Positions 1 through 64,000 of a DNA stretch of 64,000 bases are shown in pieces; within the stretch, counting starts at the first letter, position 1; each line of letters begins with the position of its first letter. The DNA comes from Cellulosimicrobium arenosum (GTDB lineage: Bacteria; Actinomycetota; Actinomycetes; Actinomycetales; Cellulomonadaceae), in contig NZ_JACYHB010000005.1 in the NCBI RefSeq assembly GCF_014837295.1, forward strand, positions 1 to 64,000. The letters are read 5' to 3'. The notes below the pieces were generated by a model. It saw only the letters and a list, made by a program, of their open reading frames with translations. It searched no databases and was not told the DNA's origin. The position numbers were made by a program, and so were the translations under genes.

Positions 1-3000
1 TCCGACGTCGACGAGCACGACAAGGCGCTCGTCACGGCCAACCTCGACGCGGGGACCTTCCGGTTCGTCTCTGACGAGCCGGGTTCGTACGACCTGACGT
101 ACCAGGTCACCGACGGCCCGAACGCGACGACGGGTCTGGTGCGGGTCGACGTGACCTCGCCGGACGACGCGTCCGGGGCGCCGGTCGTGGTGACGGACAC
201 CGCGATGCTGCCCACCGGGGGCAAGACCCTGGTCGACGTGCTCGCCAACGACACCGACCCCGCGGGCGGGGTGCTCGTGGTGCAGTCGGTCCAGGTCCCC
301 GACGACGCCGGCGTCTCGGTCGCGGTCCTCGCCCACCAGATGCTGCGCATCACCGAGATCCGGCGCCTCGACGGGCCGGTGACGATCGGGTACACCGTGT
401 CCAACGGCACCGAGACGTCGACGGGACAGGTGCGCGTCGTGCCCGTACCGGCCCCGACGAAGCTGCAGCCGCCGAACGCGGCCGCCGACTCGGTCACCGT
501 CCACACCGGCGACGTCGTGACGATCCCCGTCCTGCGCAACGACACCCACCCCGACGGGCTCGAGCTGTCCCTGCAGGGTGAGCTCGAGCAGGAGGTGGAA
601 CCCACGCTCGGCGAGGCGTTCGTGTCCGAGGACACGCTGCGGTTCAAGGCCCTGTCGGAGTCGGGCACGGCACACGCGATCTACCGGGTGCGCGACGTCA
701 ACGGGCAGGAGGACTCGGCGCAGGTCACGATCCACGTCCGGGACGGGCAGGAGAACGAGCCACCGCAGCCTCGCGACGTCGAGGCACGCGTCCTGTCCGG
801 GGCTTCGACCCGCGTGGACGTTCCCGTCCACGGCATCGACCCCGACGGGGACTCCGTCCTGGTGACGGGTGTCGCGTCCGCACCGAGCAAGGGGACGGCG
901 CGGATCGTCGACGGGTACCTCGAGTACACGGCGTCGAAGAACGCGGTCGGTCTCGACACGTTCACGTACACGGTGCTCGACGCGCGCGGTGCGACGGCGA
1001 CCGGGGCGGTGCGGGTCGGGATCTCGAAGCCCGCCGACCAGAACCAGTCACCGGTCGCGGTCGACGACGAGGTCACGGTCCGCCCTGACCGCACCGTCGC
1101 GATCGCGGCGCTGCGCAACGACACCGACCCCGACGGCGACCAGATCGCGCTCGTACCCTCCGAGCTCGACGACTCCCAGGGCATGGACCCCGAGGTCGTC
1201 GGCGACCGCGTCGTGGTGACCACCCCGGCCGACGAAGGCGCCTACACGTTCTACTACGCGATCCAGGACACCTACGGCGCCCGCGGATCCGGAGCGATCA
1301 CGGTGGACGTCGCCGACGACGCCCCCCTGCTGCCCCCGGTCGCGCGCGACGACGCCGTGCAGGTCGAGGACATCCTCGGCGAGACGCAGGTCCCGGTCGC
1401 GGTCCTCGACAACGACGACGACCCCGACGGTGCCGCGAGCGATCTCACCGTCACGGCGGACGCGGAGACCGCCACCGTCGACGACGAGGGCCGACTCGTG
1501 GTCACGCTGACCGAGCAGCGCCAGGTCCTCACCTACACGGTGACGGACGTGGACGGGCTGACGGCCAAGGCCTTCGTCAAGGTCCCGGGCCTGACCGACC
1601 AGGCACCCACGTTGCGCCCGGGGACCTCGCTCGAGGTCCAGGCCGGGGATTCGCTCGACATCGACATCACCGACCACGTGCTCGTGGTCGACGGTCGCAC
1701 GCCACGGCTGACGACGGAGGACGCGGTCACGGCGACCGAGGGCGCACGCGAGGTCACGTCCGTCACCGCGATCACGTACACCCCGAAGGCCGACTACCAC
1801 GGCCCTGCGGCGGTGTCGTTCGAGGTCACCGACGGTTCCGGCCCGGACGACCCGGAGGGCAGCACGTCGCTGCTGACCATCCCGATCACGGTCCTGCCGC
1901 CGGAGAACCTGCCGCCCGAGGTGCAGGACCCGACGCTCGAGGTCGCAGCCGGCGAGGAAGCCTCGGTCGATCTCGCCCGCTTCGCGACCGACCCCGACGA
2001 CGACTCCCTCGCCTTCCGGGCGACCGGTCAGGCCCAGGGCGTCACGACGAGCCTCGAGGGCTCGACCCTGCACGCCCAGGCCACGCCCGAGACGCCGAAG
2101 GGCACCGTCGTGCAGGTCCCGATCAGCGTGACGGACGCCCAGAACCCGCCCGTCGAGGCCACCGCCCGTCTCACCGTGGTCGCCTCCACGCGTCCGCTCG
2201 CCCGTGCCAACGACGACAGCGTCGACGACGCCCACCAGGGCAGCCAGACCTCAGTCCCCGTCCTGGCGAACGACTCCAACCCCTTCCCCGAGACCCCGCT
2301 GACCCTGACCCAGGCCACCGTGGAGACCGGTCAGGGGTCCGCTTCCGTGGCAGGAGACCAGGTCTCGGTCACCCCGCGCGACGACTACGTGGGCGTGATG
2401 GTCGTGCGCTACCGCGTCCAGGACGCGACGAAGGATCCGGACCGCGAGGTCGAGGGCCGCGTCCAGCTCACCGTGCTCGGCAAGCCCGAGGCGCCCGCGA
2501 CCCCGGAGGTCGAGGAGGTCCGCTCCGAGACCGTCGTGCTGTCCTGGGACCCGCCGAACAACAACGGCGCCGACATCACCGCCTACACCGTGGCTTCCCA
2601 GAACGGGTACACCAAGGAGTGCGGGACCACGACCTGCACCCTGGACGGGCTGACCAACGACGTCGAGTACACCTTCACCGTGCTCGCGACCAACGACGTC
2701 GGCGACGGACCGAAGTCCCCGCCGTCGCCCGTCGCGCGACCGGACCAGAAGCCCGACCCGCCCGCCGCACCCTCCCTCGAATTCGGAGACAAGGCCCTGA
2801 CCGTCTCCTGGACCAACAAGACCTACACCGACCGGTCCCCGATCGACTGCGTCAACCTGCGCATCTCCCCGGCACCGTCGGGTGGTGCGACGGACAAGAC
2901 GTGCGTGACGGGCACCTCCACCACGTGGGACGGCCTGACCAACGGCCAGGCCTACACGGTCCAGGTCCAGGCCGAGAACGACGCCCCGGACCCCTCCGAC

Positions 3001-4191
3001 TGGGGCGATGCGTCCGCGGCGGAGACCCCCGCGGGCAAGCCTGCCGCGCCCGCGAAGCCGAACGCGCGACGGACGTCGATCGGGACCACGTCGCAGATGG
3101 AGGTGTCCTGGGCCGCGCCGAGCTCGAACGGTGCCGCGATCTCGTCGTACACGATCGAGGTCCTCCAGGGCGGCTCTGCCGTCAAGACCGTGACCGCCGG
3201 CGGCGGGGCGACGTCCACGACCATCGGCGTCGCAGCCGACACGACGGGCTACACGTTCCGGGTGCGCGCGCACAACAAGGCGACGGACAAGTTCGGGAAC
3301 GCCGAGTACTCGCCCGCCTCGAACCCGGTGCGGGCGTTCGCCACGCCGGGCGCGGTCTCGAACCTGAGCGCCGACGCAACCGGGAAGAACGGGCAGATCC
3401 AGCTCGCGTTCGGCGCCGCGTCCGGCAAGGGTGTCAAGGCCGAGGAGATCACCTACGAGTACAACGCCGGCGGCGGCTGGCAGAAGCTCGGTGCGAACAA
3501 GATCGTGGGCGGGCTGACGAACGGCACGAGCTACACGATCGCGGTGCGCGCGGTGGCAGGTGTCGACGGCGCCAACGAAGCAGGCCAGGGCACGAACGCC
3601 AACGGCGAGAAGCCGTACGGCCCGATCCCGGCGCCCACCGTCTCCGCGACAGGTGGCAAGGAGTCGGTGTCGTTCAGCTGGTCCACGTCGGGCAACGGGC
3701 GCGGCTACTCGGTGTCCGTGACCGGCGCCACGACCTCGAGCGCCACGTCGGGCTCGAAGACGGTGAGCGCCGGGTTCTCCGACACCAAGAAGATCTGCGT
3801 CAAGGTCACGCCGACAGAGGGCGCGGCCAAGGAGAAGTGCGCCTCGGCCACGTCGGACAAGAAGCCCGAGCCGGTGCTCCGGGCGTACGTGGGCTCGAAG
3901 CACCAGTCGAGCACCTGCAGCAACGCGTCGTGCGCGATCGTCGACCTCTCGATCTCCGGCGCGACGCCGAACACCACCTTCACCGCGTCCTGCTGGACGA
4001 GCCACAACGGCGATCACATGTTCGAGGGGACCAAGACCTACTCCTACGACCGCCAGAATCGGACGCTGAAGACGGACGGGAACGGGAACTTCCCGCGGAC
4101 CCAGATGTGGTGCCACTACGGGCAGCCCGGGGCGCAGGTCTGGATCAAGACGAACAAGTTCGGCAACTCGCGCAGCGTCACCTGGGGATGA
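1..4191 (+). CDS. Ig-like/fibronectin type III repeat surface protein, 5' end missing
   Basis: The frame is open from the first base and runs to a TGA at 4189-4191, so the start lies outside the window and about 1396 residues are visible. The first ~820 residues are tandem cadherin/Ig-like bacterial repeats, each opening with an acidic A-x-D-D/N-D-T-D-P motif typical of calcium-binding extracellular repeats. From about residue 827 follow three or four fibronectin type III domains, with the usual Pro-rich start, W-x-x-P and Y-x-V/F-x-V strands, then a ~130-residue Cys-containing C-terminal domain. No membrane segment or sorting signal is visible at the C-terminus. Similar giant proteins sit in actinobacterial loci beside MoxR/DUF58 genes (family knowledge); that neighbourhood would be left of the window. 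It is probably an exported adhesin or scaffold. The binding partner is unknown. Confidence 0.85.
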   Translation, partial: SDVDEHDKALVTANLDAGTFRFVSDEPGSYDLTYQVTDGPNATTGLVRVDVTSPDDASGAPVVVTDTAMLPTGGKTLVDVLANDTDPAGGVLVVQSVQVPDDAGVSVAVLAHQMLRITEIRRLDGPVTIGYTVSNGTETSTGQVRVVPVPAPTKLQPPNAAADSVTVHTGDVVTIPVLRNDTHPDGLELSLQGELEQEVEPTLGEAFVSEDTLRFKALSESGTAHAIYRVRDVNGQEDSAQVTIHVRDGQENEPPQPRDVEARVLSGASTRVDVPVHGIDPDGDSVLVTGVASAPSKGTARIVDGYLEYTASKNAVGLDTFTYTVLDARGATATGAVRVGISKPADQNQSPVAVDDEVTVRPDRTVAIAALRNDTDPDGDQIALVPSELDDSQGMDPEVVGDRVVVTTPADEGAYTFYYAIQDTYGARGSGAITVDVADDAPLLPPVARDDAVQVEDILGETQVPVAVLDNDDDPDGAASDLTVTADAETATVDDEGRLVVTLTEQRQVLTYTVTDVDGLTAKAFVKVPGLTDQAPTLRPGTSLEVQAGDSLDIDITDHVLVVDGRTPRLTTEDAVTATEGAREVTSVTAITYTPKADYHGPAAVSFEVTDGSGPDDPEGSTSLLTIPITVLPPENLPPEVQDPTLEVAAGEEASVDLARFATDPDDDSLAFRATGQAQGVTTSLEGSTLHAQATPETPKGTVVQVPISVTDAQNPPVEATARLTVVASTRPLARANDDSVDDAHQGSQTSVPVLANDSNPFPETPLTLTQATVETGQGSASVAGDQVSVTPRDDYVGVMVVRYRVQDATKDPDREVEGRVQLTVLGKPEAPATPEVEEVRSETVVLSWDPPNNNGADITAYTVASQNGYTKECGTTTCTLDGLTNDVEYTFTVLATNDVGDGPKSPPSPVARPDQKPDPPAAPSLEFGDKALTVSWTNKTYTDRSPIDCVNLRISPAPSGGATDKTCVTGTSTTWDGLTNGQAYTVQVQAENDAPDPSDWGDASAAETPAGKPAAPAKPNARRTSIGTTSQMEVSWAAPSSNGAAISSYTIEVLQGGSAVKTVTAGGGATSTTIGVAADTTGYTFRVRAHNKATDKFGNAEYSPASNPVRAFATPGAVSNLSADATGKNGQIQLAFGAASGKGVKAEEITYEYNAGGGWQKLGANKIVGGLTNGTSYTIAVRAVAGVDGANEAGQGTNANGEKPYGPIPAPTVSATGGKESVSFSWSTSGNGRGYSVSVTGATTSSATSGSKTVSAGFSDTKKICVKVTPTEGAAKEKCASATSDKKPEPVLRAYVGSKHQSSTCSNASCAIVDLSISGATPNTTFTASCWTSHNGDHMFEGTKTYSYDRQNRTLKTDGNGNFPRTQMWCHYGQPGAQVWIKTNKFGNSRSVTWG

Positions 4192-4225
4192 CACCGACCG
4201 GCCGCCCGTTCTGCTCAGTGGCGGG

Positions 4226-5005
4226 TCACCAGGTCTCGAGCGTCTGTGCCATCTGCCAGAACCGGATCTCGTGCCGGCAGCTCAGCTCGAACGCACGCTC
4301 CATGCGCGCCCGCTCGGCCTCGCCGGCGTCGGCGGCGAGCGCGTCGATCCGGCCGCGCAGGTCTGCGAGGGTCTCCTCGGTGCGCTCGGCGGCGTAGAAC
4401 TCCCACCACCCCGCGAGCGGGTGGTCGTCCGCGACCGTCGACGCACCGTCCGCACCGACCGGGCGCTCGGCGAGCCAGAACCGGCGCGCCGACCAGATGT
4501 AGGTCCACGGGCACGGCAAGAGCGAGGCCAGGAGCACGCCGAGCGAGTCGTGACCGCACGCGAGCATGTGGTCGATGTACGCCTGGGCGCTCGGCGCGAG
4601 ACGGTTCGTCTGCGCCTCGGCGTACGGCACGCCGAGGAACTCGCACATCGCGTGGTGGGCGTGGGACTCGTCGTCGAGCAGGAACCCGGCCTTGTCGTGG
4701 AACCAGCCCGCCCAGTCGCGGTCCGGCGCGAGGGACATACCGAGCCCGTAGCAGCGCAGGTACGCGGTGAGGTACTGGTGGTCCTGTCCGACGTAGTGCC
4801 GGACGGCGTCCCGAGCGACCGTCCCGTCCCGCAGCCCGGCGAGGAACGGGTGGTCGTAGAACTCGGCGAACAGGTGCGCGTACCGGCGACCCAGGTCGGC
4901 CGTGAAGCCCACCTCGTCGGCGGCGACGAGAACCCTGGGACCGCTCGTGCTGGTGGCCGCGGTCGTGGTGGGGTCGGTCAGGGTGATGGCAGCAGGCGTC
5001 GTCAT
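4226..5005 (-). CDS. tenA: TenA family protein (aminopyrimidine aminohydrolase / thiaminase II)
   Basis: TenA proteins hydrolyse aminomethyl-pyrimidine breakdown products of thiamine so that the pyrimidine can be salvaged. The family signature is present: HPF at about residues 52-54, a Q-D-x-x-Y-L stretch at 74-79, the LPCPW motif with the catalytic Cys near 165, and a C-terminal helix with a conserved Glu. Length (259 aa) is a little above the usual ~220 because of a Thr/Ala-rich N-terminal tail. I chose the ATG at 5003-5005: the GGAGG on the minus strand is 9 nt upstream of it but only 3 nt from the alternative GTG at 5009-5011. The gene stands alone behind a TPP riboswitch, which supports a thiamine-salvage role. 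It converges on the surface-protein gene. Confidence 0.93.
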   Translation of the reverse strand: MTTPAAITLTDPTTTAATSTSGPRVLVAADEVGFTADLGRRYAHLFAEFYDHPFLAGLRDGTVARDAVRHYVGQDHQYLTAYLRCYGLGMSLAPDRDWAGWFHDKAGFLLDDESHAHHAMCEFLGVPYAEAQTNRLAPSAQAYIDHMLACGHDSLGVLLASLLPCPWTYIWSARRFWLAERPVGADGASTVADDHPLAGWWEFYAAERTEETLADLRGRIDALAADAGEAERARMERAFELSCRHEIRFWQMAQTLETW

Positions 5006-5010
5006 GCCCA

Positions 5011-5128
5011 CGTTCCTCCGCTCGTGCTAGCGAGATCAGGTTCGACGGGTCCGAGCGGCCTTCCCGCTCGTCTCAGTCCCGACGCCCCTGTCGTGCGTGC
5101 ACGACCCGGGCGGGACACCCCGCGTGGT
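5011..5128 (-). promoter_or_regulatory. TPP riboswitch (THI element) upstream of tenA
   Basis: Read on the minus strand, the leader holds the conserved THI-box pieces in order: a GGGGTG segment near 5119-5124, CTGAGA at about 5071-5076, then ACCCGTCGAACCTGATC and the closing GGAGGAA that merges with the ribosome binding site of tenA. Overlap of the last helix with the Shine-Dalgarno sequence suggests translational control by thiamine pyrophosphate. Confidence 0.93.
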
Positions 5129-5195
5129 TCACCGGCACCCTAGCAGCGGCGGCGCCCGGCGCGCGGTGGCCGCCACCGGGGTAGACGATGGGCAG

Positions 5196-5558
5196 GTGTT
5201 CACGAGCCTGTTCCCGATACTCACCGTGAGCGACGTCGAGCGGTCGCTCGGGTTCTACCGCGACCTGCTGGGGGGCACGGTGGAGTACGCCTTCCCGCCG
5301 GACGGCACCCCGGTCTACGTGAGCGTGCTCGTGGGCTCGTCACCGCTCGGCGTCGGGCTCGACGACGGGTTCTCCCCCGGCGGGGTCGGTGCCACCACGC
5401 TCTGGGTGTACGTCGACGACTGCGAGCGCGCCGTGGAGCACCTCGCGGCCGCGGGGGTGCACGTGCTCGATCCGCCGGCCGACCAGCCGTGGGGCGAGCG
5501 TGTCGCACGGGTGCAGGACCCGGACGGCAACGTCGTCGTCCTCGGCCAGCGACAGTAG
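5196..5558 (+). CDS. VOC superfamily (glyoxalase/bleomycin-resistance-like) protein
   Basis: This is a 120-aa single-module VOC protein, the normal length for the family. It shows the opening strand L-x-V-x-D-x-x-R-S-L-x-F-Y-R-D-L-L-G, the central V-Y-V-D-D-C segment, and the closing V-x-D-P-D-G-N-V-V-x-L-G strand with conserved D-P-D-G-N. Family members bind a metal and act on small electrophilic or aromatic substrates or bind them; the substrate here cannot be told. I use the GTG at 5196 because upstream in-frame codons run into the tenA riboswitch and lack VOC homology. No strong ribosome binding site is visible. The gene is divergent from tenA. Confidence 0.75.
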   Translation: MFTSLFPILTVSDVERSLGFYRDLLGGTVEYAFPPDGTPVYVSVLVGSSPLGVGLDDGFSPGGVGATTLWVYVDDCERAVEHLAAAGVHVLDPPADQPWGERVARVQDPDGNVVVLGQRQ

Positions 5559-5605
5559 CCGATCCCCGTGCCCGGACCGGGCTTCTCGTGGTCCTGGGCG
5601 TCGGA

Positions 5606-5998
5606 TCAGGAGTCGCGAAGCACCGTGTCGATCAGCCAGAAGCTCCGGATCCGCTCCCGAGTGGTCGGGTCCAGGCGCCGACGGGGGCTCGTGGACCCGC
5701 TCGCATGCACCCGCAGCCAGACCCGGACGTCGGCTGCGTTGGCGTGGATCTCCCGAGCGAACTCGTCGACCGTGGGCCATCCGGACGGGGGTGTTCGGAC
5801 CTGCGGGCCGATACGTGCCGCGTGCAGGTCCTCTCCCAGTGCCATCGCCTCGGCCGGGCTCCCGAACCCACCGATCCGCCCGGCCATCACCTCGGGCTTG
5901 ACCAGGCACCACTCGTCGCCCCGCCGCACGACGGAGTACGTGCCGTAGATCGTCTGGGCGACGTAGTCGTCGCCCCTTGCCCCCCAGCAAAGCCTCAT
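5606..5998 (-). CDS. hypothetical protein, 130 aa
   Basis: I do not recognise this protein. It has a plausible folded N-terminal half (Y-x-T-Y-S-V-V-R-R-G-D-E-W-C-L-V-K pattern, residues ~18-34) and a helical C-terminal half ending in a region that resembles a small DNA-binding or helix-turn-helix-like segment (WPTVDEFAREIHANAADVRVWLR, described here only by its first and last residues W72-R94). Codon use fits the neighbours. No signal peptide or membrane segment is seen. It converges on the VOC gene and has no obvious operon partner. A ribosome binding site is not evident, so the start is tentative. Confidence 0.55.
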   Translation of the reverse strand: MRLCWGARGDDYVAQTIYGTYSVVRRGDEWCLVKPEVMAGRIGGFGSPAEAMALGEDLHAARIGPQVRTPPSGWPTVDEFAREIHANAADVRVWLRVHASGSTSPRRRLDPTTRERIRSFWLIDTVLRDS

Positions 5999-6113
5999 GA
6001 GGACACTTTAGACAGGAGAGCGGTGAACTTTCAGCGTCAGGTCGGCAGAAGTGCCTGATCGTCACCTGATCGTTAACTGAACGTCTGTCCAGTCCCGGTG
6101 GCACGCGGCGCTG

Positions 6114-6187
6114 TGCCCCCACCGGGACTCGAACCCGGACCACGCCGGGTTTAAGCCGGCTGCCTCTGCCAGTTGGGCCATGGGGGC
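6114..6187 (-). tRNA. tRNA with anticodon UAA (reads UUA/Leu) but a class I short variable arm
   Basis: Folding the minus strand by eye gives a complete cloverleaf of 74 nt. It has a perfect 7-bp acceptor (GCCCCCA with TGGGGGC, discriminator A at 6114), a 3-bp D stem, a perfect 5-bp anticodon stem GCCGG/CCGGC around loop CTTAAAC, a 5-nt variable region, and a T stem CCGGG/CCCGG with loop TTCGAGT. Positions 34-36 read TAA. CCA is not encoded. Bacterial leucine tRNAs normally carry a long class II variable arm; this one does not, so its charging identity is uncertain. Confidence 0.88.
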
Positions 6188-6211
6188 GCGGGCCCGAATC
6201 TACCCGCTGCG

Positions 6212-6252
6212 CGACGAGGGGCGAGGTGCTGTACGCACCTCGCCCCTCGTCG
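6212..6252 (-). terminator. hairpin terminator after ndh
   Basis: A perfect 17-bp inverted repeat (6212-6228 with 6236-6252) encloses a 7-nt loop just beyond the stop of the NADH dehydrogenase gene. There is no long U-tract, as is common for actinobacterial terminators. Confidence 0.75.
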
Positions 6253-6285
6253 TCGGGCAGCGGGCAGCCGGACGCCGCCGCAGCG

Positions 6286-7854
6286 TCAGGAGGTCTTGCC
6301 GGCCGGCGTCTTCTCGTCCGACTCGATCGAGGCGGTCCCGGACTCGGCGCTGGCCGCGGAACCCTGCGCGGACTGCTCGACCGCGCCGGCGTCCTTCTTC
6401 GGAGGGACGGACGCCTGGCGGAACTCGGCGCGCGGGTCGTGCAGGGAGCCGAGCGAGACGAGCTCGCGTCCCATGAGGAACTGGCCGATCCACCCGATGA
6501 AGATGCGGATCTTGCGGTTCCCCGTCGGCATCGCGAGCACGTGGTAGCTGCGGTGCATCAACCATGCGGGGACCCCACGGAGCTTGAACACGCCGAACAG
6601 CTCGGCGACGCCCTTGTACAGGCCGAGCGACGCGACCGTACCGACGCTCTTGTGGCGGTACTCGACGGGCTCGTCGCTGTGCAGCTCGAGCGCGAGGTTG
6701 TCGGCCAGGCGGTTCGCCTGACGGATCGCGTGCTGGGCGTTCGGCGGGCAGAACTTGCCCGGGTTGAGGACGTCCGGGACGGCGGCGCAGTCGCCGGCCG
6801 ACCAGGCGTTCGGGACGAGGTTGCCCTCCGCGTCCTCGACCTGCAGCGTGGGCCGCACGGTGAGCCGGCCCATCTTGTCGGTCGGGAGGTCCGACGCGTC
6901 CTTGATGACCGGGTTCGCCTTGACGCCGGCGGTCCACACGACGGTGTCGGAGTCGAACTCGACCCCGGTGGACGTGACGACGTGCCCGCCCTCGCAGGAC
7001 GACAGGAACGTGCTGAGGTGGAACTCGATGCCACGCTTCTTCAGCTCGTCGAGCGCGTACCCCGCCATGGGCTCGCTCAGCTCGGGAAGGATGCGACCGG
7101 CGCCCTCGATCATGACGAAGCGCAGGTCGCTCTCCTCGATCGTGGCGTAGTTGCGCGTGGCGTACCGGGCCATGTCCTCGATCTCGGCGAGCGCCTCGAT
7201 GCCCGCGAACCCGCCGCCGACGAACGTGAACGTCAGCATGCGGCGCCGCAGCGCCTCGTCCCACGTGGACGACGCGACGTCCATCCGGTTCAGGACGTGG
7301 TTGCGGACCGCGATGGCCTCCTCCACGTTCTTGAAGCCGATCGCGGTCTCCGCGAGCCCGGGGATGGGCAGCGTGCGCGACACGGAGCCGAGACCGACGA
7401 TCAGGTGGTCGTAGGTGACCGAGTAGTCGTCGCCCTCCTCCGGGCGGATGGTGACGCTGCGCCGCCCGTGGTCGATCGCGACGACCTTGCCCTGCAGCAC
7501 GTCGATGCCCTTGAGCGCACGGCGGTGCGGAGCGACGACGTCGCGCCCGTCGATCGAGCCCGCCGCCGCCTCGGGCAGGAACGGGGCATAGGTCATGTAC
7601 GGACGCGGGTCCACGACGACGATCGCCGCCTCGCGGCGACCGAGCTTCTTGCGCAGCCGGCGCGCCGCGTACAGGCCCACCGAACCGCCACCGAGCACGA
7701 CGACGCGCGGCACCTTGCGGGGCCGCGGCGAGGCCGCGCGGGGGCCGACCGTCGTCGCCGTCGAGGGCGACGACGCGACGTGCGCCGCCGCCGACGTCGA
7801 TCCGTTCGGCGCGTCCTGGGCATGGCTGACCGAGGTCAGGTCATTCTGAGGCAT
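6286..7854 (-). CDS. ndh: type II NADH dehydrogenase (NDH-2), FAD-dependent
   Basis: NDH-2 oxidises NADH and reduces membrane quinone without pumping protons. The 522-aa product has the FAD-binding G-G-G-S-V-G at residues 55-60, the NADH-binding F-V-G-G-G-F-A-G-I-E at 211-220, the second FAD motif S-A-G-D-C-A-A-V-P-D at 352-361, and the P-P-x-A-Q-H-A-x-R-Q segment typical of this family. Its C-terminal amphipathic helices (R-x-F-I-G-W-I-G-Q-F-L-M-G region) fit peripheral membrane attachment. The first ~45 residues are a low-complexity Ala/Ser/Pro extension not needed by the fold. The ATG at 7854 lies about 14 nt from an AGGAG, so a downstream start is possible. Monocistronic, with its own terminator. 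Confidence 0.93.
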   Translation of the reverse strand: MPQNDLTSVSHAQDAPNGSTSAAAHVASSPSTATTVGPRAASPRPRKVPRVVVLGGGSVGLYAARRLRKKLGRREAAIVVVDPRPYMTYAPFLPEAAAGSIDGRDVVAPHRRALKGIDVLQGKVVAIDHGRRSVTIRPEEGDDYSVTYDHLIVGLGSVSRTLPIPGLAETAIGFKNVEEAIAVRNHVLNRMDVASSTWDEALRRRMLTFTFVGGGFAGIEALAEIEDMARYATRNYATIEESDLRFVMIEGAGRILPELSEPMAGYALDELKKRGIEFHLSTFLSSCEGGHVVTSTGVEFDSDTVVWTAGVKANPVIKDASDLPTDKMGRLTVRPTLQVEDAEGNLVPNAWSAGDCAAVPDVLNPGKFCPPNAQHAIRQANRLADNLALELHSDEPVEYRHKSVGTVASLGLYKGVAELFGVFKLRGVPAWLMHRSYHVLAMPTGNRKIRIFIGWIGQFLMGRELVSLGSLHDPRAEFRQASVPPKKDAGAVEQSAQGSAASAESGTASIESDEKTPAGKTS

Positions 7855-7954
7855 GGTTCCAGAGTATTACTCCTGAGGGCATGGGCACGCCGAAGCGTCC
7901 GCCCAGCGGGCGTGACGCGCGGCACTGCGACGGTCCCGGGAGCGACGTCGCAGG

Positions 7955-9583
7955 TCAGAGCATCTCGCGGACGGCACGAGTCTCGACGTCGTCGAGCACG
8001 GTGTCGGCCGCCTCCGCGCTCACCTGCCCTCGACCGCGCGCCTCGATCACGTGATCCCGCTCGGCCTCGGCGCCGCGACGCAGCAGGTCCTCGACCGCCC
8101 GCTCGTCGCCGTCGTCGCCCTCGTCGTGGTCCGCGCCGTGCCGCGCCTCGAGCAACGCGTCCTGCGCATCGATGCGACCCTCGTACTGGAGCTCGACGGC
8201 GCGACGCACCCGGTCCGGGTAGGGCTTGCCGTCGTCGTCCTCGGTCGCGTCCCGCACGACGTACAGCCCGGCGACCGCGGCCTCGCGCCGCAGCGTCGCC
8301 GCCTCGGCGTGCGAGTCCGACTCCGACCCGACGCGCAAGGCCTTGACCAGGGGGGCGAGCGTGAGCCCCTGGAGCACGAGGGTCACCAGGACGCAGACGA
8401 GCGCGATGAAGACGATGCCGCTGCGGTGCGGGAAGTCGCCGCCGCCGTCGACCACGTGCGGCAGCGCGAGCGCGCTCGCGACCGTCACGACGCCGCGCAT
8501 CCCCGCCCAGGACACGACCGTCGCCTCGGGGGTCGAGGCCGGCTCGGCTCCTGGCCGCCCCGCCCCGCGCGCGAGACGTCGCAGCCACGTCACGGGGAAG
8601 ACCCACGCGAAGCGCACGACGACCAGGACGGCCGCCAGCGCGAGCGCCGTCCAGATCGTGGCGGTGCGGTCGTCGCTCCCGTCGCGCAGGACGGCCGTCA
8701 GCTCGAACCCGATGAAGACGAAGACGAAGCTGGTGATGAGGAAGTCGGCGAAGTCCCACACCGAGCGACCGAGCAGCCAGCCCGCGGACGTCACGGCGTC
8801 GTGGCTGGTCACACGCAGGTACAGGCCCAGCGCGAGGACGGCGAGCACACCCGAGCCGCCGAGCTCCTCGGCGCCGAGGTACACGGCGAACGGGACGGCG
8901 ATCGTGACCACCGTCTCCGGGGCCGCCTGGTGCAGGTACCTCAGGGCGAGCCGGGTCAGCCCGCCGGCGACCAGCCCGACGACGATGCCGACGACGATCG
9001 CGAGGACGAGCTCGAGCCCGATCTCGCCGGCGCTCACGCCCCCGGCGACCACGGCCGCGACGGCGAGGTTGTACATCACGAGCGCGGTCGCGTCGTTGAA
9101 CATCCCCTCGCCCTCGAGCACCGCGACCATGCGCCCCGGCAGCCGCAGGCGCCGCGCCACGGCGGTCGCCGCGACCGGGTCGGGCGGTGCGATCACGGCA
9201 CCGAGCACGATCGCCGGCCCCCACGGGAGCCCCAGCGCGTGCGCGACCACGGCCGCGCACGCGGCCGTGGCGATCGTGAGCCCGACCGCGAGCAGCAGGA
9301 TCGGGCTCGCGTTGCGCCGGTAGTCGTGGACCGAGGCGCGCTGGGTCGCCGCGAACAGCAAGGGCGGGAGCACGACGGGCAGGATGTACTCGGGGTCGAG
9401 CCGCAGCTCCGGGACGCCGGGGACGAGCGGCACCGCGAGCCCGAAGACGGTCAGCAGCACCGGCGCAGGGATGCGCACCCGGTCGGCGAGCGGGGTGAGG
9501 ACGACGATGCCGGCGAGCAGCACGGCCACGAGCAGCGCGGTGGGCACGGCACCTCCAGCGACGTTCGGGACGACGGAGACCAC
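7955..9583 (-). CDS. CPA1-type Na+(K+)/H+ antiporter
   Basis: A polytopic membrane protein with about 12 hydrophobic segments in the first ~410 residues and a ~130-residue charged cytoplasmic tail. The CPA1 core motif is visible: A-P-P-D-P-V-A-A-T-A-V followed by E-G-E-G-M-F-N-D-A-T-A-L-V, in which the two acidic ND/DP positions bind the transported cation. The family exchanges Na+ or K+ for protons in pH and salt homeostasis; the ion cannot be told from sequence. The start is uncertain. I prefer the GTG at 9581-9583 just before the first membrane segment; the frame stays open to 9652 but that stretch is Gly/Arg-rich. No operon partner. Confidence 0.88.
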   Translation of the reverse strand: MVSVVPNVAGGAVPTALLVAVLLAGIVVLTPLADRVRIPAPVLLTVFGLAVPLVPGVPELRLDPEYILPVVLPPLLFAATQRASVHDYRRNASPILLLAVGLTIATAACAAVVAHALGLPWGPAIVLGAVIAPPDPVAATAVARRLRLPGRMVAVLEGEGMFNDATALVMYNLAVAAVVAGGVSAGEIGLELVLAIVVGIVVGLVAGGLTRLALRYLHQAAPETVVTIAVPFAVYLGAEELGGSGVLAVLALGLYLRVTSHDAVTSAGWLLGRSVWDFADFLITSFVFVFIGFELTAVLRDGSDDRTATIWTALALAAVLVVVRFAWVFPVTWLRRLARGAGRPGAEPASTPEATVVSWAGMRGVVTVASALALPHVVDGGGDFPHRSGIVFIALVCVLVTLVLQGLTLAPLVKALRVGSESDSHAEAATLRREAAVAGLYVVRDATEDDDGKPYPDRVRRAVELQYEGRIDAQDALLEARHGADHDEGDDGDERAVEDLLRRGAEAERDHVIEARGRGQVSAEAADTVLDDVETRAVREML

Positions 9584-9667
9584 ACGGCCACCGACCTGCC
9601 GACACGCTAGCGCCCCCCACCCGCACCCCGCAGCACCACCCCGCGCTCGCACCCTCCGATCCGTGCC

Positions 9668-9723
9668 GAGACGTGAGCCGGCGCCCCCGATACCAGCAGA
9701 TCAGGGGCGGCAGCTCACGTCTC
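9668..9723 (-). terminator. imperfect 20-bp hairpin between padR/HAAS operon and antiporter
   Basis: Arms 9668-9687 and 9704-9723 pair over 20 positions with two mismatches around a 16-nt loop. It lies 50-100 nt after the HAAS gene stop, where a terminator is expected. The long, near-perfect arms and A/T-containing loop could also mark a dispersed palindromic repeat. Confidence 0.5.
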
Positions 9724-9771
9724 GACGGTTCAGGCAGGGCGGTCAGAGGGGTGTGGGGCGCGGTGGGCGTG

Positions 9772-11181
9772 TCAGCCGTCCGCCTCGAGGACAGGGGACG
9801 GGGCGGTTCCGCTCGGGGTGTCCTCGCTGTCCGTGTCGACCTTCGGGTCGTTCTTCCCGTCGCTCCCCGTGCCGCCGGTGTCTTCCGTGCCGGTGGTGCC
9901 CTGGGTGCCGGTGGTGCCCTGGGTGCCGGTGGTGTCCCGGGTGCCGGTGGTGTCCTCGGCGTCGCCGGAGCCGCCGTCCCCCGGAGCCGTCGGACCGGTG
10001 GCGGGGATCGCCGTCGGCGCCTTGAGGAACGGCCACGGCATGGCCTGCGTCGCAGCGCCGGTCGCCGGAACCGGTCGGACCGGTTCGCCGCTCCCGTCGC
10101 CGTCGGGATGGTCGACGTCCTGCTCGTCGACGGCGCGCAGCGGGTAGACGTTCCAGCGCTCGCGCCCGTCCGCGGCCAGGGCCGGCTGGAAGTACCACGC
10201 GCCCTCGACGTCGGGCACCGACCACGCCTGGAACGCGCCGTCGTCGGTCACGGTGCGGACGGGGCGGCCTCGATCGTCGAAGACCTGCACGTCGCGCACC
10301 GGGTCGCCGTCGGCGTCGTAGACGAACAGGTTGGACACCTGCATGCCGTCGACCCATACGCCGTCGGCACCGGGGTCCGCGAAGCCGTCGTACGCGACCG
10401 GCTGCGTGCCGGCGTATCCGGCCGCCTCGTCGTAGCCCTGCTGGTAGCCCTGCGCGTAGCTCGCGGTGGTCGTCGGCGCCGCGGCCGCGTGCCACGCGAC
10501 GGGCAGCCCGACGACGGCAAGGGCGACGGAGGCGTAGCGCAGCGCGCGCGGCATCCACGACAGCGGCAGCCACCGGCCGCGGCCCCACTGCACGCTCACG
10601 ACGACCAGGGCCACGAGGAAGAGCCGCGCCGAACCGTCGGGCGGGAGCGGTGCGACGCCGTAGCCGCCGAAGACCGCGAGCAGGATCGTCGCAGCGAGCC
10701 AGCCGCGCAGGACCCACCACACAGGGGTGAGCGCGCGGCAGAACTCCCGGAAGGCCGCCCACTGCGGCGTCGAGGTGACCGGTCGCCACAGCGCGAGCCA
10801 CCGCCCGGCGAGCGAGTGCCCGAGGGTCCGGACACCACCTCGCACGCCGGGCCGGTGCCGCACGTCGGGCGCCTCGCGCGGTACGAGGCCTGCGGCCGCC
10901 CGCAGCTCGGCCGCGTACCTGTCGGCCGCCCCGAACAGCACGGTCAGGTCGAGCGCCACGTCCTCCTGCCCTTCGGGCGCGGTCCGGCGGGGCAGCGCGC
11001 CGGGTGCGTCGACGACCGCGTCGGCGAGGTTCGCCTCGAGCCCGTCGGTGAGCTCCTCGACCTGCTCGGGCCGCAGGTCGGCGAGGTGCGCGCGCACCTG
11101 GTCGGCGTACGCGCGGACGTGGTCGTAGAAGGCGAGGCCCGCGGCGGGGCCGGCGTACGGCGTCGGGCGTGTCGCGGGCAT
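9772..11181 (-). CDS. HAAS-domain membrane protein with repeat tail, partner of PadR
   Basis: The N-terminus (F-Y-D-x-V-R-x-Y-x-x-x-V-R-x-H-L-A-D-L-R-P-E-Q-V-E-E-L-T-D-G-L-E) matches the HAAS/DUF1700 signalling module that commonly follows a PadR gene (family knowledge). Three or four hydrophobic segments lie around residues 150-240, then an exported-looking Pro/Asp-rich domain and a Thr/Gly repeat tail. The ATG at 11179-11181 overlaps the PadR stop codon (TGATG), so translation is coupled. The 469-aa length is long for the family because of the extra C-terminal domain. Its function is unknown; by context it probably acts in envelope stress sensing or as the regulated output of PadR. Confidence 0.72.
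   Translation of the reverse strand: MPATRPTPYAGPAAGLAFYDHVRAYADQVRAHLADLRPEQVEELTDGLEANLADAVVDAPGALPRRTAPEGQEDVALDLTVLFGAADRYAAELRAAAGLVPREAPDVRHRPGVRGGVRTLGHSLAGRWLALWRPVTSTPQWAAFREFCRALTPVWWVLRGWLAATILLAVFGGYGVAPLPPDGSARLFLVALVVVSVQWGRGRWLPLSWMPRALRYASVALAVVGLPVAWHAAAAPTTTASYAQGYQQGYDEAAGYAGTQPVAYDGFADPGADGVWVDGMQVSNLFVYDADGDPVRDVQVFDDRGRPVRTVTDDGAFQAWSVPDVEGAWYFQPALAADGRERWNVYPLRAVDEQDVDHPDGDGSGEPVRPVPATGAATQAMPWPFLKAPTAIPATGPTAPGDGGSGDAEDTTGTRDTTGTQGTTGTQGTTGTEDTGGTGSDGKNDPKVDTDSEDTPSGTAPSPVLEADG
9883..9954 (+). repeat. 18-bp tandem repeat, four copies, in the HAAS gene
   Basis: Four near-identical 18-bp units (for example 9901-9918 and 9919-9936) differ at one or two bases each. On the minus strand they encode a six-residue T-T-G-T-x-x repeat near the C-terminus of the HAAS protein, probably an unstructured linker prone to copy-number change. 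Confidence 0.85.
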
Positions 11182-11513
11182 CAGGCGGCCACCTCTCCGG
11201 TGCGCAGGAGCGCCGTCATGGTGCCGGTGAACTTCTGCCACTCCTTGCGGTGCAGGTCGAGCGCAGCCCGGCCGTTGGCGTTGATCCCGTAGTACTTGCG
11301 GTGCGGCCCGGCGTCGGACGGGACCACGTACGTGGTCAGCGCGCCGCCCGCGTACAGGCGCCGCAGGGTGCCGTAGACCGACGCGTCCCCCACGTCCTCC
11401 AACCCCGCCGCGCGCAGCCGGCGCACGACGTCGTACCCGTACCCGTCCTCGTCCTCGACGACCGCGAGCACCGCGGCGTCGAGCACCCCCTTGAGCAGCT
11501 GTGTGGTGTCCAT
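11181..11513 (-). CDS. PadR family transcriptional regulator
   Basis: A 110-aa single-domain PadR protein. It has an N-terminal helix (L-L-K-G-V-L-D-A-A-V-L-A-V-V), winged-helix core with G-Y-G-Y-D-V-V-R-R-L and S-V-Y-G-T-L-R-R-L-Y, and the C-terminal R-K-Y-Y-G-I-N-A-N-G-R wing typical of the family. The ATG at 11511-11513 follows a GGAGGGG by 4 nt; the longer frame upstream is Arg-rich and unlikely. It overlaps the HAAS gene by one base. PadR/HAAS pairs usually repress their own operon; a perfect 10-bp palindrome at 11592-11601 is a candidate operator. Confidence 0.9.
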   Translation of the reverse strand: MDTTQLLKGVLDAAVLAVVEDEDGYGYDVVRRLRAAGLEDVGDASVYGTLRRLYAGGALTTYVVPSDAGPHRKYYGINANGRAALDLHRKEWQKFTGTMTALLRTGEVAA

Positions 11514-11591
11514 CCGACCCCTCCGTCGACGATCTGCCGGCACCCCGGCACCCGGGAACCAACCCGCACCTCGCACGCTACCGCGCGATAC

Positions 11592-11601
11592 ACACTAGTG
11601 T
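11592..11601. promoter_or_regulatory. candidate PadR operator palindrome
   Basis: ACACTAGTGT is a perfect 10-bp palindrome in an unusually AT-rich patch about 80 nt upstream of the padR start, where an autoregulatory operator would sit. It is assigned by position and symmetry only. Confidence 0.35.
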
Positions 11602-11655
11602 CCACTGTTGACATCAGCCCCCCGAGTCCCCACGAGCCGAGAAGTGAGTTGGGCT

Positions 11656-12672
11656 CTAGGCCTGGGACCAGGCGATGCCGTCGAGGATGTCGTGCTCGCT
11701 CGTGACGACCTCGGTCAGGGATCCCCCTGCGGCGGCGACGTCGTCGTGCACCCGGCGGACGACCTCCGACCACACGAGCGCGCCCGCGCCGATCACGTCG
11801 ATGCGACCCGGGTGCATGAACCCGAGCGAGGCGCGCTCGGCGCGGGTGCGGTGCAGCAGGTCGTCGCACGCCGCGAGCACCGTCTCGACCGGCAGCACGG
11901 CGCCGTTGATCCGGTCGCGGTCGTACGCAGCCAGACCGAGCGCGTGCGCCGTCACCGTGGTCACGGACCCCGCGAGCCCGACGAGCGTCACCGCCCGTCC
12001 GAGCGGCACGACGCCGGCCGCCTCGTCCAGCGCGGCGCGCACGTCGGCGCGGGCAGCCGCCTCCTCGTCCGGGGTCGGCGGGTCGGAGCGCAGGTGCCGC
12101 TCGGTCATCCGCACGCACCCGACGTCCATCGAGAACGCCGCGTCGGGCGTCGCCGTCCCGAGCACGAGCTCGGTCGACCCTCCCCCGAGGTCCACGACCA
12201 CGTACGGCCCGGGGCGCACCGCCGCGACGGTCGACGTCGCGCCGCGGAACGACAGCGCCGCCTCCTCCTCCCCCGAGACGACCTCGGGCTCGACGCCCAG
12301 CGCGTCCAGCACGCCGGCCACGAACTCGTCGCGGTTCTGCGCGTCCCGGGTGGCAGACGTGGCGACGAACCGCACGCGCGTCGCCCCGAGGTCCGCGATC
12401 ACCGCGGCGTAGCGCCGCGCGGCGTCGAGAGTGCGCTCGAGCGCCTCCGGTGCGAGCCGACCGGTCCGGTCCACCCCTTGACCGAGCCGCACGACCTCCA
12501 TGCGACGGTCCCGGTCGACGAGCGTGCCCGCGACCGGGTCGACGTCGGCGACGAGCAGGCGGATGGAGTTGGTCCCGCAGTCGATCGCGGCGACGCGGGA
12601 CGCTCCCGGAAGCACCGGGGACGCCGCAGGTGCCGGCGACGCGGAGGACGGGGAGCTGGAGCCAGTGGTCAT
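11656..12672 (-). CDS. ppx: exopolyphosphatase / guanosine pentaphosphate phosphatase (Ppx/GppA)
   Basis: Ppx/GppA enzymes release phosphate from polyphosphate or from pppGpp and adopt the actin/Hsp70 ATPase fold. The protein shows the phosphate-1 loop A-A-I-D-C-G-T-N-S-I-R-L-L-V at about residues 28-41, the catalytic-Glu region G-E-E-E-A, the phosphate-2 loop V-V-V-D-L-G-G-G-S-T-E-L, and a late G-L-A-G-S-V-T-T segment. At 338 aa it is the short actinobacterial form without the C-terminal HD domain. Start ATG 12670-12672 precedes a Ser/Pro/Ala-rich leader of ~26 residues. It is divergent from the SpoIIE phosphatase gene and precedes the DUF501-divIC-eno set, its usual actinobacterial neighbourhood. 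Confidence 0.93.
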   Translation of the reverse strand: MTTGSSSPSSASPAPAASPVLPGASRVAAIDCGTNSIRLLVADVDPVAGTLVDRDRRMEVVRLGQGVDRTGRLAPEALERTLDAARRYAAVIADLGATRVRFVATSATRDAQNRDEFVAGVLDALGVEPEVVSGEEEAALSFRGATSTVAAVRPGPYVVVDLGGGSTELVLGTATPDAAFSMDVGCVRMTERHLRSDPPTPDEEAAARADVRAALDEAAGVVPLGRAVTLVGLAGSVTTVTAHALGLAAYDRDRINGAVLPVETVLAACDDLLHRTRAERASLGFMHPGRIDVIGAGALVWSEVVRRVHDDVAAAGGSLTEVVTSEHDILDGIAWSQA

Positions 12673-12840
12673 GCGAACAGGGTGCCATCCGGACCGTCCA
12701 CGATGCGTGTCGGGCCCAGCGCGCGGAGTCTGGAGCCCGGAGCAACCACGATGCAGATCGGGACGCGCGCTGCCGTACGCTGTACCGCCCGCACCACTGC
12801 GGGCGCGGCGACCCCGCGACGTGCTGCAAGGAGACTGACG

Positions 12841-14982
12841 ATGCTCGATCCCGGGGGCGAGAGGCGTGACCTGTCGCCGGACGCCGTCGTGTCGTTCGAG
12901 CTCGGGGACGCGCGCGCCGACCGTCGCGACCTGCTCGATGCCGCGGCTCGTGCGGCCGGTCTCGGGACGTTCCGGTGGGACCTGACGACCGGCGCGCTGC
13001 ACTGGGACGCCACGCTCCTGGAGGTCTTCGGCTACGACGAGGACACGTTCGGCGGCACGATCGCGGCGTTCAACGCACGCCTGCACCCGGACGACGTCCC
13101 GCCCGTCTCGGCCGCGCTCGACGCCGCGATCGGTGCCTGCGGCGTGTACGAGGCCGAGTTCCGCGTCCAGCGGCCGGACGGCAGCACGAGATGGTTGTCC
13201 GCGCGGGGTCGCGCCCAGCCGCACGCCTCCGACCCGTCCGGCCCGGCGTGCGAGGTCGTCGGCGTGGCGACGGACATCACCGCCCTGCGCCGGGGCGACG
13301 AGCGGGTCCAGCAGATCCTCGAGGACATGTCGATCGGCTACTTCTGGCTCGACCCGGACTGGCGGTTCGGCTACGTCAACAGCGAGGCGGAGCACATCCT
13401 CGACAGCCCGCACGGCGCCCTGCTCGGCGGGGTGATCTGGGAGCTGTTCCCCGCCGCGGTCGGCACCGTGCTCGAGGAGAGCTGTCGCGGCGTGGCGCGC
13501 GACGGCCAGACCGTCGTGTTCGACGCGTACTACCCCGAGCCGCTCGACGACTGGTACGAGGTCCGCGCCGTGCCCGAGCGCGGCGGGGTCGCCGTCTACT
13601 TCACGGTCGTCTCCGAGCGACGCCGCGCGCTCGATCTCGCCCAGCAGGCGCAGGCGCGGTCGCAGCTCCTCGCAGCGGTGGCCACCGACCTCGCCGAGAC
13701 CCTCGACCCCGTCCGCGCGCTCGAGGTCGTGCTTCCCCACCTCGTGCCCGCGGTCGCGGACTTCGCCATCGCCAGCGTCCTGGACGACGGTGCCGCCGAC
13801 TGGCAGCAACGGCTCCACGACGTCGCGGGGCTGCACCGCGACCCCGAGAAGGCCCCGGTGCTCGCGGAGTACGTCGCCCTCCGTGTCCCTGCGCTCTCGC
13901 GCACGTCGCTCATCGCGCAGGCGGTCGGCGGCGCACCGCAGGCGCTCTACACCGGTCTGCCCGAGCCGGGCGACCTCGTCGAGCCGGGGCGCGCCCAGGA
14001 CCTGCTGGTGCGCCTGACCCCGCACGCGATCGTGGTGCTGCCGCTACGAGGCCGCGGGCACACCCGTGGGCTGGTCACCCTGATGCGCGGCGAGGAGCGG
14101 GGCGCCTACACGGAGGCCGAGCTCGCGACGCTGCGCGAGGTCGTGGCGCAGATCGGGCTGGCCCTGGACAACGCACGCCTGCACGCGGCCCAGCGTGACC
14201 TCGCCGAGGAGCTGCAGCGGAGCCTGCTGACGGAGCTGCCCGAGCCCGACCATCTGCACCTCGTGGCGCGGTACGTCCCGGCCGCGGCGACCGGGGCCCA
14301 GATCGGCGGCGACTGGTACGACGCCTTCATGGTCCGGGACGGTACGACCTGCCTGGTCATCGGCGACGTCACGGGCCACGACCTGCGGGCCGCGGTCTCG
14401 ATGGCGCAGGTCCGCAACGTCCTGCGGGGCGGGGCGCACGCCGTCGTGCAACCGCCCGGCGCGATCCTCTCCGCCCTGGACTGGGCCGTGCACGACCTCG
14501 GCGTCGGCACGATCGTCACCGGGATCCTCGCGAAGCTCGAGCAGGACGACGAGCTCGCGGCGCGCGGCCTGCGGCGCCTGCGCTGGTCGAGCGCCGGCCA
14601 TCTGCCGCCGCTGCTGATCCGCCCCGACGGACGGGCCGAGCTGCTCGAGCGCCGGAACGACCTTCCCGTGGGACTGCGAGCGCACGTCGACCGGCACGAC
14701 CACACGGAGCTCCTCGACCCCGGCTCGACCCTCCTGCTGTACACCGACGGCCTCGTCGAGCGCCGCGGAGAGTCGCTGCGGACCGGGCTGGAGCGGCTGC
14801 GCCGCACCGCCGAGGGTCTCAGCGGGCTGTCTCTCGAGGACCTGTGCGACCGGCTCATCGAGGACCTTGCCGGTGCGGGCGAGGACGATGTCGCGCTGCT
14901 CGGGGTGCACGCGCACCCGCAGGACCGGCCGCGTCCGCCCGAGGCAGGGCCCGAGGTCCTCCCGATCGAGGGGCCCGGCTGA
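12841..14982 (+). CDS. PAS-PAS-GAF-SpoIIE serine phosphatase
   Basis: A soluble 713-aa sensor phosphatase. A PAS_3 domain covers roughly residues 30-145 (F-R-W-D-L-T-T-G...L-H-P-D-D-V...V-A-T-D-I-T), a second PAS domain ~150-260 (I-G-Y-F-W-L-D-P-D-W-R), then a GAF domain ~270-460 and a C-terminal PP2C-type SpoIIE domain ~465-700 with the metal-binding G-G-D-W-Y-D, I-G-D-V-T-G-H, S-A-G-H-L-P-P and Y-T-D-G-L-V-E motifs. Such proteins dephosphorylate anti-anti-sigma factors in partner-switching stress pathways (family knowledge); no anti-sigma gene is nearby. Start ATG 12841 follows AAGGAGA by 7 nt. A small inverted repeat (12787-12793 with 12798-12804) lies in its leader. Confidence 0.93.
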   Translation: MLDPGGERRDLSPDAVVSFELGDARADRRDLLDAAARAAGLGTFRWDLTTGALHWDATLLEVFGYDEDTFGGTIAAFNARLHPDDVPPVSAALDAAIGACGVYEAEFRVQRPDGSTRWLSARGRAQPHASDPSGPACEVVGVATDITALRRGDERVQQILEDMSIGYFWLDPDWRFGYVNSEAEHILDSPHGALLGGVIWELFPAAVGTVLEESCRGVARDGQTVVFDAYYPEPLDDWYEVRAVPERGGVAVYFTVVSERRRALDLAQQAQARSQLLAAVATDLAETLDPVRALEVVLPHLVPAVADFAIASVLDDGAADWQQRLHDVAGLHRDPEKAPVLAEYVALRVPALSRTSLIAQAVGGAPQALYTGLPEPGDLVEPGRAQDLLVRLTPHAIVVLPLRGRGHTRGLVTLMRGEERGAYTEAELATLREVVAQIGLALDNARLHAAQRDLAEELQRSLLTELPEPDHLHLVARYVPAAATGAQIGGDWYDAFMVRDGTTCLVIGDVTGHDLRAAVSMAQVRNVLRGGAHAVVQPPGAILSALDWAVHDLGVGTIVTGILAKLEQDDELAARGLRRLRWSSAGHLPPLLIRPDGRAELLERRNDLPVGLRAHVDRHDHTELLDPGSTLLLYTDGLVERRGESLRTGLERLRRTAEGLSGLSLEDLCDRLIEDLAGAGEDDVALLGVHAHPQDRPRPPEAGPEVLPIEGPG

Positions 14983-15000
14983 CCGGTCCGGGGCGAGGGA

Positions 15001-15531
15001 TCAGCAGGTGCAGCGGTCAGGGCGCCAGACGCCACGGACGCGTGCGAGCGCCTCGTCGCCGAGCGGGTTGACGCCCGGGCCCGCGGCGAGCGAGTGCCCG
15101 ACGAGGACGTGCAGGCACTTCACCCGCGTCGGCATGCCACCGGCGGAGATCCCGTCGATCTCCTCGACGTGGCCGAGGGCGGCGCGCTGTGCCAGGTAGT
15201 GCTCGTGCGCCCGGCGGTACGCGGCCGCGAGACCGTCGTCCTCGGCCAGCCGGTCCGTCATCTCCTTCATGACGCCGTTCGCCTCGAGCGTCGACGCCGC
15301 TGCGACCGCACCGGGGTGCGTGAGGTAGAACGTCGTCGGGAACGGGGTCCCGTTCTCCAGGCGCGGGGCTGTGCGCACGACGAGCGGGCGGCCGCACGCA
15401 CAGCGGGCCGCGATCCCCACGACGCCGCGCGGGGTCCGGCCCAGCTGGGCGGACAGCACCTCGAGGTCGTGCGCGGTCACCGCGGCGGCAGGGTCGTCGG
15501 CGGGGATGGCGAGGCGGGCGTCGGTCGTCAC
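15001..15531 (-). CDS. DUF501 family protein
   Basis: A 176-aa member of the conserved actinobacterial DUF501 family, identified by R-C-x-C-G-R-P near residue 45, F-P-T-T-F-Y-L-T-x-P, and the C-terminal G-G-M-P-x-R-V-K-C-L-H-x-L-V-x-H-S-L motif. The spaced Cys and His residues suggest a metal site. Function is unknown; it is almost always found between divIC/ftsB-like and ppx genes, as here, and is presumably co-transcribed with the divIC-like gene 57 nt upstream. Confidence 0.88.
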   Translation of the reverse strand: MTTDARLAIPADDPAAAVTAHDLEVLSAQLGRTPRGVVGIAARCACGRPLVVRTAPRLENGTPFPTTFYLTHPGAVAAASTLEANGVMKEMTDRLAEDDGLAAAYRRAHEHYLAQRAALGHVEEIDGISAGGMPTRVKCLHVLVGHSLAAGPGVNPLGDEALARVRGVWRPDRCTC

Positions 15532-15588
15532 GGTCCCATTGTCCCCGCTCCGGGGCCGTGCCCGTGGACCTCTACCGATCCAGCCGGA

Positions 15589-16320
15589 CTAGGGCGCCGC
15601 GGGTCCGCTGTCGTCGACCGGCTGGTCACCCGCGACCTGCACCGACGTCCAGATCGCGTCGTACCACGGGGTGCCCTCGTCGAAGCCGCGCACCGGGCCG
15701 TCGCCGACCGCCTCGCCCGTGACGGGGTCGATGTCGTCCACCACCGACTCCGGGTCCAGCACGCGCCACGGCCGGTCCCCCGGCATGACGAAGTTCAGTC
15801 GGTCGCGCGCCTCCTGCTCGACGAAGCGCGTGTCGTCCCAGCGGCCGAGCTGGGACTCGAGCTCGTCGTGCTCCTCCTCGGCCTGCGCGAGCTCGTCGCG
15901 CATCCCGTTCAGCTCGCCCTGCTGCGCCACGTAGGCGCGCACGGTCGGCAGCAGCAGGACGAGGGAGAGCAGCAGGACGACGGACAGCACGAGCGTGCGG
16001 ACCGTGACCACCTCGGGCAGGAGGAACCCGTAACGGCTGCGCCGACGCACCTCCGGGGCAGGACCCGTGGGCCGACGCCGCGGGGGCCGGCTCGCCGGCC
16101 GACGTGCGGGTGGCGTCGGGGCGCGGCCGCTCGCGGTGCGTCCGGGCGTCGCGGACGACGACGTCCCGGACGTGCCGGGCGCCTTCTTCGTCCCGCCGGA
16201 CGCGGCCCCGGACACCCTCGTGCCCGAGGTCTTCGTCCCGGTCGAGCGAGGTCCCGACGCCCCCCGCCCGCCCGGGCGCGGCGACGAGCCGGGGCGCGGA
16301 GGGCGACGTGAGGAGGGCAC
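15589..16320 (-). CDS. DivIC/FtsB-like septum formation initiator
   Basis: A bitopic membrane protein of 243 aa. It has a long Pro/Arg/Thr-rich cytoplasmic region (~1-120), one membrane segment (V-R-T-L-V-L-S-V-V-L-L-L-S-L-V-L-L-L-P), then a coiled coil (E-L-N-G-M-R-D-E-L-A-Q-A-E-E-E-H-D-E-L) and the family W-x-D-x-x-F-V-E-x-x-A-R-x-R-L-x-F-V-x-P-G motif. FtsB/DivIC proteins bridge FtsL and FtsQ in the divisome. The start at GTG 16318-16320 is chosen because further upstream the frame overlaps the terminator and the eno 3' end. The long basic N-terminal tail is typical of actinobacterial members. Confidence 0.88.
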   Translation of the reverse strand: MPSSRRPPRPGSSPRPGGRGASGPRSTGTKTSGTRVSGAASGGTKKAPGTSGTSSSATPGRTASGRAPTPPARRPASRPPRRRPTGPAPEVRRRSRYGFLLPEVVTVRTLVLSVVLLLSLVLLLPTVRAYVAQQGELNGMRDELAQAEEEHDELESQLGRWDDTRFVEQEARDRLNFVMPGDRPWRVLDPESVVDDIDPVTGEAVGDGPVRGFDEGTPWYDAIWTSVQVAGDQPVDDSGPAAP

Positions 16321-16433
16321 GCGTCGATTGTGCCGTCCCGAGGCGCGCCGCCCGCGCAGCCCGCCCGGCGCGCCGGACGAACGTGCCGTACCCGACACGA
16401 GTTCTTCACCGCTCGCCGCCGGTCCGGACGTGC

Positions 16434-16469
16434 CGGGGCCCGGCGGACCACATGGTCCGCCGGGCCCCG
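16434..16469 (-). terminator. perfect 17-bp hairpin after enolase
   Basis: Arms 16434-16450 and 16453-16469 are exact complements with a 2-nt centre, lying 36-71 nt beyond the eno stop and upstream of the divIC-like gene. No U-tract follows. It should end or attenuate eno transcripts and separate the two genes. Confidence 0.8.
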
Positions 16470-16504
16470 GGATGCACGCGGCGTGCGTGCGGTGCTGCGA
16501 CGTG

Positions 16505-17794
<1,290 letters not shown>

Positions 17795-17971
17795 TTAGCA
17801 GCAGGGCTCGCAGGCGCTGGAGGCACGGCCTCCTCGGGGATGGTCACCCGAGCGCACCGGGGTGCGCGCCCGCGACGGTGGTGGGTTGACGCCCCCAGCG
17901 TAGTGCTCCGACGAGGCGTGCGCCCCTGCGTCCGCCCCTCGGGCGACAGCGGTGACCTTCCGTGGACGCGC

Positions 17972-18706
17972 TCAGGTCCTTCGTCCCACGTCCTGGGCGT
18001 CTGCGGGCGCGCGCTCGGCGGCGGCGATCGCCGACTCGACGCGACGCAGCTCGGCGCGCAGCGCGGCCTCCGCGTCGAGGCCGGCCGCCTCCGCGCGCGC
18101 GACGAGCGCGAACAGCTTGTGTCCCAGGCCCGACACGCCGGTCGCGTCCGCCGCGTGCGTCGTGACCGTCGCGCCCGACGGCGCCGCAGCAGCCTCCCCC
18201 ACGACGTGGCCGAGACCGCCGCGTCCGGCCCGCGACACGACCTTCTGCGCGCGCGCGAGCGCGCCCTGGGTGTGCGAGATCCCTTCGAGGACGGAGTCTC
18301 GCTGCTTCTCCGTCTTCTTGATGGCGTCCCACTGGACGTGCAGGTCGCCGAGCGTGGCCGCCTGCCCGTCGTCGGCGAAGACGTGCGGGTGACGGCGCAC
18401 GAGCTTGGCGACGAGGTCGGCCGCGACGTCGTCCACCGTGAACGGGTCTGCCTCCTCGCTCGCGATCCGCGCGTGGAACAGGACCTGCAGCAGGACGTCG
18501 CCGAGCTCCTCACGCACACCAGCGTGGTCACCCGTCTCAATCGCCTCGGCGAGCTCGTGCGCCTCCTCGAGCAGGTAGTGCACGAGCGACTCGTGGGTCT
18601 GCTCGCGGTCCCACGGGCACCCACCGGGCGAGTAGAGACGGTCCATGACCGCGACGGCGTCGCGCAGCACGTCGCCAGAACTCTCGAAACCTGCCATGCC
18701 ACCCAT
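17972..18706 (-). CDS. mazG: MazG nucleotide pyrophosphohydrolase
   Basis: MazG hydrolyses non-canonical and surplus NTPs to NMP and pyrophosphate. The N-terminal half shows C-P-W-D-x-x-Q-T-H-x-S-L and the metal-binding E-E-A-x-E-L-x-E-A-I...E-E-L-G-D-V-L-L-Q-V-x-F-H (E-x-x-E and E-x-x-D pairs) at about residues 35-85, then K-L-V-R-R-H-P-H-V-F and W-D-x-I-K-x-x-E-K. The C-terminal third is divergent and Ala-rich. Two ATGs nine nt apart (18704-18706 and 18695-18697) are equally plausible starts. It lies upstream of eno in the same direction with a 186-nt gap that contains a weak 7-bp hairpin. Confidence 0.9.
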   Translation of the reverse strand: MGGMAGFESSGDVLRDAVAVMDRLYSPGGCPWDREQTHESLVHYLLEEAHELAEAIETGDHAGVREELGDVLLQVLFHARIASEEADPFTVDDVAADLVAKLVRRHPHVFADDGQAATLGDLHVQWDAIKKTEKQRDSVLEGISHTQGALARAQKVVSRAGRGGLGHVVGEAAAAPSGATVTTHAADATGVSGLGHKLFALVARAEAAGLDAEAALRAELRRVESAIAAAERAPADAQDVGRRT

Positions 18707-19080
18707 GGTAGGGAGCCCCGTCGACCATGCGCCCCTGCCCCGTCGACCATGCTGGTGCGGACCGTCATGAGGGCAGGGTGCTCCACAACGGCATGCTCGC
18801 CGGTGTACTTTCCTCGCGATGCGTGGCTGGGGTCCGAGACGTTGTCGTGCGCCGACAGCGGTGCCCACACCGTGCCGGAACGAGAGAATCCCGATCCCCA
18901 TCCCGGCGGCGGAGGGCCTCACGGATCCTCGAGACCGCGCAAGATCCCGCGGGTGCCGATGCGGTCGCCCCACGTCAGTCCCCGAGCGCGGCCCTGGTCG
19001 CTGTTCGACGCGCGCGTGGGTCGCTCGAGGCTTAGCGTCGAGCGGGCCGAGCATGCCGAACACCACGAGAGGACAGCACC
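18707..19080. other. 374-bp intergenic region between mazG and a small membrane-protein gene
   Basis: No convincing gene: the frames here translate to Arg-rich, low-quality peptides. It should hold the divergent promoters of mazG and the 72-aa gene. A 15-bp sequence (CCCCGTCGACCATGC) is repeated directly at 18716-18730 and 18738-18752, 22 nt apart, immediately upstream of mazG. Confidence 0.6.
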
Positions 19081-19299
19081 ATGGGCAAGCACCGCCGCTG
19101 GAAGGACCTCACCACGGGTCAGAAGACCGCCGTCGGGATCGTCGGCCTGGCCCAGCTCGCGCTGACCGCGAGCGCCTACCGGGACCTGCTCAACCGGCCG
19201 GACGACAAGGTCAACGGGACCAAGGTCGCGTGGGGCATCGCGCTGCTCGTGAACTGGGTGGGCCCAATCGCGTACTACCTCGACGGTCGCAAGGACTGA
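19081..19299 (+). CDS. small PLDc_N-like membrane protein, 72 aa
   Basis: Two hydrophobic helices (about residues 15-32 and 48-66) end in W-V-G-P-I-A-Y-Y-L-D-G-R-K. This resembles the phospholipase D/nuclease N-terminal domain (PLDc_N), which in actinobacteria is common as a stand-alone membrane peptide ending in G-P-I-x-Y-x-x-x-G-R. The start ATG follows GAGAGGA by 6 nt. The role is unknown and no partner gene is adjacent. Confidence 0.72.
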   Translation: MGKHRRWKDLTTGQKTAVGIVGLAQLALTASAYRDLLNRPDDKVNGTKVAWGIALLVNWVGPIAYYLDGRKD

Positions 19300-19318
19300 C
19301 GCCCTCGGAACGCGTCCC

Positions 19319-20437
19319 TCAGGAGGAGACCGCCGAGACCGAGCCGTCCGGCGCGACGCCGGAGCGACGGGACGGGAAGCGCGTGCGGCCCTGCCGGTGC
19401 GCGGGCATCTCGACGAATCGGTACATGATCGCGGCGAGCGCCGTCACCAGGGCGAAGCACAGTGCGCCGCACACGAAGAACCGGACGACCCAGCCACCCG
19501 GGACCAGCGCCACCAGCGCTCCGCAGAGGAGCAGGACGGGCTGGTGCAACAGGTAGAAGCTGAAGGACCTCGCTCCGAACCACTCGAGCGCGGTGCGGCC
19601 CAGCACCTGCCCCGTAGGCCCGGACACGACGAGCACCGCGGCGACCCCCACGGCACCCCAGGTGACCTTCTGGACGGGGACGGACAGCCCGATCGTGTAG
19701 ACGAGGACCCCGCCGGCGAGCAGGACGACGAGCGACGAGAGCGCGACGGGCGTGGACGGCCCGCGCCCGCGACGTACGACGTCGGCCGTGACCATCCCCG
19801 CGACGAACTGGATCAAGCACGCGGGCAGTGCATGGCTGTCGCCCAGATAGGGCGTGTCCCCCAGACGCCCGGCGACCTCCCAGCCGACGGACAGGACCAG
19901 TGCGACGCCGAGCAACGCGACGTTCCCCCAACGGCGCCACACCAGGACGAGCAGGGGGAACACGAGGTAGAGCTGGATCTCCAGCGACACGCTCCACAGG
20001 GAGCCGTTGATCGTCCCGAGCGTCGGGGGGAACCAGGTCTGCATGCCGATCGCGTGCACGGCGATGTCGGTGCCGTCCGCCGGACGCGACACGACCAGCG
20101 GCCAGGTGGCCGGCAGCACTGCGAGGGCGGTCGCGATCGCGAGCGCCACGTAGTACGGGGGCAGGATCCTCCAGGCTCGACGCCCGTAGAACGTCCGTGT
20201 CGCCAAGAGCCGGTGCGCGGCGAGGACCGGGAGCCCGAGGCAGAACCCTGAGATGACGATGAAGACGTCGACGCCGTGCGTCCCGTTGCTCAGCAGGTTC
20301 AGGAGCATCTTCGGTGGATCGCCGAGAGCCCAGTAGCCGCCGATGTGGCAGGCGAAGACGGCGAACGCCGCGAGACCGCGCAGGGAGTCGACACCGCCGA
20401 GGCGTCTGCTGCTCGGGGGTGGGGCTTCAACCGTCAC
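19319..20437 (-). CDS. acyltransferase 3 family membrane protein
   Basis: A 372-aa integral membrane O-acyltransferase with about ten hydrophobic segments. The family signature is present near the N-terminus (G-V-D-S-L-R-G-L-A-A-F-A-V-F-x-C-H, with the catalytic-type His) followed by H-G-V-D-V-F-I-V-I-S-G-F and R-R-x-x-R-I-L-P-P-Y-Y. Such enzymes acetylate or acylate surface glycans or lipids. Start GTG 20435-20437 follows GGGAGAGG. It is divergent from a second acyltransferase gene (20623). Their shared promoter region carries two copies of the CGGGTGAA motif, so both probably belong to the polysaccharide regulon. Confidence 0.88.
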   Translation of the reverse strand: MTVEAPPPSSRRLGGVDSLRGLAAFAVFACHIGGYWALGDPPKMLLNLLSNGTHGVDVFIVISGFCLGLPVLAAHRLLATRTFYGRRAWRILPPYYVALAIATALAVLPATWPLVVSRPADGTDIAVHAIGMQTWFPPTLGTINGSLWSVSLEIQLYLVFPLLVLVWRRWGNVALLGVALVLSVGWEVAGRLGDTPYLGDSHALPACLIQFVAGMVTADVVRRGRGPSTPVALSSLVVLLAGGVLVYTIGLSVPVQKVTWGAVGVAAVLVVSGPTGQVLGRTALEWFGARSFSFYLLHQPVLLLCGALVALVPGGWVVRFFVCGALCFALVTALAAIMYRFVEMPAHRQGRTRFPSRRSGVAPDGSVSAVSS

Positions 20438-20519
20438 CTGCTCGCCTCTCCCTGTCCACGGCGGAGCATCCTCCTCCGGGACGCTACGGCCAGGACGATC
20501 GTCACGGAGGCGCTGGGAC

Positions 20520-20547
20520 GGGTGAAATCCACGGGAGACCGGGTGAA
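20520..20547 (+). promoter_or_regulatory. paired GGGTGAA direct repeats in divergent acyltransferase promoter
   Basis: GGGTGAA occurs at 20520-20526 and 20541-20547, 21 nt apart, within ACGGGTGAAATCC and CCGGGTGAATCC. The same motif recurs in most promoter regions between 30 and 61 kb. Confidence 0.6.
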
Positions 20548-20622
20548 TCCGCCGTCGCGCACTCGTGGTGCTCCCGGGTCCGGGGAAGACTCGCCGGAGC
20601 CGACGACGAGAGAAGACCTTGC

Positions 20623-22686
20623 ATGCCGAGCTCCCTTGCCGAGACCAGCCCGCGCCGCCGCTACGTCGCGGAGCTGCAGGGACTGCGCGGCCTGGCGCTC
20701 CTGCTCGTCGTGGTCTTCCACCTCTTCGGCCAAGGGCGGGTGTCCGGCGGCGTGGACGTGTTCCTCGTGGTCTCGGCCTTCCTCTGCACGCTCACCGTCA
20801 CGTCACGTCTCGACGACGGGACGTTCGCCCCGAGCCGCCAGGTCGGCCGGACCTTCTGGCGGCTCCTGCCGCTGTCGTTGCTGGTGCTCGCGGTGGTGGC
20901 GCTGCTCACCGCGCTGGTGCTCCCCGCGACCCGATGGCCCGGCATCGCGCAGCAGGTCGCTGCCTCAGCCGTGGGCCTCGAGAACTGGGAGCTCGTCCGG
21001 ACGGGGCTCTCGTACGGGGGCGCGGGCCCGTCCGCCAATCCCCTGCAGCACTTCTGGTCGCTGTCGGTCCAGCTGCAGTTCCTCGTCGTGTGGCCTCTCG
21101 TCCTCCTCGGCGTCCACCGGTTCGCGCGCCGCACCGGCGTGCCCGCACGCCGCGCGGTCGCCGGACTCGTCGGCGCGATGACGCTCTTGTCCTTCGCGCA
21201 CGCCGCCGTCACGTCGGTGACGGACCAGGACGTCGCGTACTACAGCACCTTCACACGCTTCTGGGAGCTCGGGATCGGTGCCGCGCTGGCACTCGTCTTC
21301 CCGTACCTCCGGCTTCCGCGTCGGCTGGGTGGGGTGCTGGTGGTCGGCGGCCTCCTGCTCCTCGTCACCTGCGGATTCGTGCTAGACGGCGGGTCGCTCT
21401 TCCCGGGCCCCTGGGCGCTCTGGCCGGTGGGTGCAGCCTCCTTGGTCATCGTCGGATCCGCGGGCGGGTCGCCGCTCGCCCGCCGGCTGCTCGACAACCG
21501 CCCCTGGCGCGTCGTGGCGGACAGCTCCTACGCGCTCTATCTGTGGCACTGGCCGGTCATGGTGTTCTACCTCGCCTATCGCTTCCACCTCGAGCTCGGC
21601 TACCGCGGCGCGGTCCTCGTCCTCCTCGTGTCGTGCGCGCTCGCCTGGGCGACCACACGTCTCGTCGAGCGGCCGCTGCGCTCGACGTTCTCGAGGATCG
21701 CGCCGCGGCGCTCGATCCTCGTCGTCGCGGCCGCGTGCCTCACCGTCGCTCTCGGGGGTCTCGGCGTGACGACGTCGATCCACACGAAGGTCCAGGACGA
21801 GCTCGTCCTGGCTGCCGACCGCTCGACCTACGTCGGCGCACGAGCGCTCCACGAGGGTGCTGACGGTGGCGAGCAACCGCCGAGGCCCGCTCCCGAGCTG
21901 GCGGCCTTCGACAAGCCGGTCGACGACTCGTGCGTCCAGTCGCACCTCGACGCACCGCGCTACGACGCCGTCGTCCGGTGCCCTCTCACGACCGGAGCCC
22001 AGGACGCGCCACGGCTCGCGCTGGTCGGCGGCTCGCACATCGAGCAGTGGATCCCCGCTGCCGTCGCCGTCGCAGAACGACATGGCTGGTCGGTGACCGC
22101 CATGATCAAGCACGGCTGTCGGCTCGGCGTCGAGACACCCTCCCCTCCGGACCGGCCGGCATGCGGGCGATGGAGTGCGAACGCGATGGAGGAGCTGACC
22201 AGCGAGCCCCCGGACCTCGTCCTCCTGAGCGGGACCTGGACCGGCACGTCGGGGGTGGAACGCCCCCCGGACGAAGGTCAGATTCTGGCGTGGGACGAGC
22301 TGGTCCTCGAAGGGGTCGACGTCGTCGCTCTTCGCGACACACCGCGCTTCGCATGGTCGGTCCCCGAGTGCCTGCTCGAGAACGGCACCCCCGATCCGTG
22401 TGCCAAGCACCGCGACCTCGTGTACGCGGAATGGAGCACCGTCCGGGCGCCCGCGACCGATGCGCACCAGCTCGACGTGTCCGAGCTCTTCTGCAGCGCC
22501 CGGGCGTGCTCCGCGGTCATCGGCAACGTCGTCGCCTACCAGGACCGGGACCACCTGACCGCGACCTACGCCCGGACGCTCACCGGGGCGCTCGACGCAG
22601 AGCTCCAAGAGCTCGGCCTGTCGATCCATGTCGAGGGCCCCGAGCCCGGGAGCGTCACCAAGGTCCCGACCGAGAGCCCGGGCTGA
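20623..22686 (+). CDS. OafA-like acyltransferase fused to SGNH domain
   Basis: A 687-aa two-part O-acetyltransferase. Residues ~10-370 form the ten-helix acyltransferase 3 domain (Y-V-A-E-L-Q-G-L-R-G-L-A-L-L-L-V-V-x-F-H, then G-G-V-D-V-F-L-V-V-S-A-F). Residues ~430-680 form a periplasmic SGNH hydrolase-like domain with the nucleophile block A-L-V-G-G-S-H at about 465-471 and a closing D-R-D-H-L-T. The usual block is G-D-S-H; here it is G-G-S-H, keeping the Ser and His. Such fusions (OafA type) move acetyl groups from the cytoplasm to surface polysaccharide. ATG 20623 is chosen as the first start before the conserved domain. It ends 6 nt from the convergent mfd stop. Confidence 0.9.
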   Translation: MPSSLAETSPRRRYVAELQGLRGLALLLVVVFHLFGQGRVSGGVDVFLVVSAFLCTLTVTSRLDDGTFAPSRQVGRTFWRLLPLSLLVLAVVALLTALVLPATRWPGIAQQVAASAVGLENWELVRTGLSYGGAGPSANPLQHFWSLSVQLQFLVVWPLVLLGVHRFARRTGVPARRAVAGLVGAMTLLSFAHAAVTSVTDQDVAYYSTFTRFWELGIGAALALVFPYLRLPRRLGGVLVVGGLLLLVTCGFVLDGGSLFPGPWALWPVGAASLVIVGSAGGSPLARRLLDNRPWRVVADSSYALYLWHWPVMVFYLAYRFHLELGYRGAVLVLLVSCALAWATTRLVERPLRSTFSRIAPRRSILVVAAACLTVALGGLGVTTSIHTKVQDELVLAADRSTYVGARALHEGADGGEQPPRPAPELAAFDKPVDDSCVQSHLDAPRYDAVVRCPLTTGAQDAPRLALVGGSHIEQWIPAAVAVAERHGWSVTAMIKHGCRLGVETPSPPDRPACGRWSANAMEELTSEPPDLVLLSGTWTGTSGVERPPDEGQILAWDELVLEGVDVVALRDTPRFAWSVPECLLENGTPDPCAKHRDLVYAEWSTVRAPATDAHQLDVSELFCSARACSAVIGNVVAYQDRDHLTATYARTLTGALDAELQELGLSIHVEGPEPGSVTKVPTESPG

Positions 22687-22692
22687 GCTCGC

Positions 22693-25600
22693 TCAGGTCC
22701 CGACCCGGGCCGCCGCGCTCACGTCCCCGAGGACGACGGCGTCGATGAGCTGACGTGCCCAGGCCAGCACCTCGGGCCCCCGCAGCGCGCGGCCGCCGAT
22801 GCGGGCCGTCGTCGGGAAGGGCACGAGGAACGCCCGGATCGCGGGCTTGAGGAGCGTGCCCGGGTAGAGCCGCTTGAGCCGCAGCTGCGCGGACTCGGCG
22901 AGATCGACGGGGGCGAACCGGATGAACTTGCCCTGTGCAGTGACGTCGGTGAGCCCGGCGCGGCGCGCGTGGTTGCGGAAGTCCGCGACGTCGAACAGCG
23001 CGGACGCGACGTCGGGCAGCGCGCCGTACCGGTCGACGAGCTCTGCGCGCACCTCGGCGAGCTGCGGCTCGTCGGTCGCCGTGGCGATCTTGCGGTAGGC
23101 CTCGAGGCGCAGCCGCTCGGTCGCGATGTAGGACTCGGGCAGGTGAGCGTCGACCGGGAGCTCGATGGAGATCTCGGGCTGCTCCTCGTCGCCGTCGCCC
23201 CGGAAGTTCGCGACGGCCTCGCCGACCATGCGCACGTACAGGTCGAACCCGACGCCGGCGATGTGCCCCGACTGCTCGCCGCCCAGCAGGTTGCCCGCGC
23301 CGCGGATCTCGAGGTCCTTCATCGCGACCTGCATGCCCGAGCCGAGGTCGGTGTGGGCCGCGATGGTCGCGAGGCGGTCGTGCGCGGTCTCGGTCATGGG
23401 CTTCTCGGGCGGGTAGAGGAAGTAGGCGTAGGCGCGCTCGCGACCGCGGCCGACGCGGCCGCGCAGCTGGTGGAGCTGCGAGAGCCCGAGCATGTCGGCG
23501 CGCTCGAGGATGAGGGTGTTGGCGTTGGAGATGTCGAGGCCGGTCTCGATGATCGTCGTGCAGACGAGGACGTCGAGCTCCTTCTCCCAGAACGCACGGA
23601 TCACCTGGTCGAGCTGGTTCTCGCTCATCTTGCCGTGCGCGACGCCCACCCGGGCCTCCGGCACGAGCTCGCGGAGCCGGGCGGCCGTGCGGTCGATCGT
23701 CTCGACCTTGTTGTGCACGTAGAACACCTGACCCTCGCGCAGCAGCTCACGGCGCAGCGCGGCGGAGATCTGCTTCTCCTCGTACGCCCCGACGTACGTG
23801 AGCACCGGGTGGCGCTCCTCGGGCGGGGTCGCGAGCGTCGACATCTCGCGGATGCCCGTGACGGCCATCTCGAGCGTGCGCGGGATAGGGGTCGCGGACA
23901 TCGCGAGGACGTCGACGTTGGTGCGCAGCTGCTTGAGCGTCTCCTTGTGCTCGACGCCGAACCGCTGCTCCTCGTCGATGATCACGAGGCCGAGGTCCTT
24001 GAACCGGATGCTGCCCGTGATGAGGCGGTGCGTGCCGATGACGACGTCGACCGTGCCGTCACCCAGCCCCGCGACGACCTCCTGCGACTCCTTCACGGTC
24101 TGGAACCGCGACAGTGCCCTGACCGACACGGGGAAGCCGGCGTACCGCTCGGAGAACGTCTCGAAGTGCTGCTGGACGAGCAGCGTCGTCGGCACGAGGA
24201 TCGCGACCTGCTTGCCCTCCTGCACGGCCTTGAACGCGGCGCGGATCGCGATCTCCGTCTTGCCGTAGCCGACGTCCCCGCACACGAGCCGGTCCATCGG
24301 GACCGTCTTCTCCATGTCGGCCTTGACCTCGTCGATCGTCGCGAGCTGGTCGGGCGTCTCGACGTACGCGAACGCGTCCTCGAGCTCGCGCTGCCACGGC
24401 GTGTCCGGGCCGAACGCGTAGCCCTCGGTCGCCATCCGCGCCGAGTACAGCCGGATCAGCTCGCTCGCGATCTCCCGGACGTGCTTGCGCGCGCGCGACT
24501 TCGTCTTCTGCCAGTCCGAGCCGCCCATCTTGTTCAGGCTCGGCGACTCCCCGCCGGTGTACTTGGTGACCTGGTCGAGCTGGTCCATCGGGACGAAGAG
24601 CCGGTCCCCCGGCTGACCGCGCTTGGAGGCCGAGTACTCGATGACCAGGTACTCGCGCGTCGCCGCGTTGCCGCCCGTACCGAGCGTGCGCTGCACGAGC
24701 TCGACGAACCGCCCCACGCCGTGCTGCTCGTGCACCACGAAGTCCCCCGCCTTGAGCTGCAGCGGGTCGACGACGTTGCGCCGTCGCGACGGCATCTTGC
24801 GCATGTCGCGCGTACCCGTCCCGGCGCGGCCCGTGAGGTCGGCCTCGGAGAAGACGGCGAGGCGCAGCTCGGGGGCGACGAACCCCTTGCCGACCATCGC
24901 GGGCGTCACGGAGACGACGCCGCCCTCCGGCTCGTCGTCCAGCCGCGCCACGAGCCGGGCCGGGGTGTCGGCCTCGCCGAGCTGCTCGACCATGCGCTGG
25001 GCCTGGCCGTGCCCCTCCGTCGTGAGCACGAGGCGCCAGCCCGCGTGCTGCAGCCCGCGCAGGTCGTCGAGCGCGCGCGAGATGTCGCCCCGGTAGGACT
25101 CGACGTCCCGTGCCCCGATCGTGAACGTCGGTACCCCGTCGGCGCTCTCGCCCACGTGGGAGCGGCTCGTGCCCGACGACGCGCCACCCGCCGAGGTCTC
25201 CTCGGGGGCCACGTCCAGGTCCGGGTTGTCGAGCGCGAACGACGACATCGTCCACCAGCCGAGCCCGCGGCGCTGCGCGACGGCGCGCACCTCGGCGAAC
25301 GTCTCGAACGACGCGGCGGACAGGTCGATCGGCGCGTTCCCGCCCGCGACCGCGCCGGTCCAGGCGGCGGCGAGGAACTCCTCGGTCGTCGCGACGAGGT
25401 CGTGCGCCCGACGCCGGACCCGCTCCGCGTCGTCGACCACGAGCAGCGCGTCGTCGGGCACGAGCTCGAGCACCGGGACCATGCGGTCCACGAGCGCCGG
25501 CGCGAGGGACTCCATGCCCTCGACGGCCACACCGCCCGCGATCTTGTCGAGCATCTCCACCGCGCCCGGCAGGTGCTCCACGAGCGCGGCGGCCCGCTCG

Positions 25601-26379
25601 CGCACCGGCTCCGTGAGCAGGATCTCGCGGCACGGCGGCGCCCACAGCCCGTGCTGGGCGATCTCGAGGCTGCGCTGGTCGGCGACCGCGAACCAGCGGA
25701 TCTCGGACACCTCGTCGCCCCAGAACTCGACCCGCAGCGGGTGGTCCTCCGTCGGCGGGAACACGTCGAGGATCCCGCCGCGCACGGCGAACTCGCCCCG
25801 CCGCTCGACCATGTCCACACGCGTGTACGCGGCCGCGACGAGGCGCTCGGCGACGTCCGTGAGGTCCGCGGTGGCGCCGTCGTGCAGCTCGACCGGGACC
25901 AGCTCGCCCAGGCCGTCCACGACCGGCTGCAGCAGCGCGCGCACCGGCAGGACGAGGACGCGGATCGGCCCCGTCGGACCGATGTCGGCATCCGGGTGCG
26001 CGAGCCGGCGGAACACCGCGATGCGCTTGGCGACCGTGTCCGCGCGCGGGGAGAGCCGCTCGTGCGGCAGGGTCTCCCAGCTCGGCAGGACGGCGACGAC
26101 GTCGCCCAGCTCGTCGGGCAGGTAGGCCCGCACGCTCGCGGCGAGCTCGTCGGCGTCACGGCCCGTGGCCGTGACCACCACGAGCGGGCGCGAGCCCGAC
26201 GCCGCGGTCCCCGGCTCGCGGCCCGACGTCGCCCGCGCGCCCGCCATCGCCGCGAGCAGCGGGGGGCGCGACCCGGACGGGCCGACGACGTCCGCCTCGC
26301 CCCGCGCACGCACGTGCTCGACGACGGCCGCCGCGGCCGGGTCGGCGAGCAGCGCGGGGAGGATGCCGGTGAGGTTCAT
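22693..26379 (-). CDS. mfd: transcription-repair coupling factor Mfd
   Basis: Mfd removes RNA polymerase stalled at DNA lesions and recruits UvrA. The 1228-aa product has the UvrB-homology region at the N-terminus, an RNA-polymerase-interacting CarD-like domain (G-D-F-V-V-H-E-Q-H-G-V-G-R-F), and the RecG-like helicase motor with Walker A G-D-V-G-Y-G-K-T-E, the D-E-E-Q-R-F-G box, S-A-T-P-I-P-R-T-L and the Q-L-R-G-R-V-G-R motif VI, followed by the TRCF domain. The ATG at 26377-26379 begins the conserved N-terminus and follows AAGGA by about 10 nt. It is divergent from lhgO. Confidence 0.98.
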   Translation of the reverse strand: MNLTGILPALLADPAAAAVVEHVRARGEADVVGPSGSRPPLLAAMAGARATSGREPGTAASGSRPLVVVTATGRDADELAASVRAYLPDELGDVVAVLPSWETLPHERLSPRADTVAKRIAVFRRLAHPDADIGPTGPIRVLVLPVRALLQPVVDGLGELVPVELHDGATADLTDVAERLVAAAYTRVDMVERRGEFAVRGGILDVFPPTEDHPLRVEFWGDEVSEIRWFAVADQRSLEIAQHGLWAPPCREILLTEPVRERAAALVEHLPGAVEMLDKIAGGVAVEGMESLAPALVDRMVPVLELVPDDALLVVDDAERVRRRAHDLVATTEEFLAAAWTGAVAGGNAPIDLSAASFETFAEVRAVAQRRGLGWWTMSSFALDNPDLDVAPEETSAGGASSGTSRSHVGESADGVPTFTIGARDVESYRGDISRALDDLRGLQHAGWRLVLTTEGHGQAQRMVEQLGEADTPARLVARLDDEPEGGVVSVTPAMVGKGFVAPELRLAVFSEADLTGRAGTGTRDMRKMPSRRRNVVDPLQLKAGDFVVHEQHGVGRFVELVQRTLGTGGNAATREYLVIEYSASKRGQPGDRLFVPMDQLDQVTKYTGGESPSLNKMGGSDWQKTKSRARKHVREIASELIRLYSARMATEGYAFGPDTPWQRELEDAFAYVETPDQLATIDEVKADMEKTVPMDRLVCGDVGYGKTEIAIRAAFKAVQEGKQVAILVPTTLLVQQHFETFSERYAGFPVSVRALSRFQTVKESQEVVAGLGDGTVDVVIGTHRLITGSIRFKDLGLVIIDEEQRFGVEHKETLKQLRTNVDVLAMSATPIPRTLEMAVTGIREMSTLATPPEERHPVLTYVGAYEEKQISAALRRELLREGQVFYVHNKVETIDRTAARLRELVPEARVGVAHGKMSENQLDQVIRAFWEKELDVLVCTTIIETGLDISNANTLILERADMLGLSQLHQLRGRVGRGRERAYAYFLYPPEKPMTETAHDRLATIAAHTDLGSGMQVAMKDLEIRGAGNLLGGEQSGHIAGVGFDLYVRMVGEAVANFRGDGDEEQPEISIELPVDAHLPESYIATERLRLEAYRKIATATDEPQLAEVRAELVDRYGALPDVASALFDVADFRNHARRAGLTDVTAQGKFIRFAPVDLAESAQLRLKRLYPGTLLKPAIRAFLVPFPTTARIGGRALRGPEVLAWARQLIDAVVLGDVSAAARVGT

Positions 26380-26606
26380 GGGGCGCGGGTCCTTCGGGAA
26401 CGGGCGACGGGGGCAGCGCGAGACGTCCGATGCGGGAGAACCACCGATCGGGCGGGCTCGGACGAGCAGGAGCCAGCGTACGCCGGGCCGGTGACAGGTC
26501 GGGCGCCGCACGCCGGGGCCCGGAATCACCCGCCGTGCGCATGGTCACTGCGAGCGCCGGCGCACTAGCCTCGGACGAGGACCGCGCAGCGCGAGGAGAG
26601 CGACGC

Positions 26607-27812
26607 ATGAAGGTTGTGGTGGTGGGCGCCGGCATCGTCGGGCTCGCGACGGCCGCGCGGCTCGCGGCCCGCGGCGACGAGGTCGTGGTCGTCGAGAAGG
26701 AGGACGACGTCGCCCGGCACCAGACGGGCCGCAACTCCGGGGTCATCCATTCCGGTCTCTACTACCGCCCGGGCAGCCTCAAGGCGCGGCTCGGGCGAGC
26801 GGGCGCGGAGTCGATGAGCTTGTTCGCCCGCGAGCACGGCGTCGCCGTCGAGACGTGCGGCAAGCTCGTCGTGGCGGTGGACGAGGGCGAGCGGGCGCGG
26901 CTGGACGTCCTCGCCGAGCGCGCGGTCGCCAACGGCGTGCCGGCGCGGCGCGTCTCCACCGCCGAGGCACGCGAGCACGAGCCCGAGGTGTCGTGCGTCG
27001 CCGCGCTGCGGGTCGAGTCGACGGGGATCGTCGACTATCGCGGCGTGTGCGGGGTCCTGGCCGACCAGGTGCGCGCGGCCGGGGGCCGGCTGCGCACCGG
27101 GACACGCGTCATGGGCGTGACCCACGACACCACGGGCCTGCGCGTCCAGGTCACAGGTCGCGACGGGGACGAGATGGTGCGCGCCGACGCCATGGTCGCG
27201 TGCGCGGGTCTGTACGCCGACCGCCTCGCCCGGACGTGCGGCGTCCGGGTCGACGCCCGCATCGTCCCGTTCCGCGGCGAGTACTTCGAGCTCACGCCCG
27301 ACGCGGCGGAGCGTGTCCATGGCCTGATCTACCCGGTCCCCGACCCCCGGTTCCCGTTCCTCGGTGTCCACCTGACGCGGATGGTCCACGGCGGCGTGCA
27401 CGCCGGACCGAACGCGGTGCTCGCACTCGCCCGGGAGGGCTACACCTGGCGCGACGTGTCGCTGCGTGACCTGCGCGACGAGCTGTCGTGGCCCGGTCTG
27501 TGGCGTCTCGGCGCGCGCAACCTCGTCCCCGGCGCGAGAGAGGTGGCCCGTTCGGCGTCGCGGCGGCTCTTCGCGGCGTCGCTCGCCCGGCTCGTCCCGG
27601 GGATCGGTCCCGAGGACCTCGTCCCGGCGCCGGCCGGCGTGCGGGCCCAGGCGCTCGCGCGCGACGGCTCGCTCGTCGACGACTTCCTGATCGCGCGCGG
27701 TCCGCGCCAGGTGCACGTGATCAACGCGCCCTCCCCCGCGGCGACGGCGTCGCTGGAGATCGCGCGCCACCTCGTCGACGAGCTCGACCGTGGCCTCGTC
27801 CGCGGTGCCTGA
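26607..27812 (+). CDS. lhgO: L-2-hydroxyglutarate oxidase
   Basis: An FAD-dependent oxidase of the DAO superfamily that converts L-2-hydroxyglutarate to 2-oxoglutarate. The 401-aa protein opens with the dinucleotide fold V-V-V-G-A-G-I-V-G-L-A-T-A and the LhgO-specific H-Q-T-G-R-N-S-G-V-I-H-S-G-L-Y-Y-x-P-G-S-L-K block at about residues 42-62. Later come V-P-F-R-G-E-Y and the C-terminal substrate-loop region with H-V-x-N-A-P-S-P-A-A-T-A-S. The ATG at 26607 has GAGGAG 8 nt upstream. It overlaps or abuts the PAP2 gene and the PqqD-like gene follows closely, so all three may share a transcript. Confidence 0.93.
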   Translation: MKVVVVGAGIVGLATAARLAARGDEVVVVEKEDDVARHQTGRNSGVIHSGLYYRPGSLKARLGRAGAESMSLFAREHGVAVETCGKLVVAVDEGERARLDVLAERAVANGVPARRVSTAEAREHEPEVSCVAALRVESTGIVDYRGVCGVLADQVRAAGGRLRTGTRVMGVTHDTTGLRVQVTGRDGDEMVRADAMVACAGLYADRLARTCGVRVDARIVPFRGEYFELTPDAAERVHGLIYPVPDPRFPFLGVHLTRMVHGGVHAGPNAVLALAREGYTWRDVSLRDLRDELSWPGLWRLGARNLVPGAREVARSASRRLFAASLARLVPGIGPEDLVPAPAGVRAQALARDGSLVDDFLIARGPRQVHVINAPSPAATASLEIARHLVDELDRGLVRGA

Positions 27813-28464
27813 CGTGAGGACCGCGACGGCGCGGCGCACCCGTGTCCCGTGGGACCTCGTCGGCGTCGGCGTGTTCGCCCTCGGGTTCGTCGTCCTGTAC
27901 CTCGTCGCCGTGCGGACGTACGTCGGCCAAGAGGTCGACGTCGCAGGGTTCGCCTCGTTCCAGGGCTTCCCGTACGGGGTGCAGCTCGTCGCGGCGCTCG
28001 TGCGTGCGGTGCTGCCGGCGGTGCTCGTCCTGCTGTGCGTCGTCCTCGGCGTGGTGGCCCTGGTCCGACGCCGGTGGCTGGCCGTCACGCTCGCGACCGG
28101 GCTCGTCCTCGTCGCGGTGCCGCTCTCCGGCTGGCTGCGGGACGTCGCCCTGACCCGGCCGTTCCTCGGTGACCTCGGGTACACGCACAACACCTTGCCC
28201 TCGGGCCACGTGACCGCGGCCGCGGCCCTCTCCGTGGCCGCGGTGCTGCTGTGGCCGTGGGCGACGCGTCCGGCGGCGCTCACCGCCGGGGCGTTGATCA
28301 CCATGGCGTGCGTCGCATCCGTGATCGGGCATGCCCATCGACCCAGCGACGTCGTCGCCTCGGTCCTGCTCGTCGGTGCCCTGGGCGGCACCGCCGCGGC
28401 GGTGCTGCGCCGGCGGGAGGACCGTTTTCATCCTCGCCCGGCACGGGACGCGCCGGTAGCCTGA
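27790..28464 (+). CDS. PAP2 family phosphatase, membrane-bound
   Basis: A 224-aa membrane protein with about five or six hydrophobic segments. The PAP2 core is recognisable: R-x-F-L...N-T-L-P-S-G-H at about residues 133-145 and a last motif ending in H-R-P-S-D. In that last motif the Arg of the canonical S-R-x5-H-x3-D is not present (A-S occupies the place), so catalysis may be altered. Family members dephosphorylate lipid phosphates such as undecaprenyl or phosphatidyl phosphates. The GTG at 27790 overlaps lhgO by 23 nt; a GTG at 27814 directly after the lhgO stop is an alternative start. Confidence 0.78.
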   Translation: MASSAVPDVRTATARRTRVPWDLVGVGVFALGFVVLYLVAVRTYVGQEVDVAGFASFQGFPYGVQLVAALVRAVLPAVLVLLCVVLGVVALVRRRWLAVTLATGLVLVAVPLSGWLRDVALTRPFLGDLGYTHNTLPSGHVTAAAALSVAAVLLWPWATRPAALTAGALITMACVASVIGHAHRPSDVVASVLLVGALGGTAAAVLRRREDRFHPRPARDAPVA

Positions 28465-28497
28465 ACCGGCCGGACGGCCCGGCGGACGGAGGACGAG

Positions 28498-28749
28498 ATG
28501 CAGATCCGCACCGACGGTGTGACCTGGCAGGAGATCGACGGCGAGCTGGTCCTGCTGGACCTCGAGCGTTCCGTCTACCTGACGACCAACGCCAGCGGCG
28601 CGCTGCTGACCAAGCTGCTCGTCGAGGACCGCAGTCTCGACGACCTCGCCGACGCCCTCGTCGCCCAGTTCGAGATCCAGCGTGACGACGCGCTGCGTGA
28701 CGCGCAGGCGTTCGTGGACGAGCTCGTCGAGCACCAGCTGCTCCGCTGA
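28498..28749 (+). CDS. PqqD-like RiPP recognition element (lasso B1 protein)
   Basis: An 83-aa protein with the PqqD/RRE winged-helix pattern: an opening strand V-x-W-x-E-I-D-G-E-L-V-L-L-D-L-E-R-S-V-Y-x-L-T (first residues near 9), T-N-A-S-G-A-L-L, then helices with D-D-L-A-D-A-L. In lasso-peptide systems this stand-alone B1 protein binds the leader and brings it to the protease (family knowledge). The ATG follows GGAGG by 5 nt. It is convergent with the B2 protease gene (7-nt gap) and lies on the opposite strand from the rest of the peptide genes, 33 nt after the PAP2 gene. Confidence 0.9.
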   Translation: MQIRTDGVTWQEIDGELVLLDLERSVYLTTNASGALLTKLLVEDRSLDDLADALVAQFEIQRDDALRDAQAFVDELVEHQLLR

Positions 28750-28756
28750 CTCCGGC

Positions 28757-29254
28757 TCAGGAGACTCCGGCGGGCAACCGCTCGAATCCGACGGGCGGGC
28801 GCGCCAGGACGTGGAAGTCGTCGATCGTCCACCCCTCGACCTCGATCCACGCGTGCGCGGCGACGGCGCCGCCCCGCTTCGCGACGCCGAGGACCAGCCG
28901 AGGCGCCCGCCGGCGCAGGACGTGGCCGACGAGGAGCGACTGCCGCAAGCACGTCCCGTCGACCCCGGGGACGGACAGCACCCGGCGCGCGTCCTCGACG
29001 CCGACCCGCTCGCGAACGCTCAGCTCGAGCGGCGCCGGACGATCGGTGGCCGGTGTCGCCGACGACGCGGGCGTCGGTGGCGCGTCGGCCAGCGGCACGC
29101 CTGCCCACCCCGAGACGCGTGGCAGACGCGCCGTCCGGACGCCGATCTCGATCGCGACGACGAGCCCCGCCGTCCGGACGAGGCCCGGCCACCGGGAGAG
29201 CGGCACTCGTCGTGCCCCGCGCGCCAGCCGACGCAGCGTCGTCACGGCGCTCAT
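28757..29254 (-). CDS. lasso peptide leader protease (B2, transglutaminase-like)
   Basis: A 165-aa protein of the lasso-peptide biosynthesis B2 family, a transglutaminase-fold cysteine protease that removes the leader. The catalytic Cys lies in G-T-C-L-R-Q-S-L (C102) and the His in A-H-A-W-I-E-V-E (H134), with a following Asp pair (W-T-I-D-D) as third-residue candidates. It is a split form lacking the RRE, which is supplied by the gene at 28498. The ATG at 29252-29254 overlaps the stop of the cyclase gene (ATGA, 4 nt), showing that it is the last gene of the minus-strand peptide operon. Confidence 0.92.
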   Translation of the reverse strand: MSAVTTLRRLARGARRVPLSRWPGLVRTAGLVVAIEIGVRTARLPRVSGWAGVPLADAPPTPASSATPATDRPAPLELSVRERVGVEDARRVLSVPGVDGTCLRQSLLVGHVLRRRAPRLVLGVAKRGGAVAAHAWIEVEGWTIDDFHVLARPPVGFERLPAGVS

Positions 29255-30420
29255 GCCGTGGTCCGGGTGGTCCGTGGGGCGGTCGCGAGCCACGCCGCAT
29301 GGACGAGGAACTGGGCAGAGGGCAGCGCATCTCCCAACCACTCGCGCCGCAGGCGCTCGACGTCGACGAGCTCGGGGTCCACACCGCTACCGTCCCACGA
29401 GGCGGCGAAGTCGCGCTCGCGGTCGCCCCAGCGGGAGGAGTTGAAGCGCGCCTTGGTCGAGCGTGCCAGGACATCGTCGGGCAGCAGGTCGGCGCCGAGG
29501 CGGCGGAACGTGTCCGTCCGACCACGGAACCCCCGTGCGCCGCCGTCCGCCGCGAGCGCCGCCACGAACGACTCGTCCGCGAGGGGGTGGCTGAGCGTCA
29601 CGCCCTGCTCCGCGGCGCCTGCGACGATGTTGTGCAGCGCGATGACCGAGCCGCGGCGCTCCATGAGCGCGCGCTTGGCCGCGTCCCAACGCAACGGCCC
29701 GCGCGCCTCGACCGACTCGCGGACGAGGGCCCGGAGCGCTCGCGGCCGGAGCCAGGGCGCCGCGTCGTGCAGACCGTCCCCGTGCAGGAGGCGCCACCGT
29801 GCGAGGGTCGACGGCTCGAGCGCCCCGATCGCGGCCCGCACGAGTGCGCGCGACGGCCGCCGGCGGGAGGAAGCGAGGAGGTGCAGGGGCGTCCCGCGCA
29901 CCGGGGCCAGCACGCCGTCACCGGCCTCGCCCGTGAGCACGTACACGCCGTGGCCGAGCCCGTCGAACAGCATCGGCTGGCTCTGCACCGCGGCGGGCCA
30001 CACGAGGCCCCGCCGTGCGAGGGATCCCACCGAGACGTCGCCCAGGAGACTTCGCTCGGCACGAACCTCGATCACGATGCGCTCCGTCAGGCGGAGATGC
30101 CCGAGGACGCGGGCCTGCCACTCGCTCTCGTCGGCCTCGGGCATCCCCGGGTACACCGCCGTGACCGGGACGGGAAGCGGAAGACCCTCCCTGCGTGCGA
30201 CCGCGGTCGCGACCGCGAGGACGAGGGAGGAGTCGCGCCCCCCGGAGAACAGCACGCGGCAGGAACCGGTACGGAGCGCGGGGAGAACGGAACGCTCGAG
30301 CGCGGCGCGCGCGGAGCCGACGACGGTCGCCCGCAGCGCGTGCTCGGACGTGCCGACAGGAGCAGAGAGCGCGACCTCGAACGGAGTGAGCCGCCGGAAC
30401 GGGTCGGGACGGTCGTCCAC
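29251..30420 (-). CDS. asparagine synthetase-like lasso cyclase, copy 1
   Basis: A 389-aa asparagine-synthetase-type ATP pyrophosphatase. The ATP loop S-G-G-R-D-S-S is at residues 59-65 and the C-terminal synthetase lobe follows (H-P-L-A-D-E-S-F, then R-S-T-K-A-R-F-N-S-S-R-W-G). The N-terminal glutaminase domain of true AsnB is reduced to ~55 unrelated residues, as in lasso C proteins, which adenylate an Asp or Glu side chain of the core and close the macrolactam on the N-terminus. GTG start 30418-30420 follows GAGG by 7 nt. It lies downstream of precursor 1 across a hairpin and overlaps B2. It is a diverged paralogue of the gene at 30786. Confidence 0.92.
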   Translation of the reverse strand: MDDRPDPFRRLTPFEVALSAPVGTSEHALRATVVGSARAALERSVLPALRTGSCRVLFSGGRDSSLVLAVATAVARREGLPLPVPVTAVYPGMPEADESEWQARVLGHLRLTERIVIEVRAERSLLGDVSVGSLARRGLVWPAAVQSQPMLFDGLGHGVYVLTGEAGDGVLAPVRGTPLHLLASSRRRPSRALVRAAIGALEPSTLARWRLLHGDGLHDAAPWLRPRALRALVRESVEARGPLRWDAAKRALMERRGSVIALHNIVAGAAEQGVTLSHPLADESFVAALAADGGARGFRGRTDTFRRLGADLLPDDVLARSTKARFNSSRWGDRERDFAASWDGSGVDPELVDVERLRREWLGDALPSAQFLVHAAWLATAPRTTRTTA

Positions 30421-30443
30421 AGGTCAACCTCGAGATCGGGTGC

Positions 30444-30480
30444 TGCTGCGCGACGCCGTGCCAGACGGCGCCGCGCAGCA
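30444..30480 (-). promoter_or_regulatory. attenuator-type hairpin between precursor 1 and cyclase 1
   Basis: Arms 30444-30458 and 30466-30480 pair over 15 positions with one mismatch and a 7-nt loop, just after the precursor 1 stop. Hairpins here in lasso operons are thought to raise the precursor-to-enzyme ratio. Confidence 0.65.
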
Positions 30481-30487
30481 CAGGTGG

Positions 30488-30646
30488 TCAGCTCAGGTCA
30501 CTGCCGTCGTCGTCGCCGGAGCCGGGGAGCGGGATCTTGTGCCCGTAGAAGTACGCCTCGTCCTGGTACTCGCGCCAGGTGTCCCACCCGAGCGTCAGTC
30601 CGCGCACGGAGCCGACACGCGAGATCTTGGGTGCCTCGTAAGCCAT
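30488..30646 (-). CDS. lasso-type RiPP precursor 1, 52 aa
   Basis: Found by reading the gap between the two cyclase genes. The ATG at 30644-30646 follows AGGAGG by 5 nt, an excellent ribosome binding site. The first 20 residues fit the lasso leader pattern Y-x-x-P-x-I-x-x-V-G-x-V-x-G-L-T-L-G. With Thr at the -2 position the core would begin GWDTWREYQD, giving Glu at core position 7 as ring acceptor; if cleavage is one residue later, Asp falls at position 9. The core is long (32-33 residues) with an acidic Gly/Asp tail and ends in Asp-Leu-Ser. A C-terminal Ser is the site used by lasso-peptide kinases. Confidence 0.88.
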   Translation of the reverse strand: MAYEAPKISRVGSVRGLTLGWDTWREYQDEAYFYGHKIPLPGSGDDDGSDLS

Positions 30647-30784
30647 CGTTTCCTCCTCTCACGATGTCGTGCTCGTCATCACGGTCGGTGACCGGACGGC
30701 CTTTCACCTCGCCGCAGGCGATCGTTTCCAGCAATCGTGAGCGTAGGCCCGATCGTTTGCGGCGAGAACCTTTCCGGGGTGTAT

Positions 30785-30791
30785 TTCACCC
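30785..30791 (-). promoter_or_regulatory. GGGTGAA motif upstream of precursor 1
   Basis: GGGTGAA on the minus strand, inside the palindrome TCACCCGGGTGA, 140 nt upstream of the precursor 1 start and at the stop of cyclase 2. Two direct copies of CGATCGTTT (near 30718 and 30750) lie between it and the gene. Confidence 0.45.
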
Positions 30792-31955
30792 GGGTGACCG
30801 GCTGGCCCCTCCCGAGCCGATCCAGGCCGCGTGCAGCAGCAGCTCTGCGGCCGCGGGAGGTGCGGTCGTCGCCCAGGATGCGCGCAGCACGTCGTGGTCG
30901 ACGAGGTCCCGGTCGATGCCCGACCCGTCCCAGCTCCGTGCGAACGCCCGTTCCTCGGGCCCCCACCGCGTCGCGTTGAACCAGGCCTTGGACGTGCGTG
31001 CGAGGACCGCGTCGGGAAGCAGGTCCGCGGCGAGGCGACGCATCACGTCCGTGCGACCGGCGAAGCCCCAGGCGCCGCCGTCCACGGCGAGCGCCCCGAC
31101 GAACCGTGGGTCGACCAGCGGGTGGACGTAGCGGACGTCGTGCTCGCGCGCGACGACCGACAGGTTGTTCAGGACGACGTGCGTCGCCCGCGAGCCGAGC
31201 AGACCGTGCACGGCACGGTCCCAGCGCAACGGCGACGTGTCGTCGGCGGCGAGCCGCGACGCTGCCTCGCTCGCGGCGTCCTGGCGCAACCACTCGGGCA
31301 GGGCGTCGCGGTACCGGCCACGGGGGAGCGTGCGGACCGGCCGGAGGGCGCCCGCGACCTCGCGGAGCAGACGTCGGGTCGGCAGGGCAGGTGTCGCGAG
31401 GCGACGCCGCAGGAGGTACAGGGGCGTGCCGCGACGCCGGTTGAGGACGTCGTCGCCGCCTTCGCCGGTCAGCAGGTACCCTCCCGTGGCCTGGGCGAGC
31501 CGCACACCGTCGACCTGGGCCACGGCGGGGAACACGAGACCACGACTCGCGAGGCCGGCACGTGCGGCCTCTCCGAGCAGGCGCATCTCGTCCGTCACCC
31601 GCACGACGACGCGCTCGCGAAGACCGAGGTGGGCCAGCACGAGCTCCTGCCACTCCGTCTCATCAGCCCCCGCGACCCCAGGGAATGTCAGGGTGAGGGG
31701 CACGGGGAGCGGGAGGCCGTCGCGCCGGGCGACGTGGGCGGCGACCGCCAGCACCAGCGACGAGTCCCGCCCGCCCGAGAAACCGACGAACGTCGGCGCC
31801 GCTGCGAGCGACTCGCGGACGACCGCCTCGAGAACGGCGCGCGCCCCTCCGGTACGGGGTATCTGAGGGGCGCGCGTGCGTCCGAAGACCCACCCGCTCG
31901 CGATCTCGAGATCGTCGACACGGAGGAGGTCAGGATGATGACCCGGAAGGGTCAC
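30786..31955 (-). CDS. asparagine synthetase-like lasso cyclase, copy 2
   Basis: The second ATP-pyrophosphatase cyclase is also 389 aa. S-G-G-R-D-S-S is at residues 60-66; the C-terminal lobe carries H-P-L-V-D-P-R-F and R-T-S-K-A-W-F-N-A-T-R-W-G, aligning with copy 1 throughout its length. The frame stays open upstream across the whole precursor 2 gene, but the GTG at 31953-31955, two nt after the precursor 2 stop, gives a product of exactly the same length as copy 1 and is preferred. No separate ribosome binding site is seen, so translation is probably coupled to precursor 2. Its partner peptide lacks the usual acidic ring acceptor. Confidence 0.9.
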   Translation of the reverse strand: MTLPGHHPDLLRVDDLEIASGWVFGRTRAPQIPRTGGARAVLEAVVRESLAAAPTFVGFSGGRDSSLVLAVAAHVARRDGLPLPVPLTLTFPGVAGADETEWQELVLAHLGLRERVVVRVTDEMRLLGEAARAGLASRGLVFPAVAQVDGVRLAQATGGYLLTGEGGDDVLNRRRGTPLYLLRRRLATPALPTRRLLREVAGALRPVRTLPRGRYRDALPEWLRQDAASEAASRLAADDTSPLRWDRAVHGLLGSRATHVVLNNLSVVAREHDVRYVHPLVDPRFVGALAVDGGAWGFAGRTDVMRRLAADLLPDAVLARTSKAWFNATRWGPEERAFARSWDGSGIDRDLVDHDVLRASWATTAPPAAAELLLHAAWIGSGGASRSPG

Positions 31956-31957
31956 TT

Positions 31958-32140
31958 CTAGGACAGCGGGTCGCCGGGTCCGCAGCCGGGCTTCCAGTCG
32001 CCGCTCCCGTCTGCCAGGCCAGGCAGCTGGTTGGGCAGGGTGTTGTCGGCGCCGTGCCCGTACTTGCAGTTCTGCGGGTAGCCGAGGGTCAGGCCCTGGA
32101 CCGTTCCCACGGAGGTGATCGAGGGCGGTGAGTACATCAT
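31958..32140 (-). CDS. lasso-type RiPP precursor 2, 60 aa, non-canonical core
   Basis: The first 20 residues align without gaps to precursor 1 and keep the Y-x-x-P-x-I-x-x-V-G-x-V-x-G-L-T-L-G leader motif, so the same RRE and protease should process it. The core begins (G)YPQNCKYGHGAD and is Gly/Pro/Asn-rich, with two Cys (core positions 6 and 34, counting Gly as 1). No Asp or Glu lies at core positions 7-9; the first acidic residue is Asp13. It ends in Asp-Pro-Leu-Ser. Two consecutive ATGs are possible starts. GAAAGG lies about 10 nt upstream of the first. The product may have an unusual ring or a disulfide; this is inference. Confidence 0.85.
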   Translation of the reverse strand: MMYSPPSITSVGTVQGLTLGYPQNCKYGHGADNTLPNQLPGLADGSGDWKPGCGPGDPLS

Positions 32141-32256
32141 GAGCCACCGACCTTTCTATCGGGTCGCCCGGAGGCGAGGGATCCGTCGCACGCGGCTGCG
32201 CCCGACCTCGATGAGAATACCGGCGCCGAGGGCGTGACCCGGGGGCCCGTGCAACA

Positions 32257-32285
32257 TTCCACCCGCAGCGGTGGAAAGTTCACCC
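32257..32285 (-). promoter_or_regulatory. GGGTGAA motif and variant upstream of precursor 2
   Basis: TTCACCC at 32279-32285 and a one-base-longer variant TTCCACCC at 32257-32264 share CACCCG spaced by 21 nt, about 120-145 nt upstream of precursor 2. Confidence 0.5.
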
Positions 32286-32309
32286 GAACGGGCTGGACGG
32301 CCGTCCAGG

Positions 32310-33467
32310 TCAGCTCGACCGAGAAGTTTCCGTGACCGAGCGGAAGTAGTCCCGCCTCGCCTGCCCGTCCGGCACGTCGACCTGCAGCGGGCGACGCTCG
32401 TCCAGCCCTGCGTCGTGCTGACGGCCTGCACGCCGCGCGGCGAGGTGGTGGCGGGCGAGGACTCCCGCGCTGTCGAGCACCCCGCGGCGTGCCGCGGAGT
32501 ACTCGTTGCCGCCGAGCGCCGGGTCTCCGGGAAGCCCGGGGAAGGGCCGACGGGCGTCGCGCAACCCGGTCAGCCGGACCCAGGCGGGAGCCGGACCGCG
32601 CGGTACCCGGTCCGACGGGAGTCCGAGCACCCGGTGCACGCGCGCGAGGACCGACCGGACGCCGAGCCAGGTCCCCGCCGCGCGCGAGCGACGTTCGAGC
32701 TCGGCGACGTCGACCTGGCCGTGCTCGAGCGCGAAGCGGACGTCCGCGAGCCACATGAGCCGGTTGGCGCCGGCCTGCGCCGCGTGGAAGGCGAGGTGGA
32801 GCACCGTGTCGACGGGATCGAGCGTGGGCACCGCGCGTCCTCCCACCTCGACGTGGCGGCGCCGTCCGAGCATGGCGTCGATGTCGAGGGGGAACGCGCG
32901 CCGCAGCTCCGCCGGGACGGCGACGTGCCAGTGCAGGTCGAGCGGTGTCCCGGCGGGGGTCAGCATCGCGAGCTCCGCGCGGCCGGTGCGCCGGATCTCC
33001 GGCCAGTTCCGGTCGAGCAGACGGACCCCGCGCTCCTGCAGCGCCGCCACCGCGTCCTCGAACCGGTGCGGCGCGACCACGAGGTCGACGTCGTAGTACT
33101 CGCGCATGTTCACGACGGGCCAGATCGCTCCGGCGAGCACCGGACCCTTCACGACGACCCACGGGACCGCGGCCGCGTCCAGGACCGCGCCCGCACCGGC
33201 CACGTCCGCGAGCGCCCGCAGGTGCCGCATGAGCTGGTCGTGCTTGGCCTGCTCGAGGGCTGCGCGCCAGCCTGCCGGCTCGTCCGGCCACGCGCGCGTC
33301 ACGCGCTCGACGGCAGGCGTCACGCGGTGCAGCCGGCCGGCTGCGACCACGTCCTCGGGCGAGGTGCCGCGCAGCCCCGGCGGGCACGACGTCCCGGCGT
33401 CCTCGCGGACGGCGTCGATCAGCAGCCGGGCGAGCGGTCGCAGCGTCGTGTCGTCCTGCGCCGTCAC
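32310..33467 (-). CDS. nucleotidyltransferase family protein (lasso tailoring N protein)
   Basis: A 385-aa protein of the NTP_transf_5/NTase family: V-V-V-K-G-P-V-L-A followed by the metal-binding M-R-E-Y-Y-D-V-D-L-V-V at about residues 110-120, then a conserved P-L-D-L-H-W-H strand and a helical half. Homologues accompany an HPr-kinase-like gene in paeninodin/pseudomycoidin-type lasso clusters, where they modify the phosphorylated peptide (family knowledge). The GTG start at 33465-33467 follows GGGGAGG by 10 nt. It is first on the minus-strand side of the cluster, 169 nt upstream of precursor 2 and divergent from the ABC exporter. Confidence 0.85.
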   Translation of the reverse strand: MTAQDDTTLRPLARLLIDAVREDAGTSCPPGLRGTSPEDVVAAGRLHRVTPAVERVTRAWPDEPAGWRAALEQAKHDQLMRHLRALADVAGAGAVLDAAAVPWVVVKGPVLAGAIWPVVNMREYYDVDLVVAPHRFEDAVAALQERGVRLLDRNWPEIRRTGRAELAMLTPAGTPLDLHWHVAVPAELRRAFPLDIDAMLGRRRHVEVGGRAVPTLDPVDTVLHLAFHAAQAGANRLMWLADVRFALEHGQVDVAELERRSRAAGTWLGVRSVLARVHRVLGLPSDRVPRGPAPAWVRLTGLRDARRPFPGLPGDPALGGNEYSAARRGVLDSAGVLARHHLAARRAGRQHDAGLDERRPLQVDVPDGQARRDYFRSVTETSRSS

Positions 33468-33582
33468 CGCCGTCCTGCCTCCCCTCGGTCGACCGCCGTG
33501 CGTCAGGTCGTCGTTCCGTCGCGCACCGGCCGCGAGCGACAGTACCGCGCGACGTCGGCGGTGCGGTGCCCCGTGGCGAGGT

Positions 33583-33589
33583 TTCACCC
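33583..33589 (-). promoter_or_regulatory. GGGTGAA motif in divergent nucleotidyltransferase/ABC promoter
   Basis: TTTCACCCG at 33582-33590 is a single copy in the 205-bp space between the nucleotidyltransferase and exporter genes. Confidence 0.45.
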
Positions 33590-33672
33590 GACGCAGCGCT
33601 CCTGCGTGTGGTCGGGCGCTGAGACACTGGCGAAGCGGTCGGCAGGACCGTGCGACGCGAGGAGGATCTGCC

Positions 33673-35541
33673 ATGGCAGGCGACGGCGAGACGTTCGTCG
33701 ACCCGCTCGACCTGCGGGTGCGCGAGCGCAACCAGCGGCGTTCGTTCCGCCGCGGCGCCACGCTGGTCGCGCGCAGCACGTCCCTGGTCTGGAGCTCGGG
33801 TCGCTGGTTGTTCCTCGCGCTCGCCGCCCTCCAGCTCGTCGGAGCCGTCCTGCTCGCCGGACAGGTGCTGGTGGTCGAACGCTTTCTCAATGCCGTCGTC
33901 GACCTGTCCGAGGGCGGCAGCATGCAGGGCCTCGTCGGACCGGTCGCGGCCCTCGCCGTCCTCATGGGCGCGGCAGCGCTGGTCGGCAGCGTCCAGGGCT
34001 CGATCCGCCGGTTCCTCGCCGACTCCGTCGCGCGACGGACCTGGCAGCAGGTCCTCGCGGTCGCGACGCGCGTGAGCCTGCGGCAGTTCGAGTCCCCCGC
34101 GTTCTACGACTCGCTGCAGCGGGTCAGCGCGAACGCCGCGAGCCGTCCACTGCAGGTGACGCAGGCGCTCCTCGGCGCGTTCGGCAGCGCCGCGGTCACC
34201 GTGACGGTGGGGTTGACGCTCGCTGCCATCCATCCCGCGCTCCTCGGGCTGCTCGTCCTCGGTGGGCTGCCGCTGCTGCTCACGAACCGGCGCGAGAGCC
34301 GGTTGGAGTTCGACTTCTCCGTCCGTCAGACCTACCCGGCGCGCGAGCGGGGCTACCTGTCGATCGTCCTCACGGGCCGCAACGAGGCGAAGGAGATCCG
34401 CGCCTTCGGGCTCGGCCGCACGCTGCGCCGCAGGTTCGACGGGTTGTACGGGCGGTACCAGGAGGACCTGGCCGTCCACCTGCGGCGCCGGACACTCCTG
34501 AGCGTCGTGGGGAACCTCGCCTCGGCTCTCGTCCTCGCGGTGACGCTGTTCTTCGTCGTCTGGCTCATCGCGCAGGGCGAGATGACGGTGGCACAGGCGG
34601 GTGCGGCCATCGTCGCGATCCGCATGCTGCAGGGCCAGGTCGCGACCCTGCTCGGGTCGGTGCAGTCCATCTTCGAGGCAGGGCTCTTCCTCGACGACGT
34701 CGACGCGTTCATGGAGCTGGGCCCGTCCGCGGACTCCCTCGAGGCCGGCGACCCGGCCCCCGAGTCGTTCGCGGAGATCCACGCGCAGGACGTGGGCTTC
34801 ACGTACCCGGGCAGCGACGTGCCCGCGCTGCGCGGGGTCGACGTGACGATCCGGCGCGGCGAGGTGGTGGCGCTCGTCGGGGAGAACGGGTCCGGGAAGA
34901 CGACGCTCGCGAAGATCCTCGCGGGGCTCTACGACGCCGACGACGGCGCCGTCCGGTGGGACGGCCGCGACACGCGCACCCTGGACCGCTCGACCGTGCG
35001 CGAGCGCGTGGCGCCGATCTTCCAGGACTTCGTCCGGTACGCGTTCTCGGCGCGCGACAACGTCGAGGTCGGGGACGTTGAGGCGCCCGGCGACGACGAC
35101 CGCGTCCGCGCCGCCGCGGGCCGTGCGGGTGCCGACGGCTTCCTGTCCGCGCTCCCCCAGGGGTACGACACGATGCTCTCGCGCCTCTTCCGGGGCGGGC
35201 GCGACCTGTCCGGCGGGCAGTGGCAGCGGGTGGCCATCGCCCGCGCGTTCTACCGCGACGCGCCCTTGATCATCCTCGACGAGCCGACGGCGTCGCTCGA
35301 CCCGCGGGGCGAGCACGACCTCTTCGAGTCCCTGCGGGACGTGCTCGCCGGGCGCACGGCGGTGTTCATCTCGCACCGCTTCTCGTCGGTGCGGTCCGCG
35401 GACCGCATCTACGTGCTCGACGAGGGCAGCGTCGCCGAGCACGGCACGCACGACGAGCTGATGGCCCGGGGCGGGCTGTACGCCGACCTGTTCACGCTGC
35501 AGGCGGACGCCTACCTCGACCCGGGGCGGTCGACGCCCTGA
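33673..35541 (+). CDS. ABC exporter with fused membrane and ATPase domains (lasso D protein)
   Basis: A 622-aa half-transporter: six hydrophobic segments between residues ~45 and 320, then a nucleotide-binding domain with Walker A G-E-N-G-S-G-K-T-T (403-411), the R-D-L-S-G-G-Q-W-Q-R signature, Walker B L-I-I-L-D-E-P-T and the H-loop F-I-S-H-R. Placement inside the RiPP cluster suggests export of, and immunity to, the mature peptides. No peptidase C39 domain is present, in keeping with leader removal by B2. The ATG at 33673 follows GAGGAGG by 8 nt. It is convergent with the kinase-like gene, 10 nt apart. Confidence 0.92.
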   Translation: MAGDGETFVDPLDLRVRERNQRRSFRRGATLVARSTSLVWSSGRWLFLALAALQLVGAVLLAGQVLVVERFLNAVVDLSEGGSMQGLVGPVAALAVLMGAAALVGSVQGSIRRFLADSVARRTWQQVLAVATRVSLRQFESPAFYDSLQRVSANAASRPLQVTQALLGAFGSAAVTVTVGLTLAAIHPALLGLLVLGGLPLLLTNRRESRLEFDFSVRQTYPARERGYLSIVLTGRNEAKEIRAFGLGRTLRRRFDGLYGRYQEDLAVHLRRRTLLSVVGNLASALVLAVTLFFVVWLIAQGEMTVAQAGAAIVAIRMLQGQVATLLGSVQSIFEAGLFLDDVDAFMELGPSADSLEAGDPAPESFAEIHAQDVGFTYPGSDVPALRGVDVTIRRGEVVALVGENGSGKTTLAKILAGLYDADDGAVRWDGRDTRTLDRSTVRERVAPIFQDFVRYAFSARDNVEVGDVEAPGDDDRVRAAAGRAGADGFLSALPQGYDTMLSRLFRGGRDLSGGQWQRVAIARAFYRDAPLIILDEPTASLDPRGEHDLFESLRDVLAGRTAVFISHRFSSVRSADRIYVLDEGSVAEHGTHDELMARGGLYADLFTLQADAYLDPGRSTP

Positions 35542-35551
35542 CCCCGGCAGC

Positions 35552-36520
35552 TCAGACGTCGAGCTCGGCGAGGAGCCGTTCAGCGAGGTCCGGCGCGAAC
35601 GGCGGGCCCCAGGGCACGCGTGCCCGGTAGACGGGCACGCTGCGCGCGATCTGGGCGACCTGGGCGAAGTGCCGGTCGACCACCGTCTTGTCCTTCCACC
35701 CGAGCAACCGCGCGTAGGTGATGAGCGCGAACACCGCGACGGTCGGCTCGATCCGCTCCACGTCGAGCTCGGCGTGCTCCCGGTCGGGCCAGGGGACGAC
35801 GATCGCGGCCAGGGGCAGCGCGTCGTCGGCACCCGCGCCGAGCCGCAGGACCTGCCGCGCGTCCGCGCTGGTGCGCACGGCGGGATCCTCGCCCTCGAAC
35901 CGGCCGACGAGCTCGTCCGCACCCTTGCGCAGGCGCAGCTCGCTCGCCCCGAGCCGGACGGAGGGCGTGCCGTCGAGGTCGACGCGCAGGACGTCGTCGG
36001 TGATCACCGAGCCGCCCGCGGCGCACAGCAGCGTCGCCATCGTCGACTTCCCCATGCCGGACGCGCCGACGAACGCGACGGCCCGACCCCCGATGTCGAC
36101 CGCGCTGCCGTGCAGGACCGCGACACCGCGCAGGTAGAGCTGGAAGGACAGCACGGCCCCGGTGACGAGGATGGCGGCGACGCCCGGGTCCGCTCCCGCA
36201 CGCAGATGGACGTGGACCGTGGCGAGGTCGGCCGAGACGTGCACGTCGCACGTGCGGTGGAAGCGCAGCAGGTAGTCCCCCGATGCCCGCTCGAAGAACG
36301 TGTAGAACGCCCGGTCGCCGTCGGCGTAGTCGAGGAGGGTCCGGGCGTCCGCCGGTTCCGAGGCGTCCACGATCTCGTCGCCCCACCGCACCGTCACGTC
36401 GACCGGCTCGGCCGGGTCCGCAGGTCGGTCCTGGTGCAGCGGCAGCTCGGACACCACGTGCAGGCCGTACAGCCGGACGTGCTCCCACCCGGCCTCGCCG
36501 ACCCCGACCCTGTGCGTCAC
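35552..36520 (-). CDS. HPr kinase-like protein (probable lasso-peptide kinase)
   Basis: A 322-aa protein whose C-terminal half resembles the HPr kinase/phosphorylase core: L-H-G-S-A-V (H137), Walker A G-A-S-G-M-G-K-S-T (152-160), then S-V-I-T-D-D (Asp175/176). The N-terminal ~110 residues are divergent. Homologues in paeninodin-type clusters phosphorylate the side chain of the C-terminal Ser of the lasso peptide (family knowledge). Both precursors here end in Ser, which supports that role. Start GTG 36518-36520 has no clear ribosome binding site. No HPr/PTS genes are nearby, arguing against carbon-catabolite function. Confidence 0.83.
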   Translation of the reverse strand: MTHRVGVGEAGWEHVRLYGLHVVSELPLHQDRPADPAEPVDVTVRWGDEIVDASEPADARTLLDYADGDRAFYTFFERASGDYLLRFHRTCDVHVSADLATVHVHLRAGADPGVAAILVTGAVLSFQLYLRGVAVLHGSAVDIGGRAVAFVGASGMGKSTMATLLCAAGGSVITDDVLRVDLDGTPSVRLGASELRLRKGADELVGRFEGEDPAVRTSADARQVLRLGAGADDALPLAAIVVPWPDREHAELDVERIEPTVAVFALITYARLLGWKDKTVVDRHFAQVAQIARSVPVYRARVPWGPPFAPDLAERLLAELDV

Positions 36521-36570
36521 GGCGTCAGGCTAGCCGCCGCGGGTGCCGCCACCACGGCCCGCCGGCGAAG

Positions 36571-36577
36571 TTCACCC
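36571..36577 (-). promoter_or_regulatory. GGGTGAA motif upstream of the kinase-like gene
   Basis: TTCACCC at 36571-36577 lies 51 nt upstream of the kinase start and touches the stop codon of the preceding glycosyltransferase. Confidence 0.4.
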
Positions 36578-37708
36578 TCTGGCCGGGTAGAGCGCGGCGT
36601 ACGCCGCGGCGACCCGGTCCCAGCTGTACCGGCCGGCCTCGGCGCGGCCCTGCGAACCGAGCCGGTCCGCGAGCGGACGGTCGTGCACCACGCGCTCGAG
36701 CGCGTGCGCGAGCGCACCGGCGTCCTCGGGGTCGACCAGGAGTCCCGTGCGCGCCTCGTCGACGAACTCGGGCGGCCCTCCCCTCGAGGTGACGACCACC
36801 GGAACGCCCGCGCGCCATCCCTCGAGCACCACGATCCCGAACGCCTCGACGCGGCTCGGTACGACGAGCGCCTGCGCGGCGGCCACCGTCGTGACGATCT
36901 CAGGACGCGAGAGCCGCCCGGGCAGCACGACACGATCCGCGAGGCCGGCCCGGTCGACCTGCTGCCGCAGCGGCTCCAGCTCCGGGCCGTCGCCGCCGAG
37001 GACGAGGCGCACGTCCTCGGGCAGGTCCGCCCGCGCGAAGGCCTCCAGCAGCAGGTCGAAGCCCTTGGTGCGCACGACCCGCCCGACGGCGAGGAGGTAG
37101 CGGTCCGGGAGCCACGACGGGCGGGCTCCGCCCGCCTCGTCGAGGTCGATCCCGTTGGGCACGACCGTCCCCGCGCCGGGCGTGAGGTCGAACCGCCGCT
37201 CCAGGTCGGTCAGCGCGTAGCCCGAGCAGGCCGTGACGGCGGACGCCTCGGCGAGCGAGCGGCGCAGGGCTGCGCGCAGGAGCGCCGACGTGTCGAACGC
37301 GTCGTGCGCGTCCATGAAGGTCTCTCCGTGTCCTGTCACCACGAGCGGCGTCCGCGTGAGCGCGGAGAGCCCGTGGGCCCACACGCCCTGCGGGCCGTAG
37401 CAGTGCACGTGCAGCACGTCCGGTCGATCCGCCCGGTACGCCGCGCGCCACGCACCCAGCGCGCCGGGTGCGTGGCGGACGAGGTCGACGACGGACCCCA
37501 CGTTGCGCGCCGGCATCGGGGTCGGGAGGTAGCGGACAGGGATGCCGTCCAGGTCGTGCGGGACTTCTTCGTCGCCCTGGTCCACCGACCACACGGCGAC
37601 GCGGTGCCCGGCGTCCCGCAACGCGTGCGCGACGTGCCGCACGTGCTCCTCGACGCCCCCGGCCCGGGGCAGGAACGAGCTGGTGACGAGGGCGACCGCG
37701 GTCGTCAT
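36572..37708 (-). CDS. family 4 glycosyltransferase
   Basis: A 378-aa GT-B enzyme. The N-terminal acceptor domain has the Gly-rich P-R-A-G-G-V-E-E-H-V and H-V-H-C-Y-G-P-Q; the C-terminal donor domain has V-P-N-G-I-D, A-V-G-R-V-V-R-T-K-G-F-D-L-L and the E-A-F-G-I-V-V-L-E E-x7-E motif of GT4 retaining transferases. It transfers a nucleotide-sugar residue in the cytoplasm, presumably onto the surface polysaccharide; donor and acceptor are unknown. The ATG at 37706-37708 follows AGGAGG by 5 nt. It is divergent from another GT4 gene with a paired CGGGTGAA motif between them. Confidence 0.93.
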   Translation of the reverse strand: MTTAVALVTSSFLPRAGGVEEHVRHVAHALRDAGHRVAVWSVDQGDEEVPHDLDGIPVRYLPTPMPARNVGSVVDLVRHAPGALGAWRAAYRADRPDVLHVHCYGPQGVWAHGLSALTRTPLVVTGHGETFMDAHDAFDTSALLRAALRRSLAEASAVTACSGYALTDLERRFDLTPGAGTVVPNGIDLDEAGGARPSWLPDRYLLAVGRVVRTKGFDLLLEAFARADLPEDVRLVLGGDGPELEPLRQQVDRAGLADRVVLPGRLSRPEIVTTVAAAQALVVPSRVEAFGIVVLEGWRAGVPVVVTSRGGPPEFVDEARTGLLVDPEDAGALAHALERVVHDRPLADRLGSQGRAEAGRYSWDRVAAAYAALYPARG

Positions 37709-37767
37709 GAGCCTCCTTCGGGGGGTGGCGGACCCTGGAAGCGTAGGCGCCCGTTCCCTCGCCTCAC

Positions 37768-37806
37768 GGGTGAAATCGGGCCTCGGGTCCCGGCGTGGCG
37801 GGTGAA
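37768..37806 (+). promoter_or_regulatory. paired GGGTGAA direct repeats between divergent GT4 genes
   Basis: GGGTGAA at 37768-37774 and 37800-37806, starting 32 nt apart (about three helical turns) in the 190-bp divergent promoter. Confidence 0.6.
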
Positions 37807-37898
37807 CCCCGGCCCTGACCGTGGGCCACCAGGCCGCGCTCCCCGACAATGAGGGTCCGCGGACGACGGTCTGCCGGACGACGGACGGGAGGTGCGGG

Positions 37899-38951
37899 GT
37901 GCCACGACTGACGCTGGCGACCATCGCCGTGGGCGTGCCCATGGGACAGCAGGTCTACGAGCGTGAGGTCTCGCGACGCGCGCAGTCCGCGCTGGGCCCG
38001 GACGTCGACGTCGGCCGCTCGGTGACGCGGTCGCTGCGCTCCCCGCTCCCCGGGACCGCACGCCTGCCGCACTGGGTGCTGCGCGAGGCGCCCGCCGGGG
38101 TCCGTCGCGCCGTCGGGGCGCTGATGTACCCGGGCGCCGACGTGGTGCACCGCATGGGCCTGTCCCTCCCGCCGGCCCGGGTCCCGGAGATCGTCACCGT
38201 GCACGACACGGTCGCGTGGCGGTTCCCCGACGAGTCCGCGCCCGAGCCCTTCGCCGCCGAGGAGACGCGGCGCGCACGCGCCGTCGTGTCCGTCTCGCAG
38301 TTCGCCGCCGACGACGTCGCGGAGCGCCTCGGCCTGGACCACGTGCACGTGGTCCACAACGGCGTCGACGACCGGTTCTTCGAGGCCCTGCCCCTGTCCC
38401 CGGGCGCGCTGCACGACCTCGGGGTCGACGGCCCGTACGTCCTGCACGCAGGGGGGTCGTCGACCCGCAAGAACCTCGAAGGTCTCGCCGCGGCGTGGCC
38501 GTCCGTCCGCAGCGCCCACCCGGACGTCACGCTGGTCCTCAGCGGTCCGCCGTCGGAGCGCCGGGACCGGCTCTTCGGCGCGCTCGACGGCGCCGTGCGC
38601 GTCGGCCTCGTGCCGGACGAGCGGCTTCCGGGTCTCGTCGCCGGGGCCCGGGCCGTCGTCGTCCCGTCGATCTACGAGGGTTTCGGGCTGCCCGCGCTCG
38701 AGGCGATGGCGGTCGGGGTCCCCGTGGTCGCTGCCGCACGCTCCTCCCTGCCGGAGGTCTGCGGCGACGCGGGGATCCTCGTCGAGCCCGACGGCGCGGG
38801 GCTCGCGGACGGTCTCGTCCACGCCCTGACCCGTGACGAGGGCGTGGACGCCGGTGTCGAGCGAGGGCTCGCCCGCGCGCGTCTGTTCACGTGGGACGCG
38901 AGCGCCGCCGCACACGCGTCCGTGTGGCGCGAGGTGCTGGCGCGTACCTAG
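37899..38951 (+). CDS. family 4 glycosyltransferase
   Basis: A 350-aa GT-B protein of the mannosyltransferase-like GT4 branch: V-H-D-T-V-A-W-R-F-P-D near residue 95, V-S-Q-F-A-A-D-D, V-V-H-N-G-V-D, L-H-A-G-G-S-S-T-R-K-N-L-E and V-P-S-I-Y-E-G-F-G-L-P-A-L-E-A-M with the E-x7-E pair. GTG 37899 is selected because GGGAGG lies 6 nt upstream and the conserved strand begins there. It overlaps the convergent GT2 gene by four bases at the stop codons. Likely a chain-assembly enzyme of the polysaccharide. Confidence 0.92.
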   Translation: MPRLTLATIAVGVPMGQQVYEREVSRRAQSALGPDVDVGRSVTRSLRSPLPGTARLPHWVLREAPAGVRRAVGALMYPGADVVHRMGLSLPPARVPEIVTVHDTVAWRFPDESAPEPFAAEETRRARAVVSVSQFAADDVAERLGLDHVHVVHNGVDDRFFEALPLSPGALHDLGVDGPYVLHAGGSSTRKNLEGLAAAWPSVRSAHPDVTLVLSGPPSERRDRLFGALDGAVRVGLVPDERLPGLVAGARAVVVPSIYEGFGLPALEAMAVGVPVVAAARSSLPEVCGDAGILVEPDGAGLADGLVHALTRDEGVDAGVERGLARARLFTWDASAAAHASVWREVLART

Positions 38952-39910
38952 CGGGTGGTGCCCCGCGCCGCGGCCGGCAGGGTCATCGCTCGCCCGAGGC
39001 CGACGAGCATCCCGGCGAAGGTCGACACCGAGCGCAGCAGCCCGTTCGCCACCCCGCGCACGACCGAGCCCTCACGGGTCCGCAGCCGCCCGAAGGCCCG
39101 GGCCGCGTAGGCGATCTCGCCGCCCGCGGCGCGCAGCGACACCAGCAGGTACCGCCGGAAGTGCGTGTCGCGGATCCCCACGGTGGCGCCGAGGAGCACG
39201 AGGTGGTTGCGCTGTGCGTAGTACGAGTACCGGAGGTCGAACCGTCGGCCCTTCGCGTACGGACCGGCGACGTGCCTGACCTCGGCGGCGGGCGTGTAGA
39301 CGACCCTGTCCCCTCGCATACGCATCCTGAGGACCGCATCGGTCTCCTCCCGCAAGCACGTCCCGGGATAGATGTCCCGGATCCCTCCGACCTCGTCGAG
39401 CGCGGCCCGGCGCACGGACATGTTCGCGCCCAGCAGGTGGTCGACGTCGACGTCGTGGCCGGGATCCGCGGCGAAGAAGCCCGTCAGGGTCCCGTCGGGG
39501 AGGAACCTGCCCACCTGGTCCGCGCCCTCGAGCTCCTCCCCCGGCTCCCCGTTGGCTGCCCGGCCGCCCACGGCGGAGACAGCGGGGTCCCCGTACGGCA
39601 CCAGGAGCGCTGCCAACCAGCCGGGGCTCGCGTAGGCGTCGTCGTCGACGAAGGCGATCACGTCCGTCGTGGTCGCGGCCACGCCGATCTGCCGCGAGCC
39701 CGCGGTGTGGCCCGCGCCGAGGTCGTTGCGCAGGTAGTGCACGCCCTCGGCGGCCTCGACGACGGCTCGCGACTCGGACCCGGTGGACGCGTCCACGACG
39801 ACGATCGCGTCGGCGGGCGGCACCTGACCCGCCAGGTGCTCGAGGCAGGTGCGCAGGTGCTCCGGCCGGTTGTACGTCGGGATGACGACGGAGACGGTGG
39901 GGCTCGGCAT
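38948..39910 (-). CDS. family 2 glycosyltransferase
   Basis: A 320-aa GT-A enzyme: V-S-V-V-I-P-T-Y-N-R-P near the start, V-V-V-D-A-S-T-G-S, the D-D-D metal triad in I-A-F-V-D-D-D-A, and G-A-N-M-S-V-R-R followed by L-R-E-E-T-D (catalytic E-D-type region). A hydrophobic/amphipathic C-terminus may contact the membrane. The ATG at 39908-39910 begins the conserved first strand. It is divergent from the gene at 40089, with two CGGGTGAA-type motifs between them. Confidence 0.92.
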   Translation of the reverse strand: MPSPTVSVVIPTYNRPEHLRTCLEHLAGQVPPADAIVVVDASTGSESRAVVEAAEGVHYLRNDLGAGHTAGSRQIGVAATTTDVIAFVDDDAYASPGWLAALLVPYGDPAVSAVGGRAANGEPGEELEGADQVGRFLPDGTLTGFFAADPGHDVDVDHLLGANMSVRRAALDEVGGIRDIYPGTCLREETDAVLRMRMRGDRVVYTPAAEVRHVAGPYAKGRRFDLRYSYYAQRNHLVLLGATVGIRDTHFRRYLLVSLRAAGGEIAYAARAFGRLRTREGSVVRGVANGLLRSVSTFAGMLVGLGRAMTLPAAARGTTR

Positions 39911-39961
39911 GCACCGAAGGTATCCGTCCCCGGTCCCGCTGGCAGCAGAGCACGTGCAGAC

Positions 39962-40011
39962 TTCACCCGCGGTCACGCGGCCTACGAGAGCTCCCGTGCC
40001 GGATTTCACCC
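39962..40011 (-). promoter_or_regulatory. paired GGGTGAA direct repeats between divergent GT genes
   Basis: TTCACCC at 39962-39968 and 40005-40011, starting 43 nt apart (about four turns) within a 178-bp divergent promoter. Confidence 0.6.
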
Positions 40012-40088
40012 GAACGACGACGCACGGCGCCAGTACGCTCGGCGCGGGCGGTAGACGAGTGAGCGGTACCAGCGGACCGGGAGCGACC

Positions 40089-40934
40089 ATGACCGAGATC
40101 GATGCGTTCATCATCGCCTGGACCGGGCGTGGCGAGTCCGCGCGGACCGTCGCGACCGCGATCGAGCCTGTGGTGCGGAGCCTCACGGTCGTCTACTCCA
40201 ACCAGGACGACGAGCGGTGGGACGGTCCTGGTGAGTGGGTCGCCGTGCCCGACGACTGGTTCTACGGACCCAAGTTCGCCGAGACGCTGCGGCGCCAGCT
40301 CGAGCGGGACGATCCCGGGGTGATGCTGCAGGTCCAGGCGGACGCGACGTGCGAGGACTGGCCGGCGCTCGTCACCCGTTGCGCCGAGACGTTCGGGTCG
40401 CGCGAACGGCTCGCGGTCTGGGCTCCGGACGTCAGCTTCACGCCGCTGCCGCTGCGGGTCACCCACCTGGCCGACGCGGGGCAGCACCTGCACCACGTCG
40501 CGCTCGTGGACGGCATCGTCTGGGCTCTGTCGGCCGACGCCGTCGTCCGGCTCGCGCGCCATGACTACGGCATCAACAACGTCGGCTGGGGCATCGACTG
40601 GGCGGCCGCGTGCTACGCCCGCGCGACCGGACGCGAGGTCCTGCTCGACTCGACGGTGCACGTGACGCACCCTGCCTCGCGGGGGTACCGCACCGACGAC
40701 GCCGAGAAGCAGATGGAGACCTTCCTCGACCAGCTCGACGACGACGAGCAGGCCGCACGCGAGCTGGTCGGCGGGTTCCTCGCACCGCGCAGGTCCGCAC
40801 GCCCGGTGCGGGACGGACTGCGCGAGGCGCTGAAGCACCGGGTCCACGTGCTGCGGGCCCGGGTCGCCGACGCCCGGGCGGGATCTCGGGAGGACGAGCG
40901 CCGCCAGGTCCCCGGCACGGTCGGCGGACCGTGA
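40089..40934 (+). CDS. uncharacterised glycosyltransferase-like protein
   Basis: A 281-aa soluble protein that I do not place in a named family. A first strand (D-A-F-I-I-A-W-T-G-R-G-E-S), an F-Y-G-P-K-F loop, a Q-V-Q-A-D-A-T strand-acidic motif near residue 83 and a later N-N-V-G-W-G-I-D-W segment recall GT-A transferases, as does a V-T-H-P-x-S-R-G-Y motif. The C-terminus is Arg-rich. Position at the head of the operon leading into the ABC exporter supports a role in glycan synthesis. The ATG follows GAGCGACC, a weak site. Confidence 0.6.
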   Translation: MTEIDAFIIAWTGRGESARTVATAIEPVVRSLTVVYSNQDDERWDGPGEWVAVPDDWFYGPKFAETLRRQLERDDPGVMLQVQADATCEDWPALVTRCAETFGSRERLAVWAPDVSFTPLPLRVTHLADAGQHLHHVALVDGIVWALSADAVVRLARHDYGINNVGWGIDWAAACYARATGREVLLDSTVHVTHPASRGYRTDDAEKQMETFLDQLDDDEQAARELVGGFLAPRRSARPVRDGLREALKHRVHVLRARVADARAGSREDERRQVPGTVGGP

Positions 40935-40937
40935 CAA

Positions 40938-40944
40938 TTCACCC
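40938..40944 (-). promoter_or_regulatory. GGGTGAA motif upstream of the ABC exporter genes
   Basis: TTCACCC at 40938-40944 in the 55-bp space before the Wzt-like gene. Confidence 0.4.
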
Positions 40945-40989
40945 CGTCCACCGTGGTCCCGGCCCGCACGCACGACCTACTGTGGTCGC

Positions 40990-42204
40990 GTGACGTCCAC
41001 ACCGCCCGCCATCCATCTGTCCGGGGTCGGCAAGACCTACCGGATCGGTGCCTCGGGCGACCGTCCCGCGACCGCTGCCGAGGCTGCGCTGAAGCGTCTG
41101 CGGCACCCCCGCGCCGCCAGGTCGTGGAGCACGTTCGACGCGCTCGACGGCATCACCTTCGACGTGGCCCAGGGCGAGGCGCTCGGCATCGTCGGACGCA
41201 ACGGGGCCGGGAAGTCCACCCTGCTGAAGATCCTCACCAGGATCACGGCCCCGACCCGCGGGCGCATCGAGATGCGCGGGCGCGTCGGGAGCCTGCTCGA
41301 GGTCGGCACGGGCTTCCACCCGGAGCTCACAGGGCGCGAGAACATCTATCTCAACGGTGCGCTGCTCGGCATGACACGTCAGGAGATCCGGCGCCGGTTC
41401 GACGAGATCGTCGACTTCTCCGGCGTGGAGAAGTTCCTCGAGACCCCCGTCAAGCGGTACTCGTCGGGCATGTACGTCCGGCTCGCGTTCGCCGTCGCAG
41501 CGCACCTGGACACGGAGATCCTCGCGATCGACGAGGTGCTCGCGGTCGGGGACGCGGAGTTCCAGCGCAAGTCGCTCGCCAAGATGCGCGACGCCGCGCA
41601 GCACGGGCGCACCGTCCTGTACGTCAGCCACCAGGTCCAGACCGTCCAGGCGCTGTGCACCTCCGCCGTGCTGCTCGACCGCGGGCGGCTCCTGCACCAC
41701 GGGAGCGTCGAGTCCACCCTGCACGAGTACCGGGCCAGCTTCGAGAGCTTCGCGCTCGCGCAGGCCGACCCGTCGAACCGCGGTGGGTCCGGCCAGCTCC
41801 GGTTCACGGACGTCGTCGTCGAGGACCTCTACACGACGTCGGACGCCGACAAGTCGGTCGAGTTCGAAGTCGGACCCAATCCTGACGTGCCCGGGCAGTA
41901 CTACGTGTCCTGCCACGTCAACGACGAGAACGGCACCGTCATCGCGCAGTGCGACTCGCGTCTGGTCGGCATGTGGCTCGATCCGGCGACGGCCCAGCGC
42001 GGACGCCTCGTCATCAAGAACCTGTGGCTCAAGCCCGGCCGCTACACCATCGACATGTTCGTCTGCCAGGCCGGAGTGCTCGACGCGTGGGAGGGTGCGG
42101 CCCAGATCGAGGTGCTGCCCGACCTCCCCTACCCGGAGCTGGCCGAGGCGGACGGGATCGGACGCGGCGTGATCCACGCCGACTTCGCCTACGAGCAGTA
42201 CTGA
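40990..42204 (+). CDS. polysaccharide ABC transporter ATPase (Wzt type) with carbohydrate-binding tail
   Basis: A 404-aa ATPase subunit. Walker A G-R-N-G-A-G-K-S-T is at residues 69-77, the signature Y-S-S-G-M at about 155, Walker B I-L-A-I-D-E-V-L, and H-loop V-S-H-Q. The extra ~145-residue C-terminal domain (from ~260) has the beta-sandwich pattern of Wzt-C domains, which read a terminal modification of the finished chain before export (family knowledge). GTG start 40990 is 55 nt after the previous gene; the permease follows 16 nt downstream. The polymer is therefore completed in the cytoplasm. Confidence 0.92.
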   Translation: MTSTPPAIHLSGVGKTYRIGASGDRPATAAEAALKRLRHPRAARSWSTFDALDGITFDVAQGEALGIVGRNGAGKSTLLKILTRITAPTRGRIEMRGRVGSLLEVGTGFHPELTGRENIYLNGALLGMTRQEIRRRFDEIVDFSGVEKFLETPVKRYSSGMYVRLAFAVAAHLDTEILAIDEVLAVGDAEFQRKSLAKMRDAAQHGRTVLYVSHQVQTVQALCTSAVLLDRGRLLHHGSVESTLHEYRASFESFALAQADPSNRGGSGQLRFTDVVVEDLYTTSDADKSVEFEVGPNPDVPGQYYVSCHVNDENGTVIAQCDSRLVGMWLDPATAQRGRLVIKNLWLKPGRYTIDMFVCQAGVLDAWEGAAQIEVLPDLPYPELAEADGIGRGVIHADFAYEQY

Positions 42205-42220
42205 GAGGCACTGAGGACAG

Positions 42221-43039
42221 ATGCAGACGACCGTCATCAACCCGCCCGGCCGGCTCAACTTCCCGCGCTGGCGCGAGCTGTGGACGTCGCGCGAGGTCCT
42301 CGTGCGCTTCGCCCAGCGCGACCTCATCCTTCGCTACCGCCAGACGGCGCTCGGTGTCGCCTGGGTCCTCATCCAGCCGCTCGCCGCCGCAGGAATCTTC
42401 ACGGTCGTCTTCGGCGAGGTCGCGAACCTGTCGAGCGGCGACGTGCCCTACATCGTCTTCAGCCTCGCGGGCATGCTCGCCTGGGGTCTGTTCAGCGGCA
42501 TCGCGACGCGGTCGGCGGCGTCCCTGGTCGGCAACCAGGCGCTCGTGTCCAAGGTGTTCTTCCCTCGCCTCCTCGTCCCGCTGTCGACCGTCGCGTCGGT
42601 GGCGGTGGACTTCCTCGTGGGGCTCGTGCTCGCCGTCGTCCTGCTGTTCGTCTTCGGCATCAACCCCGGCTGGGCGGTGCTGACGCTGCCCGTCTGGGCC
42701 GTCCTGACCGCGCTGCTCGGCGCCGGGATCGGGATCGCCGCCTCCGCGCTCATGGTCCGGTACCGGGACGTGGGCTACGTGCTGCCGTGGTTCTTCCAGA
42801 TCCTGCTGTACGCGAGCCCCGTGGCGTACGCGCTGTCCGAGGTCCCCGAGAACCTCAAGCCGCTCTTCGCGGCCAACCCCGTCACGTGGCTCCTGGAGTC
42901 GTTCCGCTGGTCCTTGCTCGGCACGCCCGCGCCTCCGGCCTGGCAGATGATCGCGCTCGCCGTGGTCGCCCCCGTGGTCTTCCTCGCGGGGGTGCTGGTC
43001 TTCCAGTCGCTCGAGCGCGAGTTCGCCGATGTCATCTGA
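42221..43039 (+). CDS. polysaccharide ABC transporter permease (Wzm type)
   Basis: A 272-aa ABC-2 permease with six membrane segments. The family hallmarks are visible: L-I-L-R-Y-R-Q-T-A-L-G-V-A-W-V-L-I-Q-P near residue 35, S-K-V-F-F-P-R-L-L-V-P and the late F-F-Q-I-L-L-Y-A-S-P-V-A-Y. It forms the channel for the lipid-linked glycan with the upstream ATPase. The ATG follows GAGGAC by 3 nt (weak). Its last 11 bases overlap the next gene. Confidence 0.93.
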   Translation: MQTTVINPPGRLNFPRWRELWTSREVLVRFAQRDLILRYRQTALGVAWVLIQPLAAAGIFTVVFGEVANLSSGDVPYIVFSLAGMLAWGLFSGIATRSAASLVGNQALVSKVFFPRLLVPLSTVASVAVDFLVGLVLAVVLLFVFGINPGWAVLTLPVWAVLTALLGAGIGIAASALMVRYRDVGYVLPWFFQILLYASPVAYALSEVPENLKPLFAANPVTWLLESFRWSLLGTPAPPAWQMIALAVVAPVVFLAGVLVFQSLEREFADVI

Positions 43040-43991
43040 CCAGCCGGCACCGTTCGCGTACCTCGTCCTGGGCCATCGCAGGCCGGCACAGGTCTCCCGG
43101 CTCGTCCGACGCGTGCTGGAGCTCAGCCCGGGCGCGACGGTCCTCGTCCACTGGGACGCGTCGTCACAGGAGCCGCCGCCCGCCGACCTGCCCGACGGTG
43201 CGACCGTGATCGGCCACCGGGTCCGGACCCGGTGGGGAGACTGGTCGCTCGTCGAGGCGACCCTGGCTCTGCTCTCGGCCGGTCAACGGGCCGGGTGCGG
43301 CTGGTCGGTCCTCGTCTCGGGCGAGGACTGGCCGGTGCGCGACCTCACCGAGTTCGAGCACGAGGTCCGGACGAGCGGTGCCGACGCGCTGCTCCGCTCC
43401 CGCCCCGTCGAGCGGTCCCGTTCCGAGGACGGCGACCACCCGCTCGCCTGGGACGAGACCCGGCGGTACGGGGCGCGCTGGACGATGCTGCCGCGGCCAC
43501 GGCTCGCCGTGCCTGCCCGCGTCCTCGACGCGGTCGTGCGCAGGCTGGAGAGGCGCGCAGGCCGACACGAGCGGTACCCCGCGGTCATGAACTTCTGGGG
43601 ACGTGGCTACGCCGTCGCGCTCCGCGACGCACCGTTCCCCGTCCCGGGCTGGACGCTGCACAAGGGCGAGCAGTGGATGGCCCTCGGGCCGGCCGCGCGC
43701 ACCGCTGCGCTCGACGCGCCACGCGCCGTCGTGCGCCACTTCACCCGCACGCTCGTCCCCGACGAGTCGTTCCTGCACTCCGTCGTCCACAACACGACCG
43801 GGCTCCGGGTGAAGGACCGACCGACCACGTACGCGCCGTGGGAGAGGTTCGACCGCCGCCCCCACCTCGTGCTCCGTCCCGAGGACCTGGAGTCCGCGCG
43901 CGGGTCCGGGGCCGCCTTCGCCCGCAAGGTCGGGGACGGCCCTCTCGGCGCGATCACCGAGGACCTCGACCGGCTCGTGGGGTCGCGGTGA
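43029..43991 (+). CDS. core-2/I-branching-like N-acetylglucosaminyltransferase (GT14 type)
   Basis: A 320-aa protein resembling the bacterial Branch/GT14 family: A-Y-L-V-L-G-H-R-R-P-A-Q near the start, W-G-D-W-S-L-V-E-A, the S-G-E-D-W-P-V motif (about residues 96-102), a Y-P-A-V-M-N-F-W-G-R-G segment, and H-K-G-E-Q-W-M-A-L-G with V-P-D-E-S-F following. GT14 enzymes add beta-1,6-GlcNAc or xylose branches. The substrate here is inferred only by family. It overlaps the permease by 11 nt and the next gene by 4 nt (GTGA). Confidence 0.82.
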   Translation: MSSDQPAPFAYLVLGHRRPAQVSRLVRRVLELSPGATVLVHWDASSQEPPPADLPDGATVIGHRVRTRWGDWSLVEATLALLSAGQRAGCGWSVLVSGEDWPVRDLTEFEHEVRTSGADALLRSRPVERSRSEDGDHPLAWDETRRYGARWTMLPRPRLAVPARVLDAVVRRLERRAGRHERYPAVMNFWGRGYAVALRDAPFPVPGWTLHKGEQWMALGPAARTAALDAPRAVVRHFTRTLVPDESFLHSVVHNTTGLRVKDRPTTYAPWERFDRRPHLVLRPEDLESARGSGAAFARKVGDGPLGAITEDLDRLVGSR

Positions 43992-44932
43992 GCGGCGTGG
44001 ACGTCTCGGTCGTCGTGTGCACGCGCAACCGGGCCGCGCGGCTCGGCCGGACGCTGGCGAGCGTCCGCCTCGCGCTCGACCTCGCCGAGGAGGCCGGCCT
44101 CGCCACCGAGCTCGTCGTCGTCGACAACGGGTCCGACGACGGGACCGCGGAGGTCGTCAGCACGCTCGCCGCGCAGGACGCGCGCCTACGCTACGTCCAC
44201 GAGCCCGTGGCGGGGATCGGACGAGCCCGCAACGCCGGTGCCCGCGCGGCGACGGGCGCGATCGTCGCCTACACCGACGATGACGTCGTGGTCCCCCCGC
44301 ACTGGCTGCTCGCCGTCACCGCGCCGATACGGTCCGGCACTGCGGACGTCGTCGCCGGTGGTGTCCGCATGGCCGACGACCTCGAGCGACCGTGGATGAC
44401 GGACGAGCTGCGCGCCTCCTACTACGCCCACGTGCCCGAGCCGCCCGAGATCTCCCCGTGCCCCATGGGTGCGAACATGGCGGTCGCCCGGACGGTGCTC
44501 GACCGCCTCGCGTTCGACCCGATGCTCGGCACCCCGCGCTACCCGGGTTCCGAGGACGTCGTGCTCTACGTGCAGGCGCTCGAGGCCGGCTTCCGCGTCC
44601 GCGGCGTGCCCGACGCGACCGTCCTGCACCACTTCGCGCCGGACCGGCTCGACGCCACCAGGCTCGGGACCCAGGCCGAGGGCTACGGGAGGTGCGACGC
44701 CTTTCTCTACCACCACTGGTTGCACACGCGGCTGCGCGGTCAGCGCGCCCGGGTCGGCGCGCACCGTGCCCAGCTCGTCCTCCGGCGCGCTACCGCCCGC
44801 GACGGGTTCGACGAGAGGCTTCTCCGAGCACGGCGCGAGCTCGCCTTCCACCGCGAGATGCTGCGGCTGCGCGGCACCCCTCGGCGCTACGACGAGCGCG
44901 GCCTCGACCTGCACGCGGAGGCCGAGCGATGA
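43988..44932 (+). CDS. family 2 glycosyltransferase
   Basis: A 314-aa GT-A enzyme: V-S-V-V-V-C-T-R-N-R-A-A-R, V-V-D-N-G-S-D-D-G-T, and the metal site A-Y-T-D-D-D-V-V followed by C-P-M-G-A-N-M-A-V-A and G-S-E-D. The C-terminal third is helical and basic, possibly membrane-associated. GTG 43988 overlaps the upstream stop by 4 nt and the downstream gene starts in another ATGA overlap, so it is embedded in a coupled operon of six genes (43029-49203). Confidence 0.92.
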   Translation: MSGVDVSVVVCTRNRAARLGRTLASVRLALDLAEEAGLATELVVVDNGSDDGTAEVVSTLAAQDARLRYVHEPVAGIGRARNAGARAATGAIVAYTDDDVVVPPHWLLAVTAPIRSGTADVVAGGVRMADDLERPWMTDELRASYYAHVPEPPEISPCPMGANMAVARTVLDRLAFDPMLGTPRYPGSEDVVLYVQALEAGFRVRGVPDATVLHHFAPDRLDATRLGTQAEGYGRCDAFLYHHWLHTRLRGQRARVGAHRAQLVLRRATARDGFDERLLRARRELAFHREMLRLRGTPRRYDERGLDLHAEAER

Positions 44933-46122
44933 GCACGCCGTCGCGGGTCGCGCTCGTCAACAACTCGCGCGAGACGTTCACGCCGACGGTGAGCGGCGCG
45001 ATCGCGACGTGCCTGTGGGAGCTGCTGCGCACCGAGCAGGGCTCGCTCCGTGTCGACCGGGTCGTCACCCGCCCAGCCGCCGCACCCACGTACCCCACGC
45101 CCGTCGTGGAGGTCGTCCGACCGCACCCGCACCCGTTCGCGGACCGGCGTGCCGGTCGCGCGCTCCGTCGTCTCTCCGGGTGGGCGCACGCCGACCAGGC
45201 ATCGTACGCGCGGCTCGTCGGTGCCACGCTGCGCCGCTCACCCGCCGACACCGCCGTGTGCAGCAACGACCCCGAGGTCGCCGTCCACCTCGCCCGCGTG
45301 CTGACCGACACCCAGGTGGTCCACTGGTTCCACAACCTCGAGGTTGCCGGCGACCGCTGGCGGCGCGCCTACGCGGCGCTCCACGGCTCACGCGTGCGCA
45401 CCGTCGCGGTCAGCGCCTACCTCGCGCGCGCCGTCGAGCAGGTCTACCGCCTGTCGCCGGGGAGCGTCGGCGTGGCCCGCAACGGCGTGGACGCAGGACG
45501 GTTCACCCCGGGCGCGGCGCCCGGGCTCGACGACGAGGAGCGCGCCCTCACGGTGGCCCACCTCGGCCGCGTCGCCGTCGAGAAGGGCCTCGACGTCTTC
45601 CTGGACGCCGCAGAGGTCCTCCAGCGCCGGGGCGTCGAGCTGACGGTCCTCGTCATCGGGGACACGAACTGGGGGTTCTCCGACGGCGGCCCGTTCGGCA
45701 CGGCCGTCGCCGAGCGGGTCGCGGCCCTGCGCGCCGGCGGAGTCGACGTGCGGACGACGGGCCACGTCGCGCGCGCCGACCTGCCCGACGTCCTGCGCCG
45801 CGCCGACGTCCAGGTGCTCGCCTCGCGCTGGGACGAGCCGTGCGCGCTCACCGTCCTCGAGGGCATGGCCACCGGGCTGCCGTTCGTCGCGTCCGCGACG
45901 GGCGGGACGCCGGAGCTCGTCGGCGACGCCGGTCTGCTCGTCCCCCGCGAGTCGCCGGTGGCGCTCGCCGACGCCCTGGAGCGGCTGCTGCGGGACAGGC
46001 CGGCGCGGGATCGGCTGGGGGGTGCCGCGCGGGCACGCGCCGAAGAGTTCACGTGGGACCGGACGTGGTCCGCCCTCGTCGACGGCCTCCCGTCGGCGCC
46101 GGACCCGGAGGTCGCCGTATGA
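44929..46122 (+). CDS. family 4 glycosyltransferase
   Basis: A 397-aa GT-B protein with V-V-H-W-F-H-N-L-E-V in the acceptor lobe, V-A-R-N-G-V-D-A-G-R-F, H-L-G-R-V-A-V-E-K-G-L-D-V-F-L and the donor-site S-R-W-D-E-P-C-A-L-T-V-L-E-G-M. It contains the expected E-x7-E pair. It overlaps both neighbours by 4 nt (ATGA). The N-terminus (V-A-L-V-N-N-S-R-E-T-F-T-P-T-V-S-G-A) keeps the Gly/Ala nucleotide loop in weakened form. It is one of three consecutive GT4 genes. Confidence 0.92.
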   Translation: MSTPSRVALVNNSRETFTPTVSGAIATCLWELLRTEQGSLRVDRVVTRPAAAPTYPTPVVEVVRPHPHPFADRRAGRALRRLSGWAHADQASYARLVGATLRRSPADTAVCSNDPEVAVHLARVLTDTQVVHWFHNLEVAGDRWRRAYAALHGSRVRTVAVSAYLARAVEQVYRLSPGSVGVARNGVDAGRFTPGAAPGLDDEERALTVAHLGRVAVEKGLDVFLDAAEVLQRRGVELTVLVIGDTNWGFSDGGPFGTAVAERVAALRAGGVDVRTTGHVARADLPDVLRRADVQVLASRWDEPCALTVLEGMATGLPFVASATGGTPELVGDAGLLVPRESPVALADALERLLRDRPARDRLGGAARARAEEFTWDRTWSALVDGLPSAPDPEVAV

Positions 46123-47258
46123 ACGAGCCGACGACGTTCGTCCTTCCTGCCGACGAGCCGTTCGTCCGGCAGGGTGCTGGTGCCGTCGCCAGGGTCACCG
46201 CACACCTGGCAAGCGGTCTCCAGGGTTGGGGCCGGCCGGTCCAGGTCGTCTCACCCCGACTGGACGGACCTGTGCTGCTCGACGACGTCCCTGTGACGGC
46301 GACCGCGTGGGGCCCCTCGGCCTCGCTCCCCGTCCGCGTGGCCCGGCGCCTGGCACGTGTCGTACGTCGTTCCCCGGTCGACCCGCATCATCGCTACCGC
46401 GAGCAGGTCATCGCCGTAGCGCCGCCCGGGACCCTCGTCGTGCACAACGACGCGCGACTCGCCCAGATGCTCGCGGCTCGCGGGCGGAACGTCTTGCTGT
46501 GGCTCCACAACCTCGTCGTCGACGACGCCGTCGCCGAGGCTGCGCACGCCTGCCGGCTGGTCGCCGTGAGCGACTACGTCCGGCACTGGACGTTCGAGCG
46601 CCACGGTGTGCCGCTCGACAGGATCGACGTCGTCCCCAACGGCGTCGACCTGGATCTCTTCCACCCACGCTCCGGCGAGCGCGAGGACGGACCTCTACGG
46701 GTGGTCCTGCACGCACGGATCGACCCCAACAAGGGCCAGCTCGTCGCGGCGCGTGCGGTCGCCTCGCTGCGCGCGCGCGGCGTCCCGGTCGATCTCGCCG
46801 TCGCGGGGGCGCTGCGGACGTTCGGCATGGACCCGGCGCGGGTCGTCACCTACCGGGCGGAGCTGACCGCCGCAATACGTTCCGCCGGTGGGCGCCTCCT
46901 CGGTGAGGTACCGCACGACGCAGTGCCGGGCCTGCTGCGCGACCACGACGTCGCGCTCGCGCTGACCTCGGTGCCCGAGCCCTTCTCGTTGGCCGCGCTC
47001 GAGGCGATGGCAACGGGGTGCGCGGTCGTCGCCGTGCCGGCCGGCGGCCTTGCCGAGGTCGTCGGCGACGCGGCACGGCTTGTCGAGCCCTCCGTCGGCG
47101 AGGTCGCCGAGGCGATCGCCGAGCTCGCGAAGGATCCCGCTCTGCGCGCCGACCTCGGCCGCCGGGCGCGGAAGCGGGCCGAGGCGTTCGGCTGGGAGGC
47201 GTCCGTCGCGGCCCTCGTGAGGGTGCTCGACGCCGAGGGCGGGGTCCGGGCAGCATGA
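46119..47258 (+). CDS. family 4 glycosyltransferase
   Basis: A 379-aa GT-B protein: F-V-R-Q-G-A-G-A-V-A-R-V-T-A-H in the acceptor lobe, V-V-P-N-G-V-D-L-D-L-F, H-A-R-I-D-P-N-K-G-Q-L and V-P-E-P-F-S-L-A-A-L-E-A-M-A-T-G. It overlaps both neighbours by 4 nt. Sequence similarity to the flanking GT4 genes is moderate, so the three are probably old duplications with different sugar specificities. Confidence 0.92.
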   Translation: MNEPTTFVLPADEPFVRQGAGAVARVTAHLASGLQGWGRPVQVVSPRLDGPVLLDDVPVTATAWGPSASLPVRVARRLARVVRRSPVDPHHRYREQVIAVAPPGTLVVHNDARLAQMLAARGRNVLLWLHNLVVDDAVAEAAHACRLVAVSDYVRHWTFERHGVPLDRIDVVPNGVDLDLFHPRSGEREDGPLRVVLHARIDPNKGQLVAARAVASLRARGVPVDLAVAGALRTFGMDPARVVTYRAELTAAIRSAGGRLLGEVPHDAVPGLLRDHDVALALTSVPEPFSLAALEAMATGCAVVAVPAGGLAEVVGDAARLVEPSVGEVAEAIAELAKDPALRADLGRRARKRAEAFGWEASVAALVRVLDAEGGVRAA

Positions 47259-48397
47259 CGGGGCCGCGCCTGGGCGAGGTGCACCTCCTGACCCCTGGGG
47301 ACCACTACTCCCCCCGCACCGGTTCGGCGGTCCCGACGGTCGTGCACGGGCTCGCCTCGGCGTCCGCCCGCCGCCCGACGGTGCTCGTGGCGCGTGGAAC
47401 GTATCCCGACCGTTACGCGAGCGCCGACGTCGTCGAGTACGACCAGGCACCGGTCCCCCCGCGCGCGGCGAGAGCCGCCGACGCGGGGCTCGGGCGGCTC
47501 GGTCTTCCCCGGCCCGCGGCACGTCGAGAGCTGGGCGCCGCCCTCTCGGGGCAGGAGCGATGGGCGCCCTCGGTGGTCCTCGCGCACAACGCTCCCCAGC
47601 TCGTGCCGCTCGTGAGGGGCCCGCACGTCCCGGTGCTGTACGCGCACAACGACCTGCTGCGCACCTATGGCCGAGCCGAGATCCGCCGAACCCTCGACCG
47701 CGCAGGCGCGATCGTGTGCGTCAGCACGTACCTCGCCGACCATGTGCGCGAGCAGGTCGGCCCCCGGCTCGCCGAGCGGGTCGTCGTCGTCCGCAACGGG
47801 GTTGACGTCGAGCAGTTCCGGCCACGTGCGGCCCCACGGGACGACGACGAGCTGCACGTCCTGTTCGTCGGAAGAGTGGTCCCGGAGAAGGGCGTGCACG
47901 TGCTCGTGGAGGCACTCGCGCGGCTCGACCGGACCGATGTCCGTGCGACTGTCGTCGGGTCGCAGGGCTTCGACGCCGCGGCCGGTCCGTCACCCTACGA
48001 GCAGTCGCTGCGCGCCCGGGCGGGGGTGCTCGGCCACCGGGTGTCGTTCCTGCCGTTCCAGGGGCGCTCCCGGGTCGTCGCGCTCATGCAGGACGCGGAC
48101 GTCGTCGTCGTCCCGTCGGTCTGGTCCGAGCCGAGCGGTCTGACCGTGCTCGAGGGCATGGCCTCCGGTGCAGCGGTGGTGGCGAGCTCCGTGGGAGGCA
48201 TCCCCGAGCTCGCCGGGGACGGTGCCCGCCTCGTCCCGCCCGATGACCCGGCGGCGGTCGCGGAGGTGATCGAGCTCCTCGCGACCGATCGCGCCGAGCT
48301 CGCGCGCGCCCGGACCGCCGCTCGGGCGTGGGCCGAGGCCAACTCCTGGGACCGGGCGCGTCACGATCTCGACGCGGCGCTGCGGAGCACCTCATGA
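47255..48397 (+). CDS. family 4 glycosyltransferase
   Basis: A 380-aa GT-B protein with Y-S-P-R-T-G-S-A-V-P-T-V-V-H-G near the N-terminus, V-L-Y-A-H-N-D-L-L-R, V-V-R-N-G-V-D-V-E-Q-F, F-V-G-R-V-V-P-E-K-G-V-H and W-S-E-P-S-G-L-T-V-L-E-G-M-A-S-G. It starts at ATG 47255 in a 4-nt overlap and overlaps the deacetylase gene by 4 nt at its end. Confidence 0.92.
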   Translation: MTGPRLGEVHLLTPGDHYSPRTGSAVPTVVHGLASASARRPTVLVARGTYPDRYASADVVEYDQAPVPPRAARAADAGLGRLGLPRPAARRELGAALSGQERWAPSVVLAHNAPQLVPLVRGPHVPVLYAHNDLLRTYGRAEIRRTLDRAGAIVCVSTYLADHVREQVGPRLAERVVVVRNGVDVEQFRPRAAPRDDDELHVLFVGRVVPEKGVHVLVEALARLDRTDVRATVVGSQGFDAAAGPSPYEQSLRARAGVLGHRVSFLPFQGRSRVVALMQDADVVVVPSVWSEPSGLTVLEGMASGAAVVASSVGGIPELAGDGARLVPPDDPAAVAEVIELLATDRAELARARTAARAWAEANSWDRARHDLDAALRSTS

Positions 48398-49203
48398 GCA
48401 TCGAGGCCGGCCCGGGGGGTCGTCGCGACCGCGTCGTGCGGCGTCGCTACCTCACGGACCGGGTGGTGCCCGAGCCCCGTGGACGTGGTGAGCGGGTTGC
48501 GGACGCGGTGCTGGCCGCCGCACTGGGCCCGGTGCTTCCCGCCTTCCGGGCCAGGAACCCGCTGGACCGGGTCGTGGTCACCTACGACGACGGCCCGCAC
48601 CCGGAGCACACCCCGCGGATCCTCGACGTGCTCGCAGAGCACCGGACCCGCGCGACCTTCTTCGTGCTCGCCGGTCCTGCTCGCCGGCATCCCCACGTCG
48701 TGCGTCGCGCGGTCGCCGAGGGCCACGAGATCGCGCTGCACGGCGCCGACCACGGACGCCTGACGCGGCTGTCGACACGCGCGGCGGTCTCGTCCGTGCT
48801 CGGTGCGCGCCGCGCGGTCGAGGACGTCGCCCAGGTCCCCGTGCGATTCTTCCGCCCTCCGTACGGGGCGAGCACCCTGCGCGTCAACGCCGCCCTTCGT
48901 GCCCGAGGCCTCGACGTCGTCCTCTGGACGGCCGAGGCGAAGGACTGGCTGCACGACGACGAGCACACGCTCGCGCAGAACGCGCTGGCAACCCTTCGAC
49001 CGGGCGCGTTCCTCCTGCTGCACGACGACCGCGCCGACCCGGAGCTGGCCACGGAGCCCGCAGAGCTGCCGCACTTCGACCGTGCCGAGGTCCTGCGAGG
49101 GGTGCTGACCGGTATGGCCGCGGCCGGTCTGCGGGCGGCGACGGTCGGAGACGTGCGACCCGGCGGCGTGCTGCGCAGCTACGGACCCGATCTCGTGCGC
49201 TGA
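48394..49203 (+). CDS. NodB-type polysaccharide deacetylase
   Basis: A 269-aa carbohydrate esterase 4 protein. Catalytic motif 1 is T-Y-D-D-G-P-H-P-E-H-T (about residues 63-73), motif 2 is a H-G-A-D-H metal pair, motif 3 is R-F-F-R-P-P-Y-G-A, and motifs 4/5 are D-V-V-L-W-T-A-E-A-K-D-W and L-L-L-H-D-D. CE4 enzymes remove N- or O-acetyl groups from surface or wall glycans. No signal peptide is evident, so it may act on the cytoplasmic intermediate. It is the last gene of the coupled plus-strand operon. Confidence 0.92.
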   Translation: MSIEAGPGGRRDRVVRRRYLTDRVVPEPRGRGERVADAVLAAALGPVLPAFRARNPLDRVVVTYDDGPHPEHTPRILDVLAEHRTRATFFVLAGPARRHPHVVRRAVAEGHEIALHGADHGRLTRLSTRAAVSSVLGARRAVEDVAQVPVRFFRPPYGASTLRVNAALRARGLDVVLWTAEAKDWLHDDEHTLAQNALATLRPGAFLLLHDDRADPELATEPAELPHFDRAEVLRGVLTGMAAAGLRAATVGDVRPGGVLRSYGPDLVR

Positions 49204-49233
49204 CCCGCCGACGGCGGTGGGCAGCCGGGACGA

Positions 49234-50229
49234 TCAGGTCGCGCGGTCTCCGTGCCCGCCGGCCTCGCCCAGGGCACCCACGCGCCGTCGTGCCCGCTCG
49301 ACGTCGTCGAGCGACAGCCGGGGCACCTCGGCTCCGAACGTGCCGCGCGCACGACCACGCCGCTCCCCCAGCGCTGAGGCCAGGTCGGCGCGGCCCGCGG
49401 CGGTCGCCAGCCGGGCCGTCCTCCTGACCGACCCCCTGGCCGCTCGTCGGACGCTCGCACGACGACCGACCTGAGTCGGCGGACCGTCGGCGGACGGTTG
49501 GTCCGGTGCCGCGCCGAGGCCCGCGGCCCGCAGCTCGGCGTACCGCTCCTCGAGGACCGCGGACCCGGTTCCCCAGCCGTACATCTGCCGATAGATACCA
49601 CGCAGCGTCACGCGGTGGCGGACGTAGACGACCGCGTCGGGGACGCTGTGCATCTCGACCCCGGCGAGCTGTGCCCGCCAGCACAGGTCCACGTCCTCAC
49701 CCGCACGCAGCTCTTCGCAGAACCCGCCGATCGCGAGAAACGCCTCCCTGCCCACGGCCATGTTCCCGGCACCTGCGCACCAGAGTCCCGGCATCAGGGG
49801 GTTGTGCATCAGCCCGTCCGCCTGCTGCAACCAGGACTGCCCGCCCGGGAAGCGGGAGTCGTCCAGGCGACCCGCACGCAGCGAGCCGACGCGCTCGCTC
49901 GCGAGCATCGCCTCGAGCCACCCAGTGGCCACCACGTCGTCGGCGTCGCAGAAGGCGACGAGCGACGCCCCTGCCAGCTCCACGCCGATGTTGCGAGCGC
50001 CCCCCGGCCCGCGGCCGGAGCTCGCGTCGACGACGCGGACACCTGGCCAGCGTCGGCCCGCCTCCTCGGCGACGTCGCGCGTCGCGTCGCGCGAGCCGTT
50101 GTCGGCGACGAGCACCTCTCCACCGACCGCAACAACCTGGGGGCAGACCGCACGCAGCTGCTCGCCGAGCGTCGCGGCGGCGTCGCGCGCCGCGATGACG
50201 ACCGAGACCGGCGGCGACGACGTGCCCAC
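49234..50229 (-). CDS. family 2 glycosyltransferase
   Basis: A 331-aa GT-A enzyme: V-S-V-V-I-A-A-R-D-A-A-A-T-L, V-L-V-A-D-N-G-S-R-D, the metal site V-A-F-C-D-A-D-D-V-V (D-x-D-D), and G-A-G-N-M-A-V-G-R with R-A-G-E-D-V-D-L-C-W-R. The last ~90 residues are Arg/Ala-rich and probably peripheral. GTG 50227-50229 lies 10 nt after the ACP stop, making this the final gene of the acetyltransferase-FkbH-ACP operon. Confidence 0.9.
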   Translation of the reverse strand: MGTSSPPVSVVIAARDAAATLGEQLRAVCPQVVAVGGEVLVADNGSRDATRDVAEEAGRRWPGVRVVDASSGRGPGGARNIGVELAGASLVAFCDADDVVATGWLEAMLASERVGSLRAGRLDDSRFPGGQSWLQQADGLMHNPLMPGLWCAGAGNMAVGREAFLAIGGFCEELRAGEDVDLCWRAQLAGVEMHSVPDAVVYVRHRVTLRGIYRQMYGWGTGSAVLEERYAELRAAGLGAAPDQPSADGPPTQVGRRASVRRAARGSVRRTARLATAAGRADLASALGERRGRARGTFGAEVPRLSLDDVERARRRVGALGEAGGHGDRAT

Positions 50230-50239
50230 GACGCTCTCC

Positions 50240-50476
50240 TCAGCCGAGCTTCGTCCGGATGGAGGAGGTGAGCTCTCCGACGTCCTGGATCGAACCCATC
50301 TCGGTGTCGGTGAACTGCACGCCGAACCGGCTCTCGAGCGAGAACAGCACGTTCAGGTGCGCCAGCGAGTCCCAGCCGTCGACGTCGCCGGCCGTCGTCG
50401 ACGGCAGCACCACCAGGTCGGGTTGCGCGAACACCTCGCGCAGCACCTCGACCACACCCTCCTCGACCTCATCCAT
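50240..50476 (-). CDS. acyl carrier protein
   Basis: A 78-aa acidic helical protein with the phosphopantetheine site G-W-D-S-L-A-H-L (Ser37) and the usual four-helix spacing. It starts at ATG 50474-50476 inside the end of the FkbH-like gene (8-nt overlap), with AGGAGG in the overlap 6 nt upstream. Position next to FkbH points to a dedicated carrier for a small acyl unit, probably a glyceryl or related group, rather than fatty-acid synthesis. Confidence 0.9.
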   Translation of the reverse strand: MDEVEEGVVEVLREVFAQPDLVVLPSTTAGDVDGWDSLAHLNVLFSLESRFGVQFTDTEMGSIQDVGELTSSIRTKLG

Positions 50477-52394
50477 GAATGTCCTCCTCGTCGTCCCGGG
50501 CCGCCGCGTCGGGACGACCACCACCTGCCATCTCGTCCGGACCCGTCCACGCGACGAACGGTGACCCGATCCCCTGCTCGTCCACGACGAGCTCCCACCA
50601 CTGCGACGACTGTTCCCCGCCCGGCGGCGGATCCGTCGGGCGGAAGCCCGCCTCCGGCAGGATCGGGCGGGCCGGGGCGTTGCGGTCGGTCGGGACGAGC
50701 TCGGCGAGGATGCGCGTGCGGCCCTGCGCGACCGCCCAGGTGCGCAGCGCGTCGAGCAGGGCGCGCTCGGCGGTCCGCCCCAGCACGCGGCACGAGAGCA
50801 CGAACGTGTCGATCCGCAGGTCCTCCCCCTCCGGCACCGCGACGAGCACTCCGACGAGCCCGTGGTCGTCGAAGCGGTCCGCGACACGCAGCCCCCAGAC
50901 GACCGCGCCCGGACGCCCGGCGAGCTCGAGCACCTCGGCCGACCGGTGCCGCCGACCGGTCAGGTTGAGCTGGTTCGTCTTGGCGATGAGCTGGACGACG
51001 CGGGGCAGGTTCACCTCGTCGAGCGGCTCGATGCGCGCCGTCATGTCCAGGCTCTCGAGGAAGCCCTCGCGGGTCGCCGCACGGCTCTCGAGCTCGGCCG
51101 CCTCACGCCGAGCGTGGTACAGCTCGGTGCGTCGTCCGTCGTCGGCCGTCAGCCCTACGGACTGGAGACCCGGGAACGACGCGACGGCCCGCACGTACCC
51201 GCTCGGCTGCTCCGGGAGGTCGACCACGCCGACCTGCGGCAGGAGCTGGCGGACGATCTCGCGCTCGGCGGGGTTGTCGTCCACGAGGACGAGCGCGTCG
51301 AGGGCGACGTCGAGCTGCTTCGCGATCCGGCGCAGCCCCTCGGGCTTGGTGTCCCACGAGGCCTCGAACGCCACGATGTCGTCGAGCCGGAGCCGCATCT
51401 CCGGGTGCTTCTCGAAGGGCAGTCGCGCGTCCGCGGGGTTGTTCTTCGAGCAGACGGCGAGGAGGAGACCACGGCGGCGCAACGACGCGAGGTACGTCTG
51501 GAACTCGGCGAACGCCTCGCCCGCCGGCCCGTTCCCGAGCACGATCCCCCCGAGTCCGTCCTCTCCGACGACACCGCCCCACAACGTGTTGTCGAGGTCG
51601 AGGACGAGCACCTTGCGCCCCAGGCCCAGAGCCGCCGCGAGCACGTCGAGCACGCGCCCCGCGAGGAACGGCACCGCACCCGGGCCGACGTTCTGCTTGG
51701 CGGCGTGCCAGTAGCGCGGCTCGAACCACGCATCGGCACCGACCTCGGCGGCGACGGCCTCGGCGTCGACGACGTACGTTCCCGCCGTCCCGGCGACCGC
51801 GAGCTCGTCGTTGACCCGTCGCAGGAGGCGCCGGCGCGAACCCGGGGTCCGCAGCGCCACGTCACCCAGCGCGTCGTAGGGCGCGGGCACGAACGACGTC
51901 TGGAGCACGAGGGCAGCGGTCCGCGAGCGCAGGAGGCCCCAGTGCGAGCGCCACCGGGCGACCTCGCGCCGCACGTCCTCGTCGGGGTCCGCGGAGATGT
52001 CCGGCAGCCGCGCCTCGCGCTGGTCGACGGCGAGGAGGACCACGTCGGGGCGGAACGTGTAGGTGCCCGACGTCGGGTCAGCGATCTCCTGCTCGTACGC
52101 GTGGTAGGGCGCCTCGTACACGTCGAGCGCTATCCCGTGGGCCAACGCGGCGACCCGCAGCGCCGACGCCAGCTGGCCGCTCGTGTGCGAGGCGAGGAGA
52201 GCGAGCCGGACCGTGCGTCGTGCCCAGGGCGCCGCGCCGTCCTCGGTTCGCAACCGGCCCTGGACGCGGTCCGCCGCCGGCCACGCACCGATGGTGGATG
52301 GGTCGGACGCGAGCCTCGCGAGCACCGCGGCACTCCCGGCCATGTCGCCCTCGTCGGCCAGACGCCGCGCCTCGGCCACCAGGTCGGAGCTCAC
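50469..52394 (-). CDS. FkbH-like HAD-IIIC protein
   Basis: A 641-aa FkbH-family protein. An N-terminal ~250-residue region precedes the HAD core with V-L-D-L-D-N-T-L-W-G-G at 264-274 (nucleophile and acid Asp), later C-S-K-N-N-P and V-D-D-N-P-A-E-R, and a C-terminal GNAT-like domain with K-T-N-Q-L-N-L-T-G-R-R. FkbH enzymes dephosphorylate 1,3-bisphosphoglycerate and load glyceryl on an ACP (known for FK520 and tetronate pathways). The GTG start at 52392-52394 overlaps the upstream acetyltransferase gene by 4 nt (GTGA), and the ACP gene overlaps its 3' end. Confidence 0.92.
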   Translation of the reverse strand: MSSDLVAEARRLADEGDMAGSAAVLARLASDPSTIGAWPAADRVQGRLRTEDGAAPWARRTVRLALLASHTSGQLASALRVAALAHGIALDVYEAPYHAYEQEIADPTSGTYTFRPDVVLLAVDQREARLPDISADPDEDVRREVARWRSHWGLLRSRTAALVLQTSFVPAPYDALGDVALRTPGSRRRLLRRVNDELAVAGTAGTYVVDAEAVAAEVGADAWFEPRYWHAAKQNVGPGAVPFLAGRVLDVLAAALGLGRKVLVLDLDNTLWGGVVGEDGLGGIVLGNGPAGEAFAEFQTYLASLRRRGLLLAVCSKNNPADARLPFEKHPEMRLRLDDIVAFEASWDTKPEGLRRIAKQLDVALDALVLVDDNPAEREIVRQLLPQVGVVDLPEQPSGYVRAVASFPGLQSVGLTADDGRRTELYHARREAAELESRAATREGFLESLDMTARIEPLDEVNLPRVVQLIAKTNQLNLTGRRHRSAEVLELAGRPGAVVWGLRVADRFDDHGLVGVLVAVPEGEDLRIDTFVLSCRVLGRTAERALLDALRTWAVAQGRTRILAELVPTDRNAPARPILPEAGFRPTDPPPGGEQSSQWWELVVDEQGIGSPFVAWTGPDEMAGGGRPDAAARDDEEDIHG

Positions 52395-53014
52395 GACGTG
52401 GACCGGGCCCGCACGATCCGCGGAGGCTGCGCGAGGACTGTCGCACCTGCCGGGATGTTCGTCATCACGACGGCATTCGGACCGATCTTCGCGTCGTCGC
52501 CGATCGTGACCGCACCGACGACGACGCACCCCGCGCCGAGCGATACCCGCGCACCGATGGTCGGCGCCTGGCGGAGGAATGCCTCGGTCTCGCCGCTGCC
52601 TGCCCCGATCGTCACTCCCTGGCGGACCACGCACTCGTCCCCGATCGTGGCGAGGGGATGGATGACGATCCCGTGCTGGTGCGCGAACTCCACTCGTCGG
52701 CCGAGGCGAACCGTCCGCGGGACGTCGATCCCGAGCACGTTCCGCACCAGGAGAGACGCGTGGTCGGCGATGGCTGCCAGCACGCGACGCAGCGGAGGCG
52801 GGCAGCCTGGAGCGGCAGCGAACGCGCCGAGACGGTGGACCGCGACGGCGTAGAACCCGGGCGTCCACAGTCCCTCGCTGTTGAAGCGGTGATCCTCCCG
52901 GACGAGGCGTGCGAGCTCCGCGAAGGACGAGGCCGCGCTGCTCGACGTGGTGGACCGGTCGGTCTCGACCGTCTCATCCGTCTCGTCCGTCGATCTGCTC
53001 AAGGCGTCGGCCAC
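52391..53014 (-). CDS. serine acetyltransferase-like left-handed beta-helix protein
   Basis: A 207-aa hexapeptide-repeat transferase of the CysE/SAT-like group. The helical N-terminus contains H-R-F-N-S-E-G-L-W-T-P-G-F-Y-A-V-A-V-H-R, and the beta helix contains G-I-V-I-H-P-L-A-T-I-G-D-x-C-V-V-R-Q-G-V-T-I-G (catalytic-type His) and I-G-D-D-A-K-I-G-P-N-A-V-V. Relatives in polysaccharide loci O-acylate sugars. Being first in an operon with FkbH and ACP, it may transfer the ACP-bound acyl unit. The GTG start at 53014 lies in a 259-bp divergent promoter with two CGGGTGAA motifs. Confidence 0.85.
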   Translation of the reverse strand: MADALSRSTDETDETVETDRSTTSSSAASSFAELARLVREDHRFNSEGLWTPGFYAVAVHRLGAFAAAPGCPPPLRRVLAAIADHASLLVRNVLGIDVPRTVRLGRRVEFAHQHGIVIHPLATIGDECVVRQGVTIGAGSGETEAFLRQAPTIGARVSLGAGCVVVGAVTIGDDAKIGPNAVVMTNIPAGATVLAQPPRIVRARSTS

Positions 53015-53121
53015 TTGTGCCTCTCCGTTCTCCGTCTGCTGGCACCGTGTCCCACGAGGACCTGCTCTGTTCCGGGAGCGTAGACCGCACGAACGGCTGC
53101 CGGTAGACGAACCCGGCGCAT

Positions 53122-53161
53122 TTCACCCGGCTCCCGCCGTGGTGGGGACGGACATTCACCC
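53122..53161 (-). promoter_or_regulatory. paired GGGTGAA direct repeats in acetyltransferase/acyltransferase promoter
   Basis: TTCACCC at 53122-53128 and 53155-53161, starting 33 nt apart (about three turns), between divergent operons. Confidence 0.6.
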
Positions 53162-53273
53162 GTCGCCGACCTACTGACTGCTCGCCCGTGTCGATAGCAT
53201 CCACGAGAGAGGATGGGGCCGCAGTCGCGACCGGCGACCGGTCCCGCGGAAGACCGACCGTGGGGAGACGCCG

Positions 53274-54359
53274 ATGGCTGTCGGTCATGGCACGCGTCCC
53301 GCGCGGGCCGGCAGGCCGGTCTCCGCCGACCGGCCGCGCGAGCGGTGGATGGATGTCGTCCGGGGTGTCTCGGTCCTGTTCGTCGTGCTCAGCCACGCGA
53401 CGTTGATCCTCGCCGAGACCTACCCCGTCCCGGCGTGGATGCTGCGCCTCGACGTACTGCTCATGCCGTACCGGATGCCCGCCCTCATGGCGCTCTCCGG
53501 CATGCTGCTGCCGCTGGCCTTCCGCAAACCGCTCGTCGTCTACTACGTCAGCAAGGCGCGCACGCTCCTCTGGCCCTACCTCGTCTGGGTCCTGGTGCTC
53601 GCAGCGGTGGGCAATCTCCCGGGACCGATCCTCGATCCACGGACCTGGTACGCCACCAGCTACCTCTGGTTCATCTTCTTCCTGCTCTGCTACTTCACCG
53701 TCGCCCCGCTCGTGCGCCTGCTGCCTCGTTGGGGTGTCGTGGTGCTCGTGCTCGCTCTGATCTCCGTGTCCACGCCGCTCGACGTCGTCTCCGACGGACG
53801 CACGAAGTCTCTCCTCTACCTCGGCGGGTTCTTCTTCGCCGGCTATGCGCTGACGCTGTACCCCGGCCTCCTGCGGTCCGTCAGAGCGCGGCGCCCCCTG
53901 TTCGTGGTCCTCGGCCTCGCTCCCGTCGTCCTCGTCCTCGTGACCGGGGCGTTCGAGCACTCGGGCGCGTACGCGTTGCTGTCGTCCGTCGGGGTGCTCG
54001 GGGTGATCGCGGCGTCCATGATCGCCGTCGACGGTGGCCGAACCGGATTCGTCGAGCTGCTCGGCCGCAACTCCGTCGTCGTGTACGTGACGCACTTCCC
54101 GCTCCTGGTCCTGCTCGTCGACGGCGCCGCGCGCAGCGGTGCCCAGCCGCCTTCCTGGGCAACGCCGATCCTCGTGCTCGCCCTGTTCGTCCTCGCCGTT
54201 GCCGTCGCGTACGGACTCGTACGACTCCGGCACGTGAGAATCGTCGGCTGGCTCTTCGAGTGGCCGTCCACCGCGGTACCGCGCCGCTGGGTGGGGGTAC
54301 GCCGCACCGACGTGCCCCCCGCAGCCGCGCCCGAGCTGGCCCAGGAGGGCACCCCGTGA
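53274..54359 (+). CDS. acyltransferase 3 family membrane protein
   Basis: A 361-aa ten-helix membrane acyltransferase: R-W-M-D-V-V-R-G-V-S-V-L-F-V-V-L-S-H near residue 25 (His conserved), M-P-A-L-M-A-L-S-G-M, and W-P-Y-L-V-W-V. It probably O-acylates a sugar of the polymer, and could accept the unit loaded by the neighbouring FkbH-ACP pair. The ATG at 53274 follows GGGGAGA. The stop overlaps the rfbF-like gene (GTGA), so it heads a four-gene coupled operon with the sugar-nucleotide genes. Confidence 0.85.
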   Translation: MAVGHGTRPARAGRPVSADRPRERWMDVVRGVSVLFVVLSHATLILAETYPVPAWMLRLDVLLMPYRMPALMALSGMLLPLAFRKPLVVYYVSKARTLLWPYLVWVLVLAAVGNLPGPILDPRTWYATSYLWFIFFLLCYFTVAPLVRLLPRWGVVVLVLALISVSTPLDVVSDGRTKSLLYLGGFFFAGYALTLYPGLLRSVRARRPLFVVLGLAPVVLVLVTGAFEHSGAYALLSSVGVLGVIAASMIAVDGGRTGFVELLGRNSVVVYVTHFPLLVLLVDGAARSGAQPPSWATPILVLALFVLAVAVAYGLVRLRHVRIVGWLFEWPSTAVPRRWVGVRRTDVPPAAAPELAQEGTP

Positions 54360-55156
54360 GCACCGACCCTGCAGACATCCCCGTCGTCATCCTGTGCGGA
54401 GGCATGGGTACCCGGCTGCGGGAGGCGAGCGAACGCCTGCCCAAACCCCTCGTGGACATCGGCGGACGCCCGATCCTGTGGCACGTCATGAAGACGTACT
54501 CGCACTACGGGTTCCGCAAGTTCGTCCTCTTGCTCGGGTACAAGTCCGAGCTCATCAAGCAGTACTTCCTCAACTACCGCACGCTCACCGCCGACTTCAC
54601 GCTCGACCTCGGGGCCGGGGAGCCGGCCGTGTTCCACACGAACGAGGTCGAGGACTGGTGCGTGACCTTCGCCGAGACCGGCCTGACCACCGCGACCGCT
54701 GCGCGCATCTTTCGCGCCGCGAAGTACCTCGACGCGCCGCGCTTCGCGGTGACGTACGGGGACGGGATCGGCGACGTCCGCATCGACGATCTCCTCGCCC
54801 AGCACGAGCGTTCGGGCGCGGTCGGTACCGTGACAGGCGTGCACCCGAGCAGCAGGTACGGCGAGATGCACGTGACGGGCGAGGTCGTCACGGAGTTCAA
54901 CGAGAAGCCGACGCTCGCCACCGGCTGGGTGAACGGCGGGTTCTTCCTGTTCGAACGCTCCTTCGTCGACGACTACCTCGTCGACGACCAGGACGAGATG
55001 CTCGAGCACCGGCCGCTGCAGAAGCTCGCGCGCGACGGGAAGCTCGGCGTCTTCGAGCACAAGGGCTTCTGGATGGGTATGGACACGTTCCGCGACTGGA
55101 CCGAGCTCAACAGACGCTGGGACACCGGCGACGCGCCGTGGAAGGTGTGGGCCTGA
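54356..55156 (+). CDS. rfbF: glucose-1-phosphate cytidylyltransferase
   Basis: Makes CDP-glucose from CTP and glucose-1-phosphate. The 266-aa product has the nucleotidyltransferase loop L-C-G-G-M-G-T-R-L-R-E (about residues 13-23), L-P-K-P-L-V-D-I-G-G-R-P-I-L-W-H, the Y-F-L-N-Y region, V-T-Y-G-D-G-I-G-D-V and W-x-N-G-G-F-F-x-F, all characteristic of RfbF. GTG 54356 overlaps the acyltransferase stop by 4 nt. It is the first committed step of the CDP-deoxysugar pathway encoded here. Confidence 0.96.
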   Translation: MSTDPADIPVVILCGGMGTRLREASERLPKPLVDIGGRPILWHVMKTYSHYGFRKFVLLLGYKSELIKQYFLNYRTLTADFTLDLGAGEPAVFHTNEVEDWCVTFAETGLTTATAARIFRAAKYLDAPRFAVTYGDGIGDVRIDDLLAQHERSGAVGTVTGVHPSSRYGEMHVTGEVVTEFNEKPTLATGWVNGGFFLFERSFVDDYLVDDQDEMLEHRPLQKLARDGKLGVFEHKGFWMGMDTFRDWTELNRRWDTGDAPWKVWA

Positions 55157-55157
55157 C

Positions 55158-55706
55158 GTGCAGCTGACGCCCACCGAGATCGACGGTGTCACGATCGTCG
55201 ATCTCGACCTGCTCACGGACGAGCGCGGCTTCTTCGCGCGGACGTTCGACGCCGAGACGTTCGCCGCCGCCGGGCTGCCGTCGGAGGTCGCGCAGACCAG
55301 CATGTCCGCCAACCGGTTCGCCGGGACGGTGCGAGGCCTGCATCGGCTCGCTCCCCCGCACGCGGAGGGCAAGCTCGTCCGGTGCGTCGCAGGTGCGATC
55401 GCCGACGTGGCGGTCGACGTGCGGCCGGGCTCGGCGACGTTCGGCCGCCACGTGATGGTCGAGCTCTCGGCCACGAACCGGCGCGCGCTGTTCGTCCCGC
55501 CCTACGTCGCCCACGGCTATCAGGCGCTGACCGACGGCGTCGAGATGATGTATCAGTGCTCGGTCCCGTACGTGCCCGCCGGCGAGGACGGGTACCGTCA
55601 CGACGACCCGGCCTTCGGCATCGCCTGGCCGCTGCCCGTACGCCTCGTCTCGCCCAAGGACGCGGCGTGGTCGCTGCTCGCCGAACGAGAGGTCACCGCC
55701 CCGTGA
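55158..55706 (+). CDS. RmlC-like nucleotide-sugar 3,5-epimerase
   Basis: A 182-aa cupin epimerase with D-E-R-G-F-F-A-R-T-F, the catalytic-His motif G-T-V-R-G-L-H (His near 57), K-L-V-R-C-V-A-G-A-I-A-D-V-A-V-D-V-R and V-A-H-G-Y-Q-A-L-T-D followed by Y-Q-C-S. It likely epimerises the keto-sugar made from CDP-glucose. Start GTG 55158 lies one nt after the previous stop; the next gene overlaps by 4 nt. Confidence 0.9.
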   Translation: MQLTPTEIDGVTIVDLDLLTDERGFFARTFDAETFAAAGLPSEVAQTSMSANRFAGTVRGLHRLAPPHAEGKLVRCVAGAIADVAVDVRPGSATFGRHVMVELSATNRRALFVPPYVAHGYQALTDGVEMMYQCSVPYVPAGEDGYRHDDPAFGIAWPLPVRLVSPKDAAWSLLAEREVTAP

Positions 55707-57013
55707 CGATCACCACCGACGCCGGCCTCGCGCGGCGCACCACCGACGGCCGCCCGATCCGGGTCGCGGTCCTCGGTCCGGGCTTCATGGGAAAGGCGCT
55801 GGTCCTGCAGATCATGGGGACCACGCCCGGCATGGTCGTCACGGCCGTGCACTGTCGCGATGTCGACAAGGCGCGTACCGCGCTCGCGTGGGCCGGCGTG
55901 GACGACGTCGACGTCGTCGACTCCGCGACCGCGGTCGACAGGAGCGCCCGGGCCGGCCGGGTCGCACTCACCCAGGACGTCACGGCGGTCATGGCCGCCG
56001 ACGAGGTCGACGTGGTCGTCGACGTCACCGGTGCCGTCGAGTTCGGTGCGGTGGCTGCGCTCAGCGCGTTCGAGCACGGCAAGCACCTCGTGCTCATGAA
56101 CGCCGAGCTCGACGCGACCCTCGGATGGGAGCTCGCCTGCCGGGCTGCGTCGGCCGGCGTCGTGTACACGGGGTGCGACGGGGACCAGCCCGGCGTGCAG
56201 ATGAACCTGTACCGGTACGTCCGGCGGATCGGGCTGGAGCCGCTGGTCTGCGGCAACATCAAGGGCCTCCAGGACCGCTTCCGCAATCCCACGACGCAGC
56301 AGGGTTTCGCCGCGCGCTGGGGGCAGGACCCCCGCATGGTCTCGAGCTTCGCCGACGGCACCAAGGTCAACGTGGAGCAGGCCCTCGTCGCGAACGCCAC
56401 CGGCATGTCCGTGCACCGCCGCGGCTTGCTGGGGCGCGACCACGACGGCCACGTCGACGAGCTCACGCAGCGCTACGACGTCGACGAGCTGCGTGCCCTC
56501 GGGGGTGCGGTCGACTACGTCGTGGGCGCCAAGCCAGGGCCAGGGGTGTACGTGCTCGCCGCGATGGACGATCCCCGTCAGCAGCACTACCTCGAGCTCT
56601 ACAAGCTGGGCACCGGTCCCCTCTACTCGTTCTACACGCCCTACCACCTGTGCCACTTCGAGGTTCCGGACACCATCGCGCGCACCGTGCTGCTCGGCGA
56701 GACGACGTTGCACCCCGCGGGCCCGCCGACGGTCGACGTCGTGACGGTCGCCAAGGCCGATCTGCCGGCGGGAACCGTCCTGGACGGTCTCGGCGGGTAC
56801 CACTACTTCGGCGAGTGCGAACGGGCGGACGTGACGTCCCGCGACGCGCTGCTCCCGGTCGGCCTCGCAGAGGGCTGCACGCTCGTGCGCCCCGTCATCC
56901 GGGACCAGGCCGTCACCTACGCCGACGTGACGGTCCCCGGCGGACGGCTGTCCGACGAGCTGCGCCGGGCCCAGTCCGGCCGTGGCGGCAGCCTCGCCGT
57001 GCTGGGTTCCTGA
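55703..57013 (+). CDS. NAD(P)-dependent oxidoreductase with SAF domain
   Basis: A 436-aa protein related to homoserine dehydrogenase-like/SAF oxidoreductases. The Rossmann fold opens with V-A-V-L-G-P-G-F-M-G-K-A near residue 22; a catalytic-domain strand includes C-G-N-I-K-G-L-Q-D; the C-terminal ~90 residues match the SAF (antifreeze-like) fold with L-P-A-G-T-V-L-D and L-A-E-G-C-T-L-V-R-P-V. Homologues recur in CDP-sugar clusters with RfbF, an RmlC-like epimerase and a C-methyltransferase. The reaction is not established. GTG 55703 is in a GTGA overlap. Confidence 0.82.
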   Translation: MTITTDAGLARRTTDGRPIRVAVLGPGFMGKALVLQIMGTTPGMVVTAVHCRDVDKARTALAWAGVDDVDVVDSATAVDRSARAGRVALTQDVTAVMAADEVDVVVDVTGAVEFGAVAALSAFEHGKHLVLMNAELDATLGWELACRAASAGVVYTGCDGDQPGVQMNLYRYVRRIGLEPLVCGNIKGLQDRFRNPTTQQGFAARWGQDPRMVSSFADGTKVNVEQALVANATGMSVHRRGLLGRDHDGHVDELTQRYDVDELRALGGAVDYVVGAKPGPGVYVLAAMDDPRQQHYLELYKLGTGPLYSFYTPYHLCHFEVPDTIARTVLLGETTLHPAGPPTVDVVTVAKADLPAGTVLDGLGGYHYFGECERADVTSRDALLPVGLAEGCTLVRPVIRDQAVTYADVTVPGGRLSDELRRAQSGRGGSLAVLGS

Positions 57014-57047
57014 AAGCCCTCCGGCGTCCCGGTCGTCTCAGCGCGTC

Positions 57048-57923
57048 TCAGCGGCCGGTGACGGCGCGACGGACGTCACCGGCGACGCCGCGCCAGCGCG
57101 GGAGGACCCAGTTCGTCGTCACGGCGGCCAGCGACCGGACGGACTCCTCGGCCCGCAGCCGCGAGCTGGTCACCGCCGACCACAGCTCGCCCGCGAGGCG
57201 TGCGTGCGGGAAGTCGAAGCGCACGTTCTTGCCGGGCGCGTGGAACTGGACCTGCCGTGCACCCTGCGCGGAGAACTGCGTGGCGTGCCGGCGCTGCAGG
57301 AAGAGCTGCTCCGGCACGAGCGCGAACCGACCGCGGCAGGCCATCTCGGTGAGGACGACGACGTCGTTGCCGATCGTGGGGCGCAGCCCACGCGTGGTGC
57401 GCAGGACGTCCGTGCGGTAGAGGCCGAACACGAGGTGCGCCGCCTGCGCCCGCAGGACCTCGGCGATCCGCTCGTGGGGTGTGGCCCGGTCTCCCCGCAG
57501 GCCCTCGTCGTGCAGGTCCTCGGTGATCGTCCCCTCCCCGTCGATGATCTGGGTGCGCGGGTAGGCCAGGACGACCTGGGGTCCGCCCTCGTCGAGCGCC
57601 GCGACGCACACCTCGAGGAAGCGGGGGCGCAGCACGTCGTCGGCCGCCGCGAGCTTCACGGTCTCGCCGCGTGCGAGCCGGATCGCCTCGTTGAAGTTCC
57701 ACAGACCGCCCCGGTTCATCTCATGACGTACGTAGCGGATGCGCGGGTCCGCAGCGGCGTGCTCGCGGCAGATCTCCGCCGTCGCGTCGGTCGACGCGTT
57801 GTCGGACAGGACGATCTCCAGGTCGCCGAACGTCTGCGCCCGCACCGAGAGCAGGGTCTCGGTGAGGTAGCGCTCACCGTTGTACACCGGCAGGCACACG
57901 CTCACGGGAGGCGCCGCGCTCAT
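57048..57923 (-). CDS. family 2 glycosyltransferase
   Basis: A 291-aa GT-A enzyme: V-S-V-C-L-P-V-Y-N-G-E-R-Y, I-V-L-S-D-N-A-S-T-D, K-L-A-A-A-D-D-V-L-R (metal Asp pair) and a conserved Arg-rich acceptor region. The C-terminal helix (V-L-P-R-W-R-G) may be peripheral. Its ATG overlaps the methyltransferase stop by 4 nt, so it is the last gene of the minus-strand epimerase-methyltransferase-GT operon and probably transfers the branched sugar made by it. Confidence 0.9.
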   Translation of the reverse strand: MSAAPPVSVCLPVYNGERYLTETLLSVRAQTFGDLEIVLSDNASTDATAEICREHAAADPRIRYVRHEMNRGGLWNFNEAIRLARGETVKLAAADDVLRPRFLEVCVAALDEGGPQVVLAYPRTQIIDGEGTITEDLHDEGLRGDRATPHERIAEVLRAQAAHLVFGLYRTDVLRTTRGLRPTIGNDVVVLTEMACRGRFALVPEQLFLQRRHATQFSAQGARQVQFHAPGKNVRFDFPHARLAGELWSAVTSSRLRAEESVRSLAAVTTNWVLPRWRGVAGDVRRAVTGR

Positions 57924-59164
57924 GACCGGGCCGGTTCGAGCACCTCGAGCCTCGGCAGGCCGACCACCAGGCGTCCGCCCCAGTCGGCCACGTAGGCGAG
58001 CTGTTCGACGATCTCGTCCCGCAGGTTCCAGGGGAGCAGGAGGACGAAGTCGGGCCGGGCGTGGACCAGGGCCTCCTCGGCGAGCACCGGGATGTGCGTC
58101 CCCGGCAGGAACGTGCCCTGCTTGACGGGGTTGCGGTCCACGCAGAACGCGAGGAGATCCTGGCGGACCCCGCAGTAGTTGAGGAGCGTGTTGCCCTTCG
58201 CGGCGGCACCGTACGCCGCGACGGTCGCACCCTCCGCCGAGCGGTCGATCAGGAACCGCACGAGGTCGTCGCGCACGCGCGCGACCCGGGCGGCGAACCC
58301 GGCGTACCCCGACAGCGCGTGCAGCCCCGCCTCCCGCTCGGCCGCGAGCACCCGCTCGACCGCCGCGGCCGGCGCGCCCGCGTGCTCCCGCGGGCGCGCC
58401 CACGTCCGGAACGACCCGCCGTGGGTGCTCAGCTCCTCGACGTCGACCACCTCGAGCCCGGCGACGGCGAGCACGCGCTGCATGGTCAGGAGCGTGTAGT
58501 ACTGGAAGTGCTCGTGGTAGATCGTGTCGAACTCGTTGCCCTCGATGAGGCGGAGCAGATGCGGGATCTCGACGGCGACCCACCCGTCGTCGGCGACGAG
58601 CCGGCGCAGGCCGAGGACGAAGTCGCGCAGGTCGGGCACGTGCCCGATGACGTTGTTCGCGACGACGAGGTCGGCCCGTCCGTGCCGCGCGGCGATCCCC
58701 GCACCGGTCTCCTCTCCCAGGAAGTCGACCTCCGTGGGGATCCCGCGCGCGAGGGCGGTCTCGGCGACGTTGCGGGCAGGCTCGACGCCGAGGCAGCGTA
58801 TCCCGCGGTCCACGACGTGCTGCAGCAGATAGCCGTCGTTGCTCGCGATCTCCACCACGAACGAGGAGTCGTCGAGCGAGATCCGCTCGACGGCGTCCGC
58901 GACGAAGGTCTCGGCGTGACGCACCCACGAGTCGGAGAACGACGAGAAGTACGCGTAGTCGGTGAAGATGTCCTCGGCCGCCACGTAGGTGGGCAGCTGG
59001 ACCAGGAGGCAGCGGTCGCACACCCGCACGTGCAAAGGGTAGAACGTCTCGGGCTCGTCCACGTGCTCCGGCGGGACGAAGCTCTGGACCGGCGGGCTCA
59101 TCCCGAGGTCGACGAAGGTCGTGACGAGCTCGGCGTCGCAGAGGCGGCAGGTGCGCACGGTCAT
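57920..59164 (-). CDS. C-methyltransferase of nucleotide-sugar biosynthesis
   Basis: A 414-aa three-domain SAM methyltransferase. The N-terminal zinc-binding module has C-R-L-C (residues 6-9) and C-D-R-C; the central Rossmann domain has V-V-E-I-A-S-N-D-G-Y-L-L and V-E-P-A; the C-terminal domain has A-A-Y-G-A-A-A-K-G-N-T-L-L-N. This layout is typical of TylCIII/NovU-like sugar C-3 methyltransferases, which act on 4-keto sugars. It therefore suggests a C-methyl-branched sugar. It overlaps both flanking genes by 4 nt. Confidence 0.92.
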   Translation of the reverse strand: MTVRTCRLCDAELVTTFVDLGMSPPVQSFVPPEHVDEPETFYPLHVRVCDRCLLVQLPTYVAAEDIFTDYAYFSSFSDSWVRHAETFVADAVERISLDDSSFVVEIASNDGYLLQHVVDRGIRCLGVEPARNVAETALARGIPTEVDFLGEETGAGIAARHGRADLVVANNVIGHVPDLRDFVLGLRRLVADDGWVAVEIPHLLRLIEGNEFDTIYHEHFQYYTLLTMQRVLAVAGLEVVDVEELSTHGGSFRTWARPREHAGAPAAAVERVLAAEREAGLHALSGYAGFAARVARVRDDLVRFLIDRSAEGATVAAYGAAAKGNTLLNYCGVRQDLLAFCVDRNPVKQGTFLPGTHIPVLAEEALVHARPDFVLLLPWNLRDEIVEQLAYVADWGGRLVVGLPRLEVLEPARS

Positions 59165-60204
59165 GACGTCACCGCGCCCTCGCCGTGCAGGCGCAGCGTG
59201 CTCAGGTCGAGCCGGCCCGACGCGGCGAGCGCCTCGATCCGGCGCAGGCGCACGAAGCGCTCACCCTCGAAGTCGGCGGCAATGAGGCCACGCTCGTTCG
59301 CATGCTCCCAGATCTCGTGGATCCCCGCGGGCACGGTCCACCGCGGCTCGAACGTGGGCAGCACCTCGCCGATCTTCGCGAAGTCGACCTGGTAGTCGCG
59401 CGTGTCCGGCCCGGCGCCGGGAGCGAACGACACCGGGGCACCCGTGATCTCGCTGACCTGCTCCGCGATCGTGCGGATCTGGACGACGTCCTCGTCCCGG
59501 CCGACGTTGAACGCCTGGTCGTGGACGGACTCCCGCGGCGCCTCGAGCACCGCGAGGAACGCGCGCGAGATGTCCTCGACGTGCACGAGGGGCCGCCAGG
59601 GCGACCCGTCGGACTGCAGCCGGACCTCGCCCCGGGTGAACGCGGTCCCCGTGAGGTTGTTGACGACGATGTCGGCCCGCAGCCGCGGGGACGAACCGTA
59701 CGCGGTGGCGTTGCGCAGGTAGCTCGGCGAGAAGGTGTCGTCGGCGAGCGGTGAGATGCCGCGTTCCGCCATCACCTTCGACTCGCCGTAGGGCGTGACG
59801 GGGTGGAATGCGCCGTCCTCGGCGACCTTCCCGTCACCGCCGGCCCCGTACAGCGAGCACGACGACGAGAACAGAAACCGGGGCACTCCCGCCGCCTTGG
59901 CGGTCCGCGCCATGTGCACCGCGCCGTGGGCGTTGACGTCGTAGGTCGAGCCGGGGTTCAGATGGCCGAGCGGGTCGTTGGAGATCGCCGCGAGGTGCAC
60001 GACGGCGTCGAAACCTTCCAGGTCCTGTGGGCGTACGTCCCGGATGTCGCCGGTTCGCTGCTCGTACCCGCTCACGGGCGGACCGAAGTCGCACCCGTCG
60101 TACCACCCGACGTCGAGGCCGACGACGTCGTGCCCGGCTGCCTGGAAGTACGGTACGAGAACCGCGCCGATGTAGCCACGGTCACCGTCGACGAGAACGC
60201 GCAC
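59161..60204 (-). CDS. NAD-dependent epimerase/dehydratase (extended SDR)
   Basis: A 347-aa SDR: nucleotide loop G-D-R-G-Y-I-G at residues 7-13 within V-L-V-D-G-D-R-G-Y-I-G, then H-L-A-A-I-S-N-D-P, S-S-S-C-S-L-Y-G and the catalytic P-Y-G-E-S-K pattern (Y-x-x-x-K). The best-fitting role is a 4,6-dehydratase or 4-reductase on the CDP-sugar, since no separate rfbG-type gene is seen. The GTG at 60202-60204 follows GGGGGAG by 4 nt. First gene of the minus-strand sugar operon; the promoter region has two CGGGTG motifs. Confidence 0.88.
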   Translation of the reverse strand: MRVLVDGDRGYIGAVLVPYFQAAGHDVVGLDVGWYDGCDFGPPVSGYEQRTGDIRDVRPQDLEGFDAVVHLAAISNDPLGHLNPGSTYDVNAHGAVHMARTAKAAGVPRFLFSSSCSLYGAGGDGKVAEDGAFHPVTPYGESKVMAERGISPLADDTFSPSYLRNATAYGSSPRLRADIVVNNLTGTAFTRGEVRLQSDGSPWRPLVHVEDISRAFLAVLEAPRESVHDQAFNVGRDEDVVQIRTIAEQVSEITGAPVSFAPGAGPDTRDYQVDFAKIGEVLPTFEPRWTVPAGIHEIWEHANERGLIAADFEGERFVRLRRIEALAASGRLDLSTLRLHGEGAVTS

Positions 60205-60279
60205 GATACTCCCCCATTTCAGTCATGCCAGGACAGGACCGAACTTACTCGTCCGTCGCGGGAGCGGAACCCCGGGAGC

Positions 60280-60327
60280 GGGTGGATTCTGGCGCGGACC
60301 TCCTTCCGTACGCGCAGAGCGGGTGAT
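60280..60327 (+). promoter_or_regulatory. paired GGGTGA-like repeats between sugar operon and GT2 gene
   Basis: GGGTGGA at 60280-60286 and GGGTGAT at 60321-60327, starting 41 nt apart, each followed by TTC or TTCC. Confidence 0.45.
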
Positions 60328-60377
60328 TTCCTGGCCCGACGGTGGGCATCGCGTCGGATCGGGACGAGAATGACGAC

Positions 60378-61328
60378 ATGGACGTGCCGCCGCTCGGCGT
60401 CGGCGACCACCCACCTCCCGAGGTGGTCGTCGTGGCGTACGGTGCGCCCCAGCTGCTGCGTCGTGCGCTCGAACCCCTGGCGGGGCTCATGCCCCTCACG
60501 GTCGTCGACAACTCCTCGCTTGAGGAGATCGAGCGCATCGCCACGTCGGCGGGTGGCGTCTATCACGACCTCGGGCGCAACGGAGGTTTCGCGTTCGGCG
60601 TCAACCAGGCGCTCGCGCGCCGCCAGGCGCCCGAGCGTGACGTCCTCCTCCTCAATCCCGACGCCGTCGTCCGGCCACGCGACATCGCCGTGCTGCAGAC
60701 GGCGCTGCGGGAGCACCCGGGGGCAGCGTGCGTCACCCCGAGCCAGTGCGACGCCGACGGCGTCCGGTCCCAGGTGTGCTGGCCGTTCCCGACGCCGGCT
60801 CGCTACGTCGCGGACGCCGCACGCTCGGCGCACCGCCTCCGAGAGCGTGGACGGTATGTCGTGGGTTCCGTCCTTCTCCTGCGGAGGCAGGCCCTGGACG
60901 AGGTCGGAGGGTTCGACGAGCGCTTCTTCCTGTACTTCGAGGAGACGGACTGGGAGTACCGCGCTCATCTGGCGGGTTGGACCAACGAGGTCGTCGAGGA
61001 GGCCACCGCGATGCACGTCGGCGGCGGGACCAGCACCGACGAGAGGCTCCGCGAGCTCGAGAAGAACGCGTCCCTCGAGGAGTACCTGCGCAAGCACTAC
61101 GGCGCGGCCGGCTGGCAGCTGTCACGGGCCGCCGTCGTCGTCGAGGCCCTGGCCCGGGCCGCGCTGCACGCGGGAACCCCACGGCACGAGTGCCTCGAGC
61201 GCGCGGGGAACTTCGCCCGCGGGCCGGTTCGGGTCCGGCACGCTGCCGGTCCTCGCGAGGAGCACAGGCGGCACCGACGGCACGAGCGACGGCTGGTGGC
61301 CCACGGTCGGCAGCATCCGGGCGGGTGA
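60378..61328 (+). CDS. family 2 glycosyltransferase (rhamnosyltransferase-like)
   Basis: A 316-aa GT-A enzyme: V-V-V-V-A-Y-G-A-P, L-T-V-V-D-N-S-S, R-N-G-G-F-A-F-G-V-N, L-L-L-N-P-D-A-V-V (D-x-D-type site), and F-D-E-R-F-F-L-Y-F-E-E-T-D-W. It is a close paralogue of the C-terminal half of the next gene. The last ~35 residues become His/Arg-rich and do not match the paralogue, perhaps a late frameshift. The ATG at 60378 is used; a GTG at 60342 would add 12 residues. Confidence 0.88.
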   Translation: MDVPPLGVGDHPPPEVVVVAYGAPQLLRRALEPLAGLMPLTVVDNSSLEEIERIATSAGGVYHDLGRNGGFAFGVNQALARRQAPERDVLLLNPDAVVRPRDIAVLQTALREHPGAACVTPSQCDADGVRSQVCWPFPTPARYVADAARSAHRLRERGRYVVGSVLLLRRQALDEVGGFDERFFLYFEETDWEYRAHLAGWTNEVVEEATAMHVGGGTSTDERLRELEKNASLEEYLRKHYGAAGWQLSRAAVVVEALARAALHAGTPRHECLERAGNFARGPVRVRHAAGPREEHRRHRRHERRLVAHGRQHPGG

Positions 61329-61329
61329 T
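61323..61329 (+). promoter_or_regulatory. GGGTGAT motif before the fused glycosyltransferase gene
   Basis: GCGGGTGATCTTGGCGCG at 61321-61338 closely matches the sequence starting at 60279 upstream of the paralogue. Confidence 0.4.
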
Positions 61330-61378
61330 CTTGGCGCGAACCGGCCGCCAGCGCCCGGAACTGAGGAAGAATCGGACC

Positions 61379-63409
61379 GTGAAGGTCCTGCGCATCTCCC
61401 ACAGCGCCGTCGTGACGGCCTGGCGTGAGCGCGAACGCATGCTGCGGGACGCCGGCGCCGAGGTCCACCTGGTCTCCGCCCAGGAGTGGGACGAGGCGGG
61501 TTCCCGGGTCCGGCTCGACCCACGGCCGGGCGAGCCGGTCGTCGGCGCCGCCACGTTCGGCACCCACCCCGCGCTCTTCGTCTACGACCCTCGTCCCCTG
61601 TGGCGCGCGCTCGGCGAGGACCGGGACGTCCTCGACCTGCACGAGGAGCCGTTCGCCCTCGCCACCGCCGAGATCCTGGCGCTGCGGTCGCTGCGCCACG
61701 TGGTCGACCGGGTGCGCGGCCGACGGCGTCGGGGCATCGAGCCGTACGTCCTGTACTCCGCCCAGAACCTCGACAAGCGCTACCCCGTACCCTTCCGCTG
61801 GTTCGAGCGACGAGCCCTGCGCGGTGCCGCCGCCGTCTCGGTGTGCAACGACGAGGCGGGACGCATCGTGCGCCGCAAGGGCGCCCGCGGTGTGGTCGAG
61901 ACCGTGCCCCTCGGTCTCGACCCGCGGGTCTTCCGCCCGGCGGCCGAAGCTCGCACGCCCGTGGCCTCGCACGTCGTCGTCGGCTACGCAGGCCGGCTGG
62001 CCCCGCACAAGGGCATCGACGTGCTGCTCGACGCCGTCGAGGCCGACGACCGCCTCGTCCTGCGGATCGCGGGCGCCGGACCGCAGGAGGCCGCCCTGCG
62101 TTTGCGGGCGCGCCGGTCCGGCGAGCGCGTGACGTTCGTGGGGTCGTTGGACGACGCCGCGCTGGCCGACTTCTACCGCGGTGTCGACGTCGTCGCGGTG
62201 CCGTCGCTCACGACCCCCGGCTGGGTCGAGCAGTTCGGTCGGGTCGCGATCGAGGCCATGGCCTGCGGCACCCCGGTCGTGGCGAGCGCGAGCGGAGCAC
62301 TCCCGGACGTCGTCGCCGACGCCGGGCTGCTCGTCCCGCCGGGCGACCCGTCCGCACTGCGTGACGCCCTCCTTCGGATCGGTACGGAACCGGGGCTCGC
62401 GTCCACGCTACGGACGGCGGGAGCCGCGCGCGCCGCGGCCTGCACCTGGACCGAGGTCGCTCGGCGATACCTTGCCCTGTACGACGCGATCACCGGCCCG
62501 ACGACCGGCAGGACCGGTCCAGGCACCGATCCCGGCACCGACCCCGAACCCCCGGAGGCCGTGCTCGTCGCCTACGGCGCCCCCGACCTCGTCCGGTCGG
62601 CCCTCGCCCCCCTGGTCGGCAAGCTCCCTCTCACCGTCGTGGACAACTCGTCGCTGCCCGAGATCCGCGAGATCACGGAGCTCGCGGGCGGTCGCTATCT
62701 CGACCCGGGGAGCAACGGCGGCTTCGCCGCCGGCGTCAACCACGCGCTCGCCCACCGGCAGGCGCCCGGCCGCGACGTCCTGCTGCTCAACCCCGACGCC
62801 GTGGTGAGCGCCGACGACGTCGCGCGGCTCCAGCGCACGCTGCACGCCGCGCCACGGACCGCGAGCGTGGGGCCGGCCCAGGTGGACGGCGACGGTCGCC
62901 CGGCGCGCGTCGTGTGGCCCTACCCGTCGCCCCTCGCGACCTGGGTCGAGGCCGTCGGGCTCGGGCGCCTGCGACGCATGCCCGCCGACCGCAGCTTCGT
63001 CGTGGGCTCCGTGCTCCTGCTCTCGGCCGCCGCCCTCGAGGACGTCGGGCCCTTCGACGAACGGTTCTTCCTCTACGCCGAGGAGACCGACTGGTCGTAT
63101 CGCGCCAACCAGCGTGGGTGGCGCCACGCCGTGGACGACGACGTCGTCGCGGTGCACCTCGGTGGCGCGACCTCGACCGACTCCACGCGCCGCGACACGC
63201 ACTTCCACGCCTCGCAGGAGCACTTCCAGCGCAAGCACCACGGGGCGCCCGGCTGGTGGGCCGCGCGCGCGGGCGCCGTCGCGGGTGCCGCCGTGCGCTC
63301 GGTCCTGGCACGCGGCGACGCACGAGTGGCCGCGCGCACCCGGCTGCGGCTCTACGTCGAGGGCCCCGCAGTCGCCGAGCGGCGCCTCCGCGCGCCGGGG
63401 ACGCAGTGA
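61379..63409 (+). CDS. bifunctional GT4-GT2 glycosyltransferase fusion
   Basis: A 676-aa fusion. Residues ~1-375 form a GT4 enzyme (V-P-L-G-L-D-P-R-V-F, Y-A-G-R-L-A-P-H-K-G-I-D, V-E-Q-F-G-R-V-A-I-E-A-M). A Thr/Gly/Pro-rich linker of ~25 residues leads to a GT2 domain (~400-676) with A-V-L-V-A-Y-G-A-P, L-T-V-V-D-N-S-S, L-L-L-N-P-D-A-V-V and F-F-L-Y-A-E-E-T-D-W. The GT2 half is clearly homologous to the upstream gene over its whole catalytic domain. GTG 61379 follows GAGGAAG. The two sites probably add consecutive sugars. Confidence 0.9.
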   Translation: MKVLRISHSAVVTAWRERERMLRDAGAEVHLVSAQEWDEAGSRVRLDPRPGEPVVGAATFGTHPALFVYDPRPLWRALGEDRDVLDLHEEPFALATAEILALRSLRHVVDRVRGRRRRGIEPYVLYSAQNLDKRYPVPFRWFERRALRGAAAVSVCNDEAGRIVRRKGARGVVETVPLGLDPRVFRPAAEARTPVASHVVVGYAGRLAPHKGIDVLLDAVEADDRLVLRIAGAGPQEAALRLRARRSGERVTFVGSLDDAALADFYRGVDVVAVPSLTTPGWVEQFGRVAIEAMACGTPVVASASGALPDVVADAGLLVPPGDPSALRDALLRIGTEPGLASTLRTAGAARAAACTWTEVARRYLALYDAITGPTTGRTGPGTDPGTDPEPPEAVLVAYGAPDLVRSALAPLVGKLPLTVVDNSSLPEIREITELAGGRYLDPGSNGGFAAGVNHALAHRQAPGRDVLLLNPDAVVSADDVARLQRTLHAAPRTASVGPAQVDGDGRPARVVWPYPSPLATWVEAVGLGRLRRMPADRSFVVGSVLLLSAAALEDVGPFDERFFLYAEETDWSYRANQRGWRHAVDDDVVAVHLGGATSTDSTRRDTHFHASQEHFQRKHHGAPGWWAARAGAVAGAAVRSVLARGDARVAARTRLRLYVEGPAVAERRLRAPGTQ

Positions 63410-64000
63410 TACGGCGGTCGACGGGCTGGCTCGTCGGCACGCTGGCGGTCGTCGCCGTGCTGGTGGTGATCGGCTATCTCGTCCCCACCCAGTCGGCGGT
63501 CGCCGTCGCGCTCGCCGCTGCGGTGCTCGTCGTCGGCCTCACCGCGTACGAGCCGGTGGCGCTCCCGATCCTCGCGATGCCAGCGCTCGTCATCGTCCAG
63601 CGCGTCGGCGGCAGCGGGGTCGACCTGACGATGAGCGACTTCGCGGTCTTCGCCGCGATGTGGGCGGCCCTCGTCCTCGGCCCCCGACCCTTCTCGCCGC
63701 AGCTGCGCAGCCTGCTGTGGCTGACGGCCGTCTACCAGGTCGCGACGCTCTTCACCGTGATCGCGAACCCGTACCCGCAGAACACCGTCGAGTGGTTCCA
63801 CGCGTGGCTGTCGACCGGCGGCGCTCTCGTCGTCGGCTGGGCCGTGGGACGCGCGGGGCGCGCGCGGATCGGCCTGACGCTCTTCATGGTCCCGTGCCTG
63901 ATCATCGCCGTGCTGACGTGTGTCGCCGCTGTGCAGCAGCTCGCCGCCGGCATCACGGGACCCGTGTACCTCGTGTGGCCGTACGGCATGCACAAGAACT
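63406..64000 (+). CDS. O-antigen ligase/polymerase-like membrane protein, 3' end missing
   Basis: Open from GTG 63406 (GTGA overlap with the fusion glycosyltransferase) through the right edge; 198 codons are visible. The product has about five hydrophobic segments in the visible part (first G-W-L-V-G-T-L-A-V-V-A-V-L-V-V-I), an S-D-F-A-V-F-A-A-M-W loop and N-P-Y-P-Q-N-T-V-E-W-F-H, which resemble the N-terminal half of Wzy/WaaL O-antigen ligase-like proteins. A role in chain polymerisation or attachment fits the locus. The diagnostic large periplasmic loop is outside the window. Confidence 0.75.
   Translation, partial: MIRRSTGWLVGTLAVVAVLVVIGYLVPTQSAVAVALAAAVLVVGLTAYEPVALPILAMPALVIVQRVGGSGVDLTMSDFAVFAAMWAALVLGPRPFSPQLRSLLWLTAVYQVATLFTVIANPYPQNTVEWFHAWLSTGGALVVGWAVGRAGRARIGLTLFMVPCLIIAVLTCVAAVQQLAAGITGPVYLVWPYGMHKN

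Follow-up and report, generated by a model that had tools for sequence, protein, structure and literature searches.

Between positions 28498 and 36520 of the window (the whole 64,000 nt stretch of Cellulosimicrobium arenosum DNA that was analysed), two lasso peptide precursors and two cyclases are encoded beside only one leader-processing set. How did this arrangement arise, and how could the second precursor, whose core lacks an acidic residue at the usual ring-closing positions, give rise to a lasso peptide?

Organization of the gene cluster

The region contains B1, B2, C1, A1, C2, A2, a PF14907 nucleotidyltransferase, an ABC exporter and an HprK-like kinase. Every part named in the original prediction was found as an open reading frame where it had been placed, matching the expected family.

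B1 (28498..28749, + strand) is a shared stand-alone RiPP recognition element (RRE) of the PqqD-like type with 83 aa (PF05402, 56 bits), which in a phmmer search also matches TbiB1 and TfuB1, two lasso RREs of known structure. The gene is convergent with B2 on the opposite strand (28757..29254, − strand), which encodes the shared transglutaminase-like leader peptidase (NF033537 and PF13471; 45.1 bits with NF033537, cut-off 33). The Cys, His and Asp motifs of B2 are visible (GTCLRQS, AAHAW and TIDD). Its start overlaps the stop of the cyclase gene C1 (29251..30420, − strand) by about 4 nt. Upstream of C1 lies the precursor gene A1 (30488..30646, − strand, 52 aa), followed by the second pair, C2 (30786..31955, − strand) and A2 (31958..32140, − strand, 60 aa). 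Both cyclases have 389 aa and a GTG start. With gaps of 67 nt (A1–C1) and 2 nt (A2–C2), each precursor gene is situated immediately upstream of its own cyclase gene, as had been predicted. The A1–C1 spacer (30421..30487, − strand) contains a 16-bp perfect hairpin (−37.1 kcal/mol, z −3.4); similar hairpins between A and C are also present in relatives. A sigma-70 promoter scan found no promoter.

The remaining shared genes encode the nucleotidyltransferase (32310..33467, − strand; PF14907, 110 bits), the ABC exporter (33673..35541, + strand; PF00005) and, on the strand opposite to the exporter, the HprK-like kinase (35552..36520, − strand). The kinase matches TIGR00679 and PF07475 weakly, with 26 bits each, both below the cut-off; its P-loop GASGMGKS is intact, and it occurs in nearly all related lasso loci.

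An RRE, a transglutaminase-like peptidase, an asparagine-synthetase-like cyclase and a precursor are thus found together, and the HprK-like kinase and PF14907 nucleotidyltransferase that mark pseudomycoidin-type clusters are also present. The region is a real lasso peptide cluster; its type is known, but one of its features is a new variation. The parts and their profile matches bear out the prediction of a lasso RiPP cluster that includes a kinase and a nucleotidyltransferase. Likewise, the two A–C pairs have unrelated cores and share a single leader-handling set; the genome contains exactly one copy of B2.

Ancestry of the two precursor–cyclase pairs

Both cyclases score above the gathering threshold of PF00733 and have an intact SGGRDSS motif; they are the only two lasso-type cyclases in the genome. 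C2 has the asparagine synthetase/beta-lactam synthetase fold. A sequence search of solved structures returned no match to the cyclase, and no relatives of C2 were found in plasmid records.

The original prediction explained the two pairs by duplication of one A–C cassette in place, followed by divergence. The pairs are adjacent and in the same orientation, their leaders are similar, and C1 and C2 are 49–51% identical, all of which agrees with a duplication. However, each cyclase is more similar to cyclases of other genera, and precursor orthologs are found there as well. C1 is nearest to the cyclases of Georgenia and relatives (54–55% identity), C2 to those of the single-cyclase Isoptericola-type clusters L125 and L126 (59–61%). 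In a tree of 67 cyclases, C1 groups with the Georgenia-type clusters (L010, L141-143; support 99/95), one of which, from Georgenia subflava (L010), encodes an A1 ortholog, and C2 groups with the single-cyclase Isoptericola-type clusters that encode the A2 orthologs (support 100/100). C1 and C2 thus fall into separate clades with different clusters, the kind of outcome that the original prediction had itself named as grounds for refutation, and an AU test rejected their sisterhood (p=1.65e-5). The in-place duplication is refuted under the model used, and we consider it very improbable.

From the tree and the AU test it follows that two separate A–C modules are arranged around one maturation set. 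Sequence and phylogeny show that A1–C1 and A2–C2 are distinct modules and that orthologs of each exist in other genera. Two Isoptericola-type genomes, L125 (G557) and L126 (G546), encode the same A2-type core and C2-type cyclase but, unlike the cluster described here, lack the A1–C1 module. In both, the A2 ortholog is the sole precursor and has its own full gene set, so by gene content the A2–C2 module is functional without A1–C1. L125 adjoins the same mfd/FAD-oxidoreductase genes as the cluster in the window. The exporter is 83–84% identical to the copy of Cellulosimicrobium marinum and about 70% identical to the Isoptericola-type copies adjoining the A2 orthologs. In another genome of the genus (L170) the DAO gene is directly followed by the glycosyltransferase gene, so that a lasso cluster is absent from this site.

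Three other genomes likewise have two cyclases but just one B2, giving four such genomes in all. A short open reading frame downstream of the L002 cyclase was considered as a second precursor with a second cyclase and was dismissed, the next gene being the kinase. The assumption that single sets are the rule has to be qualified for the precursors: two per cluster are not exceptional, and many relatives have two for one cyclase. Such actinobacterial loci (L107, L111, L114-117, L121, L123), like the caulosegnin-type clusters with three precursors and one enzyme set (PMC13352647), process several cores with common enzymes. There one cyclase serves all cores, whereas here each core has one of separate ancestry.

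Leaders, cores and the ring-closing residue

A1 consists of the leader MAYEAPKISRVGSVRGLTL and the core GWDTWREYQDEAYFYGHKIPLPGSGDDDGSDLS, A2 of the leader MMYSPPSITSVGTVQGLTL and the core GYPQNCKYGHGADNTLPNQLPGLADGSGDWKPGCGPGDPLS. Searches with family models, proposed for both precursors and both cyclases, matched C1, C2 (PF00733) and A1, which scores 21 bits with the NCBIfam lasso leader model NF033521 (cut-off 19); A2 stayed below this cut-off with 15.8 bits. The YxxP...T(-2) pattern is present in both leaders. The positions Y-17, P-14 and T-2 are identical across about 70 family precursors, and the register Y-17/P-14/I-12/T-2 is exact in A1 and A2. Considering this exact register and the orthologs elsewhere, neither A1 nor A2 is a chance open reading frame.

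Most of the about 70 family precursors have an acceptor Asp or Glu at position 7–9 of the core. The A1 core has acids at 3, 7, 10 and 11; Glu7 lies in the usual range, the acid invariant in the clade containing C1 is, however, Asp10. Counted from a cut at T(-2), the A2 core is without Asp or Glu at 7–9, and in all three orthologs the first usable acid is Asp13. The predicted ring-closing residue of A2 is therefore farther from the leader than in any lasso peptide characterised so far.

We considered whether A2 might be a decaying or redundant relic, non-functional or not a lasso peptide. The core has no Asp or Glu before position 13, and the leader model score mentioned above would fit such decay. 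Against this, the same core type is the only precursor beside a full gene set in two other genomes, and C2 retains the ATP-binding motif and every residue that is invariant in the family alignment. Furthermore, core residues are conserved at a cyclase identity of 59–61%. The three A2-type precursors, the only ones known, keep a Cys, a Lys, a Gly, Asp13-Asn, GLADxSG, a second Cys and the terminal Ser; Cys6 (T-2 numbering) and the tail Cys are a candidate class III disulfide pair. Decay of A2 appears improbable.

The acceptor register tracks the cyclase tree, with just 2 changes over 58 labelled cyclases. In L148 and L149, two precursors, one of register 10 and one of register 11, accompany a single cyclase; differing registers thus do not strictly require two cyclases. 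The combination of two cyclases with differing registers held in the window and in two Georgenia genomes. A rule that two cyclases occur only where acceptor registers differ was given up because of G1046 (both D9-like) and L148/L149.

Ring size or cleavage site

According to a review of June 2026, characterised lasso rings comprise 7, 8 or 9 residues only (PMC13352647). A2 would therefore require either a later cleavage, which is the most likely, or an expanded ring.

If A2 were cut canonically (TL|G, the B2 site on A1), C2 would close a 12–13-residue macrolactam on Asp13, and C1 and its 'GSR' clade would form 10-residue rings on Asp10. In favour of this, no precursor departs from the common leader register, and one B2 must cleave both A1 and A2. 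Gly is residue 1 in 14/14 Asp10-register precursors, as for a constrained N-terminus, and in L144_2, L145 and L147 Asp10 is the sole acid in residues 1–15. On the other hand, a change in ring size by one residue usually lowers production (PMC13352647), and residue 1 of the A2-type cores is variable (G/L/E). In the orthologous cores of the outgroup L148/L149 and L151, the 9-mer GKQFGxxSD is kept at varying distances from T(-2); drift of the junction fits this better than drift of the ring. Expanded rings are a possibility to be taken seriously, albeit an unlikely one.

With late cleavage of A2, the junction would be shifted, which would explain a ring-closing Asp that is residue 13 when the cut is placed by T(-2); A2 would come into the 7–9 acceptor range only if cleaved about 4 residues later. 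Cleavage 4 residues beyond the usual site would most likely yield a class-III-like lasso of 37 residues, with a predicted ring from N/A-1 to Asp-9 and a ring–tail disulfide Cys2–Cys30. The calculated monoisotopic neutral masses, less one water and for A2 also less 2 H for the disulfide, are 3757.623 (TL|G) and 3700.602 (TLG|W) for A1, and 4132.843 (TL|G), 4075.822 (TLG|Y), 3687.647 (Q|N) and 3573.604 (N|C) for A2; a phosphate would add 79.966 and a hexose 162.053. When the 9-mer ending at Asp13 was compared with the family rings by a position-weight score (Thr- versus Asp-anchored), the score did not discriminate: the Asp-anchored frame was favoured only by L126 (P=0.016), not by A2 of the window (P=0.86).

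Proposed maturation and comparison with known clusters

With a probability of roughly 60%, we suggest from these comparisons that the region is a phosphorylating lasso cluster with two independently evolved precursor–cyclase modules and one maturation set, in which late cleavage of A2 is likeliest. Both leaders would be bound by B1 via their YxxPxI and T(-2) residues and cleaved off by B2. We infer from co-inheritance that each precursor belongs to its neighbouring cyclase; each core would then be closed by its own cyclase only, the Asp-10-register core by C1 and the Asp-13-register core by C2. The kinase and the nucleotidyltransferase would act on the C-terminal Ser common to both cores (A1 ...SDLS, A2 ...DPLS), and the ABC protein would export both peptides. 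The orthologous cores also end in Ser (...GTS and ...FVS).

The pseudomycoidin and paeninodin clusters of Firmicutes, with the kinase PsmK/PadeK and the nucleotidyltransferase PsmN (PMC8498205), likewise combine A, B1, B2, C and D with an HprK-like kinase and a nucleotidyltransferase, and share with both cores the C-terminal Ser, the presumed phosphorylation site. By analogy with PsmN, the nucleotidyltransferase probably transfers a sugar to phosphoserine. In contrast to these clusters, one set here comprises two precursors and two cyclases of separate ancestry, the acceptor registers are 10 and 13 instead of 7–9, and the genes lie in separate transcription units of an actinobacterial host. 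This host is of soil type. The bsf cluster of Bradymonas sediminis (PMC10368454) also has a discrete RRE, B2, C, ABC protein, kinase and nucleotidyltransferase, and its leader, which served as reference register, has YxxPxL at −17 to −12, the same positions as here. It differs in having one cyclase, and BsfA has Ile(-2), an Asp8 acceptor and Ser3 phosphorylation (PMC10368454). A search limited to open-access literature gave no two-cyclase lasso clusters and no rings of more than 9 residues, which, with this scope, is weak evidence.

Implications

Canonical cleavage of A2 would overturn the accepted limit of 7–9 residues for the lasso ring, and with expanded rings the cluster would be a natural pair of lasso cyclases forming different expanded ring sizes behind one leader peptidase. 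A later cut would mean that a single B2 acts at two different distances from T(-2), contrary to the rule of Thr (or Ile) at −2. The cluster also suggests that a precursor and its cyclase are passed on jointly as one unit, with the protease, the RRE, tailoring and export in common use. Since core specificity appears to be carried by the cyclase and not by the protease, the precursor–cyclase module may be useful for engineering.

Gene content of the cluster

The reading frames at 28498-36520 agree with the earlier description and all assignments are backed by family scans, although weakly for the kinase; the lasso cluster of the original prediction is real and of a known kind. On the minus strand the order is, 5' to 3', kinase (35552-36520), nucleotidyltransferase (32310-33467), precursor A2 (31958-32140), its cyclase C2 (30786-31955), precursor A1 (30488-30646), its cyclase C1 (29251-30420) and the leader peptidase B2 (28757-29254). 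The exporter (33673-35541) and the RRE B1 (28498-28749) are encoded on the plus strand, and B1 is a recognisable sequence relative of TbiB1 and TfuB1, two lasso RREs of solved structure. An AlphaFold model of C2 (eight-row alignment, mean pLDDT 71) matched the hydroxyamidotransferase TsnB9, asparagine synthetase and beta-lactam synthetase in the PDB. C1 and C2 are the only strong Asn_synthase matches in the window genome, and B2 is present once.

The A1-C1 gap (30421-30487, minus strand) contains a perfect hairpin of 16 bp (z -3.4), and a long perfect hairpin between precursor and cyclase was found in the relatives checked (L007, L010, L014, L125, L126, L141-143). The A2-C2 gap measures only 2 nt. 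Possibly the hairpin sets the precursor/cyclase ratio.

Ancestry of the two precursor-cyclase pairs

About 75 related loci were gathered from genome collections, all cluster genes were mapped in them and a maximum-likelihood tree of 67 cyclases was calculated. C2 groups with the Isoptericola-type loci L125 and L126 (support 100/100), and C1 with L010 of Georgenia subflava and L141-143 (99/95); a 15-row clade (97/94) contains C1 and leaves out C2. Constraining C1 and C2 to group together was 65 log-likelihood units worse (AU p=1.65e-5). The precursor adjoining the C1-like cyclase of L010, GLDSWKEWKDETYFWGHKIPLPGTGTS, is to judge by its sequence plainly an A1 ortholog. Those beside the C2-like cyclases, LPIQACKYGYGADN...GLADLSG...CFVS in L125 and EPIQACKLGFGSDN...GLADLSG...CFVS in L126, are likewise plainly A2 orthologs. 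Since cyclase tree, AU test and precursor orthologs agree, the locus is the union of two old modules. The cassette had been predicted to have duplicated and diverged, with a cyclase phylogeny suggested as the check on sisterhood; the two cyclases are not sisters, and the same three results rule out a local duplication.

The shared leader handling that was also predicted is well supported by gene counts. Two cyclases with one protease are not unique to the window genome: in Georgenia satyanarayanai, G. subflava and G1046, two cyclases of this type likewise go with a single B2 in the entire genome. The two A-C clusters of G. satyanarayanai (L144) lie about 10 kb apart; in G. subflava L007 and L010 are 36 kb apart on one contig. 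L007, whose core reads GETLQGNADWKLNNLHPSQVAPHTGLYS, is a lone precursor-cyclase pair; the sole B2-containing cluster of that genome lies about 36 kb away. In the distant actinobacterium G1046 both cyclases and the B2 belong to one lasso locus (L167, G1046:C1:2613001-2633000), where one precursor is divergent (GMGNTSSSDDFMCSAGDNDFHGSTGQCPPGQG) and its C-terminal residue is not Ser. More commonly, a locus with several products combines two precursors and a single cyclase (L107, L108, L111-117, L119, L121, L123).

The nearest relatives of B1 and the exporter are found in Cellulosimicrobium marinum, those of the nucleotidyltransferase in Isoptericola-type loci; this mixture fits repeated reshuffling. 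The gene mfd adjoins the lasso genes in the window, in C. marinum and in L125, and an FAD oxidoreductase is also present at this site in the window and L125. The C. marinum exporter, on the opposite side of mfd from the remaining cluster genes, lies beside the same glycosyltransferase that flanks the window cluster. In a same-genus genome (L170, G001:C83, 4933-7269) the FAD oxidoreductase is directly followed by this glycosyltransferase and lasso genes are absent: this is the empty site.

In pseudomycoidin, characterised counterparts of the kinase and the nucleotidyltransferase phosphorylate the C-terminal Ser and attach hexoses to it (PMC8498205). Ser is also the last residue of the two window cores and of their orthologs, which fits shared tailoring. 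Throughout a cyclase subclade, the 'GSR' sister group (L014, L027, L029, L032, L033, L129, L144, L145, L147) the cores end in Gly-Ser-Arg despite a retained HprK-like kinase and nucleotidyltransferase, so in this group either a different site is modified or trimming must proceed differently.

Register of the ring-closing acid

The leaders were anchored at Y(-17), P(-14) and T(-2), the register applied to BsfA (PMC10368454), and all surveyed precursors align gap-free as far as the predicted cut. Outside the 22-row clade containing C1 and C2 the surveyed precursors carry an acid in core position 8 or 9. Asp10 occurs in 14/14 precursors of the 15-row C1 clade, as the sole acid among residues 1-15 in L144_2, L145 and L147, and in 3/3 A2-type precursors the first usable acid is Asp13. 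Mapping registers 9, 10 and 13 on the tree requires two changes among 58 cyclases. Registers 9-11 are also present in the distant outgroup (L124, L137, L148-151). Three outgroup loci carry two lasso precursors downstream of each cyclase (L148:10762 and 10931, L149:9007 and 9177, L151:5125 and 5299), in which Thr and Asp are spaced by 10 or 11, differing between orthologs, and some of which have C-terminal Cys clusters.

To mid-2026 characterised lasso rings comprise 7-9 residues, and the longest core listed has 33 (PMC13352647). A1 could still close its ring on Glu7; for A2, its sequence indicates that no 7-9 ring can form from the canonical cut. We considered two alternatives for A2. First, cleavage or later trimming may occur about four residues further in. 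This would yield a nine-residue ring, [N/A]-C-K-x-G-x-G-[A/S]-Asp9, with the conserved Cys pair spanning ring and tail, formally class III-like. In its favour, a ring-like 9-mer, GKQFGxxSD, is kept in orthologous outgroup cores at varying distance from T(-2), and residue 1 of A2-type cores varies. Second, the canonical cut may be retained and the ring expanded to 12-13 residues, for which speak the unchanged leaders and the need for A1 and A2 to be cut by one and the same B2. A sequence-profile comparison did not separate the two alternatives. We give the later cut somewhat better odds than the expanded ring. The value of the locus is this acceptor register, by which a single mass measurement would put to the test either the limit on ring size or the rule that the penultimate leader residue is Thr.
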